A DNA stretch of 64,000 nt from Planifilum fulgidum. Its GTDB lineage: Bacteria > Bacillota > Bacilli > Thermoactinomycetales > DSM-44946. How positions within the stretch are numbered: the first letter of the stretch is position 1; every line of letters starts with the position of its first letter. The stretch is taken from assembly GCF_900113175.1 (NCBI RefSeq), contig NZ_FOOK01000007.1, positions 1 to 64,000 of the forward strand. Direction: 5' to 3'. A program made the translations under genes and the position numbers. The notes under the pieces are model-generated. The model was given only the letters and a program-made list of their open reading frames with translations, was not told where the DNA came from and made no database searches. Positions 1-64,000 of this stretch are shown here, in pieces.

Positions 1-165
1 GCCCTGTTCCCGGTATTTCCGCATCCAGATCTTTAATCGCCCCACATCTTGAATCCCCAGCTCTTCAGCAATCTTTGCCTTGGGAATGCCCTGAAGCCTC
101 ATTTCCACTGCCTTCTTTTTCAGTTCAAAGCTATATGTCTTGAATTTCTGTCCTTTTCTTGCCAC
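1..165 (-). CDS. IS3-family transposase OrfA, N-terminal part (runs off window)
   Basis: The minus-strand frame starts at GTG 165-163 behind an AAGGGGTGA ribosome-binding site and encodes a Lys-rich N-terminus followed by a helix-turn-helix segment (KAKIAEELGI, then LKIWMRKYREQG). That pattern is typical of the DNA-binding OrfA of IS3-family transposases, normally joined to OrfB by programmed frameshifting. Only about 55 codons are present because the gene continues past base 1. OrfA-like HTH proteins also occur as solo fragments, so whether the element is intact cannot be judged here. Confidence 0.7.
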   Translation of the reverse strand, partial: MARKGQKFKTYSFELKKKAVEMRLQGIPKAKIAEELGIQDVGRLKIWMRKYREQG

Positions 166-171
166 GAAAAT

Positions 172-226
172 CACCCCTTAAAGTAATTTTCACAGGGGTG
201 TTTTCCTGTGTCTACTTTAAGGGGTG
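172..226. repeat. Inverted repeat in IS leader
   Basis: CACCCCTTAAAGTA (172-185) is repeated exactly in inverted orientation at 213-226, and a shorter nested pair CACAGG/CCTGTG sits inside at 191-196 and 205-210. The repeat covers the transposase ribosome-binding site, so folding of a read-through transcript could hide it; this protective role is known for several insertion sequences and is inferred here. Confidence 0.7.
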
Positions 227-465
227 CACTTCAGCAAAGGGCGCGGGCTTTTTTTGCGCTTCCGCGTCGACCTGGATTTTCTGTAAAGAACGGCAAGGGG
301 CGTGCCGAACAGGTGCGCTTTTTGTAAATTATTGGGTGTAAACCCGAAAAATACAAAAGATGAGTGCGAAAAGGAACGCTTTTACCCGGTATCAAAGGGG
401 ACTATGCACGGGGGCTTCGCTGAATTTATAATAGAATTTGCAGCAAATATAGAGGGAGGATGGAC

Positions 466-1383
466 ATGTTCAAGCGAGTCTTGGCCAAGCTGGGCGTCGG
501 CTCCGCCACAGTCAATCTTGTCTTGGACAAGGATGAGTACACGCTGGGAGACACGGTGGAGGGGCAGATCCTGGTTGAAGGGGGAACCGTCGAACAGCGG
601 ATCAACAAAATCGACGTGGACCTGGTCCTGAGCGTCCGGGTGAAGGAGAAGGTGTTCTCCCACACCGTCGACAGCGCCTCCTTCCATACTCCCTTTCGCG
701 TCGCTCCTTCGGAAAAAAAGGTGTTTCCCTTCACCTTTTCCCTGCCGAACAACCTCCTGATTTCGGGGAACACGGTCTGGTACGATTTTGTCACCCGCCT
801 CGATATCGCCGACGGGGTCGACCATTCGGACCGGGATCCCGTTCGCATTCTTCCGCCCGAGCGGTTGAACCGCGTCTTGGAGGCCTTGGGGCGCCTCGGA
901 TTCCGGGAGAAACACGATTCCCGCTCCTTTGACGGGTATGTGCAGGAGTTCGAATTTTTCCCGACCGATTTCATGAGGGAGAGGATCGAAGAACTGGAAT
1001 TTGTGGCCTCCCTCGAGGAAGACGGCATCCGGCTGCTCCTGGAAGTGGATCTTCGCACCCTTTTCGGCGGGGAGAAGGAATTGAAGAGGGAAGTTTTCCT
1101 GGAAAATTCGTTGCTTGAGGATGTAACCGCCCTGTCCGACCATTTCCGGGAGTTGATCGGGGAAATGGCGGAGAATCCGGGAGCGTTTTCCGGTTTCCGG
1201 TTTGATCACCATCCGCATCATGCCTTTTCCCGGTACGGAGGGGCGATCGGGGGACTGGCCGCCGGGGTGCTGGGGGGCCTCGTTCTCTCCGAGCTGGTGG
1301 AAGAGGTGGCGGAAGGGGCTGAGGATCTGGGCGAAGTCTTGGAAGATGTCGGCGATTTCTTCGATTTCGGCGGAGAGGACTGA
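466..1383 (+). CDS. spo0M: Sporulation-control protein Spo0M
   Basis: The 305-residue product matches the Spo0M family: an N-terminal arrestin-like beta-sandwich beginning MFKRVLAKLGVGSA, with VNLVLDKDEYTLGD and a VEGQI strand, then a variable acidic C-terminal tail ending in a Gly-rich, Glu/Asp-rich stretch. In Bacillus, Spo0M influences early sporulation and cytoskeletal/cell-division behaviour in the cytoplasm. Two in-frame ATGs occur at 460 and 466; the GGGAGG at 454-459 abuts the first and lies six bases before the second, so 466 is preferred. A TATAAT-like -10 lies at 427-432 but no convincing -35. It stands alone between the IS end and polA. Confidence 0.88.
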   Translation: MFKRVLAKLGVGSATVNLVLDKDEYTLGDTVEGQILVEGGTVEQRINKIDVDLVLSVRVKEKVFSHTVDSASFHTPFRVAPSEKKVFPFTFSLPNNLLISGNTVWYDFVTRLDIADGVDHSDRDPVRILPPERLNRVLEALGRLGFREKHDSRSFDGYVQEFEFFPTDFMRERIEELEFVASLEEDGIRLLLEVDLRTLFGGEKELKREVFLENSLLEDVTALSDHFRELIGEMAENPGAFSGFRFDHHPHHAFSRYGGAIGGLAAGVLGGLVLSELVEEVAEGAEDLGEVLEDVGDFFDFGGED

Positions 1384-1630
1384 CGCGCGCCCTTCAGATC
1401 CACAGAGGCGCCTTGGATTTCGCGTGTCGCCCGCGGCAAGGCGGCCTCGGCAGGAAGTGTTTTCCCTTTGCCCTAAGACCCTTCCACAATCGTCCCGTCC
1501 GCGGACAGGTGAAAAATCGGGTGATCCGCGAAGCAGCCCGGAGCGCGGGTTTTGCCCGGCCCGTTTTGCGGAGCCGAATCGGGTCCCGGAAGAGGGCAGG
1601 CGCGGAAAAGGTTGTTGCCTGGGACGGCAA

Positions 1631-1660
1631 CCCCCGGGGAGAAGCCCCGGGGGTTTCGCA
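1631..1660 (+). terminator. Rho-independent terminator downstream of spo0M
   Basis: CCCCCGGGG (1631-1639) pairs with CCCCGGGGG (1645-1653) across an AGAAG loop, followed by TTTCG. The T-run is short. The stretch 1384-1630 before it shows no gene. Confidence 0.6.
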
Positions 1661-1681
1661 TTGTCCGTCGCGGGGGTCGGC

Positions 1682-1710
1682 TGGATACGGAAGAACCCTC
1701 GTGATACAAT
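1682..1710 (+). promoter_or_regulatory. Candidate sigma-A promoter of polA
   Basis: A TACAAT -10 at 1705-1710 is preceded at 17 bases by TGGATA (1682-1687), four of six matches to TTGACA. It lies just after the terminator hairpin and 84 bases before the polA start. Confidence 0.5.
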
Positions 1711-1793
1711 AGGTTTGATTCGCGAGGAAGTGTTCGGTGCCCGGCCGTGCCCTGCGGGGAGATTTTTTGAACCGGTTCGGACGGAGGATGGAT

Positions 1794-4439
1794 ATGGACA
1801 AACTGGTTTTGATCGACGGGAACAGTATCGCTTTTCGGGCCTTTTACGCCCTGCCCCTTCTGACCAACGGAAAGGGCGTTCACACCAATGCGGTGTACGG
1901 ATTTACCATGATGCTGATGAAGGTGTTGGAGGAAGAGAAGCCCACCCACATGCTGGTGGCCTTCGATGCCGGGCGGATCACCTTTCGGCACGGAGAATAT
2001 CGGGAATACAAGGGAAAGCGCGCCCAGACCCCCGCGGAGTTGTCCGAACAGTTGCCGCTGATCCGCGAAGTTCTGGATGCCTTCGGCATCCGCCACTTTG
2101 AGGCGGAGGGATACGAGGCGGACGACATCATCGGGACCCTGGCCAAGAGCGCCGAGGAAAAGGGGATGAATGCCCTGATCGTCACCGGGGACAAGGATCT
2201 GCTGCAGCTGGTGACGGACCGGGTGACCCTGCTGCTCACCCGGAAAGGCGTGACCGAGGGGGAGCGGTACGACCGGGAAGCGGTTTGGCAAAAGTATCAA
2301 TTGACTCCGGAGCAGATCATCGATTTGAAGGGCCTGATGGGAGATGCTTCGGACAATATCCCCGGGATTCCGGGGGTGGGGGAGAAGACCGCCCTCAAGC
2401 TTTTGCACCGGTTCGGGTCCGTCGAAGGGGTGTTGGACCATGTGGACCAATTGACCGGAAAGCTGCGGGAGCGGGTGAAGGAACACGGCCGACAGGCACG
2501 GATGAGCAAGGATTTGGCCACCATTTACTGCGACGTTCCCCTCGGTTTTTCCGTGGAGGATACCCGCTACGAGGGATATGACCGGGGCCGCGTCGCCGCC
2601 CTCTTTGAACGGCTGGAGTTCAAATCGCTCCTGGAGCGGATCGGCGGGAAGGAATCGGTTTCCGGTTCCTCCCGGAAGCTGCGGAAAGTGGAAGTTCAAA
2701 CGGTGGAACCGGAGGACCGGGAATCCTGGAATGATTTTTTGGAAAACCCCCTCCTCTCCCTCTGGCTGGAGATGGACGGGGAAAATTATCACCGGGCGGA
2801 GATCATCGGCCTGGCCCTTTCCGACGGGGAGACGCACCTGTATGTTCCCTGGCGGACCGCCCGGGACTGGGAAAATCTCCACCGCCTTCTGGCCGACGAA
2901 GAAAGAAAAAAGATCGTCTACGACGGCAAGCGGCTCCAGGTGGTCCTGAAGCGGCGGGGTCTTGAGGCCGGCGGATTGGCCTTCGACGCGCTTCTCGCTT
3001 CCTACCTGCTGGATCCCTCCGAATCGGGACACAGCCTGAGCGACCTGGTCCAGCGGAAGATGGACGGATCCCTTCCCCCGGACGAAGAGGTGTACGGGAA
3101 AGGGGCGAAGCGCCGCCTTCCCGGGGAAAGAGAGCTGGCGGAGCACCTGGCCCGCAAGGCGGAGGCGCTGAAGCGCCTTTATCCCCTGCTCAGCGAGGAG
3201 ATCCGGGAGGCCGGCATGGAGTCCCTGCTGTTCGAGATGGAGCTGCCCCTGTCTCGGGTGTTGGCCGAAATGGAGCTCCACGGAGTCCGGGTGGACCGGG
3301 ACCGGCTTTTGGATCTGGGAGAGGAGTTGAAGGAGCAGGCGGAGTCGCTGACGCGGCAGATCTACGAGCTGGCGGGAACCGAATTCAACATCAATTCCCC
3401 CAAGCAGCTGGCGGAAATCCTGTACGACAAGCTGGGGCTGCCCGTGCTGAAAAAGACCAAGACCGGCTATTCCACCAGCGCCGACGTGCTGGAGAAGCTG
3501 GCGCCCCAGCACGAAATTGTCGAGAAGATCCTTCATTACCGGCAGATCATGAAGCTGATCTCCACTTACGTGGAGGGCCTGCTCAAGGAGATCGATCCCG
3601 AATCCGGAAAGATCCACACCCGTTTCAATCAGACGATCACGGCGACGGGAAGGCTCAGCAGCACGGAACCGAACCTGCAGAATATCCCGATCCGGCTGGA
3701 GGAAGGCCGCCGGATCCGACAGGTGTTCGTCCCGTCGGAGCCGGGCTGGCAAATCCTTTCCGCCGACTATTCCCAGATCGAACTGCGGGTTTTGGCCCAC
3801 CTTTCCGGCGACGAATCCCTGAAGCAGGCGTTTTCCGAGGATATGGACATCCACACGAAGACGGCGATGGATGTGTTCGGCGTGCCGGAGGACGAGGTGA
3901 CCTCCCTCATGCGCCGGCAGGCCAAGGCGGTCAATTTCGGGATCATCTACGGCATCAGCGATTACGGATTGTCCCAGAATCTGAACATCCCCCGCAAGGT
4001 GGCGGCGCAGTTTATCGAGCGTTACTTCCAAAGTTACCCCGGCGTGAAGGAGTACATGGACCGCGTGGTGGAGCAGGCCCGGAAGGACGGCTACGTCACC
4101 ACGATGCTCAACCGGCGCCGGTACCTGCCCGAGATCCGTTCCCGCAACTACAATCGTCGCACCTTTGCCGAACGAACGGCGATGAACACCCCGATTCAGG
4201 GCTCGGCGGCGGACATCATCAAGACGGCCATGGTCCGCCTTCACCGGGAGATAAAGCGGCGGCGCGTCAAAAGCCGCATGCTCCTGCAGGTCCACGACGA
4301 GCTGATCTTTGAAGTGCCGGAGGAGGAACTGGAGGAGATGAAAAACCTGGTGAGGACCGTGATGGAACAGGCGGTTCCGCTGTCCGTGCCCCTGAAGGTG
4401 GACATTCACACGGGACAAACCTGGTACGAAGCCAAGTGA
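1794..4439 (+). CDS. polA: DNA polymerase I
   Basis: This 881-residue protein has the size of Bacillus Pol I (about 880). Residues 1-290 form the 5'-3' exonuclease used to remove primers and flaps. Residues about 305-470 are the 3'-5' exonuclease fold, but the expected acidic DxE start is replaced by LWLEMDG, so proofreading is probably lost as in other Bacillus enzymes. The polymerase part shows motif A DYSQIELR (Asp658), motif B RRQAKAVNFGIIYG (from Arg707) and motif C VHDELIFE (Asp835). Start ATG 1794 is chosen over 1788 because GGAGG ends at 1787. mutM follows after 14 bases, as in Bacillus, giving a repair-gene pair. Confidence 0.97.
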   Translation: MDKLVLIDGNSIAFRAFYALPLLTNGKGVHTNAVYGFTMMLMKVLEEEKPTHMLVAFDAGRITFRHGEYREYKGKRAQTPAELSEQLPLIREVLDAFGIRHFEAEGYEADDIIGTLAKSAEEKGMNALIVTGDKDLLQLVTDRVTLLLTRKGVTEGERYDREAVWQKYQLTPEQIIDLKGLMGDASDNIPGIPGVGEKTALKLLHRFGSVEGVLDHVDQLTGKLRERVKEHGRQARMSKDLATIYCDVPLGFSVEDTRYEGYDRGRVAALFERLEFKSLLERIGGKESVSGSSRKLRKVEVQTVEPEDRESWNDFLENPLLSLWLEMDGENYHRAEIIGLALSDGETHLYVPWRTARDWENLHRLLADEERKKIVYDGKRLQVVLKRRGLEAGGLAFDALLASYLLDPSESGHSLSDLVQRKMDGSLPPDEEVYGKGAKRRLPGERELAEHLARKAEALKRLYPLLSEEIREAGMESLLFEMELPLSRVLAEMELHGVRVDRDRLLDLGEELKEQAESLTRQIYELAGTEFNINSPKQLAEILYDKLGLPVLKKTKTGYSTSADVLEKLAPQHEIVEKILHYRQIMKLISTYVEGLLKEIDPESGKIHTRFNQTITATGRLSSTEPNLQNIPIRLEEGRRIRQVFVPSEPGWQILSADYSQIELRVLAHLSGDESLKQAFSEDMDIHTKTAMDVFGVPEDEVTSLMRRQAKAVNFGIIYGISDYGLSQNLNIPRKVAAQFIERYFQSYPGVKEYMDRVVEQARKDGYVTTMLNRRRYLPEIRSRNYNRRTFAERTAMNTPIQGSAADIIKTAMVRLHREIKRRRVKSRMLLQVHDELIFEVPEEELEEMKNLVRTVMEQAVPLSVPLKVDIHTGQTWYEAK

Positions 4440-4453
4440 CGGGAGGAATCGCC

Positions 4454-5278
4454 TTGCCGGAACTGCCAGAAGTGGAAACGGTGAAACGGACCCTGCAGCG
4501 GCTGATTATCGGAAAAACCGTTGAGGACGTGGACGTGTTCCTGCCGAAAATCATCAAGGAACCCTCCGATGTCAATCTGTTTGTTGAGCGGCTCAGGGGG
4601 CGGAAGGTGACGGGCCTTGGCCGGAGGGGCAAGTTTCTCAAGATTTTTTTCGATCCCTGGGTGCTGGTGTCCCACATGCGCATGGAGGGCAGATACCGGC
4701 TCCTTCCCCGGGAGGAGCCGCTGGAAAAGCACACCCACGTCGTGTTCCGCTTTGCGGACGGAACCGATCTGAGGTACCGGGACGTCCGCCAGTTCGGGAC
4801 GATGCACCTGTTCTTGCGCGGGGAGGAGGAACGCCGTCCCCCGCTGAACAAGCTGGGGCCGGAGCCCTTGTCCGAGGAGTTCACATTGGAACGATTCCGC
4901 AAGAGGCTCTCCGGCAGAACCACCCGGCTGAAGGCCCTTCTCCTCAATCAGGAGTTTCTGAGCGGTTTGGGAAACATTTACGTGGACGAAGCGCTGTTTG
5001 AAGCGGGCCTCCATCCCGAGCGCCCCGTGCCGTCCCTTTCCGAGGAAGAGTCGGAGCGCCTTTTCAGGAGCATCCGCTCCACGCTGGAGAGGGCCGTGGA
5101 GGCGGGGGGATCCACCGTCCGCTCCTATGTGGACGGCAACGGGGAGATGGGCATGTTTCAATTGCAGATCCAGGTATACGGCCGCCGGGGAGAACCCTGC
5201 CCCCGGTGCGGCGGGCCCATTCAACGCCTGGTGGTCGCCGGCAGGGGAACGCACCTCTGTCCGAAATGTCAGCGGTGA
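4454..5278 (+). CDS. mutM: Formamidopyrimidine-DNA glycosylase
   Basis: MutM excises oxidised purines such as 8-oxoguanine and cuts the resulting abasic site. Family members need Pro at position 2 as the nucleophile, which fixes the start at TTG 4454: the chain then begins M-PELPEVETV, and GGGAGG lies seven bases upstream. The C-terminus carries the zinc finger (CPRCGGPI then CPKCQR). The length of 274 residues equals the family norm. The gene sits 14 bases after polA and is probably cotranscribed; a strong terminator follows. In Bacillus ytaF and coaE come next; here the sugar operon intervenes. Confidence 0.97.
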   Translation: MPELPEVETVKRTLQRLIIGKTVEDVDVFLPKIIKEPSDVNLFVERLRGRKVTGLGRRGKFLKIFFDPWVLVSHMRMEGRYRLLPREEPLEKHTHVVFRFADGTDLRYRDVRQFGTMHLFLRGEEERRPPLNKLGPEPLSEEFTLERFRKRLSGRTTRLKALLLNQEFLSGLGNIYVDEALFEAGLHPERPVPSLSEEESERLFRSIRSTLERAVEAGGSTVRSYVDGNGEMGMFQLQIQVYGRRGEPCPRCGGPIQRLVVAGRGTHLCPKCQR

Positions 5279-5288
5279 GGCCGATCGA

Positions 5289-5315
5289 AGCCTTCCCTTT
5301 CGGGAAGGCTTTTTC
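5289..5315 (+). terminator. Terminator of polA-mutM
   Basis: AGCCTTCCC (5289-5297) pairs with GGGAAGGCT (5302-5310) across a TTTC loop, followed by a T-run. Confidence 0.9.
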
Positions 5316-5353
5316 CTTTGTCTGCCTCCATGCTGTCGGAAAAAAATAATTTT

Positions 5354-5382
5354 ATTCAGAAACAAGCAGGAATTTGGTATAA
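5354..5382 (+). promoter_or_regulatory. Candidate promoter of the sugar operon
   Basis: An extended -10 TGGTATAAT (TATAAT 5377-5382) follows TTCAGA (5354-5359, four of six matches to TTGACA) with a 17-base spacer. It lies 127 bases upstream of the ROK regulator. Confidence 0.65.
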
Positions 5383-5390
5383 TAGTCTCG

Positions 5391-5408
5391 TAACTTATTC
5401 AATAAAGT
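5391..5408. promoter_or_regulatory. Candidate ROK-repressor operator
   Basis: AACTT (5391-5395) and AAGTT (5404-5408) form an AT-rich imperfect palindrome of the type bound by XylR-like ROK repressors, placed over the expected transcription start. A second perfect palindrome GTTTATAAAC lies at 5492-5501 just before the regulator start. A degenerate cre-like element (GAAATCGTTTC core, 5422-5435) lies between them. Confidence 0.4.
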
Positions 5409-5508
5409 TTAATATCGACGCCGAAATCGTTTCTGCACTTCTTCATTGGATGCGCTTTCATCTCCATTCATCCCGTTTCTTATTCAACTCAGTTTATAAA
5501 CGGAGGTG

Positions 5509-6711
5509 ATGCGGCTGCTTCGAGGAGATCACCGTTTGGTGAAACAAGTGAACCGGACGCAGGTGTTGGATCTGTTTCGCACATTGGGGCCCTTGACCAA
5601 GTCGGAAATTGCGGAGCACACCCAGCTGACCTTTGCCGCCGTGTCGAAGATTGTGAGGGATCTGGAGTCTTCGGGCATCGTCATTCCCCAAGGGGAAGGA
5701 AAATCCAGCGGAGGACGGAGGCCCGTCCTCTATGCCCTCAATCCGGATGCCCTTTATGTGGTGGCGGTGGACGTGTCGGTGGAGGAAATCCGGGTGGCGC
5801 TCATGGATGTTCACACCCGGATCGCCGGCGAGCGGCGCCTGCCGGCTCCTTCGGGAAAAAATCCCCGGGATTACACGTTGCTCGCCGCCCGGGCGTTTCG
5901 CGAGCTGGTGGAGGAATCCGGGGTGGATGAAGGAAAAATCATCGGTTGCGGGGTTTCCACGCCGGGGCCCGTCAACGCCCAAACCGGGGAAATCTTTCAT
6001 CCCCCGAACCTTCCCTGGGGCGTCGTTCCCTTCAAGGATCTGATGGAAGAAGCGCTGAAGATGCCGGTCAAAGTGGAGAAGGATGCCAACCTGTCCGCCC
6101 TGGGGGAAAGGTGGCGCGGAGCGGGCAGAGACGTGGAAAACCTGATTTACGTTCTCGTCGGGGAAGGCATCGGGGGCGGCATCGTCATCGGGGGCACCCT
6201 GTATCAGGGAAATCCGTTCGGGGCGGGAGAGATCGGCCATGTGACGGTGGATATCGACGGGTTTCGCTGCAACTGCGGCAATTACGGGTGTCTGGAGGCG
6301 ATGGCGTCCGGATTGGCCGTCGTCCGAAGGGTGGAGCGGGAGCTCCGCCGGGGGGCGGTGAGCAGCGCCTATCCGGAGGACGTGGAGTCGATCACGCTTC
6401 CCGTGGTGTTGAAGGCCCTTCGGGAAGGGGATGATCTGACCTGTCGGATTTTCGACGATTCCGCCCGGATGCTGGGCATCGGCCTCACCGGCGTTTTCAA
6501 TTCCTTCGCGCCGGAAAAGGTGATCATCGGCGGGAAGATGGTCTGGGCGTATCCGAAGATGGTGGAGATCGCCGCCGAGATCACCCGGCAGCGCGTCGTT
6601 TCCGTGCTGAAGGACCGGGTGTCGATCGTGCCCGGGGAGCTGGGCGAAGACGCCTCGCTGATCGGCGCCGCCGCGTTGGTGATCGAGGACCTTTTTACCC
6701 TGCATCTTTGA
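5509..6711 (+). CDS. ROK-family transcriptional repressor
   Basis: About 400 residues: an N-terminal winged helix (LVKQVNRTQVLDLFRTLGPLTKSEIAEHTQL) followed by a ROK sugar-binding domain with the zinc motif CNCGNYGCLEA and the EKDANLSALGE motif. The ATP loop is degenerate (VAVDVSVEE instead of DxGGT), as usual for ROK repressors such as XylR and NagC, so it should sense sugar rather than phosphorylate it. It heads the transport operon, the next gene starting 15 bases later, and likely controls it and itself. The start is uncertain: GTG 5506 and ATG 5509 both overlap or abut the GGAGGTGA; TTG 5536 has a better-spaced GAGGAG. Confidence 0.85.
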   Translation: MRLLRGDHRLVKQVNRTQVLDLFRTLGPLTKSEIAEHTQLTFAAVSKIVRDLESSGIVIPQGEGKSSGGRRPVLYALNPDALYVVAVDVSVEEIRVALMDVHTRIAGERRLPAPSGKNPRDYTLLAARAFRELVEESGVDEGKIIGCGVSTPGPVNAQTGEIFHPPNLPWGVVPFKDLMEEALKMPVKVEKDANLSALGERWRGAGRDVENLIYVLVGEGIGGGIVIGGTLYQGNPFGAGEIGHVTVDIDGFRCNCGNYGCLEAMASGLAVVRRVERELRRGAVSSAYPEDVESITLPVVLKALREGDDLTCRIFDDSARMLGIGLTGVFNSFAPEKVIIGGKMVWAYPKMVEIAAEITRQRVVSVLKDRVSIVPGELGEDASLIGAAALVIEDLFTLHL

Positions 6712-6726
6712 CAGGGAGGGAGAAGC

Positions 6727-8025
6727 ATGAGGAAAGCGCTGATCGTGTGTGCCGCTTTGCTGTTGGTGCTGGTCCAGACGGCCTGTTCTTCCGAAGGGGA
6801 AAGCGGGGGGAAAGTGGAGCTGACCTACTGGCCCGCGGCCAATCCTTCGGAGGTGGAGTTCGCCAAGGAAGTGGTCAAGGAGTGGAACGAGAAACATCCC
6901 GACATTCAGGTGAAGATGGAGCCCCTTCCCGCCAGCCGTTCCTCGGAGGAGGTCATTTTAAGCTCGATCGCCGCGGGAACCACCCCGGACATCACATCCA
7001 ACATCAACCCGGGGGCGTTGGGGCAGTTTGTGGAAGCCGGAGGGATGCTGGCCATCGACGAGATTGAAGGGGCGATGGAATATATCACGGAGCGGACCCC
7101 GAAGGAGACCGTGGAAGCCTTCAAATCCCCCGACGGCCATCTCTACCAGATCCCCTGGAAGGGCAATCCCGTCATGATCCTCTACAACAAAAAACACTTC
7201 GAGGAAGTGGGGCTGGATCCGGATAATCCGGACATCGGCACCTATTCCAAATTCCTGGAGGCGGCCAGAAAGCTGGCCCGCGACAAGAACGGCGACGGAA
7301 AACCGGACGTCTGGGCGATCAATCCCAACGTGGAACAAACCTGGTGGCAGCGGTTTTTCGATTTCTACCCCTTCTATCTGGCGGCCACGGGGGGAGAGAC
7401 GCTGCTGAAGGACGGCAAAGCGGCCTTCAACAATGAAGCCGGTCTGGAGGTCGTCCAATTGTTCCGAACCCTCTTCGAGGAAAAACTGGCTCCCAATTCC
7501 ACCTACAAGGAAAATCTGTTGGCCAAAGGAAAGGTCTCCATGACCATCACCGGTCCCTTCGCCTTGCCGGATCTGAAGAAGCAGGCGCCGGACATGGAGA
7601 TCGGCGTCGCTCCGATCCCGGTTCCCGACGATCAGGAGGGGAAAGAGGTGATCACCTACGGCGATCCGAAAAACATCGGGATTTTCAGCACGACCAAGCA
7701 TCCCAAGGAAGCCTGGGAGTTCGCCAAGTTCCTGATCAGCAAGGAGAATGACCGCAAATTCCTGGAGATGACCCAGCAAATCCCCTTCCGCAAAGGGATC
7801 GACCAGGATCCGGAGACGAAAAAGTTCTTTGAGGAAAATCCGGTGCTTCAGGCCTTTGCCAAGCAGGCTCCCTACACCCGGGCGACGGATGATTCGGACA
7901 AGCTGACGGATATCTTCGACGCCTTGTCCCTGGAGTATCAGCAGGCGGCGGTGCTGGGGAAAAAGTCTCCGAAGGCCGCCCTGAACGAGGCGGAAAAGAA
8001 AGTGAACCAGCTTCTCAAGAAATGA
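6727..8025 (+). CDS. ABC transporter sugar-binding lipoprotein
   Basis: The 432-residue protein starts with a lipoprotein signal peptide ending in the lipobox VQTAC, followed by a Ser/Gly-rich linker, so it is exported and anchored to the outer face of the membrane. The rest resembles family-1 extracellular solute-binding proteins for oligosaccharides (LTYWPAANPSEVEFAKEVVKEWNEKHPDI, and the TPDITSNI and GKVSMTITGPFALP regions). It captures the sugar for the two permeases that follow. The substrate cannot be read from sequence; the GH130 gene downstream points to a mannoside. A hairpin terminator directly after it probably keeps its expression above that of the permeases. Confidence 0.9.
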   Translation: MRKALIVCAALLLVLVQTACSSEGESGGKVELTYWPAANPSEVEFAKEVVKEWNEKHPDIQVKMEPLPASRSSEEVILSSIAAGTTPDITSNINPGALGQFVEAGGMLAIDEIEGAMEYITERTPKETVEAFKSPDGHLYQIPWKGNPVMILYNKKHFEEVGLDPDNPDIGTYSKFLEAARKLARDKNGDGKPDVWAINPNVEQTWWQRFFDFYPFYLAATGGETLLKDGKAAFNNEAGLEVVQLFRTLFEEKLAPNSTYKENLLAKGKVSMTITGPFALPDLKKQAPDMEIGVAPIPVPDDQEGKEVITYGDPKNIGIFSTTKHPKEAWEFAKFLISKENDRKFLEMTQQIPFRKGIDQDPETKKFFEENPVLQAFAKQAPYTRATDDSDKLTDIFDALSLEYQQAAVLGKKSPKAALNEAEKKVNQLLKK

Positions 8026-8052
8026 CGGGCTGACGGATGGTTTCTCAAAGGG

Positions 8053-8089
8053 AAGTCCCCCAGTCTTCTCGCCCGGGGGACTTCTTTTT
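8053..8089 (+). terminator. Intra-operon terminator after the binding protein
   Basis: AAGTCCCCC (8053-8061) pairs with GGGGGACTT (8075-8083), followed by CTTTTT. Position between binding protein and permeases suggests partial termination. A second hairpin, GGGGAGG/CCTCCCC around six A residues (8105-8124), follows. Confidence 0.8.
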
Positions 8090-8151
8090 GCGCGAAAGGA
8101 GTCCGGGGAGGAAAAAACCTCCCCGCAGACCTTGCCGGGAGGTGACAGCGG

Positions 8152-9018
8152 TTGAAACGGAGCGTCCGGTCCGCCTATCTTCTGATTTCGCCCTACCTGC
8201 TGTTTCTGGCGGTGTTTTTGATCTATCCCGTTTTCTTTTCCATCTGGCTCACCTTTCATGATTGGAACATCGTGTCGCCGGAGATTCCCTTCGTCGGGCT
8301 GGAAAATTACCGTCGCCTGCTCGGCGACGAGCTGTTCTACAAGGCCCTGTGGAACACCTTTCGCTTCATTATGATCAACATTCCGCTGCAGATCGTCCTG
8401 GCCCTTTTGCTGGCCGTCGCCCTGAACCAGCCGATCAAGGGAAGGGGTTTTTTCCGGGCGGCCTACTTTCTTCCTGTGGTCACCTCCGGGGTTGTGATCT
8501 CCTTTCTCTGGTCGTGGATGCTGTCGACGGACGACGGGATCATCAATGAAGTGCTGGGTTGGTTCGGGATCGGCCCCGTCCCTTGGCTGACCAGCGAAAC
8601 CTGGTCCATTCCTTCCATCGCCTGGGTGGCCGCCTGGAAAAATCTAGGTTATTATGTGGTGATTTTTCTGGCCGGCCTGCAGAGCATCCCGAAAACCCTG
8701 TACGAGGCGGCGCGGATCGACGGGGCGGGGCCGGTTCAGATCTTCTTCCGGATCACCTTGCCCATGTTGAATCCGGCGATGCTGTTGGTGCTGGTCATGT
8801 CCACGATCAACGGGTTTCAGCTGTTCACGGAACCCTTCATCATGACCGGAGGCGGACCGGCCAACAGTTCCCTGTCCGTGGTGATGTACATCTACAAAAA
8901 CGCTTTTCAGAGCCTGGACATGGGTTATGCCGCGACCATCGGGCTGGCGCTGGCCCTGATCATCCTCACCGTGTCCCTCTTGCAGAAAAAGCTCCTGGAG
9001 CGGGATGCCTACTATTGA
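8152..9018 (+). CDS. ABC sugar transporter permease (MalF/UgpA type)
   Basis: A 288-residue integral membrane protein with about six hydrophobic segments, beginning with the N-terminal helix YLLISPYLLFLAVFLIYP characteristic of MalF/UgpA-type subunits. The conserved EAA loop that contacts the ATPase is visible as YEAARIDGAGPVQIFFRITLP. It starts at TTG 8152 behind GGGAGGTGA. It should pair with the next gene to form the channel of a CUT1-family importer. No ATPase gene is present in the operon, so a shared MsmX-type ATPase encoded elsewhere is likely. Confidence 0.92.
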   Translation: MKRSVRSAYLLISPYLLFLAVFLIYPVFFSIWLTFHDWNIVSPEIPFVGLENYRRLLGDELFYKALWNTFRFIMINIPLQIVLALLLAVALNQPIKGRGFFRAAYFLPVVTSGVVISFLWSWMLSTDDGIINEVLGWFGIGPVPWLTSETWSIPSIAWVAAWKNLGYYVVIFLAGLQSIPKTLYEAARIDGAGPVQIFFRITLPMLNPAMLLVLVMSTINGFQLFTEPFIMTGGGPANSSLSVVMYIYKNAFQSLDMGYAATIGLALALIILTVSLLQKKLLERDAYY

Positions 9019-9039
9019 TGAAGGAGGGGGAAGGCCGAG

Positions 9040-9870
9040 ATGAACGCCGGACTTGGAAAGTGGCTGAAAACGGGGATTTTTTACCTGGTCCTGATTGCCG
9101 GCGCCGTCCTTTTCATCTTCCCGTTTTACTGGATGGCGGTGGCTTCGATCAAAACGCCCCGGGAAGTGTTTGACCTCAATCTGATTCCGTCGGAGATCAC
9201 CTTTCAAAGTTACAACTACATGCTGGACCGGATTCCGGTGGCAAGGTCGCTTTTCAACAGCTTTGTCTTTGCCGGCGGGGTCACCCTGATCACCCTCGTG
9301 GTGACTTCGATGGCCGGGTATGCCTTGGCCCGTCTGAAGTTTTGGGGAAGGGACGTGCTTTTCTCCGTCGTTCTCCTGACGATGATGATCCCGTTTCAGC
9401 TGCTGATGATTCCCCTGTATGTGATCGTGGTCAAACTGGGGTGGATGAACTCCTACGCCGGATTGATTCTGCCGATTTCCGTCAATGCCCTGGGCATCTT
9501 CATTTTCCGGCAGTTCTTCCGCACCATTCCCCAGGAACTGATCGATGCGGCCCGGATTGACGGAGCCAGCGAACTGCAGATCCTGTTCCGGGTCATGCTT
9601 CCCCTGTCCCGGCCGGCGATGATCACGGTGGCGATCCTCACCTTCATGGGACCGTGGAACGATCTGTTGTGGCCCCTTCTGGTGACCCGGGAGCAGGAGA
9701 TGATGCCCCTGGCCCAGGCGGCCACCCTGTTCGGCCTGGAGGGTCAAGGGGGGCAGTGGGGGAGTATTATGGCAGTAAACACCCTTCTCGCCCTTCCCGT
9801 CGTCCTCCTGTATCTGTTCTTCCAGCGGTATTTCATCGAAAGCATCAGCAATACCGGGATGAAGGGATGA
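9040..9870 (+). CDS. ABC sugar transporter permease (MalG/UgpE type)
   Basis: A 276-residue membrane protein with about six transmembrane stretches and the EAA loop IDAARIDGASELQILFRVMLP, matching the MalG/UgpE subunit of CUT1 importers. It begins 21 bases after the first permease with GGAGGGGG upstream. With the binding lipoprotein and the MalF-type partner it completes the membrane part of the importer; the missing ATPase must be supplied in trans. 129 bases without an evident gene separate it from the kinase. Confidence 0.92.
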   Translation: MNAGLGKWLKTGIFYLVLIAGAVLFIFPFYWMAVASIKTPREVFDLNLIPSEITFQSYNYMLDRIPVARSLFNSFVFAGGVTLITLVVTSMAGYALARLKFWGRDVLFSVVLLTMMIPFQLLMIPLYVIVVKLGWMNSYAGLILPISVNALGIFIFRQFFRTIPQELIDAARIDGASELQILFRVMLPLSRPAMITVAILTFMGPWNDLLWPLLVTREQEMMPLAQAATLFGLEGQGGQWGSIMAVNTLLALPVVLLYLFFQRYFIESISNTGMKG

Positions 9871-9999
9871 ACCGGCGGGTTGAAGGGCGATCATCGCCGT
9901 CGGGGGGAATCGGATCCCCTCCGGCACCCCCAGGATGAAAGGCGCCACATTCCAGGGTTTCAAATCAAGGATTGCAGACGAGTCGGGAGGTTGGATGCC

Positions 10000-10947
10000 G
10001 TGTCGTTTGTCATGGGCCGATGCATCGGCGTGGATGTGGGAGGGACCAAAATCGCCGCCGCCCGGGTGGAGTCCGACGGCTCCCTGAGCCGGCGGTTTCG
10101 GACGGATACCCGGGCCGACGAGGGACCCGACGGAGTGATCGAACGGATTTGCCAAGGGATCGAGCAAGTGATGGGGGAAGAAAAGGTGGAGGGGATCGGC
10201 ATCGCCTGTCCGGGGCCTCTGGATGCCCGCACCGGGGTGGTTCTTTCTCCGCCCAATCTGCCCGGTTGGGACCGGATTCCTCTGAAAGACCGGCTGGAGG
10301 AGCGATTCGGCGTGCCCGTCCGGGTGGAAAACGACGCCAATGCGGCCGCTTGGGGGGAATATCTGCTGGGAGCGGGCCGGGGGGCGGATCCGATGGTCTA
10401 CATCACCGTGAGCACCGGCATCGGCGGCGGAATCGTTTTGGATGGGCGCCTGTATCGGGGAGCCGACACGTTTGCCGGGGAGATCGGGCACACGATCGTC
10501 GATCCCGGGGGAGCCCCCTGCAGCTGCGGGCGCAGAGGGTGTCTCGAGGCGCTGGCGTCCGGGACGGCGATCGCCCGGGCGGCAGCGGAAGCCGTGCGCA
10601 AGGGAAACCGGCGGATCAGAGAAGCGGGCGGGAGCGCGCCGCGGGCGGAACACGTTTTCGCCGCATACCGGGATGGGGACGAGGATGCTTCCAGGATCGT
10701 GCGCGAAGCGGTCCGCCATCTCGCCATCGGCATTTCCAACATCGTCCACCTGTTCAATCCTCGGGCCATCGTGATCGGGGGCGGGGTGGCCCGCGCCGGG
10801 GACGCGCTGTTTGCTCCCCTCCGGGAGAGGATCCGGGCCTTCCTGATGCCGTCCTTTGCGGGGACCTTTGAGCTTCTGCCGGCAAAACTGGGGGAGGATG
10901 CCGGCGTGGTCGGCGCCGCCGCGCTGTGGGCGGAGCGGCCAAAGTGA
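10000..10947 (+). CDS. ROK-family sugar kinase (glucokinase/fructokinase/mannokinase-like)
   Basis: The 315-residue protein has an intact ATP loop (IGVDVGGTKIAAARV), the catalytic Asp motif ENDANAAAWGE, and the ROK zinc motif CSCGRRGCLEALASG, so unlike the regulator at the head of the operon it should be an active hexokinase. GTG 10000 is chosen because GGGAGG lies nine bases upstream; ATG 10012 is an alternative. In this operon it would phosphorylate the free hexose released from the imported oligosaccharide. ROK kinases vary between glucose, fructose, mannose and N-acetyl sugars and the exact substrate cannot be read from sequence. Confidence 0.88.
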   Translation: MSFVMGRCIGVDVGGTKIAAARVESDGSLSRRFRTDTRADEGPDGVIERICQGIEQVMGEEKVEGIGIACPGPLDARTGVVLSPPNLPGWDRIPLKDRLEERFGVPVRVENDANAAAWGEYLLGAGRGADPMVYITVSTGIGGGIVLDGRLYRGADTFAGEIGHTIVDPGGAPCSCGRRGCLEALASGTAIARAAAEAVRKGNRRIREAGGSAPRAEHVFAAYRDGDEDASRIVREAVRHLAIGISNIVHLFNPRAIVIGGGVARAGDALFAPLRERIRAFLMPSFAGTFELLPAKLGEDAGVVGAAALWAERPK

Positions 10948-11004
10948 GCCTCCCCCCTTTGGACTGATTAGACTGAAACATGGAAAATTGAGGAGTGATT
11001 GTAA

Positions 11005-11970
11005 GTGTCGAAATCATCGATTCTTTTTCCTTTCGGTTCCTTTGTGAAGCATGAATCCAACCCGATTTTATCCCCCCGCGGAGAAGGATGGGAATCCAAG
11101 GATGTGTTCAATCCCGCCGCGGTCGTGAAGGACGGCAAGGTGTACCTGCTGTACCGGGCGGAGGATCGCACCGGCATGGGGAAGTGGAACGGGACGTCCC
11201 GCATCGGTCTGGCGGTGAGTGAGGACGGAATCCGCTTTGAGCGCCATCCCGAACCGGTACTGATTCCGACGGAGCCCTATGAAGCGGACGGCGGATGCGA
11301 AGATCCCCGGGTGACCCAGATCGGCGACACCTATTATATGACCTATACGGCCTATGACGGCAAAAACGCCCGGATGTGCCTGGCCACATCCAAGGATCTG
11401 TTCAACTGGGAGAAGCACGGCATCGTCTTCCCGGGATGGGAAGGGGACCAGGCCAGGGAATGGTCCAAGGCCGGAGCGATTCTCCCGGAGAAGATCAACG
11501 GCAAATACGTCATGTATTTCGGAGACAGCTGCATCTGGATCGCCTATTCCGACGACGCGATCCACTGGGAACCCGTGAAGGAACCGGTCCTCAGACCCCG
11601 TGAAAATCCCGACGACTTCGACAGTCTGCTGGTGGAGCCGGGCCCCCAGCCCCTTCTGACGGAGGAGGGGATCCTCCTGATTTACAACGGTGCCCGGAAG
11701 CTGAGCGAGAGCGGAAGGAGCGGAACCGGGAACATCCACGCTTTTCCCGTCCGCTATGAGGCGGGACAGGTGCTGTTTTCCCGGGAGAATCCGGCCCAGG
11801 TGATCCGGCGGACGGAAACCAGCTTTTTCGCTCCCGAATCCCAGGCCGAGACGGAAGGACAGGTGGATAACGTCGTCTTTCTGGAAGGGCTGGTGGAGTT
11901 TAAGGGAGCCTGGTATTTGTACTACGGAATGGCGGATTCCCACATCGGCGTGGCCATTTACCGTCCGTAG
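11005..11970 (+). CDS. GH130 family beta-mannoside phosphorylase or mannosidase
   Basis: The 321-residue protein has the five-bladed propeller signature of glycoside hydrolase family 130: an ESNPIL segment near the N-terminus, FNPAAVVKDGKVYLLYRAED, and GGCEDPRVTQIGDTYYMTYTAY carrying the expected catalytic Asp. Family members mostly phosphorolyse beta-mannosidic bonds to mannose-1-phosphate; some are hydrolases. There is no signal peptide, so it acts in the cytoplasm on sugar brought in by the ABC importer, with the ROK kinase handling the other sugar. Start GTG 11005 has AGGAG nine bases upstream. Which linkage it cleaves cannot be decided here. Confidence 0.85.
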   Translation: MSKSSILFPFGSFVKHESNPILSPRGEGWESKDVFNPAAVVKDGKVYLLYRAEDRTGMGKWNGTSRIGLAVSEDGIRFERHPEPVLIPTEPYEADGGCEDPRVTQIGDTYYMTYTAYDGKNARMCLATSKDLFNWEKHGIVFPGWEGDQAREWSKAGAILPEKINGKYVMYFGDSCIWIAYSDDAIHWEPVKEPVLRPRENPDDFDSLLVEPGPQPLLTEEGILLIYNGARKLSESGRSGTGNIHAFPVRYEAGQVLFSRENPAQVIRRTETSFFAPESQAETEGQVDNVVFLEGLVEFKGAWYLYYGMADSHIGVAIYRP

Positions 11971-11984
11971 AGGGGGTGAAGATC

Positions 11985-13775
11985 GTGTCCCTGAAAAGGC
12001 TGGTTGCCGGTGCGGTGGCCGGCGCGTTGTTGGCGGCCGGATCCGCTTTTCCGGCCGCCGCCAAGCCGCCGGTGAATGAGGAGCCAAAATCCCTGTACCG
12101 TCAATTGGTCAATCTGGACCACCTCAATCATCTGCAGGATGAGGTGATCCTGGGGGGCCGGAAGATGGCGGTGACCCGGATTTACTCGGAGTATCCGGAT
12201 TACGGATGGGTGGATGCCGGCGAGGAAGGGATCGGCTGTGTCGATGACACGGCCCGGGCCGCGGTGGTGTATCTCACCGATTTTGAGCGGACCGGAGACC
12301 GCAAGAGCCTGGAGAGGGCGAGGAAGGCGCTCAATTTTGTCCTGCACATGCAGGCGGAGGACGGAGAGTTTTACAATTTCGTCCGGAAGGATTATTCCAT
12401 CAACCGGGACGGACCGACCAGCCGCAAATCCATGAGCTGGTGGGCCGCCCGCGCCATGTGGGCCTTGGGGCACGGTTACCGGGTGTTCCGGAAGGAGGAT
12501 CCCGCCTATGCCGCGGAGCTCAGGGAGCGGTTCCTGCTTGCCAACGAGGCCCTGCAGCGGAAAATCGGGCCGGATTACGGCAAGTACCGCCGGATCCACG
12601 GCAAAAAAGTTCCCGCCTGGATCGACGAATTTGACGCCTTTTCCAACGCCCTGTTGGGGCTGACGGAGTTTTACCGGGCGGAGCCACTGCCCGAAGTGGC
12701 GGATTCCATGGTGAAGCTGGGGGATGGATTGTCCCGCTATCAGTTGGGGACCTTTTCCGAATACCCCTACCGGGCGCACATGGATTGGAGCGGCTCCGTC
12801 CAGCTCTGGCACGCCTGGGGAAGCTCCCAACCGATGACGCTGGCGAGGGCGGGAAAGGTGCTGAACCGCAGGGACTACATTGAATCGGCGCGGGAGGCGG
12901 CGGAGGGGATTTACGCCCATCTGCTCGTCTCCGGGATGATCAAGGAGATGGCCCCCACTCCCTTCTACTATGAGCAGATCGCCTACGGGGCCAACCGGAT
13001 GGTCCAGGGGCTGATCGCCGTGGGAGAGGCCACGGGGGATCACAAATACCGGCGGATGGCGGGGCTGGCCGCCTCGTGGTTCTTCGGGAACAACGACGCC
13101 GACGCGGTGATGTACGATGTCCAAACCGGGCGGGGATACGACGGCATCGTCGGCCCCGGGAAGATCAATCGCAATGCCGGAGCCGAATCCACCATCGAAG
13201 CCTTGATGACCATGCAGTCCGTCGCATGGGATAAGAAGGCGTCGCGGTATCTTTGGGCGGACAGGGAGGAAGTCCACAGCTTACGCATCTTTGAGGCGGA
13301 GCGGGCGAAAGCCGTCTCCGGCGCTCCGGAAATCGTCACGCCGGAATCCCCGTGGACCGGGGAGTCTCTGTACAGCGACCGGTTGGTGAAGATGGCAGAC
13401 GGGGACGCCCTGCAGATCGTCGTGGATCAGGGCCGGGCGGAGACGGTGCAGCTGGAGGCAACCTTTGAGAGGCAGGCGGAGCCGAAAGGAAGGGGGACCT
13501 TGTCGCTGATCGTCAACGGCAAGGAAGTGGTCCGGCATGATACCGGCGGTTCGCCGGATGCGGATTACCTGTGGCGGGAAGCTCTTCGGAGGGTCAAGCT
13601 GAAAAAGGGAGAAAACAGGATCATCCTCTCGTACCGGGGAAAGCGCCCCTTGATCCTGGACAACCTCGTCCTTCAGCCGGTGCGCAGTTTCGCCGAGTTC
13701 CGGTTGCCGGGGAAGGAAAAGGTGATTTTTCTCAGAGATTTGGAGAAGGAAAGGAACCTCTTGACGGGCCGATGA
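11985..13775 (+). CDS. Secreted six-hairpin glycosidase-like protein
   Basis: A 596-residue protein with a classic signal peptide (SLKRLVAGAVAGALLAAG then AFPAAAKPP). Residues about 40-430 look like an (alpha/alpha)6 barrel: repeated helical hairpins, a strongly conserved-looking EGIGCVDDTARAAVVYL segment, MSWWAARAMWALGHGY and a Trp/His-rich strip (WSGSVQLWHAWGSSQ). Residues about 450-590 form a beta-rich module resembling a carbohydrate-binding or galactose-binding fold. I recall related DD-x-AR proteins encoded beside GH130 enzymes, but I cannot name a CAZy family. It probably acts outside the cell on a polysaccharide to feed the importer. Start GTG 11985 is set by GGGGGTGA; GTG 11976 is less likely. 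Confidence 0.65.
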   Translation: MSLKRLVAGAVAGALLAAGSAFPAAAKPPVNEEPKSLYRQLVNLDHLNHLQDEVILGGRKMAVTRIYSEYPDYGWVDAGEEGIGCVDDTARAAVVYLTDFERTGDRKSLERARKALNFVLHMQAEDGEFYNFVRKDYSINRDGPTSRKSMSWWAARAMWALGHGYRVFRKEDPAYAAELRERFLLANEALQRKIGPDYGKYRRIHGKKVPAWIDEFDAFSNALLGLTEFYRAEPLPEVADSMVKLGDGLSRYQLGTFSEYPYRAHMDWSGSVQLWHAWGSSQPMTLARAGKVLNRRDYIESAREAAEGIYAHLLVSGMIKEMAPTPFYYEQIAYGANRMVQGLIAVGEATGDHKYRRMAGLAASWFFGNNDADAVMYDVQTGRGYDGIVGPGKINRNAGAESTIEALMTMQSVAWDKKASRYLWADREEVHSLRIFEAERAKAVSGAPEIVTPESPWTGESLYSDRLVKMADGDALQIVVDQGRAETVQLEATFERQAEPKGRGTLSLIVNGKEVVRHDTGGSPDADYLWREALRRVKLKKGENRIILSYRGKRPLILDNLVLQPVRSFAEFRLPGKEKVIFLRDLEKERNLLTGR

Positions 13776-13834
13776 AAAAATCGCTGAAGCCCTTTCCCGC
13801 TTCGGAAAGAAGGGACTATTCCCCAACATCGCCC

Positions 13835-13866
13835 GGGGGTCGGTCACAGGACCGGCCCCCCTTTTT
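13835..13866 (+). terminator. Terminator of the sugar operon
   Basis: GGGGGTCGGTC (13835-13845) pairs with GACCGGCCCCC (13850-13860) around a short loop, followed by CTTTTT. Confidence 0.85.
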
Positions 13867-14055
13867 GGATTGGGGGAAGGGATCGGGGATTCGGCATCGT
13901 GCCGAAGGCGGTCACGGGCAATTCGGTTCTGCATTGGAGGAAGTCGGTTGGGCGGGTTGCGGGGCTTTCGCGATCCCGCTATTTTCCGGCCCCTGATGGG
14001 CGGCCGGAGGATCCGGCATCAGAACTTGCCGGAGGGCTTTTTCGGAAAGCGCGGG

Positions 14056-14715
14056 ATGGCCAGTGCGGCCGAAGGACAGGTGGCGATCGTCATCGGCGGC
14101 GCAAAGGGAATCGGTCCCGACTCGGTTCGGGAGCTACCCGGGAGGGACTCAAGGTGGTGGGGGATATTGACCCCGCGGGGGAGCGGACGGCGTCCGAAAT
14201 GGCGGAAAAAGGGGAGCAGTCCGCTTCACATCCATGCGACCCCCTCCGATGATGAGAGCGTGGAGGGCTGAAGTTTGGACATCATGTTCCACAATGCCGG
14301 GATCGGCAATCCGCCCGTCCTCGACATGCCTCCGGAGGAGTGTCACCGGCCCGTTGCCGTCAACCAGCGCGGGGTTTTTTGCGGGACCAAGGCGGCGCCG
14401 TGAGGAAAAGGGCGGCGCCATCATCGACACCGCTTCCGCAGGCGGTTTTTTGCGGATCGAAGACCTTTTCCTGTCATGCCGGGGATGAGGACCGAGGCGG
14501 CGGACCTGGAGCTGGCCCGGTCCATATCCGGGCGGTGGCCGCCGTGCCGGGGCCGGTGGACGCGGAGATCGTCGCCCCGTGGAAACCGCGTCCCGACCGG
14601 CGGCGGACGGTGGAAAAGACGGGGACGGGTGACAAAGCCCGAAGCGGTGGCCTCCGCCCGGCGACGACGCCTCCTCTGTGAATGTTTCCGTCCTGTTCGT
14701 GGGAAGGTGCGGCCG
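14056..14715 (+). pseudogene. Short-chain dehydrogenase/reductase pseudogene, multiply frameshifted
   Basis: Pieces of one SDR are readable in order but in changing frames: QVAIVIGGAKGIG (Rossmann loop, from ATG 14056), then GLKVVGDID and GERTASEMAEKGEQ, then SDDESVEG and LDIMFHNAGIGNPPVLDM with VAVNQRGVFCGTKAA, then GGAIIDTASAGG, then VPGPVDAEIVA, and near the end GDDASSVNVSVLFV. These match the cofactor loop, NAG motif, catalytic region and C-terminal strand of a 250-residue SDR. Stops and frameshifts interrupt every block, so no functional enzyme is possible. The substrate of the ancestor is unknown. It lies in a gene-poor zone between the sugar operon and coaE. Confidence 0.75.
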
Positions 14716-14950
14716 CCATCAAGCGGCGAGGGGAAGAGGCATCCAAACCGACGGGGATGACTTCTCAGCCAAACGACCTTCTCCCGATGCGCTCCATGGG
14801 GTGCCTCTTTCGGAGCGGGGATTTTCGTCATCGGAACCTGGATGAAGGAGCGGTCCGTCTCCCGGATGCAGGGGGAATCCGGTTCCGCCGTCCGTTACGA
14901 CGGGACCGATGGTGATCGTGTCCATTCTCGGGAAATGCCGGGGGATTTTT

Positions 14951-15061
14951 ATGGAGCTCCGCATATACATTCTACGGATTGACGGAGATCCGAAGGGACC
15001 CGAGGCGCAGACGAAAGCGGATCCCCGTTTCATCGCCCTGAAAGGAGGTGAAAACCGGTGA
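14951..15061 (+). CDS. Small ORF, 36 residues, unknown
   Basis: ATG 14951 opens a 36-codon frame (MELRIYILRIDGDPKG...) that stops at 15061. Its upstream GGGGG is a weak ribosome-binding site. It overlaps the next tiny ORF by four bases (GTGA), the usual sign of translational coupling. No family is recognised and the surroundings contain decayed genes, so this may also be a remnant. Confidence 0.3.
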   Translation: MELRIYILRIDGDPKGPEAQTKADPRFIALKGGENR

Positions 15062-15150
15062 TCAAACCCTTATGCGGCGGACGAGGTCCCGTCAGTCCCG
15101 ATCCGGATGAACAGAAGGGCGGCGAGCAAAAGGGAGCGGCGTTTTCATAA
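15058..15150 (+). CDS. Small ORF, 30 residues, unknown, with strong RBS
   Basis: GTG 15058 lies behind AAAGGAGGTGAAAACCG, one of the strongest Shine-Dalgarno sites in the window, and encodes a 30-residue hydrophilic peptide with one Cys and a Gly/Lys/Glu-rich tail. A hairpin terminator follows 49 bases after the stop. No homolog is recognised. It could be a real small protein or the remains of a longer gene whose start survived. Confidence 0.35.
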   Translation: MIKPLCGGRGPVSPDPDEQKGGEQKGAAFS

Positions 15151-15199
15151 CAAACATTTTTCGTCGGAGGCTCCTCGACGGGTGTCCGAAAATCGGGAA

Positions 15200-15233
15200 G
15201 GGTGCAACCGTGATGGCCGGGCTGCACCCTTTT
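15200..15233 (+). terminator. Terminator after the small ORF pair
   Basis: GGGTGCA (15200-15206) pairs with TGCACCC (15223-15229), followed by TTTT. Confidence 0.7.
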
Positions 15234-15952
15234 GTGCGGGAGCCCGAAAGGAAGACGTTTCTGTCTTGTCCCTCCAAGGGAAAGGGAGGGTAGACGGGGA
15301 ATTCTTTAACAGGAGATGATTTCGAGAAAAATGCGCGCTGAAAATGAGGAGATCGCGGAGGGTCCCCTAGAGATCGCCCCGTCGGCCTGGACGTCTTTCC
15401 GGCGACCGCGACGCGGCGAAAAGATCATCGAAGCGGGATGCAGCCGGATGTTTTCCGCCGGAAGCCCGGAGGATAGGATGTCCGCCGGCCGCTGCCCGGG
15501 GGCGGATCGGATCGTGGAATTCCACCGCGGCCCTTTTTCCGACGAAGAGAGGTGAAGGGAATTCTGCGGTTTTCCCGCCGCCGGCGGAACACGGCCCATC
15601 CACCGGGCCCGATCTTTTTACGGCGCGTCGGCGGCCCGGCATTTGCAGGAGGTGAACACATCTCATCTGTGCCGGTTTCCGGCGCGGGTTTCTCTGGAGG
15701 ATCCTTTGTGTGCGCCGTCCGGCAAAGACCGATGGGATCCGGATGAGGCGGCCGTTTTGGCGGGATGGGGGAAGCCGCACGCGAAATTGGACGCGGGCGG
15801 CCAGGCGACTGGCGCGAGGGGAAAGCCGCCCTCCGTCGCGCCGCAGGCGTTGACACAGTCGCTTTCAGGGAAGGCGGTTGGCGCCCTTGGTAGCGAGGGC
15901 GGGAGAGCGCCGGTGCAGGGGGACATTCCGCCTTCTTCCTTCCGCCTCAAAA
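15234..15952. other. Gene-poor stretch, no supported feature
   Basis: Open frames here are short, overlap in several frames, and have compositions expected of random GC-rich DNA. A 79-codon frame at 15316-15555 has AGGAG close to its start but no recognisable protein pattern. I see no RNA gene. Confidence 0.5.
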
Positions 15953-15983
15953 TTGGATTTTGTTCCCGAAACCGTGTTATGAT
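15953..15983 (+). promoter_or_regulatory. Candidate promoter of coaE
   Basis: TTGGAT (15953-15958) and TATGAT (15978-15983) are separated by 19 bases, slightly long, and lie 36 bases before the coaE start. Confidence 0.4.
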
Positions 15984-16018
15984 TTTCATATATCGGGCAA
16001 AAGGGAAGGAGGGGAGCC

Positions 16019-16633
16019 ATGCGTGTCGGATTGACCGGTGGAATCGCGACGGGCAAGAGCACGGTTTCCCGGATGCTGCGGAATCGCGGCGCGGCGATCG
16101 TCGACGCCGATCAGGTGGCCCGGGAGGTGGTGGAGCCCCATACGCCGGGATGGCGTCGTATCCGGGAGCGTTTTGGCGATCAAATCCTGCTTCCCGACGG
16201 TTTCCTCGACCGGAAGGCCCTTCGGAACGTGGTTTTCCGCGATGCTCGGGCCCGCAGGGATTTGAACGAAATTTTGCATCCCCTGATCCGGGAGAGAATG
16301 ATGGAAAAGGCCGAAATGCTGGAAAAGGAGAAGCCGGAAAGAATCATCGTGTTTGACATTCCCCTCCTTTATGAGAGCGGGCTGACCCGGTGGGTGCGAA
16401 AGGTGATCGTGGTGTATGTCCCGGAATCGGTTCAAATCCGCCGATTGATGGAGCGGGAGGGAATCGGGGAAGAGGAAGCGCTTCGCATGATTCGGGCACA
16501 GATCCCGATCGAGGAGAAAAAACGAATGGCGGACTGTCTCATCGACAATTCCGGCTCACTGGAGGAAACGGAAAGACAGGTTGATCAGCTATGGAAATGC
16601 CTGATCTCAGAAAGTGGATTCGGCCCGCAGTGA
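16019..16633 (+). CDS. coaE: Dephospho-CoA kinase
   Basis: The 204-residue enzyme performs the last step of coenzyme A synthesis, phosphorylating the ribose 3'-hydroxyl of dephospho-CoA in the cytoplasm. It begins MRVGLTGGIATGKSTVSRML, with the P-loop at residues 7-15, and continues with DADQVAREVVEP, the LNEILHPLIRERM helix and IVFDIPLLYESGL, all typical of CoaE. GGAGGGGAG precedes ATG 16019. The lytic transglycosylase gene overlaps its 3' end. Position between mutM and gapB matches Bacillus gene order apart from the inserted sugar operon. Confidence 0.96.
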   Translation: MRVGLTGGIATGKSTVSRMLRNRGAAIVDADQVAREVVEPHTPGWRRIRERFGDQILLPDGFLDRKALRNVVFRDARARRDLNEILHPLIRERMMEKAEMLEKEKPERIIVFDIPLLYESGLTRWVRKVIVVYVPESVQIRRLMEREGIGEEEALRMIRAQIPIEEKKRMADCLIDNSGSLEETERQVDQLWKCLISESGFGPQ

Positions 16634-17226
16634 TGGCCCTGCCCTCGAAACGGAAGATGGCCCTGGGTTTTTTTCTGTTGTTGTTTTTTTTCTCGGTCAT
16701 TTCCCCGCTGTTCAACCAATGGATGTATCCCCTCGAATACGAGGAGCACATTCTGTACAGCGCGGAAGCCACCGGAGCCGATCCCTTTTTGGTGATGGCC
16801 ATCATTCGGGTGGAGAGCAAGTTTGATCCTCACAAGCGATCACCGAAGGGAGCCCAGGGCCTGATGCAGCTGATGCCCGAGACGGTGGACTGGGTGATTG
16901 CGGATGGCAAGTTTTCTCCCGCCTTTCGCGACCTGGTGTATGAACCATCGGTCAACATACATATGGGCAGTTATTACATATCTGGTCTGGTCAGGGAATT
17001 TGGGGGCAACAAAATCGCGGCGATCGCCGCTTACAATGCCGGACCGGGCAATGTCAAGCGTTGGATGAGGGAGGGAAGGTGGGACGGGACCCGCCGGAAT
17101 CTGAGTGGCGTGCCTTTTGGGGAAACGCGTCACTATGTCCGCCGGGTTACCTTTTTTTACGAGAGGTACCGAACCTTATACGGCCATCTGATCGAAAGAA
17201 AGGAGTCCTACACCCTGCCCCAGTAG
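16591..17226 (+). CDS. Lytic transglycosylase, membrane-anchored (SLT/Slt70-type domain)
   Basis: A 211-residue protein with an N-terminal membrane anchor (residues about 24-41, a Phe/Leu-rich run) and an SLT domain from about residue 50. The catalytic Glu75 is in AIIRVESKFDP, followed by SPKGAQGLMQLMP and IAAYNAGPGNVKRW, the hallmark motifs of muramidase-type transglycosylases that cut peptidoglycan to anhydromuropeptides outside the membrane. It overlaps coaE by 43 bases if it starts at ATG 16591; ATG 16633, overlapping the coaE stop, would also keep the anchor and is a real alternative. It is presumably translated with coaE. Confidence 0.9.
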   Translation: MEMPDLRKWIRPAVMALPSKRKMALGFFLLLFFFSVISPLFNQWMYPLEYEEHILYSAEATGADPFLVMAIIRVESKFDPHKRSPKGAQGLMQLMPETVDWVIADGKFSPAFRDLVYEPSVNIHMGSYYISGLVREFGGNKIAAIAAYNAGPGNVKRWMREGRWDGTRRNLSGVPFGETRHYVRRVTFFYERYRTLYGHLIERKESYTLPQ

Positions 17227-17268
17227 GCTTCCGGGTTTTCTAAAACCGGAGAGCATCCCCAACACAGG

Positions 17269-17320
17269 GGGGCGCTGGAACCTTTTGCCAACCAGGCGGC
17301 GAAAGGCGGCGCCCCTTTTT
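17269..17320 (+). terminator. Terminator of coaE and transglycosylase genes
   Basis: GGGGCGC (17269-17275) pairs with GCGCCCC (17309-17315) around a 33-base loop, followed by TTTTT. A smaller bulged hairpin with CCGG ends lies at 17231-17249. Confidence 0.6.
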
Positions 17321-17370
17321 GCATCCCTTGGGACGTGTTTTGTCCCGGTGAGGCAAATTTTGTCGTCGCA

Positions 17371-17398
17371 TTGAAATATGTGACATACTGCTTATAAT
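17371..17398 (+). promoter_or_regulatory. Promoter of gapB
   Basis: TTGAAA (17371-17376) and TATAAT (17393-17398) are spaced by 16 bases, 48 bases upstream of the gapB start. Confidence 0.75.
17377..17387. promoter_or_regulatory. Palindrome in gapB promoter, CcpN-like operator
   Basis: TATGTGACATA is an odd-length palindrome with single-base centre lying between -35 and -10. Its complement fits the published CcpN consensus TRTGHYATAYW at 10 of 11 positions. In Bacillus subtilis CcpN represses gapB during glycolytic growth, so the position is fitting; binding is inferred. Confidence 0.5.
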
Positions 17399-17446
17399 GA
17401 AAAGAGGGTATTTTGATGTCTACTTCGATTGAGGAAGGGGAAAATC

Positions 17447-18484
17447 ATGCCACTTCGAGTTGCCATCAACGGTTTTGGACGAATCGGGCGAATGGTTTTC
17501 CGCAGAGCGATGCGTGAAGCCGATCTCCGGGTGGTCGCCGTGAATGCCAGCTATCCGCCGGAGACGCTGGCCCACCTGATCAAATATGATACGGTGCACG
17601 GGATGTTTGAGGGAGAAGTGGTGGCGGAGGCGGACGGCTTCACCGTGAATGGCCAAAGGGTGAAGCTTTTGTCCGACCGGGATCCCTCCCGCCTTCCCTG
17701 GGGCGATATGGATATCGACGTGGTGGTGGAGGCCACCGGAAAGTTCCGGGATCGGGAAGGGGCCGGAAAACACCTCAGGGCCGGGGCGAAGAGGGTGGTC
17801 ATCACGGCACCCGGCAAGGACGAGGATGTCACCATCGTCATGGGAGTCAATGAAAGCGCATACGATCCGGAAAGGCACCGCATCCTCTCCAACGCTTCCT
17901 GCACCACCAATTGCCTCGCTCCCGTGGTCAAGGTGCTGCACGAGTCCTTCGGCGTGGAACACGGACTGATGACGACGGTTCATTCCTACACCAACGACCA
18001 GAAAAACCTGGACAATCCCCACAAGGATCTCCGGCGGGCCCGGGCATGCGCCCAATCGATCATTCCGACCAAAACGGGTGCGGCCCAGGCGATCGGCAAG
18101 GTGCTGCCGGAGTTGGACGGGCGGTTGAACGGGCTGGCGCTGCGCGTTCCCACTCCCAATGTTTCGGTCGTCGATCTGGTGGCGGATCTGGCGGTGCCGG
18201 TGACGGCGGAAGAGGTGAACCGGGCCTTCAAGCGAGCGGCGGAGACCCATATGAAGGGAATTCTCCAGTATTGCGACGCCCCGCTCGTCTCCTCCGACTT
18301 TAACGGAAATGAACACTCCGCCGTCATTGACGCCCTCTCCACCATGGTGACCGGGGAGCGGCAAGTCAAGGTTTTGGCCTGGTATGACAACGAGTGGGGA
18401 TATTCCTGCCGTGTTGTGGATTTGTTAAAGCTGATCGGACGGCTGCAGGGAGCCGGTCGGACCAAGCAGGAAGTGGCATTGTAA
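17447..18484 (+). CDS. gapB: Glyceraldehyde-3-phosphate dehydrogenase, gluconeogenic GapB type
   Basis: The 345-residue enzyme shows the Rossmann start VAINGFGRIGRMVF, the catalytic Cys152 in SNASCTTNCLAP, and the NEWGYSCRVVDL C-terminus. At the position where glycolytic GapA has the NAD-specific Asp it reads AVNASYPPETLAHLIKYDT, as in Bacillus GapB, which prefers NADP and works in gluconeogenesis. Position next to nrdR also agrees with Bacillus. ATG 17447 is favoured by GAGGAAGGGG nine bases upstream over an earlier in-frame codon at 17429. It is monocistronic, with its own promoter and terminator; the speD gene that follows gapB in Bacillus is missing. Confidence 0.93.
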   Translation: MPLRVAINGFGRIGRMVFRRAMREADLRVVAVNASYPPETLAHLIKYDTVHGMFEGEVVAEADGFTVNGQRVKLLSDRDPSRLPWGDMDIDVVVEATGKFRDREGAGKHLRAGAKRVVITAPGKDEDVTIVMGVNESAYDPERHRILSNASCTTNCLAPVVKVLHESFGVEHGLMTTVHSYTNDQKNLDNPHKDLRRARACAQSIIPTKTGAAQAIGKVLPELDGRLNGLALRVPTPNVSVVDLVADLAVPVTAEEVNRAFKRAAETHMKGILQYCDAPLVSSDFNGNEHSAVIDALSTMVTGERQVKVLAWYDNEWGYSCRVVDLLKLIGRLQGAGRTKQEVAL

Positions 18485-18498
18485 ATTCCGAAAGAAAC

Positions 18499-18533
18499 GT
18501 TCCCGTCGCCTTGGAAGGACGGGAACTTTTTTT
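18499..18533 (+). terminator. Terminator of gapB
   Basis: GTTCCCGTC (18499-18507) pairs with GACGGGAAC (18518-18526), followed by seven T residues. Confidence 0.92.
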
Positions 18534-18588
18534 GTTTTCAGCATGCGGCAAAAAGAGGATACAATGAGGATGAAGGAGGGATGCTTGG

Positions 18589-19080
18589 ATGAGATGCCCC
18601 TATTGCGGATCGATGGGAAGCCGGGTGCTGGATTCCCGCCCGGCCAACGAAGGAAAATCGATCCGGCGACGCCGCGAATGCGAAAGCTGCGGAAGGCGGT
18701 TTACCACCTTTGAAACGGTGGAAGTGAAACCCCTCATGGTGATCAAGAAGGATGGAAGCCGGGAGGAATTCAGACGGGAGAAGGTGCTTCGCGGGCTGAT
18801 TCGGGCATGCGAAAAGCGGGCCGTGCCCCTGGAGAAGCTGGAGCAGCTGGTGGACCGGATCGAGCGGCAGCTGCGGGAGCAGGGACGGTCGGAGGTGCCC
18901 TCCCGGGAGATCGGTGAAATGGTGATGGAGGGATTGGCGGAGGTGGACGAGGTGGCCTATGTCCGCTTTGCCTCCGTTTACCGGCAGTTTCGGGATATCA
19001 ACATGTTTGTGAAGGAACTGGAAGAATTGTTGAATCGCTCCCGGAAGCCGCTTCCGGATGTGAAAGAGCAAGATGGATGA
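18589..19080 (+). CDS. nrdR: Ribonucleotide reductase repressor NrdR
   Basis: At 163 residues this matches NrdR, which senses ATP/dATP and represses nrd genes. The N-terminal zinc ribbon uses Cys3, Cys6, Cys31 and Cys34 (MRCPYCGS, then CESCGRRF), followed by the FTTFETVE hinge and an ATP-cone domain ([20 protein letters not shown], ending with [14 protein letters not shown]). A GGAGGGATGCTTGG ribosome-binding region precedes ATG 18589, and a TACAAT at 18560-18565 may be its -10. It lies upstream of dnaB-dnaI, the conserved order in Bacillales. Confidence 0.96.
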
Positions 19081-19112
19081 AAAGAATGGAGTCCGACGGG
19101 AGCCAGAGCGGT

Positions 19113-19141
19113 TTGTCAACCCGGAAGGGGATTGGTACAAT
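19113..19141 (+). promoter_or_regulatory. Promoter of dnaB-dnaI
   Basis: TTGTCA (19113-19118) and TACAAT (19136-19141) are separated by 17 bases. The 274-base gap between nrdR and dnaB holds no other feature I can support, so a leader of about 205 bases is implied. Confidence 0.65.
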
Positions 19142-19354
19142 AATAGGACCCCTTGCGATCGGCTTTTTGTTTACGATTTTTCCCCGGACGGATGAGTTCC
19201 ATGCAAAGCCGGGGATCTTCCCTTATAAAAGCCCGGCGACGAAGTTTTTCAGATATCGCGATTTTCTTGCCCCGTTTTGTTCCGCTTTCGGCCGGAGGAT
19301 TTCCGATGGTTGCTGTTTTTTTACCCGAAAAGGGACGTTGAGGAGGCTTCGGGT

Positions 19355-20815
19355 ATGTCTTCGATGATCTGGAAAGAGTGCACGCCGCGCGACGGCTGGT
19401 GGAGCCGGACACTTCGGCCGATTCATGCGGCGGATGTGAGCAGTCTGTTGCACCTGTACCAACCGATTGTCGGAACAGCGGCCATTGGTCTGTATCTCAC
19501 CTTGGCCTATCAGATTCCGTTGCACCACCGGGCGGGTGCTTCCGAGGTTCATTCCCACCTGTATCTGATGAACCTGTTGTCCTTGCCTCTGCAGGATTTG
19601 CTGGAGGCCCGCTACCGGCTGGAAGGAGTGGGGCTTGTCAACACTTATCGCTTGGACAAGGGAGAGATGCGCCTTTACGAGTACGAAATCGTCCCCCCTC
19701 TCTGTCCGGAGCGGTTTTTTCAGAGCGACGTTCTCAGTATCGCCCTCTACAACCGGTTGGGGAAGGAGCGATATCTCTCCATCCGCAGGAAATTGCTGGG
19801 GGGAGAAGAGAATGCCCGGAAGGAACAGAAGGGAAAAAATGTGACCAAGTCCTTTCAGCAGGTGTTCGGGAGCTTCTCCCCGGCGGAGGTGAGCGCAGCG
19901 GCTTCCGTCGAGAAAATGTGGAACCCCGGAGTCGAATCGGTGTCCCAGGAGGGGAAACCGCCCTCTTTCCTCGCCGAAGAGGACGATTTGTCCATGATCC
20001 GCATGCGGCTGGAATCCGTCCTCGATCCCGACGCCTGGACGGAGGAAGTGGAGATGCAGCTGCGGGAGATCCGTTTTTTGTACCAGTTGAGCGATTGGGA
20101 TCTGCTGCGGGCGCTGCAAAACCCCTATGTGACGTATAACGGGCGAATCAATCTGGAACGTCTGCGCAATTTCGTCTGCAACGAGTATCGCTTCCGGTTC
20201 GGCGCGCTTCCCGTGGTGGTCAATCGGAATTTTCCCCGCGCGGAATCGCGCGCGGAGCCTCCTTCCGGGGAAGAACAAGCCAAGGGACAAAAGCCACAGA
20301 AGGAAGAGGATCACCTGAAGCGCCATCTGAAAAAATTGGCTTCCATCTCTCCTCTGGAACTTTTGGCCCACTTTCAGAACGGATCGCGGATTCCCGATGC
20401 CGACATGGATCTGGTGGAGCGGCTGATCCACGAATACGGGCTGCCTTACGGCGTGATCAATGTTCTGTTGGAGTACGTGATGTACACGCACGATTACAAG
20501 TTGCCGCGCCCCCTGGTGGAGAAAATCGCCGGCCACTGGAAGCGCCGCGGTGTGGAAACGGTGGAAGAGGCTTACGAATTGGCGCGGAAAGAGTTAAACT
20601 GGGAGTGGAAGAAAAAGCGGCAGCGGAAGAGGAATCTTCCCGCCCGAAAGGAAACGGGCGAAGAGTCGCTGCCGCGGGCGGTGGCGAAACAAATGGAGGC
20701 GGAAAGCCGAGGAAAGGTGGCACAGGCGGAAGTGGATCCCAAAGTGCAGGCGGAGATCCTGGAGGAATTGAACCGCATGCGTGAACGGTTCAAGGAAAAG
20801 AGGGGTTCAACATGA
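19355..20815 (+). CDS. dnaB: Replication initiation and membrane attachment protein DnaB
   Basis: The 486-residue product is the Firmicutes DnaB primosome protein, not the helicase. It has the family N-terminus (WWSRTLRPIHAADVSSLLHLYQPIVGTAAIGLY) and a C-terminal DnaD-like helical module (LVERLIHEYGLPYGVINVLLEYV and KIAGHWKRRGVETVEEAYELAR). With DnaD and DnaI it loads the replicative helicase at oriC and stalled forks, and it binds the membrane. ATG 19355 has AGGAGG eight bases upstream. Its stop overlaps the dnaI start by four bases, so the two are translationally coupled. Confidence 0.94.
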   Translation: MSSMIWKECTPRDGWWSRTLRPIHAADVSSLLHLYQPIVGTAAIGLYLTLAYQIPLHHRAGASEVHSHLYLMNLLSLPLQDLLEARYRLEGVGLVNTYRLDKGEMRLYEYEIVPPLCPERFFQSDVLSIALYNRLGKERYLSIRRKLLGGEENARKEQKGKNVTKSFQQVFGSFSPAEVSAAASVEKMWNPGVESVSQEGKPPSFLAEEDDLSMIRMRLESVLDPDAWTEEVEMQLREIRFLYQLSDWDLLRALQNPYVTYNGRINLERLRNFVCNEYRFRFGALPVVVNRNFPRAESRAEPPSGEEQAKGQKPQKEEDHLKRHLKKLASISPLELLAHFQNGSRIPDADMDLVERLIHEYGLPYGVINVLLEYVMYTHDYKLPRPLVEKIAGHWKRRGVETVEEAYELARKELNWEWKKKRQRKRNLPARKETGEESLPRAVAKQMEAESRGKVAQAEVDPKVQAEILEELNRMRERFKEKRGST

Positions 20816-21753
20816 ACCGGATCGATCGCTATACGGGCGAGTGGCTGAAAAGGATGCCCGGGCGAAAGGGAATGGATGCCCGCGTCGAATCGTGGCTGTC
20901 CCACCCGGCCGTCACGCGGTTTTTGCGGGATCATCCGCAGGTATCCAAAAAAACGTTGGTCCGCTCCCTCGCCCGGGTGCGCCAGTTTGTCCAGGAGCAG
21001 GAAAACTGCGCCAAATGCCCCGGACTGGACAACTGTCCCAATCTGGTGCGGGGACATGCGGGAAGGCTTGTCTATTCCGGCGGTTATGTGGATTTGATGA
21101 TGAAGCCCTGCGACAAGCTGAAGGAAAAGACGGAGGAGGAGAAGCGGAACCGGCTGATTCGCAGCCATTACATTCCCCGGGACATTCTGTCCGCCACCTT
21201 TGAAACGATTATTCCGGACGCCGGCAGAACCGAGGCGATCCGGGCGGCCATCCGCTTCTGCAATGCCTTTGCCGACGGGAAGCCGGAGCGGGGACTTTAT
21301 TTTTACGGCCCTTTCGGCGTGGGAAAGAGCCGGATCGCCGGGGCGATGACCCGGGAACTGGTGCGCCACAACGTGGATTCCCTGATGGTGTATGTGCCGG
21401 ATTTCATGCGGGAGATGCGCGATTCCATCCAGGAGGGATCCCTGGGTGACAAGCTGGACCGGTTGAAAAAGGCGAGCGTCCTGATTCTGGACGATATCGG
21501 CGCCGAAACCCTCACGCCCTGGATCCGGGATGAGGTGTTGGGTTCGATTTTGCAATACCGGGTTTCCGAAGGGCTCCCTGTGGTTTATACGTCCAATCTG
21601 GACTTGGAGGAGCTGGAGGATCACCTGGCTTACTCGCACCGGGGGGGGACCGAACGGGTCAAAGCCCGGCGGATCATGGAGCGAATCCGCCATTACGTGG
21701 ATGTGTACCTGGTGGAAGGGCCCAATCGGCGGCTCATGAAGGAAAAATCCTGA
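20812..21753 (+). CDS. dnaI: Helicase loader DnaI (AAA+ ATPase)
   Basis: A 313-residue AAA+ loader. The N-terminal helicase-binding domain carries a zinc-site pattern (ENCAKCPGLDNCPNLVRGH), and the C-terminal ATPase has Walker A GPFGVGKS (residues 166-173), Walker B VLILDDIGAE and a sensor segment VVYTSNLDLEEL, with an Arg-finger-like RVKARRIMERI. It delivers the replicative helicase to DNA together with DnaB and DnaD. ATG 20812 lies inside the dnaB stop (ATGA overlap). No clear terminator follows before the tRNA promoters. Confidence 0.96.
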   Translation: MNRIDRYTGEWLKRMPGRKGMDARVESWLSHPAVTRFLRDHPQVSKKTLVRSLARVRQFVQEQENCAKCPGLDNCPNLVRGHAGRLVYSGGYVDLMMKPCDKLKEKTEEEKRNRLIRSHYIPRDILSATFETIIPDAGRTEAIRAAIRFCNAFADGKPERGLYFYGPFGVGKSRIAGAMTRELVRHNVDSLMVYVPDFMREMRDSIQEGSLGDKLDRLKKASVLILDDIGAETLTPWIRDEVLGSILQYRVSEGLPVVYTSNLDLEELEDHLAYSHRGGTERVKARRIMERIRHYVDVYLVEGPNRRLMKEKS

Positions 21754-21786
21754 CCCTCCCTTGGAAAGGGCCGGGATCAAGGCCCC

Positions 21787-21815
21787 TTGACTTTCCTGAC
21801 GGAGGCGGATAAAAT
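21787..21815 (+). promoter_or_regulatory. tRNA operon promoter P1
   Basis: TTGACT (21787-21792) and TAAAAT (21810-21815) are spaced by exactly 17 bases. Confidence 0.65.
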
Positions 21816-21867
21816 ATTAATTGTCCGTCGGGGGAACGCCTGAAAAAGCCCCTTGCCGAAAAAAACC

Positions 21868-21896
21868 TTGATCCGGAAAAGCACTCGTGATATAAT
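21868..21896 (+). promoter_or_regulatory. tRNA operon promoter P2
   Basis: TTGATC (21868-21873) and TATAAT (21891-21896) are spaced by 17 bases, 27 bases before tRNA-Phe. It is the second of two tandem promoters. Confidence 0.75.
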
Positions 21897-21922
21897 TGGT
21901 AACGTCTTAACAAAAGTCATGT

Positions 21923-21998
<76 letters not shown>

Positions 21999-22005
21999 TC
22001 TGCGA

Positions 22006-22080
22006 GCGGAAGTGGCTCAGGGGTAGAGCACCGCCTTGCCAAGGCGGGGGTCGCGGGTTCGAATCCCGTCTTCCGCTCCA
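22006..22080 (+). tRNA. tRNA-Gly (GCC)
   Basis: A 75-base cloverleaf: acceptor GCGGAAG/CTTCCGC, anticodon loop with GCC at 22038-22040, T-arm GCGGG/CCCGT-type with TTCGAAT, discriminator T and encoded CCA. It lies seven bases after tRNA-Phe. Confidence 0.97.
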
Positions 22081-22092
22081 TTTTCATTTTAG

Positions 22093-22181
<89 letters not shown>

Positions 22182-22185
22182 GCGG

Positions 22186-22220
22186 ATCTCCTGGAGGGTT
22201 TACTGACAGGGGATTTTTTT
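22186..22220 (+). terminator. Terminator of the tRNA operon
   Basis: ATCTCCTG (22186-22193) pairs with CAGGGGAT (22207-22214) with one wobble, followed by seven T residues. The next 240 bases contain no feature I can support. Confidence 0.75.
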
Positions 22221-22460
22221 GTGTCTTCTTTTCGGATGCAGTCGGCATGGAAAGAGAATGGTTGGGCTCTTGACGGTTGCGCCGGCATGGCTTGCTTGTC
22301 TTTGGGGAATGATCGCGCCGCGAAATTTGCCGCGCGGTTTTCAATGGCTCGCATTTTCCCGATTTGTCGACACCCGGACGGGGTCTGCGATAAACGGCAC
22401 CCGGGATGAGACGGCATCGAGCCGGCGAAAAGGGACCGCCCCTTGTGGATGGAACGGGAA

Positions 22461-22485
22461 ACTCCCGCGAAAGCGGGAGTTTTTT
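22461..22485. terminator. Bidirectional terminator
   Basis: ACTCCCGC (22461-22468) and GCGGGAGT (22473-22480) enclose a GAAA tetraloop. A T-run follows on the plus strand; on the minus strand the hairpin directly follows the NHL-repeat gene, whose TGA lies at its edge. Confidence 0.8.
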
Positions 22486-23954
22486 CATGCCAGCTTAAGC
22501 GTCTCAAGTTTTTCCGTTTGGAGGTCGAACACCCGGATGAGGTGATTGTTGGTGTCGGCGATGTACAGCTTATGGTCGTGCCAGAGGACGTCGTTCGGTT
22601 CATTCAGGGGAAGAAGGTCGCAATCCCTGTCGCCGATCCTGCACAGGGATTTTTCCGGCCGGGCGATCACCGTGGAAATTCTCCGGGAGGACAGATCGGC
22701 TCTCCGGATGGCGTGATTGTAGGTGTCGGCGATGTATACGGTGTTTCCCGCCGCGGAAACGCCCAGGGGATGCTGAAGCAGCGCCGTCCGGAAGGGGCCG
22801 TCCCGGTGTCCGAAATCGAACAGTCCGCGCCCGATCAACGTGGTGACTTCCCCGGTTTCCGCGTGGCAGGTGCGAAGGGAGGAGGTTTCGCTGTCAGCGA
22901 AAACCAGCCGCTTTCCCAGGACGTCGATTCCGCTGGGCTGGGCGCAGTTGGCGGCATGGGGAGGTCCGTCGATCAGGTCTTCCCTTCCGCTGCCGGCGAA
23001 GACTTCGGCCCGGCGGGTGTCGGGGTCCAGCTTCCACAACTGATGGGAACCGGCCATGGCGATGTACAGGCGGTTGCCGAAGACCGTCAGGTCCCAGGGG
23101 GAGTTGAGGGAGATGTCGGGGCCGGTCCCTTCCTCCGGCGGCCCCATGGCCTGTTTTCCGTTTCCGGCCAGCGTCCTTACCGTCTGCCTCTCCAGATCGA
23201 TCTCCCGGACCTTGTGGTTGTCCGTATCGCACACGTACAGCTTGTTTCCGGCGGTTTCCAATCCCTGGGGGAAGCGGAAGGCCGCCTCCGAAAGGGATCC
23301 GTCCCGGTCGCCGGCCGTTCCCCGGCCGATGATGCGCCGCACTTCGGCGCGGTCGCCGGCGAGCTTCAGCTCCAGGATGCGGTGGTGATGGGAATCGGAG
23401 ACGAAGAGGTGGCCGGTTTCCGGGTGGACGGCCAATTTTCCGGGAAAGGAGAGGGTGCTGTCCGGCAGGGGCGGCCGCCGGATTTGAATCTTCTCCTCGG
23501 CGAGTATGCCCTGTCTTTTGGCCTGGTCGAGGGCTTGGGCGATGCGGCGGTCCAGCGCATCCCGAAGCCCTTCCCCCGATCCCCGGGCGAGCAACCGGCC
23601 GTCGGCGCCGATCAGGACGAAGGTCGGCCAGGCCCGGACGAGATAGTTGTTCCAGATTTCGTGTCCGTTGTCGACGACCACCGGGTGTTCGATGTCGTGG
23701 CGGATGATCGCCTGCCGGATGTTTTCCGGATCCTGTTCGTTGTCAAATTTGGCGGCGTGCACACCGATCACCAGGAAGGGGGCTTCCCGGTACTTTCTTT
23801 CCAGATAAGCCAGATCCGGCAGGACGTGCAGGCAATTGATGCAGCAGTAGGTCCAGAAGTCGAGGAGCACCACATGCCCCTTCAGCAGGTCGAGGGACAG
23901 GGGACGGTCCGTGTTGAGCCAAAGGGCGGACTTGGGAAATTCGGGGGCTTTCAC
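22485..23954 (-). CDS. NHLRC2-like thioredoxin/NHL-repeat protein
   Basis: A 489-residue fusion. Residues 1-150 form a thioredoxin-like fold in which the redox site reads WTYCCINC (Cys37, Cys38, Cys41), the CCINC variant also seen in animal NHLRC2, followed by the VRAWPTFVLIGADG segment. Residues about 165-489 contain repeated NHL blades (for example HLFVSDSHHHRILEL, KLYVCDTDNHKVREI, TVYIADTYNHAIRR, KLYIADTNNHLIRVF) that build a propeller. No signal peptide is evident, so it is probably cytoplasmic. The biochemical role of this family is unclear. It lies 78 bases after queC on the same strand and may be cotranscribed. Confidence 0.85.
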   Translation of the reverse strand: MKAPEFPKSALWLNTDRPLSLDLLKGHVVLLDFWTYCCINCLHVLPDLAYLERKYREAPFLVIGVHAAKFDNEQDPENIRQAIIRHDIEHPVVVDNGHEIWNNYLVRAWPTFVLIGADGRLLARGSGEGLRDALDRRIAQALDQAKRQGILAEEKIQIRRPPLPDSTLSFPGKLAVHPETGHLFVSDSHHHRILELKLAGDRAEVRRIIGRGTAGDRDGSLSEAAFRFPQGLETAGNKLYVCDTDNHKVREIDLERQTVRTLAGNGKQAMGPPEEGTGPDISLNSPWDLTVFGNRLYIAMAGSHQLWKLDPDTRRAEVFAGSGREDLIDGPPHAANCAQPSGIDVLGKRLVFADSETSSLRTCHAETGEVTTLIGRGLFDFGHRDGPFRTALLQHPLGVSAAGNTVYIADTYNHAIRRADLSSRRISTVIARPEKSLCRIGDRDCDLLPLNEPNDVLWHDHKLYIADTNNHLIRVFDLQTEKLETLKLA

Positions 23955-24032
23955 CGAATCACCTCACAGGGTTTGGTTCGAGGGAGGGGCGATTAGGCCC
24001 ATCCCGATGCGGGAAGTTCCCCCGTAGGGCGT

Positions 24033-24725
24033 TCAAGAAGGGTCGCCGGGCCGCTTTTCATAAGGGATCGGGTCTATTATTCCCGCTTCGCGGAATCCCT
24101 TGAGCCGGAGCCGGCAACTGTCGCACTCCCCGCAGGCCCGCTCCCCTCCCCGGTAGCAGGAGGTTGTCAGGTGATAGGGAGCGCCCAGCCGATGTCCCAG
24201 CTTGATCGTTTCCGCCTTCGACAGATGGATGAGGGGCGTCCGGATTTCGATCGGTTCCGAACGGTCTCCCGCCCGGGTGCCGACCCGGAGCACCCGGTTC
24301 ACCGCTTCGATGAATTGGGGGCGGCAGTCGGGATAGCCGCTGTAATCGACGGCGCTGACGCCGATGAAGATGGCCCGGGCCCCGATCACCTCCGCGAAGG
24401 AGGCCGCCAGGGACAAGAAAATCAGGTTTCTTCCGGGGACATAGGTGTTGGGGATATCGTCCCCCGCTCCCCCGGAGGGGATGTCCATGCGGGAGTCGGT
24501 GAGCGAACTGCCGCCGATTTGTTTCAGGAAGTCCAGGTTCACGATCCGGTGTTCGCGGGCGCCGAAGTGGGCCGCCACCCGACGGGCGCAGTCCACCTCC
24601 CGCCGGTGCCGCTGACCGTAGTCGAAGGTGAGGGCGTAAATGTCGAAGCCTTCGTCTGCAGCGACGGCCATGCACGTGGTGCTGTCCAGGCCCCCGCTCA
24701 AAATCACGACCGCTTTGTCGGGCAT
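24033..24725 (-). CDS. queC: 7-cyano-7-deazaguanine synthase
   Basis: QueC (230 residues) converts carboxy-deazaguanine to preQ0 with ATP and ammonia during queuosine precursor synthesis. The PP-loop SGGLDST is at residues 10-16, and the C-terminal zinc site is visible as CYRGGERACGECDSC. ATG 24725 is selected because AAAGGAGG lies just upstream, giving the expected N-terminus MPDKAVVILSGG; longer frames lack homology. It is the third gene of queD-queE-queC on the minus strand, with queF absent from this locus. Confidence 0.95.
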   Translation of the reverse strand: MPDKAVVILSGGLDSTTCMAVAADEGFDIYALTFDYGQRHRREVDCARRVAAHFGAREHRIVNLDFLKQIGGSSLTDSRMDIPSGGAGDDIPNTYVPGRNLIFLSLAASFAEVIGARAIFIGVSAVDYSGYPDCRPQFIEAVNRVLRVGTRAGDRSEPIEIRTPLIHLSKAETIKLGHRLGAPYHLTTSCYRGGERACGECDSCRLRLKGFREAGIIDPIPYEKRPGDPS

Positions 24726-24739
24726 TGTTTTTCCTCCTT

Positions 24740-25438
24740 TCAAACTCCGCGACGGTCCGGGTCCCAGATGTACTTGTGGGTCTGCAGGTTTAACCGGATG
24801 TCCCTCCGCGGCTGCTGGAGCAGCCAGGAGACCAGCCGGTCGGGGGGAAGCGAGTTCCACTCGGGGCTGAAGAGAATCTGACCCCGGCGCACGGCGCTTT
24901 CCACCACCGACAGGGCTTCGTCAAATTCCGCCCGGTCGGAAATGACGAATTTGATCTCATCCCGATCGGTCAAATGGAGGAAATTGCTGAGGATCATTTT
25001 GTCCCGCTCTCCGCTGGAGCGGAGTTTGAAATCCATGATGAAGCGGATTTTCCACCCGTGGGGGGAGGATTCCCGCCAGCGGTGGAAGGGGAGCAGATCG
25101 ATGGCTCCGTTGGTCTCGATGTGGATGTCCTCCAAAAAGGGAAGGGGGGCCAGTTCCTGAAGCAGGGCGAGGGCCTTGTCCCGATAGAGGAGGGGTTCCC
25201 CTCCCGTCAGGCAGATGTGGCGGTTGCCCCAGCGCTTCACCTGTTCCAGAATCTCTCCCACGGTGAGCATTTTTTCCGGGGGATGCGGGGCGTAGCTGTA
25301 GGGGGTGTCGCACCAGGTGCAGCGCAGATTGCAGTTATACAGCCGGATGAAGGTGGTGGGAAAACCCGCTTTTCCCCCTTCCCCTTCCACCGTCTGAAAG
25401 ATTTCCACCAGGGGCAGAGTGATTTCCTTGGGATTCAT
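24740..25438 (-). CDS. queE: 7-carboxy-7-deazaguanine synthase (radical SAM)
   Basis: The 232-residue radical SAM enzyme makes the deazapurine ring of queuosine precursors from carboxy-tetrahydropterin. The iron-sulfur ligands are Cys36, Cys40 and Cys43 in CNLRCTWCDTPYS (Cx3Cx2C), preceded by VEIFQTVEGEGGKAG and followed by the SAM-binding LTGGEPLL. ATG 25438 overlaps the queD stop by four bases, so the genes are coupled; queC follows 14 bases after the stop. Confidence 0.95.
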   Translation of the reverse strand: MNPKEITLPLVEIFQTVEGEGGKAGFPTTFIRLYNCNLRCTWCDTPYSYAPHPPEKMLTVGEILEQVKRWGNRHICLTGGEPLLYRDKALALLQELAPLPFLEDIHIETNGAIDLLPFHRWRESSPHGWKIRFIMDFKLRSSGERDKMILSNFLHLTDRDEIKFVISDRAEFDEALSVVESAVRRGQILFSPEWNSLPPDRLVSWLLQQPRRDIRLNLQTHKYIWDPDRRGV

Positions 25439-25959
25439 CGCCGATCCTCCATCCATTCCCGCCGCAGGATCGCGGCGCTGGTGGGCGTTTCCTCCAGCCG
25501 GAGGGCTTCCAGCCGAAGGGCCTGCTCCGGCGAACCCAGCTCCTTCAGCCCTTCCTCCAATTTCTCCCAGATCCAGACGATCATGTTCTCGACGCTGGTG
25601 TTCATGGGGGGAAGGACGCCGTTCAGGTATTGGTGGTCCAGGGGAAGCAGGATTTTTTCCTTCACCATCGCCTTCAGATCCTTGAAATCGACAACCAGTC
25701 CGATCTCGTTGACGAAACCGCTCACCTGGACGGTGAGGCGGTATGTGTGCCCGTGGAGCGCCTTGCACTTGCCTTCATACAAATGCAGGTGGTGGGATGA
25801 GTCAAAGGTGAAGGTTTTCTCCACGGCAACGCGCCGCTGGTGATACCTCAGCTGTTCCCTTTGAATGTCCCTGCCGAAGATCTGCAGTTTCGGCGGAAAG
25901 GGAAAGGTCCCCTCCTCCTTTCGGGAGGGTCCCGCTTGATTCCATTCCTTTGCGTTCAT
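25435..25959 (-). CDS. queD: 6-carboxy-tetrahydropterin synthase
   Basis: QueD (174 residues) uses dihydroneopterin triphosphate to make carboxy-tetrahydropterin. The active site shows FDSSHHLHLYEGKCKALHGH: zinc-binding His residues with His69 and His71, and the catalytic Cys65. The chain is about 25 residues longer than Bacillus QueD because of an N-terminal extension of roughly 40 residues before the first motif; AGGGAG lies a few bases upstream of ATG 25959 and supports this start, though a later start is possible. It is the first gene of the operon and is preceded by a riboswitch-like hairpin. Confidence 0.92.
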   Translation of the reverse strand: MNAKEWNQAGPSRKEEGTFPFPPKLQIFGRDIQREQLRYHQRRVAVEKTFTFDSSHHLHLYEGKCKALHGHTYRLTVQVSGFVNEIGLVVDFKDLKAMVKEKILLPLDHQYLNGVLPPMNTSVENMIVWIWEKLEEGLKELGSPEQALRLEALRLEETPTSAAILRREWMEDRR

Positions 25960-25967
25960 GGCGATCG

Positions 25968-26010
25968 CTCCCTAGTGTTTGTTTTGAGAGTGGTGGGTTT
26001 TCGACACTCT
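25968..26010 (-). promoter_or_regulatory. Candidate preQ1-I riboswitch of queDEC
   Basis: On the minus strand, AGAGTG (26010-26005) pairs with CACTCT (25992-25987) around a 12-base loop TCGAAAACCCAC, followed by an A-rich tail and ACTAGGGAG ending in the ribosome-binding site. This is the architecture of type I preQ1 riboswitches: short hairpin, A-rich tail, and loop-to-tail pseudoknot. Here loop CCC could pair with the GGG of the Shine-Dalgarno. The fit by eye is good but the usual loop consensus is not exact. Confidence 0.5.
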
Positions 26011-26164
26011 GCGCCGCGTTCCGGAAGTGGCAAAACCGTGCCGCGGCACATATCCAGTTTAGCACACCGGGGGTTTTGGAGGGAGGCAAGACAGGATCCG
26101 TCTCATGTGATAGGATAGAAAAAGAAGCCGCATCCGTCGGCTCCGGGTTTGAGGAGGTTGGCTG

Positions 26165-27274
26165 ATGGCGAAAATCGATCAAATATTGGACCGCGCGTTG
26201 AAAGGGGAACGGCTGGGACTGGAGGAGGGCATTCTCCTCTGGGAAAGCGATCAAGTGGAAAAACTGGGATGGGCCGCCAACCAGATTATGGAGCGCCTGC
26301 ATCCGGAACCGATCACGACCTTTGTGATCGGGCGCAACATCAACTACAGCAACATTTGCGACACGTACTGCCGCTTCTGCGCCTTTTACCGGCCGCCCGG
26401 CCATGAGGAGGGCTATGTGCTCAGCAATGAGGAGATTTTTAAGAAGATCCAGGAGACGGTCGACGTGGGCGGCACGGAAATTCTGATGCAGGGCGGAACC
26501 CATCCGGATCTTCCCTTCAGTTATTACACCAATCTGCTGCGCGAGATCAAAAAGCGGTTCGACATTCACATCCATTCCTTTTCGCCGGCGGAGATCCTGA
26601 AAATGAAGGAAGTTTCCGGTCTTCCCCTCGAAGAGGTGATCCGCCAGTTGAAGGAGGCGGGATTGGATTCGATCCCCGGCGGGGGGGCCGAAATCCTGGA
26701 CGACCGGACCCGTCTCAAGATCAGCCGGCGGAAGGGATCCTGGCGGGACTGGATGAACGTGATGCAGACGGCGCACCGGTTGGGTATGCACACGACGGCG
26801 ACGATGGTGATCGGTTTCGGGGAATCCCTGGAAGAGAGGGTGCTCCATCTGCTCCGGATCCGCGAAGCCCAGGATGAGACCGGCGGCTTTCTCGCCTTCA
26901 TCGTCTGGACCTTCCAGCCGGACAACACCCGCCTGAAGCGGGAAAAGCTGAGCGGGGAGGATTATCTGAAGGCGGTGGCCATATCCCGGATCATGCTGGA
27001 CAACATTCCCAACCTGCAGTCTTCCTGGGTGACGATGGGGACGAGGATCGGCAAGCTCTCCCTCAGCTACGGCTGCAACGACTTCGGCAGCACGATGATC
27101 GAGGAGAATGTGGTCTCCGCCGCGGGAACCACCCACAAGGTGAACACCAATCTGATCCTCCGATTGATCCGCGAAGCGGGGAAAATTCCCGCCCAGCGGA
27201 ACACGAGGTATGAGATTCTCCGCATTTTCCGGGAAGGGGAAACGGTGGAGAAGGATTTTGTGATGCAAAACTGA
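26165..27274 (+). CDS. mqnC: Cyclic dehypoxanthine futalosine synthase (radical SAM)
   Basis: The 369-residue radical SAM protein carries Cys65, Cys69 and Cys72 in CDTYCRFCAFYR and the MqnC-type run GGTEILMQGGTHPDLPFSYY, followed by IHSFSPAEI and ATMVIGFGESLEERV. MqnC cyclises dehypoxanthine futalosine in the futalosine route to menaquinone, in place of the classical MenFDHCEB path. The MqnE paralog has a different motif context, so mqnC is favoured. It starts 10 bases after GAGGAGG and stands alone here; the other mqn genes are not in the window. Confidence 0.88.
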   Translation: MAKIDQILDRALKGERLGLEEGILLWESDQVEKLGWAANQIMERLHPEPITTFVIGRNINYSNICDTYCRFCAFYRPPGHEEGYVLSNEEIFKKIQETVDVGGTEILMQGGTHPDLPFSYYTNLLREIKKRFDIHIHSFSPAEILKMKEVSGLPLEEVIRQLKEAGLDSIPGGGAEILDDRTRLKISRRKGSWRDWMNVMQTAHRLGMHTTATMVIGFGESLEERVLHLLRIREAQDETGGFLAFIVWTFQPDNTRLKREKLSGEDYLKAVAISRIMLDNIPNLQSSWVTMGTRIGKLSLSYGCNDFGSTMIEENVVSAAGTTHKVNTNLILRLIREAGKIPAQRNTRYEILRIFREGETVEKDFVMQN

Positions 27275-27398
27275 GAGGTTCAAAAGGCGCGAGAAAACAG
27301 CGACGAGGTGCCGGACCGCCCGATGGGCGAACCGGTGCCTTGTCGTTTATTTGGGGAAAATGCATCTTTTTTCTTCGCAGGAAAGGAGAGGAACCGCG

Positions 27399-28037
27399 GT
27401 GACCGGCAAAACCCATTTGGCCCTGGGACTGGTTTCCGGGGCGGTGACGGCGACCGCGATCGATCCGGCGCAGAGCCTCAACGAAGCGACGGTGACCATT
27501 CTGGTCAGCGGAACCGCGGCGCTGCTGCCGGATATCGACGACGACAACAGCACGGTGAACAAAATTCTTTTTCCCTTTTTGCCGGAGGGCCTCCGGTCCT
27601 GGGTGTTGGCCGCCTTGGGCGGTCTGGTCGTCCTTTTCTTTATTCTCAGGGATTGGCCGCTCTGGACGCTGCTTGCGGGAATCTACGCCCTCTGCGTCGC
27701 CTTCGCCGACCATCGGGGATTCAGCCATTCCCTTCTGGCCTTCGTTTTTGTCGTATGGACCTCGTATCTGGCTTCACCGATGATCGCCCCGGCGGTGGCG
27801 GTCGGATACGGCTCCCATCTCTTGGCCGATGCGGTCACGGCCGGCGGGATTCCCCTGTTTTGGCCGTGGTCGAAGCGGTTCGGACTGCGCAATCTGGGCC
27901 TGAAAATCCCCACCGGAGGAGGAGTGGACCGGTGGTTTTACAAGGTGTCCCTGATGGGCACCGGCGTGATTTTTACATATTTGGTGTATCGCCGGGTGAT
28001 GGAGGAAGGATTGGCCGCCTTCGGCCTTTTCGGATGA
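27399..28037 (+). CDS. YdjM-family membrane-bound metal-dependent hydrolase-like protein
   Basis: A 212-residue polytopic membrane protein with four or more hydrophobic stretches. It resembles the YdjM/DUF457 group: TGKTHLALGLVSG at the start, a LLPDIDDDNS cluster of acidic residues, DHRGFSHSLLAF and GYGSHLLADAVTAGG, which place His and Asp residues as in predicted metal-dependent membrane hydrolases. GTG 27399 is preferred since GGAGAGGA precedes it; in-frame ATGs upstream give an unlikely N-terminus. Function in cells is not established for this family. Confidence 0.8.
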   Translation: MTGKTHLALGLVSGAVTATAIDPAQSLNEATVTILVSGTAALLPDIDDDNSTVNKILFPFLPEGLRSWVLAALGGLVVLFFILRDWPLWTLLAGIYALCVAFADHRGFSHSLLAFVFVVWTSYLASPMIAPAVAVGYGSHLLADAVTAGGIPLFWPWSKRFGLRNLGLKIPTGGGVDRWFYKVSLMGTGVIFTYLVYRRVMEEGLAAFGLFG

Positions 28038-28060
28038 GCGGCCGGAGGGGCGGAGGCGGT

Positions 28061-28087
28061 ATACCGCCGGGCATCCCCCCATATACT
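28061..28087 (+). promoter_or_regulatory. Candidate sigma-E-type promoter of ytxC
   Basis: ATA (28061-28063) and CATATACT (28080-28087) are separated by 16 bases and fit the sigma-E pattern ATA-N16/18-CATACANT with one mismatch. The -35 sits in the centre of the perfect palindrome GGCGGTATACCGCC (28055-28068). The gene it serves is a putative sporulation protein. Confidence 0.45.
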
Positions 28088-28115
28088 AGAAATACCGATG
28101 GATGGGGAGGATGTG

Positions 28116-29006
28116 TTGTGCGTGACCGTCTATCAGTTATCCCTGCCGGACAGGGTTCCGGAAGCCGTATGCCACCTGTGGAACTGCCTGGATGAGCAGG
28201 TGGTTCGGATGCAGTTCCGCGGGATTGCCTTCCGCATCCGGGAAGAGCGGATCGGCTCCCGCGTCATCTTTCTGTGCGATGACAGCGGCGGGGGCGAGGC
28301 GGAATCGAGGGAGGTCCGTCACGGAATCGGCCTGGCCGTCGCCCAATATATCCGTTCCTATCACGAACCGCATCTGGTCCGCGATGCCGTCCGGAAAGCC
28401 TTCCCCTTCCAGCCTTCGGGATCCGACGCCGCCGAAAAGGCGGTGCTGAGCTGGATCGGCAAGAAACGGCGGCGCAAACCTTCCCTCGGGTTGGACTGGA
28501 AAATTGCGGGGCAGGTGTCCGGCTTCCTCAAAGAGAGCCGCAGGTTGGCCGTCGACGGGTTCATCCGCTTTCGCCTGAAGGGGTACCACCGGGTTTTTTC
28601 CCGGCTTTTGGAGCAGGCTGTCCGGGAGTACCGCCTGGAGCAGGAATACCGGGAGTTCATCGAGCTCTTGCGGTATTTCGTTTCCACCCAAAAGACCCGG
28701 ATTCCCGTCATTCACGTCCTCCATTTCGGAAAAAGCCGGTTCCACCTGATGAAGGGGGATGGAACCCCCCTGCGTCTGAAGGACGTGGAGGGAGCCGTGC
28801 AGGAATTGGGGGAACACCCCTTTTCCCGGGAGGATATGATCGTGAGCGCGCTTTTGTCGGCGGCTCCGGAGTTTGTGGTGCTTCACACCCGACAGCGCGA
28901 GGAGACGATCATCCGCACGGTGCGCAAAATTTTCGAGGGCCGGATCGTTCTTTGCGAGGGCTGCCCCCTTTGCCGGGAAGGGGCGAGCCGCGAAACCCTT
29001 GACTGA
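28116..29006 (+). CDS. ytxC: YtxC-like putative sporulation protein
   Basis: The product (about 296 residues) matches the YtxC family by position, directly upstream of thrS as in Bacillus, and by its pattern: YHRVFSRLLEQAVREYRLEQEYREFIELLRYFV in the middle and a C-terminal Cys pair CEGCPLC. It has no signal peptide or membrane segment; its biochemical role is unknown. The start is uncertain: TTG 28116 lies five bases from GGGGAGG, GTG 28122 is also possible, and ATG 28098 precedes the ribosome-binding site. The thrS promoter lies at its 3' end. Confidence 0.75.
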   Translation: MCVTVYQLSLPDRVPEAVCHLWNCLDEQVVRMQFRGIAFRIREERIGSRVIFLCDDSGGGEAESREVRHGIGLAVAQYIRSYHEPHLVRDAVRKAFPFQPSGSDAAEKAVLSWIGKKRRRKPSLGLDWKIAGQVSGFLKESRRLAVDGFIRFRLKGYHRVFSRLLEQAVREYRLEQEYREFIELLRYFVSTQKTRIPVIHVLHFGKSRFHLMKGDGTPLRLKDVEGAVQELGEHPFSREDMIVSALLSAAPEFVVLHTRQREETIIRTVRKIFEGRIVLCEGCPLCREGASRETLD

Positions 29007-29027
29007 CGGGGAACAAACCGGTATAAT
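28999..29027 (+). promoter_or_regulatory. Promoter of thrS
   Basis: TTGACT (28999-29004) and TATAAT (29022-29027) with a 17-base spacer, the -35 overlapping the end of ytxC. Confidence 0.88.
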
Positions 29028-29044
29028 ACATAACAAATTTTTCG

Positions 29045-29301
29045 GGAAATGCGATGAAGAGGACATGAGCCGGTCCACCACGGTTGCCAGAGAGAGGGGT
29101 CATCGGCTGGAAGCCCCTTAACCCCCTGGGGATCGGTTTACCCCCTCGAAGCAGCGGCGGGGAACGCCCATCAGGGTGAGTATCCGCCGACGGGAACGCG
29201 CCGTTACCGCGAAGAGGATCCCGTCCGCCCTTTTGACAGGCGGGGTCGAAGAAGGGTGGAACCACGACGTCTGCGCTCGTCCCTTGGGTGCGGGCGTTTT
29301 T
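29045..29301 (+). promoter_or_regulatory. T-box leader of thrS
   Basis: The leader has the Stem I start GCGATGAAGAGGACA (29051-29065), an AGAGAG bulge region, and the T-box AAGGGTGGAACCACG (29252-29266), whose UGGA bulge pairs with the uncharged tRNA end. The competing terminator is CGTCTGCGC (29268-29276) with GTGCGGGCG (29288-29296) and a T-run. A threonine ACC specifier is expected; a candidate ACC lies in the CTTAACCCCC stretch near 29118, not proven by folding. Confidence 0.92.
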
Positions 29302-29332
29302 ATTTGAAAAAAAGATGGCAGGGGTGAGAAAC

Positions 29333-31240
29333 ATGGGCGTGGCGGTCAAACTTCCGGACGGATCCGTCCGGGAATACGATCAGCCCGTGTCGGTGGCGGA
29401 GGTGGCGGCCTCCATCAGCCGCGGGCTCTTGAAAAAGGCGATCGCGGGAAAAGTGAACGGCAAGGTGGTCGACCTGTCAGCGACGGTGCCGGATCAGGCG
29501 GAGGTCAAGGTGCTCACCTTGGATGATCCGGAAGGGCTGGAGGTGTACCGGCACAGCACGGCGCACCTGATGGCCCAGGCCCTCAAGCGGCTCTATCCCG
29601 GGGTGAAACTGGGGATCGGGCCGGTCATCGAAGACGGTTTTTATTACGACATCGACTGTCCGGAAAAGATCACCCCGGAGGATTTTCCGAAGATCGAGGC
29701 GGAAATGCAGAAGATCGTGAAAGAGGATTTTCCCATCCGCCGGAAGGTGGTTTCCCGGGAGGAAGCGATCCGCATCTACGAGGAGGTGGGGGATCACCTC
29801 AAGCTGGAGCTCATCCGGGATCTGCCGGAAGACGAGGAGATCAGCATCTATGAGCAAGGGGAGTTTTTCGACCTCTGCCGGGGTCCGCACGTTCCCTCGA
29901 CGGGCCGGTTGAAGGCCTTCAAGCTGCTCAGCGTCGCCGGAGCCTACTGGCGGGGGGACAGCAACAACCAGATGCTGCAGCGGATCTACGGCACCGCCTG
30001 GCCGAAGCAGTCGCAGCTGGAGGATTACTTAAAACGGTTGGAAGAGGCGAAAAAGCGGGACCATCGAAAGCTGGGGCGCGAATTGAAGCTGTACATGTTT
30101 TCCGACGAGGCGCCGGGAATGCCTTTCTATCTGCCGGGCGGCATGGCGATCCGCAACGAGCTCGAGAACTTTTCCAGGGAATTGCAGAAAAAGGCGGGTT
30201 ATCAGGAGGTCCGCACACCCCTGATCATGAACCGGCGGTTATGGGAGCAATCGGGCCACTGGGAACACTACCGGGAAAACATGTATTTCACCGAAGTGGA
30301 CGACACCGTGTTCGCCGTCAAGCCGATGAACTGCCCCGGCCACATGCTGATTTTCAAGAACGAGGTGCGTTCTTACCGGGATTTGCCTCTTCGCTTGGCG
30401 GAATACGGTCACGTGCATCGGCATGAACTTTCCGGAGCGTTGAACGGGATGCTCCGGGTGCGCTCTTTCACCCAGGATGACGCGCACATCTTTGTTCGCC
30501 CCGATCAGATCGAGGAAGAGGTTGCCCGCGTGATGGAGCTGGTCGATCGGATGTACTCCGTGTTCGGGTTTCCCTACACGGTGGAATTGTCCACCCGGCC
30601 GGAGAACTCGATGGGCTCGGATGCGTTGTGGGAGAAGGCCGAGTCGGCGCTGAAGGCGGTGCTGGACGGATCGGGGGTGGAGTACCGGATTAACGAGGGG
30701 GACGGAGCCTTTTACGGACCCAAGATCGACTTCCACATCCGGGACGCCTTGAAGCGCAGCCACCAATGCGCCACCATCCAGTTGGACTTCCAGATGCCGG
30801 AGAAATTCGACCTTTCCTATGTGGGGGAGGATAACCAGCGCCACCGGCCGGTGGTGATCCATCGGGCGATCTATGGTTCCATCGACCGGTTTATCGGAAT
30901 TTTGGTGGAGCACTACGGAGGCGCGTTTCCCCTGTGGCTCGCGCCGGTGCAGGCCCGGGTGCTCACGATTGCCGATGCGCATGCCGATTACGCCCGCAAG
31001 GTCCTGGAGGAGCTGAAGGAGGCGGGCATCCGCGCCGAACTGGATGACCGCAGCGAAAAGATCGGCTACAAGATTCGCGAGGCCCAGCTGCAGAAGATCC
31101 CCTACATGCTGGTCGTCGGGGAGAAGGAGCGGGAAAGCGGCACCGTGGCCGTGCGGAAGCGCTCCGAAGGGGATCAGGGTGCGAAACCCGTAAGCGAAGT
31201 GATCGCCCAGATGAAAGCGGAGATCGAGGCGAAAGAATAG
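29333..31240 (+). CDS. thrS: Threonyl-tRNA synthetase
   Basis: The 635-residue class II synthetase charges tRNA-Thr. Domains in order: TGS (residues 1-63), the editing domain with HSTAHLMAQALKRLYP, the catalytic core with RTPLIMNRRLWEQSGHW (motif 1), the zinc Cys in MNCPGHM, YGHVHRHELSGAL (motif 2 region) and VIHRAIYGSIDRFIGILVEHY (motif 3), then the anticodon-binding domain. ATG 29333 is chosen as it follows AGGGGTGAG; ATG 29315 lacks a proper site. Expression is set by the T-box. Confidence 0.98.
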   Translation: MGVAVKLPDGSVREYDQPVSVAEVAASISRGLLKKAIAGKVNGKVVDLSATVPDQAEVKVLTLDDPEGLEVYRHSTAHLMAQALKRLYPGVKLGIGPVIEDGFYYDIDCPEKITPEDFPKIEAEMQKIVKEDFPIRRKVVSREEAIRIYEEVGDHLKLELIRDLPEDEEISIYEQGEFFDLCRGPHVPSTGRLKAFKLLSVAGAYWRGDSNNQMLQRIYGTAWPKQSQLEDYLKRLEEAKKRDHRKLGRELKLYMFSDEAPGMPFYLPGGMAIRNELENFSRELQKKAGYQEVRTPLIMNRRLWEQSGHWEHYRENMYFTEVDDTVFAVKPMNCPGHMLIFKNEVRSYRDLPLRLAEYGHVHRHELSGALNGMLRVRSFTQDDAHIFVRPDQIEEEVARVMELVDRMYSVFGFPYTVELSTRPENSMGSDALWEKAESALKAVLDGSGVEYRINEGDGAFYGPKIDFHIRDALKRSHQCATIQLDFQMPEKFDLSYVGEDNQRHRPVVIHRAIYGSIDRFIGILVEHYGGAFPLWLAPVQARVLTIADAHADYARKVLEELKEAGIRAELDDRSEKIGYKIREAQLQKIPYMLVVGEKERESGTVAVRKRSEGDQGAKPVSEVIAQMKAEIEAKE

Positions 31241-31263
31241 GGAAACCGAAGGGAGAGGAGAAA

Positions 31264-31770
31264 GTGGGCCGGGCCGTTCGTCTGGAACGCATGATCCTGC
31301 GCGGAACGGAGGAGAGGGATTTGGATGCCGTGCTTAAGATGGAAGCCGATGCCCGCCGGTGGGTGATCGCCTGGCCCCAAAAAGCGCATCGGGATGCCAT
31401 GAGGGATCCCGATGCGGAACACTGGGTGATGGAGGATCCCGAAACCGGCCAACCCATCGGTTATGCGATTCTGCGGGGCATCCAAAATCCCCACGGTTCC
31501 ATCGAACTGATGCGGATCGTGGTGTCCCGGCCGGGCCGGGGGCTGGGAAAAGAAGCCCTGCGGTTCTTCATCCGTCGATGCTTTGACGACCTGGGGGCCC
31601 ATCGCCTGTGGCTCGATGTGATGGAGCACAACGAAAGGGCCCGCCGCGCGTACGAATCGCTCGGTTTCGTCCGGGAAGGAACGCTCCGGGAATGCCTGAA
31701 GATCGAAGGCAGGTATGTTTCCCTTCACGTCATGTCCATCCTGAGAAACGAGGCGGTGAAGGCGATCTGA
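31264..31770 (+). CDS. GNAT-family N-acetyltransferase (RimJ/RimL-like)
   Basis: A 168-residue GNAT protein. It shows the N-terminal LRGTEERDLDAV, the strand GYAILRGI, and the acetyl-CoA loop around ELMRIVVSRPGRGLGKEALRFFI, ending with HNERARRAYESLGFVREGTLRE, the ribosomal-protein/antibiotic acetyltransferase pattern. The substrate cannot be inferred. It starts at GTG 31264 with GGGAGAGG upstream, 23 bases after thrS, and is probably read from the same transcript. The infC promoter follows. Confidence 0.85.
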   Translation: MGRAVRLERMILRGTEERDLDAVLKMEADARRWVIAWPQKAHRDAMRDPDAEHWVMEDPETGQPIGYAILRGIQNPHGSIELMRIVVSRPGRGLGKEALRFFIRRCFDDLGAHRLWLDVMEHNERARRAYESLGFVREGTLRECLKIEGRYVSLHVMSILRNEAVKAI

Positions 31771-31822
31771 AACGATTCCTGGCCCTTGCACGGACACCGG
31801 AAAATTACACGGCATCCTTTCT

Positions 31823-31851
31823 TGACAAGATAATAGGGGCATGGTACAATT
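31823..31851 (+). promoter_or_regulatory. Promoter of infC-rpmI-rplT
   Basis: A consensus TTGACA (31823-31828) and TACAAT (31846-31851) with a 17-base spacer. Confidence 0.9.
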
Positions 31852-31857
31852 GCGACG

Positions 31858-31968
31858 GTATCCAAGAAGAAGCGCCCCGCTTCTCACCTGATCGACGCAC
31901 GGGCTGTTGACAGGTTTCATCGCGGATGACTTCGATGTTGAGTGTGGGCGTGAGGTCCGCACTTTTTT
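31858..31968 (+). promoter_or_regulatory. infC leader with attenuator (L20-leader type)
   Basis: Between promoter and infC lies a leader ending in the hairpin AGTGTGGGC (31941-31949)/GTCCGCACT (31955-31963) and six T residues, 30 bases before infC. In Bacillus subtilis this operon is controlled by L20 binding to the leader and causing termination; the position and hairpin agree, although the L20-binding fold was not modelled. Confidence 0.7.
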
Positions 31969-31998
31969 GTTTTAATTCCCCCACGGAGGTGGCAGGTT

Positions 31999-32514
31999 AT
32001 CAGCAAGGAACATCAAGTCAATGAAGCGATTCGTGCTCGCGAGGTTCGCGTGATTGGCCCTGATGGGTCGCAGTTGGGTATCAAGCACATCAAGGAGGCG
32101 CTGCGGCTGGCCCAGGAGCACGACCTCGACCTGGTCAATGTGGCTCCCCATGCGAAGCCTCCGGTGTGCCGGATCATGGATTACGGAAAGTACCGCTATG
32201 AACAGAGCAAGCGGGAAAAAGAGGCCCGTAAGCGGCAGAAGATCATCCAGGTGAAAGAAATCCGCTTCAGCCCGTCGATCGAAGAGCACGATCTGCAAAC
32301 CAAGCTGCGCAATGTGCGGCGGTTTTTGCAGAGCGGAGACAAGGTGAAGCTGACCATCCGCTTCCGCGGACGGGAAATCACTCACCAGGCGCTGGGGAGG
32401 GCGATTTTGAACCGGATGGCCGAGGAAGTGAAGGACCTCGGCGAGGTGGAGCGCCAGCCCCGCCTGGAAGGGCGGCAAATGATCATGATTCTGACTCCGA
32501 AACAGCAGTCTTGA
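31999..32514 (+). CDS. infC: Translation initiation factor IF-3, non-canonical ATC start
   Basis: IF-3 (171 residues) keeps the 30S subunit free and proofreads start codons. The chain reads SKEHQVNEAIRAREVRVIGPDGSQLGI, then the linker YGKYRYEQSKREKEARKRQK and the C-terminal domain ending in MIMILTPK. The conserved N-terminus extends upstream of the first ATG/GTG/TTG in frame: ATC 31999 lies nine bases after GGAGG and immediately precedes AGC-AAG-GAA, exactly where Bacillus infC uses ATT. GTT 31996 is the only other in-frame codon near. Rare start codons make IF-3 limit its own synthesis. rpmI follows after 12 bases. Confidence 0.95.
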   Translation: MSKEHQVNEAIRAREVRVIGPDGSQLGIKHIKEALRLAQEHDLDLVNVAPHAKPPVCRIMDYGKYRYEQSKREKEARKRQKIIQVKEIRFSPSIEEHDLQTKLRNVRRFLQSGDKVKLTIRFRGREITHQALGRAILNRMAEEVKDLGEVERQPRLEGRQMIMILTPKQQS

Positions 32515-32526
32515 GGAGGATACGCA

Positions 32527-32724
32527 ATGCCGAAGATGAAGACGCGTCGAGCAGCGGCCAAACGATTCGACAAGACGGGAACGGGCAAGATCAAGCGCAA
32601 CCGCGCCTTTAAGAGCCATCTGCTCGAGGGCAAAACGTCGAAGCGGAAGCGCCGACTCCGCAAGGGCGCTCTGATGAGCAAGGGCGACGTCAAGCGGACG
32701 CGCCAATTGATCGCCTATAAATAA
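32527..32724 (+). CDS. rpmI: 50S ribosomal protein L35
   Basis: The 65-residue product begins [20 protein letters not shown] and is rich in Lys/Arg, as expected of L35 in the large subunit. It starts behind TTGAGGAGGAT, 12 bases after infC and 36 before rplT, in the universally conserved infC-rpmI-rplT operon. Confidence 0.98.
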
Positions 32725-32760
32725 GCATTGAGTATCGGTCGATTTTGGGAGGGATATCTG

Positions 32761-33120
32761 GTGGCACGGGTGAAAGGCGGATACGTGACACGGCGGCGGC
32801 GCAAAAAGGTGCTGAAGTTGGCCCGCGGCTACTTCGGCTCGAAGCATGCGCTGTTCCGCACGGCGAAGCAGCAAGTGATGAAGTCCTGGATGTACGCCTA
32901 CCGCGACCGGCGTCAGCGCAAGCGCGATTTCCGCAAACTGTGGATCGCCCGCATCAACGCGGCGGCGCGGATGAACGGCCTGTCCTACAGCCGGTTGATG
33001 CACGGGCTGAAGCTGGCCGGCGTGAAAATCAACCGGAAGATGCTGGCCGATTTGGCCGTCAACGATGCGAAGGCCTTCTCCGAACTGGCGGAGCTGGCCA
33101 AGCAGCAAATCAAGGCGTAA
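32761..33120 (+). CDS. rplT: 50S ribosomal protein L20
   Basis: L20 (119 residues) is an assembly protein of the 50S subunit and, in Bacillus, the repressor of its own operon through the leader RNA. The N-terminal tail [20 protein letters not shown] and the C-terminal [23 protein letters not shown] are characteristic. GTG 32761 is the start, seven bases after GGGAGGG; an upstream in-frame codon would add residues not found in L20. Confidence 0.98.
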
Positions 33121-33150
33121 ATAATATTGAGGGAAAAAGGGTCAACCTAA

Positions 33151-33198
33151 TCGGTCGGATCAGCCGGGTCCAACGGCGATCCGACCGAAAGTGTTTTC
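33151..33198 (+). terminator. Terminator of infC-rpmI-rplT
   Basis: TCGGTCGGATC (33151-33161) pairs with GATCCGACCGA (33178-33188), an 11-base-pair stem with a CCG/CGG inner pairing, followed by a T-rich tail. Confidence 0.85.
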
Positions 33199-33543
33199 TT
33201 ATACGGTTACATTAACCGGCAAATAGCGGTATGTTGAGGCGCTTTGGGGAACCGGGATGTTCATTTTGATCACTTGCCTCAAGCCTTTTGTGTATTTTTT
33301 TTTATCATTTATGATGATGGTGACAAATGGATAAGCGCTTGAATTTGGTGGTCGACATTTCGCGGAACGTGATGATCATTTCTTTTATTTGCAAGGTTGG
33401 ATATCCTTTATGGTTTTATGGGTGGGGGGTTTTTTTGGTAAATGGGACCACGCACCGGGACCCTTGACCGCCACTTTTGTGATTTCGGGATGTACTTACT
33501 TTCTTTTTCGATTTTTTCAGTGGTATAACACCCGGTGAGGTGA
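33199..33543. other. AT-richer island without a confident gene
   Basis: This stretch is visibly richer in A and T than its neighbours, with several T-runs and a small hairpin CGGTTA/TAACCG (33204-33218). It includes a hydrophobic 46-codon frame (next entry) and a 25-codon Phe/Leu/Met-rich frame starting ATG near 33257. A TATAAC -10-like element lies at 33524-33529. The composition suggests acquired DNA or a regulatory region. Confidence 0.4.
33327..33467 (+). CDS. Small hydrophobic ORF, 46 residues, unknown
   Basis: ATG 33327 opens MDKRLNLVVDISRNVMIISF and continues with an aromatic, membrane-like stretch (GYPLWFYGWGVFLV) to a stop at 33467. The ribosome-binding site is weak (GATGGTGACAA). 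No family is recognised. The frame could encode a small membrane peptide or be chance in an AT-rich region. Confidence 0.25.
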   Translation: MDKRLNLVVDISRNVMIISFICKVGYPLWFYGWGVFLVNGTTHRDP

Positions 33544-33720
33544 ATGACAAAGTGCCGGGAGGGGACGATTTTCCGCCGAGCGACAAGCCATAAGCATATT
33601 GCATTCCGGAGCGGGGAGGGGGGTGTGCCGCGAGTGCCTTTGCTTAAACGAAAGGTCGCGGCACAACCCCTTCCGGCACTGATAAGGGCTTTACGCCCCA
33701 CTGTTCGCTGCAGGGGATGA
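33544..33720 (+). CDS. Small basic ORF, 58 residues, unknown
   Basis: ATG 33544 follows GGTGAGGTGA, a good ribosome-binding site, and encodes a 58-residue strongly basic peptide (starting MTKCREGTIFRRATSHKH, with a KRK patch and several Arg near the end). A TATAAC -10-like element lies at 33524-33529 and a terminator hairpin begins 12 bases after the stop, so a complete small transcription unit is conceivable. The same bases form long complementary arms, so the RNA itself may be the product. No homolog is recognised. Confidence 0.35.
   Translation: MTKCREGTIFRRATSHKHIAFRSGEGGVPRVPLLKRKVAAQPLPALIRALRPTVRCRG
33551..33680 (+). ncRNA. Candidate structured RNA
   Basis: AGTGCCGG (33551-33558) pairs with CCGGCACT (33673-33680), then GGGG (33561-33564) with CCCC (33667-33670). 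Inside, GTGCCGCGA (33625-33633) pairs perfectly with TCGCGGCAC (33656-33664), extended by CCTTT/AAAGG, and CCGC/GCGG (33573-33576, 33611-33614) gives a second branch. This closed multibranch arrangement is larger than expected by chance, but no known RNA family is recognised. It overlaps the basic ORF. Confidence 0.4.
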
Positions 33721-33731
33721 CAGCAGTCTCG

Positions 33732-33760
33732 AAGCCGGGAGAAGCATCTCCCGGCTTTGA
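33732..33760 (+). terminator. Hairpin terminator after the structured region
   Basis: AAGCCGGGAGA (33732-33742) pairs with TCTCCCGGCTT (33747-33757) around AGCA. The T-run is short; it may also stop transcription from the converging pirin gene. Confidence 0.6.
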
Positions 33761-33814
33761 TCATTGGTTGGGCGTACCCTTCGTGGGGATGAAACATTGG
33801 AAACCCGTTTTTCA

Positions 33815-34522
33815 TCAAGCCAAATCCATCAACATGAATTCGGCGCCCTCTCGGGTGGCGACAGTCAGTTCGGACAGCCCGGTGATCCGCGCGGAATCCC
33901 CTTTTTTCATCGGATGCTTTTCATTTAATGCGACGGTTCCGTCGATCACGAAGAGATACATCCGGCGGCCCGCCTCTTGGCGGTGGCGGACTTCCTTGCC
34001 CGCCTCCAGGAGGGAGAGGTAAACGGTCACGTCTTGGTGGATGTGCAGGGCCCCTTCGGCCGGTCGTCCGGAAACGACGGGCAGGAGCCGGTTCCGCTTC
34101 TGTTCGGAGGAAAATTTCTTCTGTTCCCAGGAAGGGGGCAATCCCTTTTTCTCGGGCAAAAACCAGATCTGCAGAAAATGGACGGGCCTTTCCTTCGAGG
34201 CGTTGTATTCGGAGTGAAAGATGCCCGTTCCCGCCGTCATCCGCTGGACCTCTCCGGCATGGAGCAATCCCCGGTTGCCCAGGCTGTCCCGGTGTTCCAG
34301 GGTGCCGTCGATCACATAGGTCATGATTTCCATGTCGGCGTGAGGATGTTCGCCGAATCCTCGACCCGGTTGAACGGTGTCGTCGTTGAACACCCGCAGG
34401 GCACCGAACCGGATGTTGCTGGGATCATAGTATTCGGCGAAGGAAAAGCTGTGGTAGGTGATAAGCCAGCCGTGGTCCGCCCTGTATCGCTTTTCGGAAG
34501 GAATGATCCGGATCATGGGCAC
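33815..34522 (-). CDS. Pirin-family protein
   Basis: A 235-residue bicupin of the pirin/YhhW family. The metal site shows EHPHADMEIMTYV and GIFHSEYN, with the His and Glu ligands that bind iron or another metal; the second cupin (IDGTVALNEKHPMKKGD) is more degenerate. Some members are quercetin dioxygenases, others act as redox-sensing regulators, so the activity is unassigned. GTG 34522 is taken as start since GGAGG lies six bases upstream; ATG 34516 is also possible. The gene is transcribed toward the rplT terminator region. Confidence 0.85.
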   Translation of the reverse strand: MPMIRIIPSEKRYRADHGWLITYHSFSFAEYYDPSNIRFGALRVFNDDTVQPGRGFGEHPHADMEIMTYVIDGTLEHRDSLGNRGLLHAGEVQRMTAGTGIFHSEYNASKERPVHFLQIWFLPEKKGLPPSWEQKKFSSEQKRNRLLPVVSGRPAEGALHIHQDVTVYLSLLEAGKEVRHRQEAGRRMYLFVIDGTVALNEKHPMKKGDSARITGLSELTVATREGAEFMLMDLA

Positions 34523-34596
34523 ATGTTTCCTCCTTCCCGCCCCGGTATATCACGGGCGGATTGATGCGGTCCGTGGAAGGACGAAAGCGGCCCCCT

Positions 34597-35556
34597 TTAG
34601 GAATCGGCCGTCATTCCGGAAGCAGAGGCCTTTTCGATTTTCTTTTTTCCCCAGTAGGCGGTCAGCAGGGAACCGGAAATGTTGTGCCAGACGCTGAAGA
34701 TGGCGCCGGGCAGGGCGGCGATCGGATTGAAGTGGGCGGTGGCCAGGGCGACGGCCAAACCGGAATTCTGCATTCCCACCTCCACCGAGATGGCCCGGCA
34801 GCGCGCCTCGTCCTGCCTGAGAAGGCGGGCGGCGAGATACCCCAGGGCCAGCCCGGCCAAGTTGTGCAGCATCACCGCCAGGAAGATGATCGGGGCGGCC
34901 AACAGCTGATCGGCCCCGTTTGCGATGATGCCGGCGACGATGGCGATGATGGCGAGGACGGAGACGGCCGGCAGGGCGGGCGTCGCCTTCTTCACGGCGA
35001 CCGGGAAAAAGCGTTTGACCAGGATTCCCAGGACGACGGGCACGATCACCACCTGCACGATGGATTGGAATAGGGACCAGGGTTCGACGGGCAACCACCG
35101 ATCGGCCAAAAGCAGCATCAACAGCGGAGTGAAAATGGGAGCCAACAGCGTGGAGACGGTCGTCATGGTGACCGACAGGGGCACGTCCCCCCTGGCCAGG
35201 TAGACGATGACGTTGGAGGCGGTTCCGCCGGGGCTTGCTCCCACCAGAATCATTCCCGCGGCCAAATCCGGGGGCAGCCGGAACAGCAAGGCGATCAGGA
35301 AGGCCGCTCCGGGCATGATGACGTATTGGGCGGCGACGCCGATCAAAACCGGAACGGGCTGCTTCAGGATGAGGCGGAAATCATCCGCCGAAAGGGTGGT
35401 TCCCATGCCGAACATGACGACGCCCAAAAGGAGCGGGATCCACGGACTGATCCCGGTGAAGGGGGACGGAAAGAAATAGGCGATGCAGGAGACGATCAGC
35501 AGCCAAAGGATGAAATAGCGGTCGATCAGGCGGAGTGCGGAGATGAAGGGCGACAA
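34597..35556 (-). CDS. Bile acid:sodium symporter family (BASS) transporter
   Basis: A 319-residue protein with about ten transmembrane helices. It matches the BASS family: LLGVVMFGMGTTLSADDF, the GASPGGTASNVIVYLARGD motif with sodium-site polar residues, and EVGMQNSGLAVALA near the end. Bacterial members import small organic anions with sodium; bile acids need not be the substrate. TTG 35556 is the start, placed ten bases after GAGAGGAGG; the long upstream frame lacks transporter features. The pirin gene follows downstream on the same strand after 74 bases. Confidence 0.9.
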   Translation of the reverse strand: MSPFISALRLIDRYFILWLLIVSCIAYFFPSPFTGISPWIPLLLGVVMFGMGTTLSADDFRLILKQPVPVLIGVAAQYVIMPGAAFLIALLFRLPPDLAAGMILVGASPGGTASNVIVYLARGDVPLSVTMTTVSTLLAPIFTPLLMLLLADRWLPVEPWSLFQSIVQVVIVPVVLGILVKRFFPVAVKKATPALPAVSVLAIIAIVAGIIANGADQLLAAPIIFLAVMLHNLAGLALGYLAARLLRQDEARCRAISVEVGMQNSGLAVALATAHFNPIAALPGAIFSVWHNISGSLLTAYWGKKKIEKASASGMTADS

Positions 35557-35693
35557 AGCCGGATCCTCCTCTCTTGTATCGGGATGGGGCAGTGATCGCC
35601 GGCGCGCCGGAACAATATTTCGAATGATTGTACAGATTATAACACACAACCGCGCAGGATCGCACGACTTGAATCCGGATTTGTCCGCAGCCC

Positions 35694-36056
35694 TTATTTT
35701 CGCTTCACGACGGCCAGCACCGCCGACAGGGTGAACAGGCTGAACAGGCAATAAACCGCAATATATTCCACTGGAATCTGTTGGCCGGGAGATGTCGTCA
35801 AGGCGAGCACCAGCACGCCGGCGCCGATCAGGGCGAGCAGGGTGTAGAGGGCTGCCCGCTGCGCATTTTTCCGGATCCGCTCATCGATTTCCGGGGTGCC
35901 GTCTTTTTTCCGGAGCAGGCGTCTTGCGAAGAAATAGAGCATCATGCCCGTCGTTGCGCCGAAGACAAAAGACCATCGCATCTCTCCCCTCACCGCCATG
36001 ATGATGGCCATTCCCGCGCATATGCCCAGAAGGGAGTACAACCACTCGCGCTTCAT
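35694..36056 (-). CDS. Small membrane protein, paralog A
   Basis: A 120-residue protein with about four hydrophobic segments: two in the N-terminal half, a basic cytoplasmic-looking loop (FARRLLRKKDGTPEIDERIRKNAQR), and two in the C-terminal half. It resembles DUF2178-like proteins commonly encoded with small XRE regulators, but I cannot assign a role. Its C-terminal half is almost identical to paralog B, including 152 identical bases, whereas its N-terminal half differs. It is third in the XRE operon. Confidence 0.75.
   Translation of the reverse strand: MKREWLYSLLGICAGMAIIMAVRGEMRWSFVFGATTGMMLYFFARRLLRKKDGTPEIDERIRKNAQRAALYTLLALIGAGVLVLALTTSPGQQIPVEYIAVYCLFSLFTLSAVLAVVKRK
35701..35893. repeat. 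Direct repeat, copy 1
   Basis: About 193 bases matching 36135-36327; positions 35731-35882 are identical to 36165-36316 without a mismatch. It covers the C-terminal halves of the two paralogs. Confidence 0.95.
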
Positions 36057-36127
36057 CGCGTCTTCCTCCTCTTTGCCTCCCGGGGCTTTTTAGATTTTGT
36101 CTTCGTTTGAAATCGGGGAAAGCCATT

Positions 36128-36490
36128 CTATCTACGCTTCACAATGGCAAGCACCGCCGACAGAGTGAACAGGCTGAACAGGCAATAAACCGCAATATAT
36201 TCCACTGGAATCTGTTGGCCGGGAGATGTCGTCAAGGCGAGCACCAGCACGCCGGCGCCGATCAGGGCGAGCAGGGTGTAGAGGGCTGCCCGCTGCGCAT
36301 TTTTCCGGATCCGCTCGTCGGTTTCGGGAGTTCCGGTTTTTTTTCTGCGCAACTGTTTCAGGTAGAAATATATCGTTACCAGGATTGCCAGGCTGACGAA
36401 GGAGAACCATTCGAATCGGTCCGTGATCCACATGCCGATGGCGGTTCCCGCACCAAGTCCCGTCAGGGCGATCAACCACTCTCGCCTCAA
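36128..36490 (-). CDS. Small membrane protein, paralog B
   Basis: The 120-residue paralog of the following gene, with the same layout of two membrane helices, a basic loop (LKQLRRKKTGTPETDERIRKNAQR) and two more helices. TTG 36490 is chosen as start because it gives LRREWL, matching KREWL of paralog A, equal length, and a TTGA overlap with the XRE stop, with GGGAGGAGG upstream; a start at 36508 would place the ribosome-binding site inside the gene. Coupling to the XRE gene suggests that the regulator and membrane protein act together. Confidence 0.75.
   Translation of the reverse strand: MRREWLIALTGLGAGTAIGMWITDRFEWFSFVSLAILVTIYFYLKQLRRKKTGTPETDERIRKNAQRAALYTLLALIGAGVLVLALTTSPGQQIPVEYIAVYCLFSLFTLSAVLAIVKRR
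36135..36327. repeat. Direct repeat, copy 2
   Basis: Second copy of the repeat at 35701-35893, offset by 434 bases. Confidence 0.95.
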
Positions 36491-36693
36491 TCCCCATCCT
36501 CCTCCCACAAAAAAACTTCATCCACCCGCTTCCCGAAATAGCGGGCGATCCTGAAGGCCAGTTCCAGACTCGGATGGTATTTGTGCCGTTCGATGGCGAT
36601 CAGGGTTTGCCGGGTGATCTGCAGATCCCGCGCCATTTGGATCTGGGTCACGTTCTTCTGCTGTCTGAGCTCCCTGACGCGATTTTTGATCAC
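36487..36693 (-). CDS. XRE-family transcriptional regulator
   Basis: A 68-residue Cro/CI-type regulator consisting of just the helix-turn-helix domain (IKNRVRELRQQKNVTQIQMA, then LQITRQTLIAIERHKYHPSLELAFRIARYFGKRVDEVF). GTG 36693 follows AGGGG by eight bases. The ORF extends upstream without homology, and the operator and promoter lie there, so the short start is right. It is first in an operon with two membrane paralogs, and a perfect inverted repeat just upstream is its likely binding site, implying autorepression. Confidence 0.88.
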   Translation of the reverse strand: MIKNRVRELRQQKNVTQIQMARDLQITRQTLIAIERHKYHPSLELAFRIARYFGKRVDEVFLWEEDGD

Positions 36694-36711
36694 TGGAAAT
36701 CCCCTGCCCGG

Positions 36712-36735
36712 AAATGTAAAACATCTTTTACATTT
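36712..36735. promoter_or_regulatory. Operator of the XRE operon
   Basis: AAATGTAAAA (36712-36721) and its exact complement TTTTACATTT (36726-36735) flank a four-base centre. It lies directly downstream of the -10 box over the expected start of transcription. Confidence 0.75.
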
Positions 36736-36765
36736 ATCATATCCCGGAGGCGTGAACCCTGTAAA
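36736..36765 (-). promoter_or_regulatory. Promoter of the XRE operon
   Basis: On the minus strand TTTACA (36765-36760) and TATGAT (36741-36736) are separated by 18 bases; both match consensus at five of six positions. The 300 bases from here to ilvD on the plus strand hold no other feature I can support. Confidence 0.7.
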
Positions 36766-37073
36766 GAGTTTCCACAGCCGTGGAAGGTGCGGGACATCGC
36801 CTGATGCAGGGGGCGGGACTTCTTGCGCTGAATTCCCGTCTTCAGCCACCGCTGTACGCCGGTTACCGGAGGCGTGTGTTCGTCCTGCCGCCTTCCGGAT
36901 ATCGGTATATTTTGAATATTGGTCCATATCAAGGGCCATCGGCTCATAAGGCTGAGACAACCGGGCGCTTCAAGTCGACGCTTTCCGCCGAGAATTTTTC
37001 CGGTAGTGACAGATGCGAATTTTTGTTATACACTGATGAACAATATCTCATGAATTTGCGGAGGGGAGAAAAC

Positions 37074-38744
37074 ATGCGCAGCGACCGGATCAAGAAAGGG
37101 ATCGATCGCGCGCCCCATCGCAGCCTTCTCAAGGCGACGGGCCTTAAGGACGAGGACTTTGACAAGCCCTTTATCGGCATCTGCAATTCCTTCGTGGAGA
37201 TCATTCCCGGGCACATCCACCTGCAGGAATTCGGGAAGCTGGTGAAGGAGGCCGTCCGCGAAGCGGGGGGCGTTCCCTTTGAGTTCAACACGATCGGCGT
37301 GGACGACGGGATCGCGATGGGCCACATCGGCATGCGCTACTCGCTGCCCAGCCGCGAGCTGATCGCCGATTCCCTGGAGACGGTGGTGCAGGCCCACTGG
37401 TTCGACGGGCTGATCTGCATTCCCAACTGCGACAAGATCACCCCGGGGATGATGATGGGGGCGATGCGGGTCAACATCCCGACGATCTTCATCAGCGGCG
37501 GTCCGATGGCTGCAGGCCGGATGCCGGACGGCCGCAAGGTCGATCTGTCTTCGGTGTTCGAAGGGGTGGGGGCCTACCATTCCGGAAAGATCGATGAGCG
37601 GGAGCTGAAGATGCTGGAGGACTTCGGCTGTCCCAGCTGCGGCTCCTGTTCGGGGATGTTCACCGCCAACTCCATGAACTGTCTGGCGGAGGCGTTGGGC
37701 TTGGCTCTGCCCGGAAACGGGAGCATCCTGGCCGGCACGAAGGAGCGGGAGGAGCTGGCCCGCCGGGCGGCGCGGCAGATCATGGCCCTGGTGGAAGCGG
37801 ACCTGAAGCCCAGGGACATTGTCACCCGGGAGGCCTTGGACAATGCCTTCATCCTGGACATGGCCATGGGCGGCTCCACCAACACGGTGCTGCACACCAT
37901 CGCCGTCGCCCACGAGGCGGGGGTGGAATATCCCCTGTCCCGCTTGAACGAGCTGGCCGAACGGGTTCCCCACCTGTGCAAGGTGAGCCCCGCCGGCCGG
38001 TGGCACATGGAGGATGTGCACCGGGCGGGGGGAATCAGCGCCATTTTGAAGGAGCTGAGCCGAATCGAAGGCCTGCTCCATCTGGATGCGAAAACGGTCA
38101 CCTTGAAGACCCTGGGTGAAAATATCGCGGATGCGGAAATCAAGGACGAAGAGGTGATCCGCCCCTTGGAGCGGGCCCACAGCCGGAGAGGAGGGCTTTC
38201 CATCCTGTTCGGGAATCTGGCGCCGGACGGAGCGGTCATCAAGACCGGTGCGGTGGACCCGTCGATCCGGGTGTTCCGGGGACCCGCCGTGGTTTTCGAT
38301 TCCCAGGATTCGGCCATCGCCGCCATCGCCCTGGGGAAGGTGAAGCCGGGCGATGTGGTGGTGATCCGCTACGAGGGGCCCAAAGGAGGGCCGGGCATGC
38401 CGGAAATGCTCTCGCCGACCTCCGCCATCGCCGGAATGGGACTGGACAAAGAGGTGGCGCTGATCACGGACGGCCGTTTCTCCGGGGCGACGCGGGGGAT
38501 CTGCATCGGCCACGTGTCTCCGGAGGCGGCTGAAGGGGGACCGATCGCCCTGATTGAGCCGGGGGACATGATCGAGATCGATCTTACGAACCGCCGCATC
38601 CATCTGGATGTTCCCGAGGAGGAATTGAAGCGGAGGCGGGCGGCCTGGACAGAGCCGGAGCCCAAGGTGAAGACCGGATACCTCAGGAGATACGCCCGGT
38701 TGGTCACCTCCGCCAGCACCGGCGCGGTCTTCCGGGAGATCTAG
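37074..38744 (+). CDS. ilvD: Dihydroxy-acid dehydratase
   Basis: IlvD (556 residues) dehydrates dihydroxy-acids to the 2-oxo acids of valine, isoleucine and leucine synthesis, using an iron-sulfur cluster and Mg. Cluster cysteines are visible in [15 protein letters not shown] and [19 protein letters not shown], and the C-terminal [15 protein letters not shown] and [11 protein letters not shown] are typical. ATG 37074 follows GGAGGGGAG. It is separate from the ilvB operon, lying upstream of that operon's promoter. No obvious own promoter or leader was identified in the 300 bases upstream. Confidence 0.97.
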
Positions 38745-38872
38745 CGCTGTGAAAAAAAAATTTATGGTTCTAAGGCGGGCATCCGGCTCATATACAATGA
38801 ACCAAATCGAAGCATGGGGAGGCTGCCGGATCGGAGAGAGTGCACCGCGGAAAAAAATTTTTCGAAAGACAG

Positions 38873-38902
38873 TTGACAAAGATGAATTTGCCTGATTATA
38901 AT
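38873..38902 (+). promoter_or_regulatory. Promoter of the ilvB operon
   Basis: Consensus TTGACA (38873-38878) and TATAAT (38897-38902) with an 18-base spacer; the transcript should start near 38909 and have a leader of about 560 bases. Confidence 0.9.
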
Positions 38903-38949
38903 AACACCTAAATAATCGAACAGGTAAAGCAAATCAAATAACGGAGAAT

Positions 38950-39077
38950 GGTTGGAAGGGTGCCTAGGGTTCCGCCCGCCTGCGTTTGCGGGGTCTGCGA
39001 CCGAGCGGCACCAGCATTCCGGCGGCATGCCGGGATGTACACCGTGAGGATAAAAGCCTCTGCGGCAGGTTCTGACC
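38950..39077 (+). promoter_or_regulatory. ykkC-class riboswitch, probably ppGpp-sensing (subtype 2a)
   Basis: The conserved elements of ykkC RNAs occur in order: GTGCCTAGGGTTCCG (38960-38974), GACCGAGCGGCACC around 38998-39012, and TACACCGTGAGGATAAAAGCC (38038 bases later in pattern, here 39038-39058), followed by GCGGCAGGTT. The closing stem is GGTTGGAA (38950-38957) with TTCTGACC (39070-39077). Of the ykkC ligands (guanidine, ppGpp, PRPP and others) ppGpp is best supported, because subtype 2a is known from branched-chain amino-acid operons; the ligand is inferred from context only. Confidence 0.85.
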
Positions 39078-39130
39078 TGAAGCATTACGGGACAGGTTGG
39101 CGCTTGCGAGCAGGGGTTTGTTGTTATTTA
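39055..39130 (+). terminator. Riboswitch-controlled terminator
   Basis: AGCCTCTGC (39055-39063), part of the aptamer core, can pair instead with GCAGGGGTT (39110-39118), which leads into a T-rich tail. The two folds exclude each other, so ligand binding should prevent termination. Confidence 0.65.
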
Positions 39131-39144
39131 AAAACTGAATCGGT

Positions 39145-39443
39145 TTAAAGCGATGAAGAGGACAACAAGCGATCCGTCACCGTGTCACAGAGAGTTCCGG
39201 ATAGGTGAGACCGGAATCACGGCCGGACCGCTTTCTCCCCTCGGAGCTGGACGCCGAAAGGCGGCGCATGCCGCGCGAGTAGGCCGTCTCCGGTTGTCGC
39301 CGTTATCCGACGGGGTGCGATCCCTTCGCACCCGCAGAGGCCGACTCCCGCGAGGGAGCGGCGAAATTGGGTGGTACCGCGAACCTTTCGCCCCAATCGA
39401 GGCAATATTTGTGACTCGTGTGGGGTGAAAGGTTTTCTTTTTT
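39145..39443 (+). promoter_or_regulatory. T-box leader of ilvB
   Basis: A complete T-box: Stem I start GCGATGAAGAGGAC (from 39150), the CAGAGAG loop, T-box GGGTGGTACCGCG (39369-39381), and the terminator AACCTTTCGCCCC (39382-39394)/GGGGTGAAAGGTT (39422-39434) with a long T-run. The specifier may be the ATC (Ile) near 39214, by comparison with other leaders, but was not checked by folding. Confidence 0.92.
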
Positions 39444-39471
39444 CAATATCACTGAAGGAGGTTCGATCAAG

Positions 39472-42793
<3,322 letters not shown>

Positions 42794-42812
42794 CCTGGGA
42801 GGGTGTCGCCCC

Positions 42813-44375
42813 ATGCGGACCGTAGAGATCTTTGATACCACGCTGCGGGACGGCGAGCAGTCGCCGGGAGTCAATCTGAGCACGTCGGAAAAGGTGGAAA
42901 TCGCTCTCCAGCTGGAGAAGCTGGGGGTGAACTCCATCGAAGCCGGCTTTGCCGCCTCCTCGCCGGGGGATTTCCAATCGGTCCGGGCGGTGGCGAAGAA
43001 AGTGAAACGGGCGACGGTGGTCAGCCTGTCCCGGTCCGTGGAAAAGGACATCGATGCGTCCTGGGAGGCGCTGAAGGAAGCGGAATCCCCCTGCATCCAC
43101 ATCTTTTTGGCCACTTCTCCGATCCACCGGAAATATAAGCTCCGCATGAGCAAGGAAGAGGTCCTGGAGACGCTCGATCGGGCCATCCGATATGCCAGGC
43201 GGTTTTTCCCCAAGGTGGAGTTTTCCGCCGAAGACGCGGGGCGGACGGAGATCGATTACCTCTGCCAGGTGGCGGAACGGGCCATCGCAGCCGGGGCGGA
43301 CGTGTTGAACTTCCCCGACACGGTGGGTTATCTGACGCCGGAGGAGTATGCCGACATCTTCATCCAACTGCGCCGGCGGGTTCCCGGCATTGAAAAGGTC
43401 AAACTGAGCGCCCACTGCCACAACGATCTCGGCATGGCCGTGGCCAACACCCTCGCCGCCATCCAGGCGGGGGTGGATCAGGTGGAGGGAACGATCAACG
43501 GGATCGGCGAAAGGGCCGGAAACGCCGCCATCGAAGAAGTGGCCATGGCGCTGAAGACCCGCGAATCCTACTACCAGGCCGCCACCACCCTCAATCACCG
43601 GGAGATCGCCCGCACCAGCCGCTTGGTGAGCAAGCTGACCGGGATGTTTGTCCCCGGCAACAAGGCGATCGTCGGGGCCAACGCCTTCGCCCATGAATCG
43701 GGGATTCACCAGGACGGCATCCTCAAGCATCAGTCCACCTACGAAATCATCCGTCCGGAGACGGTCGGCTTCGAGAAAAGCCGGCTGGTGCTGGGCAAAC
43801 ATTCGGGACGGCACGCCTTCCGGGATCATCTGAGCGCTTTGGGTTACCGTCTCACCGACGAACAGATCAACCAGCTTTTCGTCCGCTTCAAGGAGATGGC
43901 GGACCGGAAAAAAGAGATCACCGATCAGGACCTGATCGCCCTCGTGGAGGAAAAGTGGGGGGAACCGAAGACGGAAGTGTACGCGCTGGAGTGGGTGCAG
44001 CTCTCCTACGGCAATCAGTCGGTTCCCACCGCGTCGGTCCGGCTGCGCAATGCCCGGACCGGTGAGATTCTGGAAGAGGCGGCCTGCGGCAACGGCTCCC
44101 TCGACGCCATCTTCAAGGCGATCGATCGCATCACCGGTGAAGAGGTGGAATTGGTCGATTGCAAAATCGTGTCCGTCACGCGGGGCAAGGACGCCCTCGG
44201 CGAGGTGTATGTACAGCTGAATCAGAAGGAGCTCACCGTTCAGGGACGGGGCGTGAGCACGGATATTCTCGAAGCGAGCGCGCGGGCTTATATCGACGGA
44301 ATCAACCGGTTGATCCAGTGTCGGGGGGAGAAGCCTTCCGAAGAGAAAGAGACGATGGGTGTTTCGATGGGATAG
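42813..44375 (+). CDS. leuA: 2-isopropylmalate synthase
   Basis: The 520-residue enzyme condenses acetyl-CoA with 2-oxoisovalerate, the committed step to leucine. It has the DRE-TIM signature FDTTLRDGEQSPGVNL, the metal-binding HCHNDLGMAVANTLAA, and GANAFAHESGIHQDGILKH, then a C-terminal leucine-sensing regulatory domain from about residue 390. It starts at ATG 42813 behind GGGAGGGTG. A structured 140-base spacer separates it from leuB. Confidence 0.97.
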   Translation: MRTVEIFDTTLRDGEQSPGVNLSTSEKVEIALQLEKLGVNSIEAGFAASSPGDFQSVRAVAKKVKRATVVSLSRSVEKDIDASWEALKEAESPCIHIFLATSPIHRKYKLRMSKEEVLETLDRAIRYARRFFPKVEFSAEDAGRTEIDYLCQVAERAIAAGADVLNFPDTVGYLTPEEYADIFIQLRRRVPGIEKVKLSAHCHNDLGMAVANTLAAIQAGVDQVEGTINGIGERAGNAAIEEVAMALKTRESYYQAATTLNHREIARTSRLVSKLTGMFVPGNKAIVGANAFAHESGIHQDGILKHQSTYEIIRPETVGFEKSRLVLGKHSGRHAFRDHLSALGYRLTDEQINQLFVRFKEMADRKKEITDQDLIALVEEKWGEPKTEVYALEWVQLSYGNQSVPTASVRLRNARTGEILEEAACGNGSLDAIFKAIDRITGEEVELVDCKIVSVTRGKDALGEVYVQLNQKELTVQGRGVSTDILEASARAYIDGINRLIQCRGEKPSEEKETMGVSMG

Positions 44376-44401
44376 GAGAGAGGGAAACCGCGAACGGCCA
44401 G

Positions 44402-44468
44402 GTCGGATGAGACAGGGAGGTGCGGGTGTCCGGAGATCGTTGCGGACCCCGCTCTTCTTCCATCCGAC
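44402..44468 (+). other. Two-step hairpin between leuA and leuB
   Basis: GTCGGATG (44402-44409) and CATCCGAC (44461-44468) are perfect complements and enclose GCGGGTGTCCG (44422-44432)/CGGACCCCGC (44443-44452). No T-run follows, so it is not a simple terminator and may affect mRNA stability or processing. Confidence 0.7.
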
Positions 44469-44516
44469 AAGAGGGCTTCGGCAACATGACAGGTCGAATC
44501 AAAAGGAGAGGGAAAT

Positions 44517-45635
44517 ATGGTCAAGAAAATTGCCGTTCTCCCGGGGGACGGGATCGGACCGGAAATCGTCGATGAAGGCGTCAAGATCCTCCGGGTGGTG
44601 GCGGAGACCTTCGGTTATCGCTTTTCGTTCCGGTTTGGCATGGTGGGAGGCGGAGCGATCGACCGGGTGGGGAATCCCCTCCCGCAGGAAACCTTGGATT
44701 TGTGCCGCGATTCGGATGCGGTGCTCCTGGGGGCGGTGGGCGGACCCCGGTGGGACGACAACCCGCCCGAGCTGCGCCCGGAAAAGGCGCTGCTGAGATT
44801 GCGGAAGGAACTGGGACTGTACGCCAACTTGCGGCCGGCCATGCTGTTTGAGGGCATGGAGGAAAGTTCGACCCTCCGCCCGGAGGTGCTCCGGGGCGTG
44901 GATCTGATCGTCGTCCGGGAGCTGACCGGCGGCATTTACTTCGGGGAAAAGCGCCGGGAACGGTCGGAGGAGGGCGAAAAGGCGACGGACACCTTGGTGT
45001 ATCACGAGTGGGAGATCGAGCGGATCGCCCGGCGTGCCTTTGACATCGCCCGCGGCCGGCGGAAACGGGTCACCTCCGTCGACAAGGCCAACGTATTGGA
45101 AAGCTCCCGCCTCTGGCGTTCCGTCGTCAACCGGGTGGCTGAGGATTACCCCGACGTGGAGCTGGAACACATGCTGGTGGACAATTGCGCGATGCAGGTG
45201 GTCCGAAAGCCCGCCCATTTCGACGTGATCGTCACCGAGAACATGTTCGGGGATATTTTGAGCGATGAAACGGCCATTCTGACCGGCTCCATCGGGATGC
45301 TTCCCTCCGCCAGCCTCGGCGACGGTTCCTTCGGCCTGTACGAACCGGTCCACGGTTCCGCCCCGGATATCGCCGGTCAAGGCGTGGCCAATCCCGTTGC
45401 CACCATCCTGTCCGTGGCGATGATGCTTCGCCACTCCTTCGGGTACGAAGAGGCCGCGCGGGCCGTCGAACAGGCGGTGCGCTCCGTGCTGGCCGCCGGT
45501 TACCGGACGGCGGATTTGGCCCCGTCGGGCGATCTGGCCATCGGCACCGAGGAGTTCGGTGACCGGGTGGCCGAGGCGATCCGACGCCACGAGCCGTCTT
45601 CCTCGACGACGGTGCCGCTGGAGATCGTGTTGTAA
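44517..45635 (+). CDS. leuB: 3-isopropylmalate dehydrogenase
   Basis: LeuB (372 residues) oxidatively decarboxylates 3-isopropylmalate with NAD. It shows [15 protein letters not shown], the substrate-binding Arg/Tyr strip ([16 protein letters not shown]), [10 protein letters not shown] and [10 protein letters not shown] with [24 protein letters not shown] precedes ATG 44517. It is the last gene before a strong terminator; the isopropylmalate isomerase genes leuC and leuD, which separate or follow leuB in many relatives, are not in this operon or window. Confidence 0.97.
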
Positions 45636-45663
45636 GCTTCCGACAAGTCAACCCCCTGCTGTC

Positions 45664-45692
45664 GGGGCCCTTCCTGAAAGGGCCCCTTTTTT
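45664..45692 (+). terminator. Terminator of the ilv-leu operon
   Basis: GGGGCCCTT (45664-45672) pairs with AAGGGCCCC (45678-45686), followed by six T residues. Confidence 0.93.
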
Positions 45693-45831
45693 GTGGACGG
45701 ATTCTTCCTATATATAAGGTAGAAATCCGTCGAAAACGCCGATGGTCTCCGGCGGAAGCAATGATCGCCGTCACATCGATCGGATCCATTTTTCACGGAT
45801 TTGTGACCGCGATTCCGTTGGAGGATCCATG

Positions 45832-45840
45832 TGGTATACT
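45832..45840 (+). promoter_or_regulatory. Extended -10 promoter of the DUF420 gene
   Basis: TGGTATACT provides an extended -10 (TATACT 45835-45840) without a convincing -35, 39 bases before the gene. Confidence 0.5.
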
Positions 45841-45878
45841 ATGTTTTGACGGAATTCCTCCAAAAAGGTGAACGAATC

Positions 45879-46430
45879 ATGGAGAAGACCAATTATGAGA
45901 CGGAAAACGTCAGGCAGCGGAATTATACGCCTTGGGTGGTCACCCTGTCGATCGCCATCAATTTGATCGTGGCCATTTTGTTCTTCATGCCGAAGGCGGA
46001 CCGCTTCGATCACTGGGACCTCACCTTCCTGCCCATGTTGAATGCGATTTTCAACAGTTTTACCACGGTTTTTCTGCTGGCCGCTCTGTACTTCATCCGC
46101 CGGAAAAACGTGAAGCTGCACCGGCGGTTCATCCTGGCCGCCTTCGCCACGACGGCGCTGTTTCTGATCACATATCTGATCTACCATTCCTTGGCGGAAT
46201 CGACGCCATACGGCGGCGAAGGGGTGCTCAGGGCCGTCTATTATTTCATTTTGATCACTCATGTCGTTCTGGCGGCGGTGATCGTTCCCCTGGCCCTTTT
46301 CACCCTTGCCCGGGGGCTGAACATGCAGGTGGAGAAGCACCGCAAAATCGCCCGTTGGACCATGCCCCTGTGGCTCTACGTCAGCATTACCGGCGTTCTG
46401 GTGTATCTGATGATCTCACCCTATTACTGA
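45879..46430 (+). CDS. DUF420 membrane protein (CtaM/YozB-like)
   Basis: A 183-residue protein with about five transmembrane segments and conserved-looking histidines (KLHRRFILAAFATTALF, YLIYHSLAES, LITHVVLAAVIVPLAL, EKHRKIARWTMPLWLYVSITGVLVYLM). This is the DUF420 pattern; a staphylococcal member, CtaM, is needed for maturation of heme-copper oxidases. The same role here is possible but unproven. ATG 45879 has AAAGGTGAA upstream. It is monocistronic with its own terminator. Confidence 0.85.
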   Translation: MEKTNYETENVRQRNYTPWVVTLSIAINLIVAILFFMPKADRFDHWDLTFLPMLNAIFNSFTTVFLLAALYFIRRKNVKLHRRFILAAFATTALFLITYLIYHSLAESTPYGGEGVLRAVYYFILITHVVLAAVIVPLALFTLARGLNMQVEKHRKIARWTMPLWLYVSITGVLVYLMISPYY

Positions 46431-46443
46431 GAAAAGCGTTGGC

Positions 46444-46476
46444 GGGAGCGCGATCGCTGCGGCGCTCCCCTTTTTT
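46444..46476 (+). terminator. Terminator of the DUF420 gene
   Basis: GGGAGCGC (46444-46451) pairs with GCGCTCCC (46462-46469), followed by six T residues. Confidence 0.88.
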
Positions 46477-46600
46477 GGCCGCTTCATTTCATCCCCGGCT
46501 CCCCGCAAAGCTTCGCGTCCGGAGGAAGCCTTTTCCCGGTCGTCCGAGAATCCCGTTGTTGCCGCCATCGACCTGTTTCATCCAAATTTTCCATCAATTA

Positions 46601-46629
46601 TTGCATTAAATTTTCTTATAAAATATAAT
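46601..46629 (+). promoter_or_regulatory. Promoter of glpF-glpK
   Basis: TTGCAT (46601-46606) and TATAAT (46624-46629) with a 17-base spacer. The leader to glpF is about 80 bases; I could not find a GlpP-type antiterminator hairpin in it. Confidence 0.75.
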
Positions 46630-46716
46630 ATTTTGATGGAAGCGGATTTTTCTGTCGGACGAAAAGGCGTGGAGGATGCAACCTTTCGAGGACGATTGGG
46701 AAAGGGGAGTCGAAAG

Positions 46717-47550
46717 GTGAATCGGAACCTGTGGGGGCAATGCCTGTCCGAGTTTGTCGGCACGTTTATCCTGATTTTCATCGGGTGCGGTGCGGTGGCC
46801 GGATGGGTGCTGAATGAATTGTCCCTGGATTTGTGGGGGATCGCCTGCATCTGGGGAATGGCCGTCGCGATGGCGATCTACATTACCGGTCCGGTGTCGG
46901 GGACGCACATCAACCCGGCAGTCACCATCACCATGGCGGTTTTTCGCGGTTTTCCCTGGAAAAACGTGATTCCCTACATCGTCGCCCAGATGGCGGGGGC
47001 CTTCGCGGGTGCGGCCGTCGTCTATCTCTTTTACCGGCACGCGTTTGCGCAGTTTGAAGCCGGTCAAAACATTGTCCGGGGTTCGGCGGAAAGCGTGGTC
47101 ACCGCGAAGGTGTTCTCCACGTATCCGGCGCCTTACTTGTCCAACTGGGAAGCCTTCTTTGTCGAGTTCGCCATCACCGCCCTCCTGTTGATGGTGATCC
47201 TGGCCGTGGTCGATGAACGGAACCCGCTGCTGTCGGCGCTGAAAAATCTCGGGCCCTTGGTGATCGGGCTGACCATCGCGATGATCGGCGGATCCTTCGG
47301 CAGCCTGACGGGTTTTGCCCTGAATCCGGCGCGGGATTTCGGCCCCAAACTGTTTGCGGCGTTGGCGGGGTGGGACAGTATTGCCCTGCCCGGACCGGGC
47401 GCCTACTTCTGGGTTCCCTTGATCGCGCCCGTCCTCGGGGGTCTGTTCGGGGCGCTGGTGTATGACGGCGTGATCCGTCCGTTCCTTCAGCGGGAGGAGG
47501 AAGCGCCGGCGGTCCAGGCGGAGCGGAAACAGCGCCCGCTGGATGCGTGA
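46717..47550 (+). CDS. glpF: Glycerol uptake facilitator (aquaglyceroporin)
   Basis: A 277-residue MIP channel with six membrane segments and the two half-helix motifs HINPAVTITMAV and ALNPARDFGPK that line the pore. The second motif followed by Asp is typical of glycerol-conducting channels. GTG 46717 follows GGGGAG by seven bases. glpK follows 74 bases later, so glycerol entering through this channel is trapped as glycerol-3-phosphate. Some frames extend upstream without channel homology. Confidence 0.94.
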   Translation: MNRNLWGQCLSEFVGTFILIFIGCGAVAGWVLNELSLDLWGIACIWGMAVAMAIYITGPVSGTHINPAVTITMAVFRGFPWKNVIPYIVAQMAGAFAGAAVVYLFYRHAFAQFEAGQNIVRGSAESVVTAKVFSTYPAPYLSNWEAFFVEFAITALLLMVILAVVDERNPLLSALKNLGPLVIGLTIAMIGGSFGSLTGFALNPARDFGPKLFAALAGWDSIALPGPGAYFWVPLIAPVLGGLFGALVYDGVIRPFLQREEEAPAVQAERKQRPLDA

Positions 47551-47555
47551 AATGA

Positions 47556-49133
<1,578 letters not shown>

Positions 49134-49152
49134 GCCTTCCTGAACAAACGTG

Positions 49153-49199
49153 CCCCCTGAAGCCCAACAGGCTTTCTGCGAGGCTTTAGGGGGTTTTTT
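49153..49199 (+). terminator. Terminator of glpF-glpK
   Basis: CCCCCTGAAGCC (49153-49164) pairs with GGCTTTAGGGGG (49182-49193) with one wobble, followed by six T residues. The next 279 bases to galT contain no other supported feature; a weak promoter TTGATG/GATGAT lies at 49382-49410. Confidence 0.92.
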
Positions 49200-49478
49200 G
49201 TTTCCGGAGGCGTGCGCGACGCCGGGGATCGACCCGGTGTCCATCCGACAAATGTTTTCCATGAAAAGGAAGGGGCTTGTGTCCAGGGGATTCCCGAGGG
49301 CCGGACGGCGTGGGCCTTCGGCGAAAATGCCGGGGGGAATATCAGATTTGTTCGACTCACGCGTAAATTCCCAATGATCGATTGATGATCTCTTTTTCCT
49401 GTGAGATGATGGAATAGGGTACGGCTTTGCCGGACGGTCTTCGACGGCCAGGGAATTCAAGCGGGGGTGATTCATCCG

Positions 49479-50462
49479 GTGGAACTGCGCTACAATCCCC
49501 TTTTGGACGATTGGACGATGGTGGCTTCCAATCGGAAAGACCGGCCCCATCTGCCGGAGACGGATTGTCCCTTTTGTCCGGGATCGGGGAAAGTTCCGGA
49601 GGACTACGACGTTTACGCGTACGACAACGATTTTCCCGCGCTGATGCCGGATCCGCCGGAGCCCGATCCGGTGGGTTCTTCCCTCTACCGGACCCGCAAG
49701 GCGGTGGGCAAATGCGAAGTGATCCTTTATTCCCCCAGCCACACCGCCACCCTTCCGGAGCTTTCCGTGGATCACATCGAGAAGCTGGTCGATCTTTGGA
49801 CGGAACGCTTCGTCGAATTGGGCAAGGATCCGAGGCATCAATATGTGCTCATCTTTGAGAACCGGGGGAAGGAATGCGGGGTGACGATGTTCCATCCCCA
49901 CGGTCAAATCTACGCCTATTCCCACATGCCCCTGAAGATTCGCACCGAGCTGGAGAATTGCCGCAAATATTACGAGCGGAAGGGTTCCTGCCTCATTTGC
50001 GACATGAACCGGGAGGAGAGGACCTTCGGGGGAAGAATCATCGCCGAGAACGACCATTTTGTCGCTTATCTTCCCTTTTTCACCGATTATCCCTACGGTG
50101 TGTTCATCGTCAGCAACAGCCACAAAACCGCCCTCAGCGATTTTGACCGGGCGGAGAGGCGCAGCCTGGCGGATATGCTGCAAAAGGTGACCGGGGCGAT
50201 GGACAACCTGTTTGACAGGCTGTTTCCCTACATGATGGTCCTGCACCAGCGTCCCGTCAACGGGGAGGATGTGGAGGACTACTATCACTTTCATATCGAG
50301 TTTTATCCTCCCCTTAGGGAAGCGGACAAAATCAAATATTACGCCTCTTCGGAGATGGGCGCCTGGGCGGCGTGCAACCCCCATTCCGTCGAGGAATGCG
50401 CGGAGCGGTTGCGCGAAGCGTACCGCCGCTTTGTGCGGCAGGGGAGGCGGGGGATCCGATGA
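49479..50462 (+). CDS. galT: Galactose-1-phosphate uridylyltransferase
   Basis: GalT (327 residues) exchanges UMP between UDP-glucose and galactose-1-phosphate in the Leloir pathway. It is the class I histidine-triad type: the active-site FHPHGQIYAY supplies the nucleophilic His, with CPFCPG and CLIC cysteine pairs for metal and YYHFHIEFYPP near the end. GTG 49479 lies just after GGGGGTGAT; GTG 49467 would overlap the ribosome-binding site. Its stop overlaps galK by four bases. The order galT-galK-galE forms a compact operon. Confidence 0.95.
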   Translation: MELRYNPLLDDWTMVASNRKDRPHLPETDCPFCPGSGKVPEDYDVYAYDNDFPALMPDPPEPDPVGSSLYRTRKAVGKCEVILYSPSHTATLPELSVDHIEKLVDLWTERFVELGKDPRHQYVLIFENRGKECGVTMFHPHGQIYAYSHMPLKIRTELENCRKYYERKGSCLICDMNREERTFGGRIIAENDHFVAYLPFFTDYPYGVFIVSNSHKTALSDFDRAERRSLADMLQKVTGAMDNLFDRLFPYMMVLHQRPVNGEDVEDYYHFHIEFYPPLREADKIKYYASSEMGAWAACNPHSVEECAERLREAYRRFVRQGRRGIR

Positions 50463-51634
50463 AGCGCGTGGAGGATTTGGAACGGGAATTTGGCCGCCTC
50501 TACGGCGCCGAGCCCGAACGGGTGTTTTTCGCGCCGGGCAGGGTGAATCTCATCGGGGAACACACCGATTACAACGGCGGGCACGTCTTTCCCGCCGCCC
50601 TCACCTTCGGCACCCTCGTGGCGGTCCGGGCCCGGAAGGACGGCCGTTTCCGCCTGGCCTCCCGCCAATTTGCGAACCGGGTGGAGGTGGGGGTGGGGGA
50701 TGTGGTTTACCGAAAGGAAGACGGATGGGCCAATTTCCCCAAAGGGGTGCTGCACCAGTTCCTCGCATGCGGCGTTCATCTTTCCGGGTGCGACATGCTG
50801 TTCGACGGGGATGTTCCCCTGGGAGCGGGACTTTCCTCCTCCGCCTCCATCGAGCTGGCGGCGGCGACGGCCATTGCCGCCGTGAGCGGCCTCTCCTGGC
50901 CGATGATCCGATTGGTCCAGCTGGTCCAGCAGGCGGAAAATCAATTTGTCGGCGTCAAGTGCGGAATCATGGATCCGTTCGCTTCCGGCATGGGAAAGGC
51001 GGACCACGCCATCCTCCTTCATTGCGACACGCTCGACTACCGGCATGTCCCCTTGCGGCTGGGGGATTATCGCCTCGTCATCGTTCACACCAACAAGTCG
51101 CGGGGGCTGGCCGGCTCCAAATACAACGAGCGCCGGCAGGAGTGCGAAGCCGGGCTGCGGGAGCTGCAGCGGGCGCTTCCCGGTGTGAAGTCCCTGGGGG
51201 AGGTGCGCCCGGAAGAATGGGAGCGGGTGCAGGGGAGGGTATCCTCCGAGCGGTTGCGCAGGCGGATCCGGCACGTGGTGACGGAAAACGACCGGGTGCT
51301 GCGGTCCGCGGAAGCCCTCGAATCGGGAGACCTGCCTGCCTTTGGCCGGCTGATGAGAGAATCTCACCTCTCCCTCCAAAGGGATTACGAGGTGACCGGC
51401 CCGGAGCTGGATGCCCTCTTCGACGAGGCGATCCGGGTGGAAGGATGCATCGGGGCGCGGATGACCGGAGCCGGATTCGGCGGCTGCACGGTGAACCTGG
51501 TGCACCGGGATGCGCTGGAGGAGTTCCGGAGGCGCGTGGAGGAAGGATACCGCCGCCGGACCGGATTGACCCCTCGTTTCTACTGCCCGGGCATCGGCGA
51601 CGGAGCGAGAGAGATTCACAGGGGGGAAAAGTGA
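50459..51634 (+). CDS. galK: Galactokinase
   Basis: The 391-residue GHMP kinase phosphorylates galactose at C1. It begins with FFAPGRVNLIGEHTDYNGGHVFP (galactose-binding signature), followed by the ATP loop VPLGAGLSSSASIELAAA and GARMTGAGFGGCTVNLVH near the C-terminus. ATG 50459 overlaps the galT stop (ATGA) with GGGGAGGCGGGGG upstream, and the stop TGA shares one base with galE's ATG, so all three genes are coupled. Confidence 0.96.
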   Translation: MKRVEDLEREFGRLYGAEPERVFFAPGRVNLIGEHTDYNGGHVFPAALTFGTLVAVRARKDGRFRLASRQFANRVEVGVGDVVYRKEDGWANFPKGVLHQFLACGVHLSGCDMLFDGDVPLGAGLSSSASIELAAATAIAAVSGLSWPMIRLVQLVQQAENQFVGVKCGIMDPFASGMGKADHAILLHCDTLDYRHVPLRLGDYRLVIVHTNKSRGLAGSKYNERRQECEAGLRELQRALPGVKSLGEVRPEEWERVQGRVSSERLRRRIRHVVTENDRVLRSAEALESGDLPAFGRLMRESHLSLQRDYEVTGPELDALFDEAIRVEGCIGARMTGAGFGGCTVNLVHRDALEEFRRRVEEGYRRRTGLTPRFYCPGIGDGAREIHRGEK

Positions 51635-52635
51635 TGGCGGTTCTCGTCACCGGCGGAGCGGGATACATCGGCAGCCACACGGTGTTGGAACTGGCGGAGC
51701 GGGGAGAAGAGGTGGTGGTCCTGGACAACCTCCGAACGGGGCACAGGGAGGCGGTTCGTGTCTCCTCTTTTTACCGGGGGGACGTGGGCGACGAAGCCCT
51801 GCTGGACCGGATCTTTCGGGAGCGGGAGATCGAAGCGGTGATCCATTTCGCCGCCTGTTCGCTGGTGGGGGAGAGCGGCAGGGACCCTCTTCTTTACTAT
51901 GAAAACAATGTGGGGGGAACTTTGCGCCTGCTTAAGAAGATGGTTGAACACGGCGTGAAGAAACTCGTCTTCTCCTCGACGGCGGCGGTCTACGGCGAGC
52001 CGGAAAGGACGCCCATTTCGGAGGAGGATCCGACGAATCCCACCAATCCTTACGGGGAAACCAAACTGGCCATCGAGAGGATGCTGAAGTGGTGCGACCG
52101 GGCCTACGGAGTGAAGGCCGTTTCCCTGCGCTATTTCAATGCCGCCGGCGCCCATCCCTCGGGCGAGCTGGGGGAGGATCACGATCCGGAGACCCACCTG
52201 ATTCCCATCGTGTTGCAGGCGGCGCTGGGAAAGCGGGAATGCGTCCATGTATACGGGGATGATTATCCCACCCGGGACGGGACCTGCATCCGGGATTTCG
52301 TTCACGTGACGGATCTGGCCCACGCCCACTGGTTGTCCCTCGAAAAATTGCGCCGGGACGGAGAGGGAGGGGTTTACAACCTGGGCAACGGGGCGGGATT
52401 TTCCGTCCGCGAAGTGATCGAGACGGCCCGTCAGGTGACCGGCCGCCCCATCCCCGAAAAGAGGGCCCCCCGGCGGCCGGGGGATCCGGCGATCCTGGTG
52501 GCTTCCGCCGAGAAGGCCCGGCGGGAGTTGGGCTGGACTCCCCGATATTCCAGGCTGGAAGAGATTCTGGAGACGGCCTGGAACTGGCACCGACGTCACC
52601 CCCACGGTTTTCGGACGAAGGCGCAGGAAGTGTAA
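51634..52635 (+). CDS. galE: UDP-glucose 4-epimerase
   Basis: GalE (333 residues) interconverts UDP-galactose and UDP-glucose. It has the NAD loop VTGGAGYIGSHTVLELA, FSSTAAVYGEPE with the catalytic Ser/Thr, NPYGETKLAIE with the YxxxK pair, and LRYFNAAGAHPSG. ATG 51634 follows GGGGGGAAAAG and overlaps the galK stop by one base. A long frame that continues upstream through galK is a shadow. A strong terminator ends the operon. Confidence 0.97.
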   Translation: MAVLVTGGAGYIGSHTVLELAERGEEVVVLDNLRTGHREAVRVSSFYRGDVGDEALLDRIFREREIEAVIHFAACSLVGESGRDPLLYYENNVGGTLRLLKKMVEHGVKKLVFSSTAAVYGEPERTPISEEDPTNPTNPYGETKLAIERMLKWCDRAYGVKAVSLRYFNAAGAHPSGELGEDHDPETHLIPIVLQAALGKRECVHVYGDDYPTRDGTCIRDFVHVTDLAHAHWLSLEKLRRDGEGGVYNLGNGAGFSVREVIETARQVTGRPIPEKRAPRRPGDPAILVASAEKARRELGWTPRYSRLEEILETAWNWHRRHPHGFRTKAQEV

Positions 52636-52647
52636 AGCTGGGTGGAA

Positions 52648-52678
52648 AAGCGCCCCTGCTTCGGCAGGGGCGCTTTTT
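52648..52678. terminator. Terminator of galTKE, possibly bidirectional
   Basis: AAGCGCCCCTGC (52648-52659) pairs with GCAGGGGCGCTT (52664-52675) around a TTCG tetraloop, with T residues on the plus side and the converging CBS gene ending nearby. Confidence 0.93.
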
Positions 52679-52709
52679 GGGGATAACGACCGATCGATGA
52701 TTGCCGCCT

Positions 52710-53375
52710 TCAGGATTTCTCCGCTTCTTCGGCGGGTTTCACTTCTTTCACATCCAGGACGCGGAAGCCCTTCTTTTCCAGCTCTTGTCGGATTTTTTCC
52801 GTGTGGGGGGTCGGTTCGATTTTCAGAAGGATCCGCCGTCCCACCGCGTCTCCGGCGTCGAAGGTGACGACGGTGATGATATTGACGTCAAAGGGTTTGA
52901 CGCATTCCATGATCTGTTCCAATTCGTGGGGAGCGTCGACCAGGACGCCCAGGAGAAATCGGACGCCGGGAATGCCTTGACCGTAGGTGGTGGTCAGGAC
53001 GGCTTCGATATCGCTGATCTTGACGATGCCCAAAAAGGTGAAACCGTCTTCATCCACCACGGGCACAAAGGGATGGTAGACGATGACGGGGAAGGTGGCC
53101 TCAAAATCGCTGTCGACGGTAATGGGATCGATCAGGTAGAGGGCGTCGGAGACCTTGTAATCCTTGAGAGTCTCCAGGTTTTTGACGCCTTCTTCCACCA
53201 ACGCCTTGAAAATATAGCGGTATCCGGTGATCCCGAGAAACAGGCCCTTGTCATCCACCACCGGCACGGAATCCAAGCCGTTTTTCTGAAGAATCTCCAG
53301 GGTTTCCTGCAGACTGATGTCGGGGGTGACGGTCACAATCTCTTCCCGGGGCGTCAAACAATTGCGGATGAACAT
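52710..53375 (-). CDS. CBS-domain protein with C-terminal ACT-like domain (AcuB-like)
   Basis: A 221-residue cytoplasmic protein with two CBS domains (residues about 7-60 and 77-130; DSVPVVDDKGLFLGITGYRYIF and FVPVVDEDGFTFLGIVKISDIE) and a C-terminal domain (residues 140-210) of ACT-like beta-alpha pattern. CBS pairs bind adenine nucleotides, and this layout resembles Bacillus AcuB, but neighbouring acu genes are absent, so the role is open. ATG 53375 follows GGGAGGAG. Confidence 0.8.
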   Translation of the reverse strand: MFIRNCLTPREEIVTVTPDISLQETLEILQKNGLDSVPVVDDKGLFLGITGYRYIFKALVEEGVKNLETLKDYKVSDALYLIDPITVDSDFEATFPVIVYHPFVPVVDEDGFTFLGIVKISDIEAVLTTTYGQGIPGVRFLLGVLVDAPHELEQIMECVKPFDVNIITVVTFDAGDAVGRRILLKIEPTPHTEKIRQELEKKGFRVLDVKEVKPAEEAEKS

Positions 53376-53582
53376 GACAGCTCCTCCCTTGTCGCAATCG
53401 ATCGATTATCAGGACGATACTCTATTCTCCCCGTCCGGAAGAAAATCCTTCCTCCGAATGGAGGGAAGGGGCGGGGATGCCCGAAAACGGAAAGGGAGGC
53501 GCAAAACCAATAACCAAACGGGGGCCATCCCACCGCATTTCCCATTCTGTTTCAGATGGACCGGGGTGCTCCGCCTTTTCCG

Positions 53583-54294
53583 CTATTCCACTCTCCTTTG
53601 AAAGGATCTGTACAACCCCCACAAAATTCCTCCGTGCATCATCAATCCGGGAACGAACCAGGCCAGCGTTTTCTTCGCGATAAGCACTCTTGCGGGCCAG
53701 AAGGTGGGAAAAACCGGCATCAGGAGCTGCCAAGGCCACGGCAGGAAATGAAGCGCGAGGGGAGTGAACACCAGGATTCCCGCTCCCTTGGTCAAGGCCA
53801 ACCCCTCCACCTTGTTGGCGGAAAAAAGCCGCCAACAACAAGGCCAGCATCGGAGCTTCCATCGTCCAAGGCAGCGAGCCGGCCAAGCCTTTGACGGCAT
53901 CGACAGGGATCAGGCCGGCGAAGTTGACGATGAGAAACAGATAGATCCAGGTCAACAAAACCGGGGTGAACAGACGGATCCGCAAATAGCCTGATTTCAT
54001 GAGGGGCGTCACGGCAAACAGCGGGATCAGGTTTTCATCCCGTTCCTGCAGCATCAAAAGGCCGGCAACCAGCCCCGTGATGAACGGTATCAGTTGGAGG
54101 ACGACGGCTTGGATCAGTCCGTGGAAGGGTGTGAGGTCAAAGGCGAACACCCTTTCCAGCCACCCTGTGGCAGCGGGAGTGCCCAAACGAAAGAGAAGCG
54201 TCAATAGCAAGGGACCGGCAGCGGCCGGAAACAACAGCGGGTCGCGAAGAATGTTTTTCAGGTCGGCATGAAGCAGAAAACACACCCTTTTCAC
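53583..54294 (-). pseudogene. ABC-2 exporter permease pseudogene (frameshifted)
   Basis: Starting at GTG 54294 the frame encodes a membrane protein (FLLHADLKNILRDPLLFPA, several hydrophobic helices, GLVAGLLMLQERDENLIPLFAVTPL) typical of fluoroquinolone-type ABC-2 permeases. Near 53820 the frame is lost and the sequence continues in another phase (SANKVEGLALTKGAGILVFTPLALHF to GILWGLYRSFQRRVE). The two parts fit as one protein of about 240 residues, so the gene is broken by a frameshift. The frameshift could also be a sequencing error, though the neighbouring gene is also damaged. Confidence 0.7.
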
Positions 54295-54760
54295 TGCGCT
54301 TCCTTCTTTCCCGTGATCTCTTTTTGAACGGACCATTTTGCCCAGACGTAAGCCAGGATCGACCATCCCGCCAAATTGCCCAAGAGAGCAAGGCCTTCAG
54401 CCGTTTCCAACGGACGGAAGGGGGATTCGATCAAGACGCAGCGATGCGCCGGCGGGAAACAGGAAATCGATCGGGATGTCGCGGAAATGGAGAGACCCAA
54501 GAACGGAAGGCAGAAGGATCAGGGCCGCAGGGCTTGATACCAGAAAATATCCGCCCAGTGTCCGGCAACGGATGGCCACACCGAGGCCGAAGAGAGTGAA
54601 AAAGACGGAGGTGCACCAGATTCCGGGAAGAAACCAAACGGACAACCGGTCCCATCCAAAGGCGGCCAGATGGATCGCCAGGCTGGACAGCACGGACAGG
54701 AGGGGGAGACCGGTAGGCGCGGCGGACGAGAAGAAGATCAGGGCGGTTTCAACCGGGGAA
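54291..54760 (-). pseudogene. Second ABC-2 exporter permease pseudogene (truncated, frameshifted)
   Basis: A minus-strand fragment reads [20 protein letters not shown], then [28 protein letters not shown] and [14 protein letters not shown], and after a shift near 54430 continues [24 protein letters not shown] to a stop overlapping the next permease start (GTGA). This is the C-terminal half of an ABC-2 permease; the N-terminal half and any ATPase gene upstream are missing. With the adjacent frameshifted permease it forms the remains of one exporter operon. Confidence 0.65.
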
Positions 54761-54919
54761 AACCGGCATGGTTTTCACCACCGGGTGATCCCTTTACCGG
54801 CGTTTCCGTCATCCGGCGGGCAAAATTTCCGGCAAATTCGGAAAATCGTTTGGGCGTCCTTTTCAGCGGGAATAAAACCCCGTACCATCCTACAGACGGT
54901 TATCGGGAGGCGATTACAT

Positions 54920-55750
54920 ATGGCTCAACACATCTCGGACGCGACGGTGCTTGCCAACGGCGTCAACATGCCCTGGCTGGGACTCGGCGTATACAAGGCG
55001 AAGGAAGGGGAAGAGGTGGAACAGGCGGTGAAGGCGGCGCTTCGGATCGGTTACCGGAGCATCGACACGGCCGCCTTCTACGGCAATGAGGAAGGGGTCG
55101 GCCGGGCGGTCCGGGAGTCCGGAATTCCCCGCGAGGAAATCTTCATCACGACCAAGGTCTGGAATTCGGACCAGGGATACGAGCGGACGCTGGCCGCCTT
55201 TGAGGCCAGTCTCCAGCGGCTGGGGATGGAGTATGTGGACCTGTATCTGATTCACTGGCCGGTCAAAGGGAAATACAAGGAAACCTGGAGGGCGCTGGAG
55301 ACCCTTTACAAGGAAGGGAAGGCGCGGGCGATCGGAGTGAGCAACTTTCAGGTCCATCACCTGGAAGACCTGATGGCCGATGCGGAAATCAAGCCGATGG
55401 TGAACCAGGTGGAGTTCCACCCGTTCCTGACTCAGGAGAAACTCCGGGATTTTTGCCGGAGGGAGGGCATCCAGCTGGAGGCGTGGAGCCCGCTGATGCG
55501 GGGAGAGGTGGTGAACGTTCCGGAGATCGTGGAATTGGCGGAAAAATACGGGAAAACGCCGGCCCAGATCGTGCTGCGCTGGGATCTCCAGCACGGCGTC
55601 GTCACCATCCCCAAATCGGTGCGGGAAGCGCGAATCCGGGAAAACGCCGACCTGTTCGATTTCGAACTGTCGGCGGAGGACATGGCGAAATTGGATGCAT
55701 TGAACCGGAACCACCGCTTCGGACCGGATCCGGACAACTTCAACTTTTGA
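54920..55750 (+). CDS. Aldo/keto reductase (AKR5-like, YvgN family)
   Basis: A 276-residue TIM-barrel oxidoreductase, the usual length. The catalytic tetrad is visible: Asp in [11 protein letters not shown] with Tyr, Lys in FITTKVWN and His in YLIHWPVKG; the NADPH-binding [14 protein letters not shown] is near the end. It likely reduces aldehydes such as methylglyoxal, as Bacillus YvgN does, but the substrate cannot be read. ATG 54920 is nine bases after TCGGGAGG. Confidence 0.92.
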
Positions 55751-55774
55751 GCGGCAAACGCCTGCAAAGGCAAG

Positions 55775-55807
55775 ACGGCCACCCGTCGATCGACGGGTGG
55801 CCGTTTC
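55775..55807. terminator. Terminator between convergent genes
   Basis: ACGGCCACCCGTCG (55775-55788) is complementary to CGACGGGTGGCCGT (55791-55804), with a TTTCTT tail on the plus side. It can serve both the reductase and the converging transporter gene. Confidence 0.88.
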
Positions 55808-55946
55808 TTGGACTTCAAAACCTTGAAGCCGGGGGGCGATTTTCGTCTCGTCTCCACGAAGTGGCGGGTCGACGAAACATCGCCTCTTTCTTGACATTTT
55901 GACAAGATCCTGAGGCCGTCCGGTCGTGGCTTCCCTGGAAATCTGA

Positions 55947-57575
55947 TTATTTCAGGGGAGACAATAGATCGATTCCCCACACCGGCGGCAGGTAGAAATA
56001 GATGGCGGCAAAAATCACCGCGACAGAGATCAGGTTCAGCCAGAAACCGGCCCGCGCCATGTCTTCGATCCGAATGTAGCCGGAGCCGAACACGACCGCG
56101 TTGGGCGGTGTGGCCACCGGCAGCATGAAGGCGCAGGAGGCGGCCACGCCGGCGGCGATCATCAGTCCGTAGGGGTGGACGCTGAGGGCCGCGGCGAAGG
56201 AGGCCATGATCGGGTACATCATGGTGGCGGTGGCCGTGTTGGACGTGATCTCCGTCAGGAAGATGACCAGGATGATGGTCAGCAGCAGGGTGAGGGCAAA
56301 GCCGACTCCTTCAAGCAAGGTGAGCTGTTTTCCGATCCACTGGTCCAGCTGCGTGCTGGTAAAGCCCTCGGCGATCGCCAAACCGCCGCCGAAGAGCAGG
56401 AGAATGCCCCAGGGCAGGTTTTTTGCGGTGTCCCAGTTGAGGATCCGTTCCCCCGGGCGGCTGGCGGAGGGAATGAGAAAGAGAACGAGGGCCGCCGCGA
56501 TGGCGATGAGGGTGTCGTCGATCCCGGGGATCACCTTCTCCAGCGGGACGCGGAAAATCCAAGCGACCGCCGCCAAGAAGAACACGATTCCGACCCATCT
56601 CTCTTCCTGGGTGAGGGGACCCAGCGCCTTTTTCTCCGCCTCGATCACTTCACGCCCCCCGGGAATGTTCTTCAGATTCATCGGAAAGGCCACTTTCACC
56701 AGATAAAGCCAGGTGAGCGCCAGCAGGAGAATGACCATCGGCACGGCAAACAGCATCCACTGGGCAAAGGAGATTTCGACGCCGAACATTTTCCTGACGG
56801 TTGCCGCCAGGATGGCGTTGGGAGGGGTCCCGATCAGGGTGCCGACGCCTCCGATGGATGCCGAGTAGGCGATCCCCAGCATCAGGGATTTGCCGAAATT
56901 GAAGTTACCCGGGGAGGTGTCCACGGAGGGGTTGTCCTTCAGCGACTCCGCGATCTGATAGATGATCGCCAGGCCGATCGGCATCATCATCATCGCCGTG
57001 GCGGAGTTGGAGATCCACATGGAGAGGAAGCCGGTGGCCGCCATCGTCCCCAGGATGATCCGTTCCGTGCTGGTTCCGACGATGGAGATGATATTCAGGG
57101 CGATCCGCTTGTGCAGATTCCACCGCTCCATGGCCAGCGCGAGCATAAAGCCGCCCATGAAGAGGAAGATGGTGGGATCGCCGTAGGCAGCCGTTGTGTC
57201 CCCGGTCTCCAGGGCCCCGGTCAGGGGGAACAGCACGATCGGCAGGAGGGAGGTCGCCGGGATCGGAATCGCTTCCGTGATCCACCAGGTGGCGATCCAC
57301 AGCGTTGAGGCCAATACGGCTTTCGCCTCGTAGGACATGCCTTGGGGAGAAAGAAAGAACAAGGTCACGATAAACAGCGCCGGTCCGAGCACCAGTCCCA
57401 CCTGCTGACGGCGGGTGTAGGACGGAGGGGAACCGTCCAAGCGGGATGTTTCCCCTTCGCCGCCTTCCTTTTTCCCGTTTCGGGCATCCATTCCGACGGA
57501 GAAGCGGAGCAGGTCGACGGCCTGATGGTGCCATTTCCACAAATGGGCCCATGTTGTCTTTACCATTCCGTGCAT
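55947..57575 (-). CDS. Divalent anion:sodium symporter (DASS/SLC13 family)
   Basis: A 542-residue protein with about twelve transmembrane segments. It carries the family features: SNT motifs in WISNSATAMMMMPIGLA and EITSNTATATMMYPI, GTLIGTPPNAILAA, and VATPPNAVVFGSGYI. Bacterial members import succinate, malate and other dicarboxylates with sodium. ATG 57575 is chosen as GGAGG lies eight bases upstream; the long N-terminal tail of about 65 hydrophilic residues before the first helix is unusual. An inverted repeat sits in its promoter. Confidence 0.92.
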   Translation of the reverse strand: MHGMVKTTWAHLWKWHHQAVDLLRFSVGMDARNGKKEGGEGETSRLDGSPPSYTRRQQVGLVLGPALFIVTLFFLSPQGMSYEAKAVLASTLWIATWWITEAIPIPATSLLPIVLFPLTGALETGDTTAAYGDPTIFLFMGGFMLALAMERWNLHKRIALNIISIVGTSTERIILGTMAATGFLSMWISNSATAMMMMPIGLAIIYQIAESLKDNPSVDTSPGNFNFGKSLMLGIAYSASIGGVGTLIGTPPNAILAATVRKMFGVEISFAQWMLFAVPMVILLLALTWLYLVKVAFPMNLKNIPGGREVIEAEKKALGPLTQEERWVGIVFFLAAVAWIFRVPLEKVIPGIDDTLIAIAAALVLFLIPSASRPGERILNWDTAKNLPWGILLLFGGGLAIAEGFTSTQLDQWIGKQLTLLEGVGFALTLLLTIILVIFLTEITSNTATATMMYPIMASFAAALSVHPYGLMIAAGVAASCAFMLPVATPPNAVVFGSGYIRIEDMARAGFWLNLISVAVIFAAIYFYLPPVWGIDLLSPLK

Positions 57576-57610
57576 GCTCTTAACCTCCGTGAAATCGTTT
57601 ACATATTTTG

Positions 57611-57641
57611 ATAATACCCTGAAGCGGGGTATTTTCGTCAA
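57611..57641 (-). promoter_or_regulatory. Candidate promoter and operator of the DASS gene
   Basis: On the minus strand TTGACG (57641-57636) and TATTAT (57616-57611) are separated by 19 bases. The spacer contains the inverted repeat AATACCC (57613-57619)/GGGTATT (57627-57633), a possible repressor site. Confidence 0.5.
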
Positions 57642-57782
57642 GAAGAAAAATATGTTTTTTAAAAAGAATGGGGAAATAAAAATAAAAAACGTGATTTCCA
57701 TTCCATTTCCGAAAGAGCGTCAATTATCCATCAAAAGCTTGAGTGCCGGATGCCGGGGATTTTCGGGAAAGGATAGAACGAG

Positions 57783-57815
57783 AAAAAGGCGATTGCCCTG
57801 TGGCAATCGCCTTTT
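57783..57815. terminator. Terminator of the second aldo/keto reductase
   Basis: GGCGATTGCC (57788-57797) pairs with GGCAATCGCC (57802-57811) around CTGT, flanked by A residues on the left and T residues on the right, so it works in both directions. Confidence 0.92.
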
Positions 57816-57829
57816 CGGCAAGGTCCTTC

Positions 57830-58864
57830 TCACTTGGCGGCGACGGGGGTGGGTTTCACCTTGCTGTTGGAGAAGGGCTGTTTCAACTTCTCCGCCAGTT
57901 CGCTTGTCCAGAGCTCTTCGATCCGGCGCATCTCTTCCTCCGACAGGGGGGTTTTGTCCGGCGCCTGGGCAAATTCCCGCAGGTTTTCTTCGCTGGTGAT
58001 GTTGGGCAGCACCGATTTGATCGCCGGGAAGGCCAGATTGAAGAGGATGGCCGCCTGCCCGATGGTCCGGTCGGTTCCCTCGTACAGGAAACGGAGCTTG
58101 CGGACGGCCTCGAGCCCCGCCTGCATCCATTTGATCGGCCGATGGTTCCGGTGGTCCGTTTTATCGAAATGCCTGTCCGGATCGTAGGTGCCGTCCAACA
58201 GGCCGGAAGCGTGGGGAACGCGGGCGACCAGGGAGACGCCCTTCTCCTCGGCGGCACGGATCAGATCCCGGGCCGGATCCTGCTCCAGCAGGTTGTTGAT
58301 GATCTGCACCATGTCCACCTTTCGGTCCATGGCCGCAAGACCTTCGTCGCGCCAGCCGATGTCCGGCCCGAGGGCGACGCCGTAGGTGCGGATTTTCCCC
58401 TCTTCCTTCAGCCGTTCCAGGGTTTCCAGGACGACATCACTCTGGATGACTTCCATCCGGGCGTTGTGCATCTGGTAAAGGTCGATGGTGTCCGTCTTCA
58501 GGCGTCTGAGGCTTTCTTCGCACGCCTTCCGGATGAAGTCGGGATCCCAGTACTGGGGAAGTTCGGAATGGCCGCCGTGGCGATCGCCCCGCTTGGCGTA
58601 GATGTCATAACCGAATTTGGTGGCGATGACCACCTTGTCCCGAAGGCCTTCCAGCGCCTCGGCCAGCATGGTTTCCCCTTTTCCTTGGCCGTATACGTCG
58701 CCGGTGTCGAAGAAGGTGATGCCGTACTCTTCGTAGGCGGCGCGCAGCAGCCGTTTGCCCAATTTGTCGTCCCGGACGCCCCACCAGGGGGTGGCGACGG
58801 ACCAAACCCCGAAGCCCACCTCGGAGATGGGGGTGTCAATTCCGGGAATGTTTCGGTATTTCAT
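57830..58864 (-). CDS. Aldo/keto reductase (second, AKR11/YhdN-like)
   Basis: A 344-residue oxidoreductase with the AKR TIM barrel: VGFGVWSVATPWWG, FFDTGDVYGQGKGETMLAEAL with Asp and Tyr, VVIATKFGYD with Lys, and DLYQMHNARM with His. It is longer than the first reductase and belongs to the group that includes Bacillus general-stress reductases. The HGGHSELPQYWDPDFI segment is in the loop after the Lys strand. ATG 58864 follows GGGAGGG. Substrate unknown. Confidence 0.92.
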   Translation of the reverse strand: MKYRNIPGIDTPISEVGFGVWSVATPWWGVRDDKLGKRLLRAAYEEYGITFFDTGDVYGQGKGETMLAEALEGLRDKVVIATKFGYDIYAKRGDRHGGHSELPQYWDPDFIRKACEESLRRLKTDTIDLYQMHNARMEVIQSDVVLETLERLKEEGKIRTYGVALGPDIGWRDEGLAAMDRKVDMVQIINNLLEQDPARDLIRAAEEKGVSLVARVPHASGLLDGTYDPDRHFDKTDHRNHRPIKWMQAGLEAVRKLRFLYEGTDRTIGQAAILFNLAFPAIKSVLPNITSEENLREFAQAPDKTPLSEEEMRRIEELWTSELAEKLKQPFSNSKVKPTPVAAK

Positions 58865-58890
58865 GGGTTAAACCCTCCCTCTCTTGTTGA

Positions 58891-58912
58891 CGGGCGGGGC
58901 TGACCCCGCCCG
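58891..58912. other. GC-rich hairpin between thiE and the reductase gene
   Basis: CGGGCGGGG (58891-58899) pairs with CCCCGCCCG (58904-58912) around CTGA, without a T-run. It may act as a weak terminator for thiD-thiE or a barrier in the reductase leader. Confidence 0.5.
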
Positions 58913-59071
58913 GCTTGACCCCGTTTTCTACCTATTTTATCACGGGTCGGGGCCGAAAACCGAATCAGGCCTTGACAGTTTTGTGGAGACGGGAAAAACC
59001 TCCTCCGTCCCATCCTGCCCCGCGGGCCGGCGGGGGAAAGATGCGGAACCTTGCCGCCGAAAGCCATGGGC

Positions 59072-59755
59072 TTACCTCGGGTCGAAGCCGGCTGGGCCGG
59101 GTGCGGCGCCCGCCGCCCTCTCGACGGCTTGCCGCAGCTCCACTGCGGCCTTTCGCGGATCCGGCTTTCCGGCAATGGCCGAGACGACGGCGACGCCGTC
59201 GGCGCCGGCGCGGATCACTTCGGCGACGCCCGCAACGTCGATGCCTCCGATTCCCACGATGGGCAGCGGAGATGAAAGGCGCTGCCTGATTTCCGCGATG
59301 GCACCGGGGCCGATCGGTTTGCCGGCGTCGGGCTTGGTGGCGGTGGCGTATATCGGTCCCACCCCCAAATAATCGGCCCCTTCCCGGAGGGCCTGTTCCG
59401 CTTCTTCCACCGTCTCCGCGGAGACCCCCAGCAGGCGGTGGGGACCGATCAGCCTCCGGGCCTGTCGCACCGGCAGGTCGTCCTGCCCGACGTGGAGGCC
59501 GTCCGCGTCCAAAAGCAGGGCCAGATCGGCGCGGTCGTTGACGATGAAGGGAATGTTTCGCTCCCGGCAGAGGCTGCGCAGCCGTTCACCCAGAGAGACG
59601 GTTTCGCGGAGTGTGAGGCCGGAATTCTTTTCCCGGAATTGGAACAGGGTGATTCCTCCGTCGATGGCCTGATCCAGCACCCGGACCGGATCGCGGCCGC
59701 GGCAGTCCTGGCTTCCCATGACCAGGTAGAGGGAGTAGCGGATCGCCCCCTTCAT
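59072..59755 (-). CDS. thiE: Thiamine-phosphate synthase
   Basis: ThiE (227 residues) joins the hydroxymethylpyrimidine and thiazole phosphates to thiamine phosphate. It shows the TIM-barrel landmarks LFQFREKNSG, FIVNDRADLALLLDADGLHVGQDDLP, YLGVGPIYATATKPDAG and PIVGIGGID. Its start overlaps the thiD stop by four bases, so the two form a coupled pair. The C-terminal tail beyond RKAAVELR is short and variable. Confidence 0.95.
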   Translation of the reverse strand: MKGAIRYSLYLVMGSQDCRGRDPVRVLDQAIDGGITLFQFREKNSGLTLRETVSLGERLRSLCRERNIPFIVNDRADLALLLDADGLHVGQDDLPVRQARRLIGPHRLLGVSAETVEEAEQALREGADYLGVGPIYATATKPDAGKPIGPGAIAEIRQRLSSPLPIVGIGGIDVAGVAEVIRAGADGVAVVSAIAGKPDPRKAAVELRQAVERAAGAAPGPAGFDPR

Positions 59756-60558
59756 CCCTTCGCCTCCTCCCGGCGGTGGGCCCAGTGGTTGACCGGCCCG
59801 TGGCCGCCGCCCAGTTCCAGGGGGTGGCGAATGGCGGCGGTGATGTATTCCTTCGCTTTTCGGACCGCGTCGAAAAGCGGCCGGCCCTTGGCCAGTTCGG
59901 CGGTCAAGGCGGCGGAGAAGGTGCAGCCGGTCCCGTGGGTGTGCCGGGTCTCGATGCGAGGGGCTGTGAGATGTTCAAAGGATTTCCCGTCAAAGAACAG
60001 ATCGACGGCCTTTTCGCCGCGGAGATGACCTCCCTTGATCACGACGGAGCGCGCTCCCATCTCGACGATCCGGCGGGCGGCCTCCTTGCGCTTTTCTTCG
60101 GTGTCGGGAGTGATGCCCGTCAGCACTTCGGTCTCGGGAAGGTTGGGGGTCACCACTTCCGCGAGGGGAATCAGCAGCCGTTTGAGGGCATGGCGGGCTT
60201 CCTCCTTCAAAAGGGCGGCCCCGCTCTTGGAGATCATCACCGGGTCGATCACCAGATGATGAATGCGGTGTTCCTTTACCTTGGCGGCGATGATCTCCAT
60301 GATGGGGACGCTGGAGATCATTCCGGTCTTGGCCGCATCGACGCCGATGTCCGTCACCACGGCGTCGATCTGCTTGGCGACGGCCTCCGGCGGCAGTTCG
60401 TAGATTCCGGTCACTTCCTTGGTGTTTTGGGCGGTGACGGCCGTCAGGGCGCTCATGCCAAACACGCCCAACTCCTGAAACGTTTTCAAATCGGCTTGGA
60501 TTCCTGCGCCTCCACCGCTGTCGGACCCTGCGATGGTCAGCGCCTTGGCGATGTTCAC
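59752..60558 (-). CDS. thiD: Hydroxymethylpyrimidine (phosphate) kinase
   Basis: ThiD (268 residues) phosphorylates hydroxymethylpyrimidine twice for thiamine synthesis. It begins with ALTIAGSDSGGGAGIQADLKTF, the HMP-binding signature, and has the ATP/anion motif HTHGTGCTFSAAL near residue 210. GTG 60558 follows AAGGAGGGG; the upstream frame is not conserved. It is first in thiD-thiE. I could not see a TPP riboswitch in the 45 bases between promoter and start, so the pair may act in salvage or be controlled otherwise. Confidence 0.95.
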   Translation of the reverse strand: MNIAKALTIAGSDSGGGAGIQADLKTFQELGVFGMSALTAVTAQNTKEVTGIYELPPEAVAKQIDAVVTDIGVDAAKTGMISSVPIMEIIAAKVKEHRIHHLVIDPVMISKSGAALLKEEARHALKRLLIPLAEVVTPNLPETEVLTGITPDTEEKRKEAARRIVEMGARSVVIKGGHLRGEKAVDLFFDGKSFEHLTAPRIETRHTHGTGCTFSAALTAELAKGRPLFDAVRKAKEYITAAIRHPLELGGGHGPVNHWAHRREEAKG

Positions 60559-60604
60559 GGGAACCCCTCCTTTTGCGCGGGATGCGCCCCTTGCTTCCGA
60601 TCCC

Positions 60605-60634
60605 ATCTTATCGGTTGGTTTTCAACAGCGTCAA
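60605..60634 (-). promoter_or_regulatory. Promoter of thiD-thiE
   Basis: On the minus strand TTGACG (60634-60629) and TAAGAT (60610-60605) with an 18-base spacer, about 45 bases before thiD. Confidence 0.7.
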
Positions 60635-60673
60635 GGGAGGAAAAATGGGCCCGCAAGGGGTCAGGTGTCCATG

Positions 60674-60701
60674 ACCGCCCACAAACCCCTCTCATAAATT
60701 G
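60674..60701 (+). promoter_or_regulatory. Candidate sigma-K-type promoter
   Basis: AC (60674-60675), a 17-base gap and CATAAATTG (60693-60701) fit the sigma-K pattern AC-N17-CATANNNTA except for the last base. It lies 37 bases before a small sporulation-type protein gene. Confidence 0.4.
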
Positions 60702-60737
60702 TAAGGAACCATTATCGGTGAGAGAGGAGAGGTATCG

Positions 60738-60899
60738 GTGAGTCAATTGCGCACCAACAGCTTTATCGGACAGTTCGGCTGGAAATGGATTGTGGCCGTG
60801 ATCATCCTGCTGATCGTGCTGGGCTTCTTCTTCTGGTTCGGCGCCTGGGGCTGGGGCGGCTACGGTTTCGGTTACGACTGGTTTGACTACTTTTATTGA
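60738..60899 (+). CDS. Small Gly/Trp/Tyr-rich membrane protein, 53 residues
   Basis: GTG 60738 follows GAGAGGAGAGG and opens a 53-codon frame: a short polar N-terminus, one transmembrane helix (IVAVIILLIVLGFFFWFGA), and a tail full of Gly, Trp, Tyr and Phe. This composition recalls small spore-coat or YjcZ-type sporulation proteins, though in those the glycine-rich part usually comes first. Role unknown; the sigma-K-like promoter upstream supports expression in the mother cell. The Hsp20 gene follows after 71 bases. Confidence 0.65.
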   Translation: MSQLRTNSFIGQFGWKWIVAVIILLIVLGFFFWFGAWGWGGYGFGYDWFDYFY

Positions 60900-60970
60900 G
60901 CCCCCGCTTGCGTCTGACGGTTTTTTGTGATCCAAAGATTCGGAATGCCGGAGAAGGAGAGGGTGCCTCC

Positions 60971-61366
60971 ATGAAAAAACACTCCGTTTTTTGGCCGTTC
61001 GACCGGTTCTGGACCGAGGCGGAACGGTGGATCCAACAAAGCGGGATGTCGGTGGAGAGGGCGATGGGCGGCACCCGGGTGACGGAAACCGATCGGGAAG
61101 TGATCGCGGTGGTGGAGATTCCGGGGCTGTGCACGCGGCATGATTTGGACATTCGCGCGGTGGAGGGCAGACTGGTGATCCGCGGAAAGACGGGCTCCGA
61201 AAGGAGTCGGGATGGCGGAAATCGTCCCGCGGTGCATCAGCGGTCGGAGATGTCCTTCTTCGTGGCCCTCCCCCTGCCGTCCTCCGCCGATGCTTCTCGC
61301 ATGAAGACGGAGTTGAAGGGAAATGTTTTGATCGTCCGTTTTCCGAAGGGGCCGAGGGTGAATTGA
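60971..61366 (+). CDS. Hsp20/alpha-crystallin family small heat-shock protein
   Basis: A 131-residue protein with an alpha-crystallin domain (residues about 35-130): VTETDREVIAVVEIPG, LDIRAVEGRLVIRGKT and the closing LKGNVLIVRFPK with the conserved G-x-L. The N-terminal arm is aromatic (FWPFDRFWTEAERWI). These chaperones hold unfolding proteins; several in spore formers are coat proteins, which would suit the upstream sporulation-type gene. The loop after the fifth strand is charged and lacks the long insertion seen in some members. ATG 60971 has GGAGAGGGTG upstream. Confidence 0.85.
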   Translation: MKKHSVFWPFDRFWTEAERWIQQSGMSVERAMGGTRVTETDREVIAVVEIPGLCTRHDLDIRAVEGRLVIRGKTGSERSRDGGNRPAVHQRSEMSFFVALPLPSSADASRMKTELKGNVLIVRFPKGPRVN

Positions 61367-61987
61367 AAAGGCCCATTGTCCCGGAGCCGCCCGGCGGGGC
61401 TGTCGACCGGAGGAGGTTGCAGTCTTTTTTTTGGCGGGTTTGGGCGGGTGATGAAGGAAGCGGACAAGATCCGGGCTTGTCCGGGGCCTTGACGGCGCCC
61501 TTGCCGGCTCCGAAAGCGAAGGGGGACCGACCTTTCGGGCGTTTTTTCCCGAACGTCTCCCGGCCGGCCTGATGGGGCTTGACGCCGGATTCATCCCGGG
61601 GAGGCCGGACTTGCGCGGTCTTTTTTGCCGATGGAAGCGGGAAGGTTCCCGCAATCCGTCAAGGCCCGTCATGACTGGCTGAGGTCGAGAGGGGGAAGAA
61701 GCGGAGAGAGCGACAGGTCCGGCTCGTTGCCGCGAGGCGGAAATCGAAGGGGAAGACGGTTTGAAACAACACCCTTCCCCTGTGCCGATGAGGGTTGTCC
61801 AAAAAAACCCTTCCGCGACGGGGGGCAAGGCTTTGAAGCCCGCACCCGGCAGAAAAAATGCGCGCTGAAGCCTCCGGCCTTTCCGGACGACGGCCATGGG
61901 AACCGGAGACGGATCGCGCGGGGCCGCGGCGGATCTAACCCATCTGTCACCCGGCCCAACCCTCGGAAAAATCGCCGAAGGAGGGCA
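61367..61987. other. Gene-poor stretch downstream of hsp20
   Basis: No frame here has a credible start and protein pattern. Besides a terminator-like hairpin at 61510-61546, a small inverted repeat GCGGGAA/TTCCCGC occurs near 61637-61652. Confidence 0.5.
61510..61546 (+). terminator. Possible terminator of the hsp20 unit
   Basis: CCGAAAG (61510-61516) pairs with CTTTCGG (61532-61538), followed by GCG and six T residues. Confidence 0.6.
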
Positions 61988-62227
61988 TCATGAGGGAGAG
62001 ACGGGGGGAACCGCCTTTTCCCGGGGAAGATTTTCATGGAGGGTGGAGATCATCTCTTTGCGGGAGGAAGAATCGCTGTTTTCCCAGATGATCTCAAACA
62101 GCACGCCGAGACCGGGGAGAAATTTTTCCTCCTGTTGCTCGAGGGTTTCGTTCACCATGTCGGTCAATTCCTGCTCGGACATGTGTTGAATGTTGTGAAT
62201 GACGGCGCCGCGCACATCGAAGTTCAT
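61988..62227 (-). CDS. sspI: Small acid-soluble spore protein I
   Basis: The 79-residue product matches SspI: MNFDVRGAVIHNI at the start and EEKFLPGLGVLFEIIWENSD in the middle, the most conserved run of this family. SspI is a minor spore-core protein made in the forespore. ATG 62227 follows GGAGGG by seven bases; the TTG just before it is less well placed. It is a few residues longer at the C-terminus than in Bacillus. The position next to a SpoU methyltransferase and pheS agrees with Bacillus order, although a potassium-channel subunit gene lies between. Confidence 0.92.
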   Translation of the reverse strand: MNFDVRGAVIHNIQHMSEQELTDMVNETLEQQEEKFLPGLGVLFEIIWENSDSSSRKEMISTLHENLPREKAVPPVSPS

Positions 62228-62252
62228 CAAGCGTCCCTCCTTTTTGTTTTTT

Positions 62253-62281
62253 TATTTTGTCCCCTCCCAAATTCCTTATCC
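62253..62281 (-). promoter_or_regulatory. Candidate sigma-G promoter of sspI
   Basis: On the minus strand GGATA (62281-62277), 17 bases and CAAAATA (62259-62253) fit the forespore pattern GNATR-N17/18-CATNNTA with one mismatch. Confidence 0.6.
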
Positions 62282-62283
62282 GT

Positions 62284-62311
62284 TTGTGCCTCCGTTGGGC
62301 TGTGATATAAT
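62284..62311 (+). promoter_or_regulatory. Promoter of the KtrA/C-like gene
   Basis: TTGTGC (62284-62289) and TATAAT (62306-62311) with a 16-base spacer, divergent from and adjoining the sspI promoter. Confidence 0.7.
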
Positions 62312-62343
62312 GTAGCCGACGGAGACGGGAGGAACGGTGGAGC

Positions 62344-62994
62344 ATGAGACAGTTTGCCGTGATCGGCCTGGGGCGTTTCGGGGGCAGTCTGGCCAGGACT
62401 CTGATCGAGATGGGGAATGAGGTTCTGGCCATCGATCGCGATCCCGAACGGGTGCAGGCCTTCGCTTCGCTGGTGACCCATGCGGTGGAAGCGGACTCGA
62501 CCGACGAAAGGGCTTTGAAGGCCCTGGGCATCCGCAATTTTGACGTGGTGGTCGTTTCCATCGGCGACGACATCCAGTCCAGCATATTGACCACCCTGAT
62601 CCTGAAGGAAATGGGCGTCAACAAGATTGTCGTGAAAGCCCGAAACGACCTGCACGGGAAGGTGCTGTACAAAATCGGGGCCGACCGGGTGATTTACCCG
62701 GAGCGGGACATGGGCATTCGCGTCGCCCATTCCCTGATTTCCCCCAACATCCTGGATTTTATCGAGCTGTCCGGCGATTACAGCATCATGGAAATCAGCG
62801 CGGGCGAGAAGTTCAGCGGAAAATCCCTCAAGGAGCTGGATTTTCGCGCCCGCTTCGGCTGCAACGTGATCGCGATCAAGAGCGGGGAACGGATGAATGT
62901 GTCCCCGGCGGCCCAGGATGTGATCCACTCGGGGGACATCCTGATCGTGCTCGGGCACAACCGGGATCTGAAAAAGTTGGAAGAAGAGGCATGA
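62344..62994 (+). CDS. Potassium-channel regulatory subunit (KtrA/KtrC, TrkA type)
   Basis: A 216-residue RCK protein: the N-terminal Rossmann domain (FAVIGLGRFGGSLARTLIEMGNEVLAIDRD) binds ATP/ADP or NAD and the C-terminal TrkA-C domain (residues about 135-216) can bind c-di-AMP in related proteins. It should gate a KtrB/KtrD potassium channel encoded elsewhere, on the cytoplasmic side of the membrane. ATG 62344 follows GGGAGGAACGG. The methyltransferase gene starts five bases after its stop. Confidence 0.92.
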   Translation: MRQFAVIGLGRFGGSLARTLIEMGNEVLAIDRDPERVQAFASLVTHAVEADSTDERALKALGIRNFDVVVVSIGDDIQSSILTTLILKEMGVNKIVVKARNDLHGKVLYKIGADRVIYPERDMGIRVAHSLISPNILDFIELSGDYSIMEISAGEKFSGKSLKELDFRARFGCNVIAIKSGERMNVSPAAQDVIHSGDILIVLGHNRDLKKLEEEA

Positions 62995-62998
62995 GGCT

Positions 62999-63796
62999 GT
63001 GGATATCCGACTGATCAGATCGAACCAAAACGAACAATACAAGCGCTGGAGAAAGCTTCACCGCCGGAAGGGCAGGGAGCGGTACGGCGCCCTTCTGGTG
63101 GAGGGGCCCCATTTGGTGGCTGAGGCGATGGACGCCGGATGGAAGGTGCGCGCCTGCCTGGTGGAAGAGGGGAAAGAGGGGCTGCTTGAGGAAATCCCCG
63201 GCATCCGGGAGGGGTCTTTCCCGGTGTACCGCCTGCCCGTCCCCCTGTTCCGGAGCCTGATGGACACGGAGACCCCCCAGGGGGTTGCGGCGGAATTGGA
63301 GATTCCCCCGCTTGGGGACGAAGAAGCGCCTCCGGTCGGGGAGACGCTGATTCTTCTGGATGCGGTGCAGGATCCCGGCAACCTGGGAACCATCCTGCGA
63401 ACGGCGGAGGCGGCGGGCGCGGCGGCCGTCTTTTTGGGTAAGGGAACGGCGGACCCCTACAACAGCAAGACCGTCCGGGCGGCGATGGGCTCCCTTTTCC
63501 GCCTCCCCGTTCGGAGGGTGGAACTTGCAAGCGCTATTTTGGACCTGCGCCGGCGGGGGGTCGTCGTGATCGGCACCCATCCCCGGGCGGAGACGCTCCA
63601 TTTTTGTTACGAGTATCCGCCCCGGACGGCTTTTCTGCTGGGAAACGAAGGGCGGGGGGTGGACCCCGACCTGGAGAGACTGGTGGACGCACAGGTTCGC
63701 GTTCCGATGCCCGGCGGCGTCGAATCCCTCAATGTGTCGGTGACCGCGGCGGTGTTGCTCTACGAGCGGCTGCGGCAGAAATGGGGGAAGGCCTGA
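62999..63796 (+). CDS. TrmH/SpoU-family RNA methyltransferase
   Basis: A 265-residue SPOUT enzyme. The N-terminal substrate-binding part (YGALLVEGPHLVAEAMDAGW) is followed by the trefoil-knot catalytic motifs: VQDPGNLGTILRTAEAAGA, FLLGNEGRGVDPDL and VPMPGGVESLNVSVTAAVLLYE. Such enzymes 2'-O-methylate rRNA or tRNA using S-adenosylmethionine. In Bacillus the corresponding ysgA gene lies just upstream of pheS, as here. Start GTG 62999 is five bases after the KtrA/C gene stop. Confidence 0.93.
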   Translation: MDIRLIRSNQNEQYKRWRKLHRRKGRERYGALLVEGPHLVAEAMDAGWKVRACLVEEGKEGLLEEIPGIREGSFPVYRLPVPLFRSLMDTETPQGVAAELEIPPLGDEEAPPVGETLILLDAVQDPGNLGTILRTAEAAGAAAVFLGKGTADPYNSKTVRAAMGSLFRLPVRRVELASAILDLRRRGVVVIGTHPRAETLHFCYEYPPRTAFLLGNEGRGVDPDLERLVDAQVRVPMPGGVESLNVSVTAAVLLYERLRQKWGKA

Positions 63797-63801
63797 TCGG
63801 G

Positions 63802-63830
63802 TTGCCGCTTCCGAAAAATTCCGCTATACT
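63802..63830 (+). promoter_or_regulatory. Promoter of pheS leader
   Basis: TTGCCG (63802-63807) and TATACT (63825-63830) with a 17-base spacer. Confidence 0.75.
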
Positions 63831-63850
63831 ATATATCAAATTTTACGGCC

Positions 63851-64000
63851 AGGCGATGAAGGAGAGGAGTAGGCCGCACGCCCCCACAGGGAGGAGATGT
63901 CGCGACTGAGAGCATCTCCGGGGAAACGGCGGTTCGAAGTTCGCTCCGGAGCTGTCTCCTGAAAGGATTTTCCGAGTAGGGAGCACCGGGTTCGCCCGTT
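63851..64000 (+). promoter_or_regulatory. T-box leader, probably of pheST (truncated by window end)
   Basis: GGCGATGAAGGAGAGGAGTAGG (start of Stem I, 63852-63873), the region with GAGAGCATCTCCGG, and a TTC (Phe) triplet in the CGGTTCGAAGTTCGC part fit the first half of a phenylalanine T-box. The T-box sequence and terminator are beyond the window. Position after the SpoU gene matches pheST in Bacillus. Confidence 0.75.

Follow-up and report, generated by a model that had tools for sequence, protein, structure and literature searches.

The ilvB leader of Planifilum fulgidum consists of two serial attenuators, a predicted ppGpp riboswitch of ykkC subtype 2a and a leucine T-box, which with a probability of close to 90% act together as an AND gate on branched-chain amino acid biosynthesis. 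The anatomy of the leader, the subtype signature of its aptamer, the specifier codon of its T-box, and the conservation of the whole arrangement are observed features of the DNA. The leader belongs to a known and well-supported kind of tandem and is no new device, and it offers a clean, conserved example of a natural two-input RNA gate in which a global alarm signal is combined with a specific amino acid shortage.

Architecture and conservation of the ilvB leader

The leader lies within the window, the 64,000-nucleotide stretch of contig NZ_FOOK01000007.1 that was analyzed, between ilvD (open frame 36780-38744) and ilvB, which begins with a GTG codon at 39472 shortly after AAGGAGG (Table 1). 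The start of ilvC lies well inside its open frame, since the KARI domains occupy only part of it. A search with the IlvB protein gave mainly matches from Paenibacillus (at most 68% identical) and from other Bacilli, with the host genus not among them. A single promoter with a complete consensus match precedes both RNA elements, as an earlier note made from the sequence had claimed, and every one of the 17 orthologous leaders has a promoter with the same 12/12 match ahead of its aptamer (spacer of 18 in 16 of them). A promoter scan of the 17 leaders found matches of at most 8/12 between the ykkC and T-box elements, and these weak promoter-like matches vary in place from one leader to another. 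The promoter is a perfect sigma-70 consensus, unusually strong and fixed, and lies in front of two attenuators.

Table 1. Features of the ilvB leader and operon (window coordinates)
Feature	Position	Strand	Basis
Promoter TTGACA-18-TATAAT	38873-38902	+	12/12 consensus match
ykkC subtype 2a aptamer (predicted ppGpp)	38953-39074	+	RF00442, ppGpp-set model, covariation
Aptamer P0	38953-38957/39070-39074	+	covariation
Aptamer P1	38959-38964/39007-39012	+	covariation
Conserved CTAGGGTTCCG of aptamer	38964-38974	+	
G48-C49 equivalents	39005-39006	+	sequence, comparison set, PMC6031431
C75 A76 C77 C78 equivalents (CACC), ligand-contact residues	39040-39043	+	sequence, PMC6031431
Position-96 equivalent (U)	39061	+	alignment; register from PMC6031431 primer
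Terminator 1 (predicted)	39054-39129	+	folding; equivalent stem in 17/17 leaders
T-box leader, leucine type	39144-39398	+	RF00230, E 2.6e-18
Specifier codon CUC (Leu)	39235-39237	+	calibrated register; 17/17 leaders
UGGU bulge of antiterminator, pairs with tRNA acceptor end	39372-39375	+	within RF00230 match
Terminator 2 (predicted)	39381-39445	+	15-bp stem 39381-39395/39421-39435, then U run
ilvB, acetolactate synthase large subunit	39472-41208	+	Pfam TPP_enzyme N/M/C
ilvN, small subunit	41205-41696	+	Pfam ALS_ss_C, ACT
Open frame with ilvC	41195-42793	+	KARI domains at aa 210-521
leuA	42813-44375	+	Pfam HMGL-like, LeuA_dimer
leuB	44517-45635	+	Pfam Iso_dh

A covariance-model search, suggested in the earlier note, recovered both elements when an E-value cutoff was applied. 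The ykkC/Guanidine-I model RF00442 matched 38953-39066 (53.4 bits, E 1.6e-8), and the T-box model RF00230 matched the T-box with 83.0 bits. A default Rfam scan misses both elements because these scores lie under the curated gathering scores (63 for RF00442 and 93 for RF00230); the matches were accepted because their E-values are low in a search of 901 bases and because the elements are conserved. Across the genome, Rfam models gave 17 T-box and 3 ykkC matches. A weak Hammerhead_II match inside ilvB (39552-39595, E 2.6) was dismissed as chance.

The complete set of promoter, ykkC 2a RNA, terminator 1, CUC T-box, and ilvB is found in 17 of the 42 genomes of the order. These comprise 3/3 genomes of the family to which P. 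fulgidum belongs and 10/10, 3/3, and 1/2 in three further families. The ppGpp element precedes the T-box in every one of the 17 leaders.

The upstream aptamer and its ligand class

The residues and model scores assign the upstream element to ykkC subtype 2a and make it a predicted ppGpp riboswitch, the probable type named in the earlier note. Pyrimidines at position 49 mark subtype 2, whereas guanidine-I RNAs carry A, and G96 in PRPP RNAs is replaced by a non-G residue in ppGpp RNAs (PMC6031431). The leader has C at position 49 (39006, within CCGAGCG) and U at position 96 (39061), with the register of the latter set by the G96A mutagenic primer printed in PMC6031431. For comparison, ykkC RNAs were gathered from the taxonomic order (42 genomes) and from a sample of the phylum (299 genomes) and sorted by downstream gene, with SMR efflux genes taken as guanidine, purine genes or permeases as PRPP, and ilvE or natA as ppGpp. 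Position 96 was G in all purine-linked RNAs examined, and position 49 of the SMR-linked RNAs was mostly A, with G in a few.

Models built from these sets (20 ppGpp, 13 PRPP, and 18 guanidine RNAs) scored the leader at 95.6, 71.0, and 31.6 bits, respectively, with the ppGpp set containing neither ilvB-linked members nor RNAs from the leader's own genus; since that set comes from the leader's own order and the PRPP set from the whole phylum, the ppGpp score is inflated and its margin reflects kinship in part. The residue at position 96, unlike the score margin, does not reflect kinship. Aligned with one another, the 17 aptamers linked to ilvB gave the ykkC fold including P0, with pair-preserving changes on both sides in 9 of 36 pairs. 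Covariation was found in P0, P1, and the second hairpin; in P0, one pair had changed on both sides and the remaining pairs on one. P0 joins the two ends of the aptamer, is absent from guanidine-I RNAs, and is special to subtype 2.

The other two ykkC ligands that might be considered, PRPP and guanidine, were rejected on residues and model scores. If the aptamer were a PRPP riboswitch (subtype 2b), the operon would be gated by PRPP and uncharged tRNA-Leu; nearly all of the consensus is common to subtypes 2a and 2b, and the PRPP-set model still gives the leader 71.0 bits. That reading is very unlikely given the absence of the class-typical G at position 96, the lead of 24.6 bits for the ppGpp-set model, and the ends of the aptamer (GGAAGGGUG at the 5' end and GCGGCAGGUUCUGA at the 3' end), which resemble those of ilvE-linked RNAs and not the GAAAGUG...GGUAGGUUUC of the PRPP set. 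Guanidine is suggested by the Rfam model name and by a 2025 survey of tandems (PMC12452182) that calls T-box/ykkC tandems at ilv genes "guanidine," Guanidine-I being the best and only Rfam ykkC match; because this is the only Rfam ykkC model that matches the leader, the match itself gives no ligand. A guanidine-I aptamer here is hardly credible when position 49 is C and not A, the contact residues read CACC and not CACGG, P0 is present, the guanidine-set model gives the lowest of the three scores, and the operon downstream is for branched-chain biosynthesis. Nelson et al., as reported in PMC7266159, saw no guanidine binding by such RNAs.

Terminator 1

The earlier note also placed a terminator in competition with the aptamer, and such a stem was recovered here by folding. 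It consists of 10 bp between AAGCCUCUGC (39054-39063) and GCAGGGGUUU (39110-39119), wraps an inner hairpin, has a predicted energy of about -34 kcal/mol, and is followed by GTTGTTATTT, a U-rich tail. Its 5' strand belongs to the conserved 3' half of the aptamer, so that the two structures would compete. Folding of 38935-39126 gave -83.4 kcal/mol for the terminator state and -62.8 kcal/mol for the aptamer state, energies that describe secondary structure alone and do not include ligand, tertiary contacts, or kinetics. In ppGpp riboswitches the ligand stabilizes P1 and blocks the terminator (PMC10687018), and the layout of terminator 1 matches theirs.

An equivalent stem is present in all 17 leaders, with 7 to 13 contiguous pairs that use the same aptamer strand and end in a T-rich tract, and it is kept while the loops vary. 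Shuffles equal the stem length in 0 to 16 of 200 cases for single leaders, so the weight of this evidence rests on conservation. With an interrupted U tract (TTTGTTGTTATTT) and an equally long stem in 1/200 shuffles of the flank, the strength of terminator 1 is, from P. fulgidum alone, only predicted. A simple terminator scan of the leader found no terminator; it misses both terminators because their stems enclose long inner hairpins, and they are revealed by folding and comparison.

The leucine T-box and terminator 2

The second element is a full T-box with its own terminator, again as first described, with the T-box sequence GGGUGGUACCGCG at 39369-39381 and a predicted energy of -34.6 kcal/mol for the terminator region (39366-39446). 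The isoleucine specificity originally proposed for it was wrong. The specifier register, which was read by eye, was calibrated on the T-boxes of aminoacyl-tRNA synthetase genes and proC in the same genome, giving UAC for tyrS, GUC for valS, CUC for leuS, AUC for ileS, AUG for metS, GCC for alaS, CCC for proS, and GGC for glycyl-tRNA synthetase. In this register the specifier of the ilvB leader is CUC, not the AUC of ileS, and it is CUC in all 17 orthologous leaders, where the next base is A, G, or C. Judged by its sequence, the ilvB T-box is of the leucine type, and a tRNA-Leu(GAG) gene is present in the genome. The specifier loop (39231-39242) lacks the GAA-codon form typical of most synthetase T-boxes in this genome and reads UUUCUCC on its 3' side; in this genus the codon is followed by C and not by a purine.

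Predicted two-input logic

The proposed mechanism has the consensus promoter transcribing ilvB-ilvN-ilvC-leuA-leuB through two independent attenuators. Binding of ppGpp would stabilize the aptamer, so that terminator 1 could not recruit AAGCCUCUGC and the polymerase would continue. Uncharged tRNA-Leu(GAG), read through the CUC specifier and the UGGU bulge, would then allow the antiterminator to form and terminator 2 to be avoided. Since both attenuators must be passed, full expression is proposed to need ppGpp together with uncharged tRNA-Leu; by analogy with the published tandems, the operon probably turns on only when the two signals coincide, and the gate would separate leucine starvation from general starvation. 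Ligand binding, the ON direction, and termination are likewise predicted from the published class. The anatomy is that of a tandem AND gate, with both elements, a separate terminator for each, and no strong promoter between them, and it bears out as a prediction the two-input arrangement before ilvB that the earlier note had put forward. The genome encodes a RelA/SpoT homologue and CodY, and control may therefore also involve a transcription factor.

Without an AND gate, the T-box would be left as the sole effective control, through either a second promoter or weakness of terminator 1, and the ppGpp element would do no more than adjust the level of expression. Such an arrangement would fit the imperfect U tract after terminator 1 and an 8/12 promoter-like match between the switches that could bypass the first of them. 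It is unlikely in view of the retention of terminator 1 in 17/17 leaders despite their varied loops and of internal promoter-like matches that are weak and at no conserved place. In this lineage, aptamer, terminator 1, and T-box might also form a single co-evolved unit, not independent of one another, behind a maximal-consensus promoter, with nearly all branched-chain control residing in RNA and with the order of ppGpp before tRNA being of consequence. In such a unit the ppGpp-first order might, for example, hold the polymerase until Stem I is out; the reading as a whole is distinctly unlikely. The AND gate of two serial attenuators remains the preferred reading.

Relationship to known tandem riboswitches

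Tandems of a ppGpp riboswitch and a T-box(Leu) with separate terminators are natural AND gates according to Sherlock et al. (2018, PNAS), as cited in PMC5912903, PMC6031431, and PMC9481103. These publications mostly answer the question, left open in the earlier note, of whether such a combination had been described. The elements occur in either order (PMC5912903, PMC6031431), and Table 2 of a 2022 survey (PMC9481103) counts 15 tandems with ppGpp before T-box(Leu) and 16 in the reverse order; host species of the listed tandems are not given in the survey's text. For the published tandems, too, the AND logic has the standing of a prediction. The P. fulgidum leader is like them in its elements, their order, the separate terminators, the leucine T-box, and the predicted ON inputs, and it differs from them in nothing of principle. 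With ykkC subtype 2a it shares the core, P0, the pyrimidine at position 49, the non-G residue at position 96, a terminator that would seize the 3' strand of the aptamer, and a branched-chain operon downstream, and ppGpp binding is predicted on this likeness. CUC, the antiterminator bulge, an intrinsic terminator, and the ilv-leu genes are common to this leader and the T-box(Leu) of ilv-leu operons such as Bacillus subtilis ilvBNC-leuABCD (PMC12452182), with the difference that the T-box here is preceded by a second switch.

T-box plus "guanidine" tandems account for 24% of the tandem-controlled ilvB cases in Bacillota in PMC12452182, where Table 2 applies this label to ykkC RNAs in ilv/leu tandems and guanidine toxicity is discussed. 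Because one Rfam model catches all ykkC subtypes, the RNAs so labeled at ilv genes are, to judge from sequence features, probably ppGpp RNAs. The leader leaves knowledge of the class unchanged, and the 17 orthologous leaders from four families are well suited to putting the predicted AND behavior to the test.

Other RNA elements

Of the three ykkC RNAs in the genome, one lies before ilvB, one before ilvE, and one before a natA-type ABC transporter gene, all of them published contexts for subtype 2a. The ilvE-linked RNA (L009 1501-1606; G000:C8:98700-98805) and the natA-linked RNA (L010 1501-1605; G000:C11:25687-25791) are both subtype 2a-like, and in both a terminator pairs with the AAAAGCC of the aptamer. 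A divergent ykkC RNA in a related genome (L171 2901-3004, minus strand; G009:C2:247540-247643) lies before a HAD-family hydrolase gene, scores low with all three models, and is probably of subtype 2c (nucleoside diphosphates).

Within the window, a T-box at 29045-29287 (70.9 bits) precedes an open frame resembling threonyl-tRNA synthetase. Another at 63847-64000, cut by the end of the window (the T-box continues to 64080 of the contig), has the specifier UUC (Phe) by register. A ribosomal protein L20 leader at 31858-31974 scores slightly above its Rfam gathering score.
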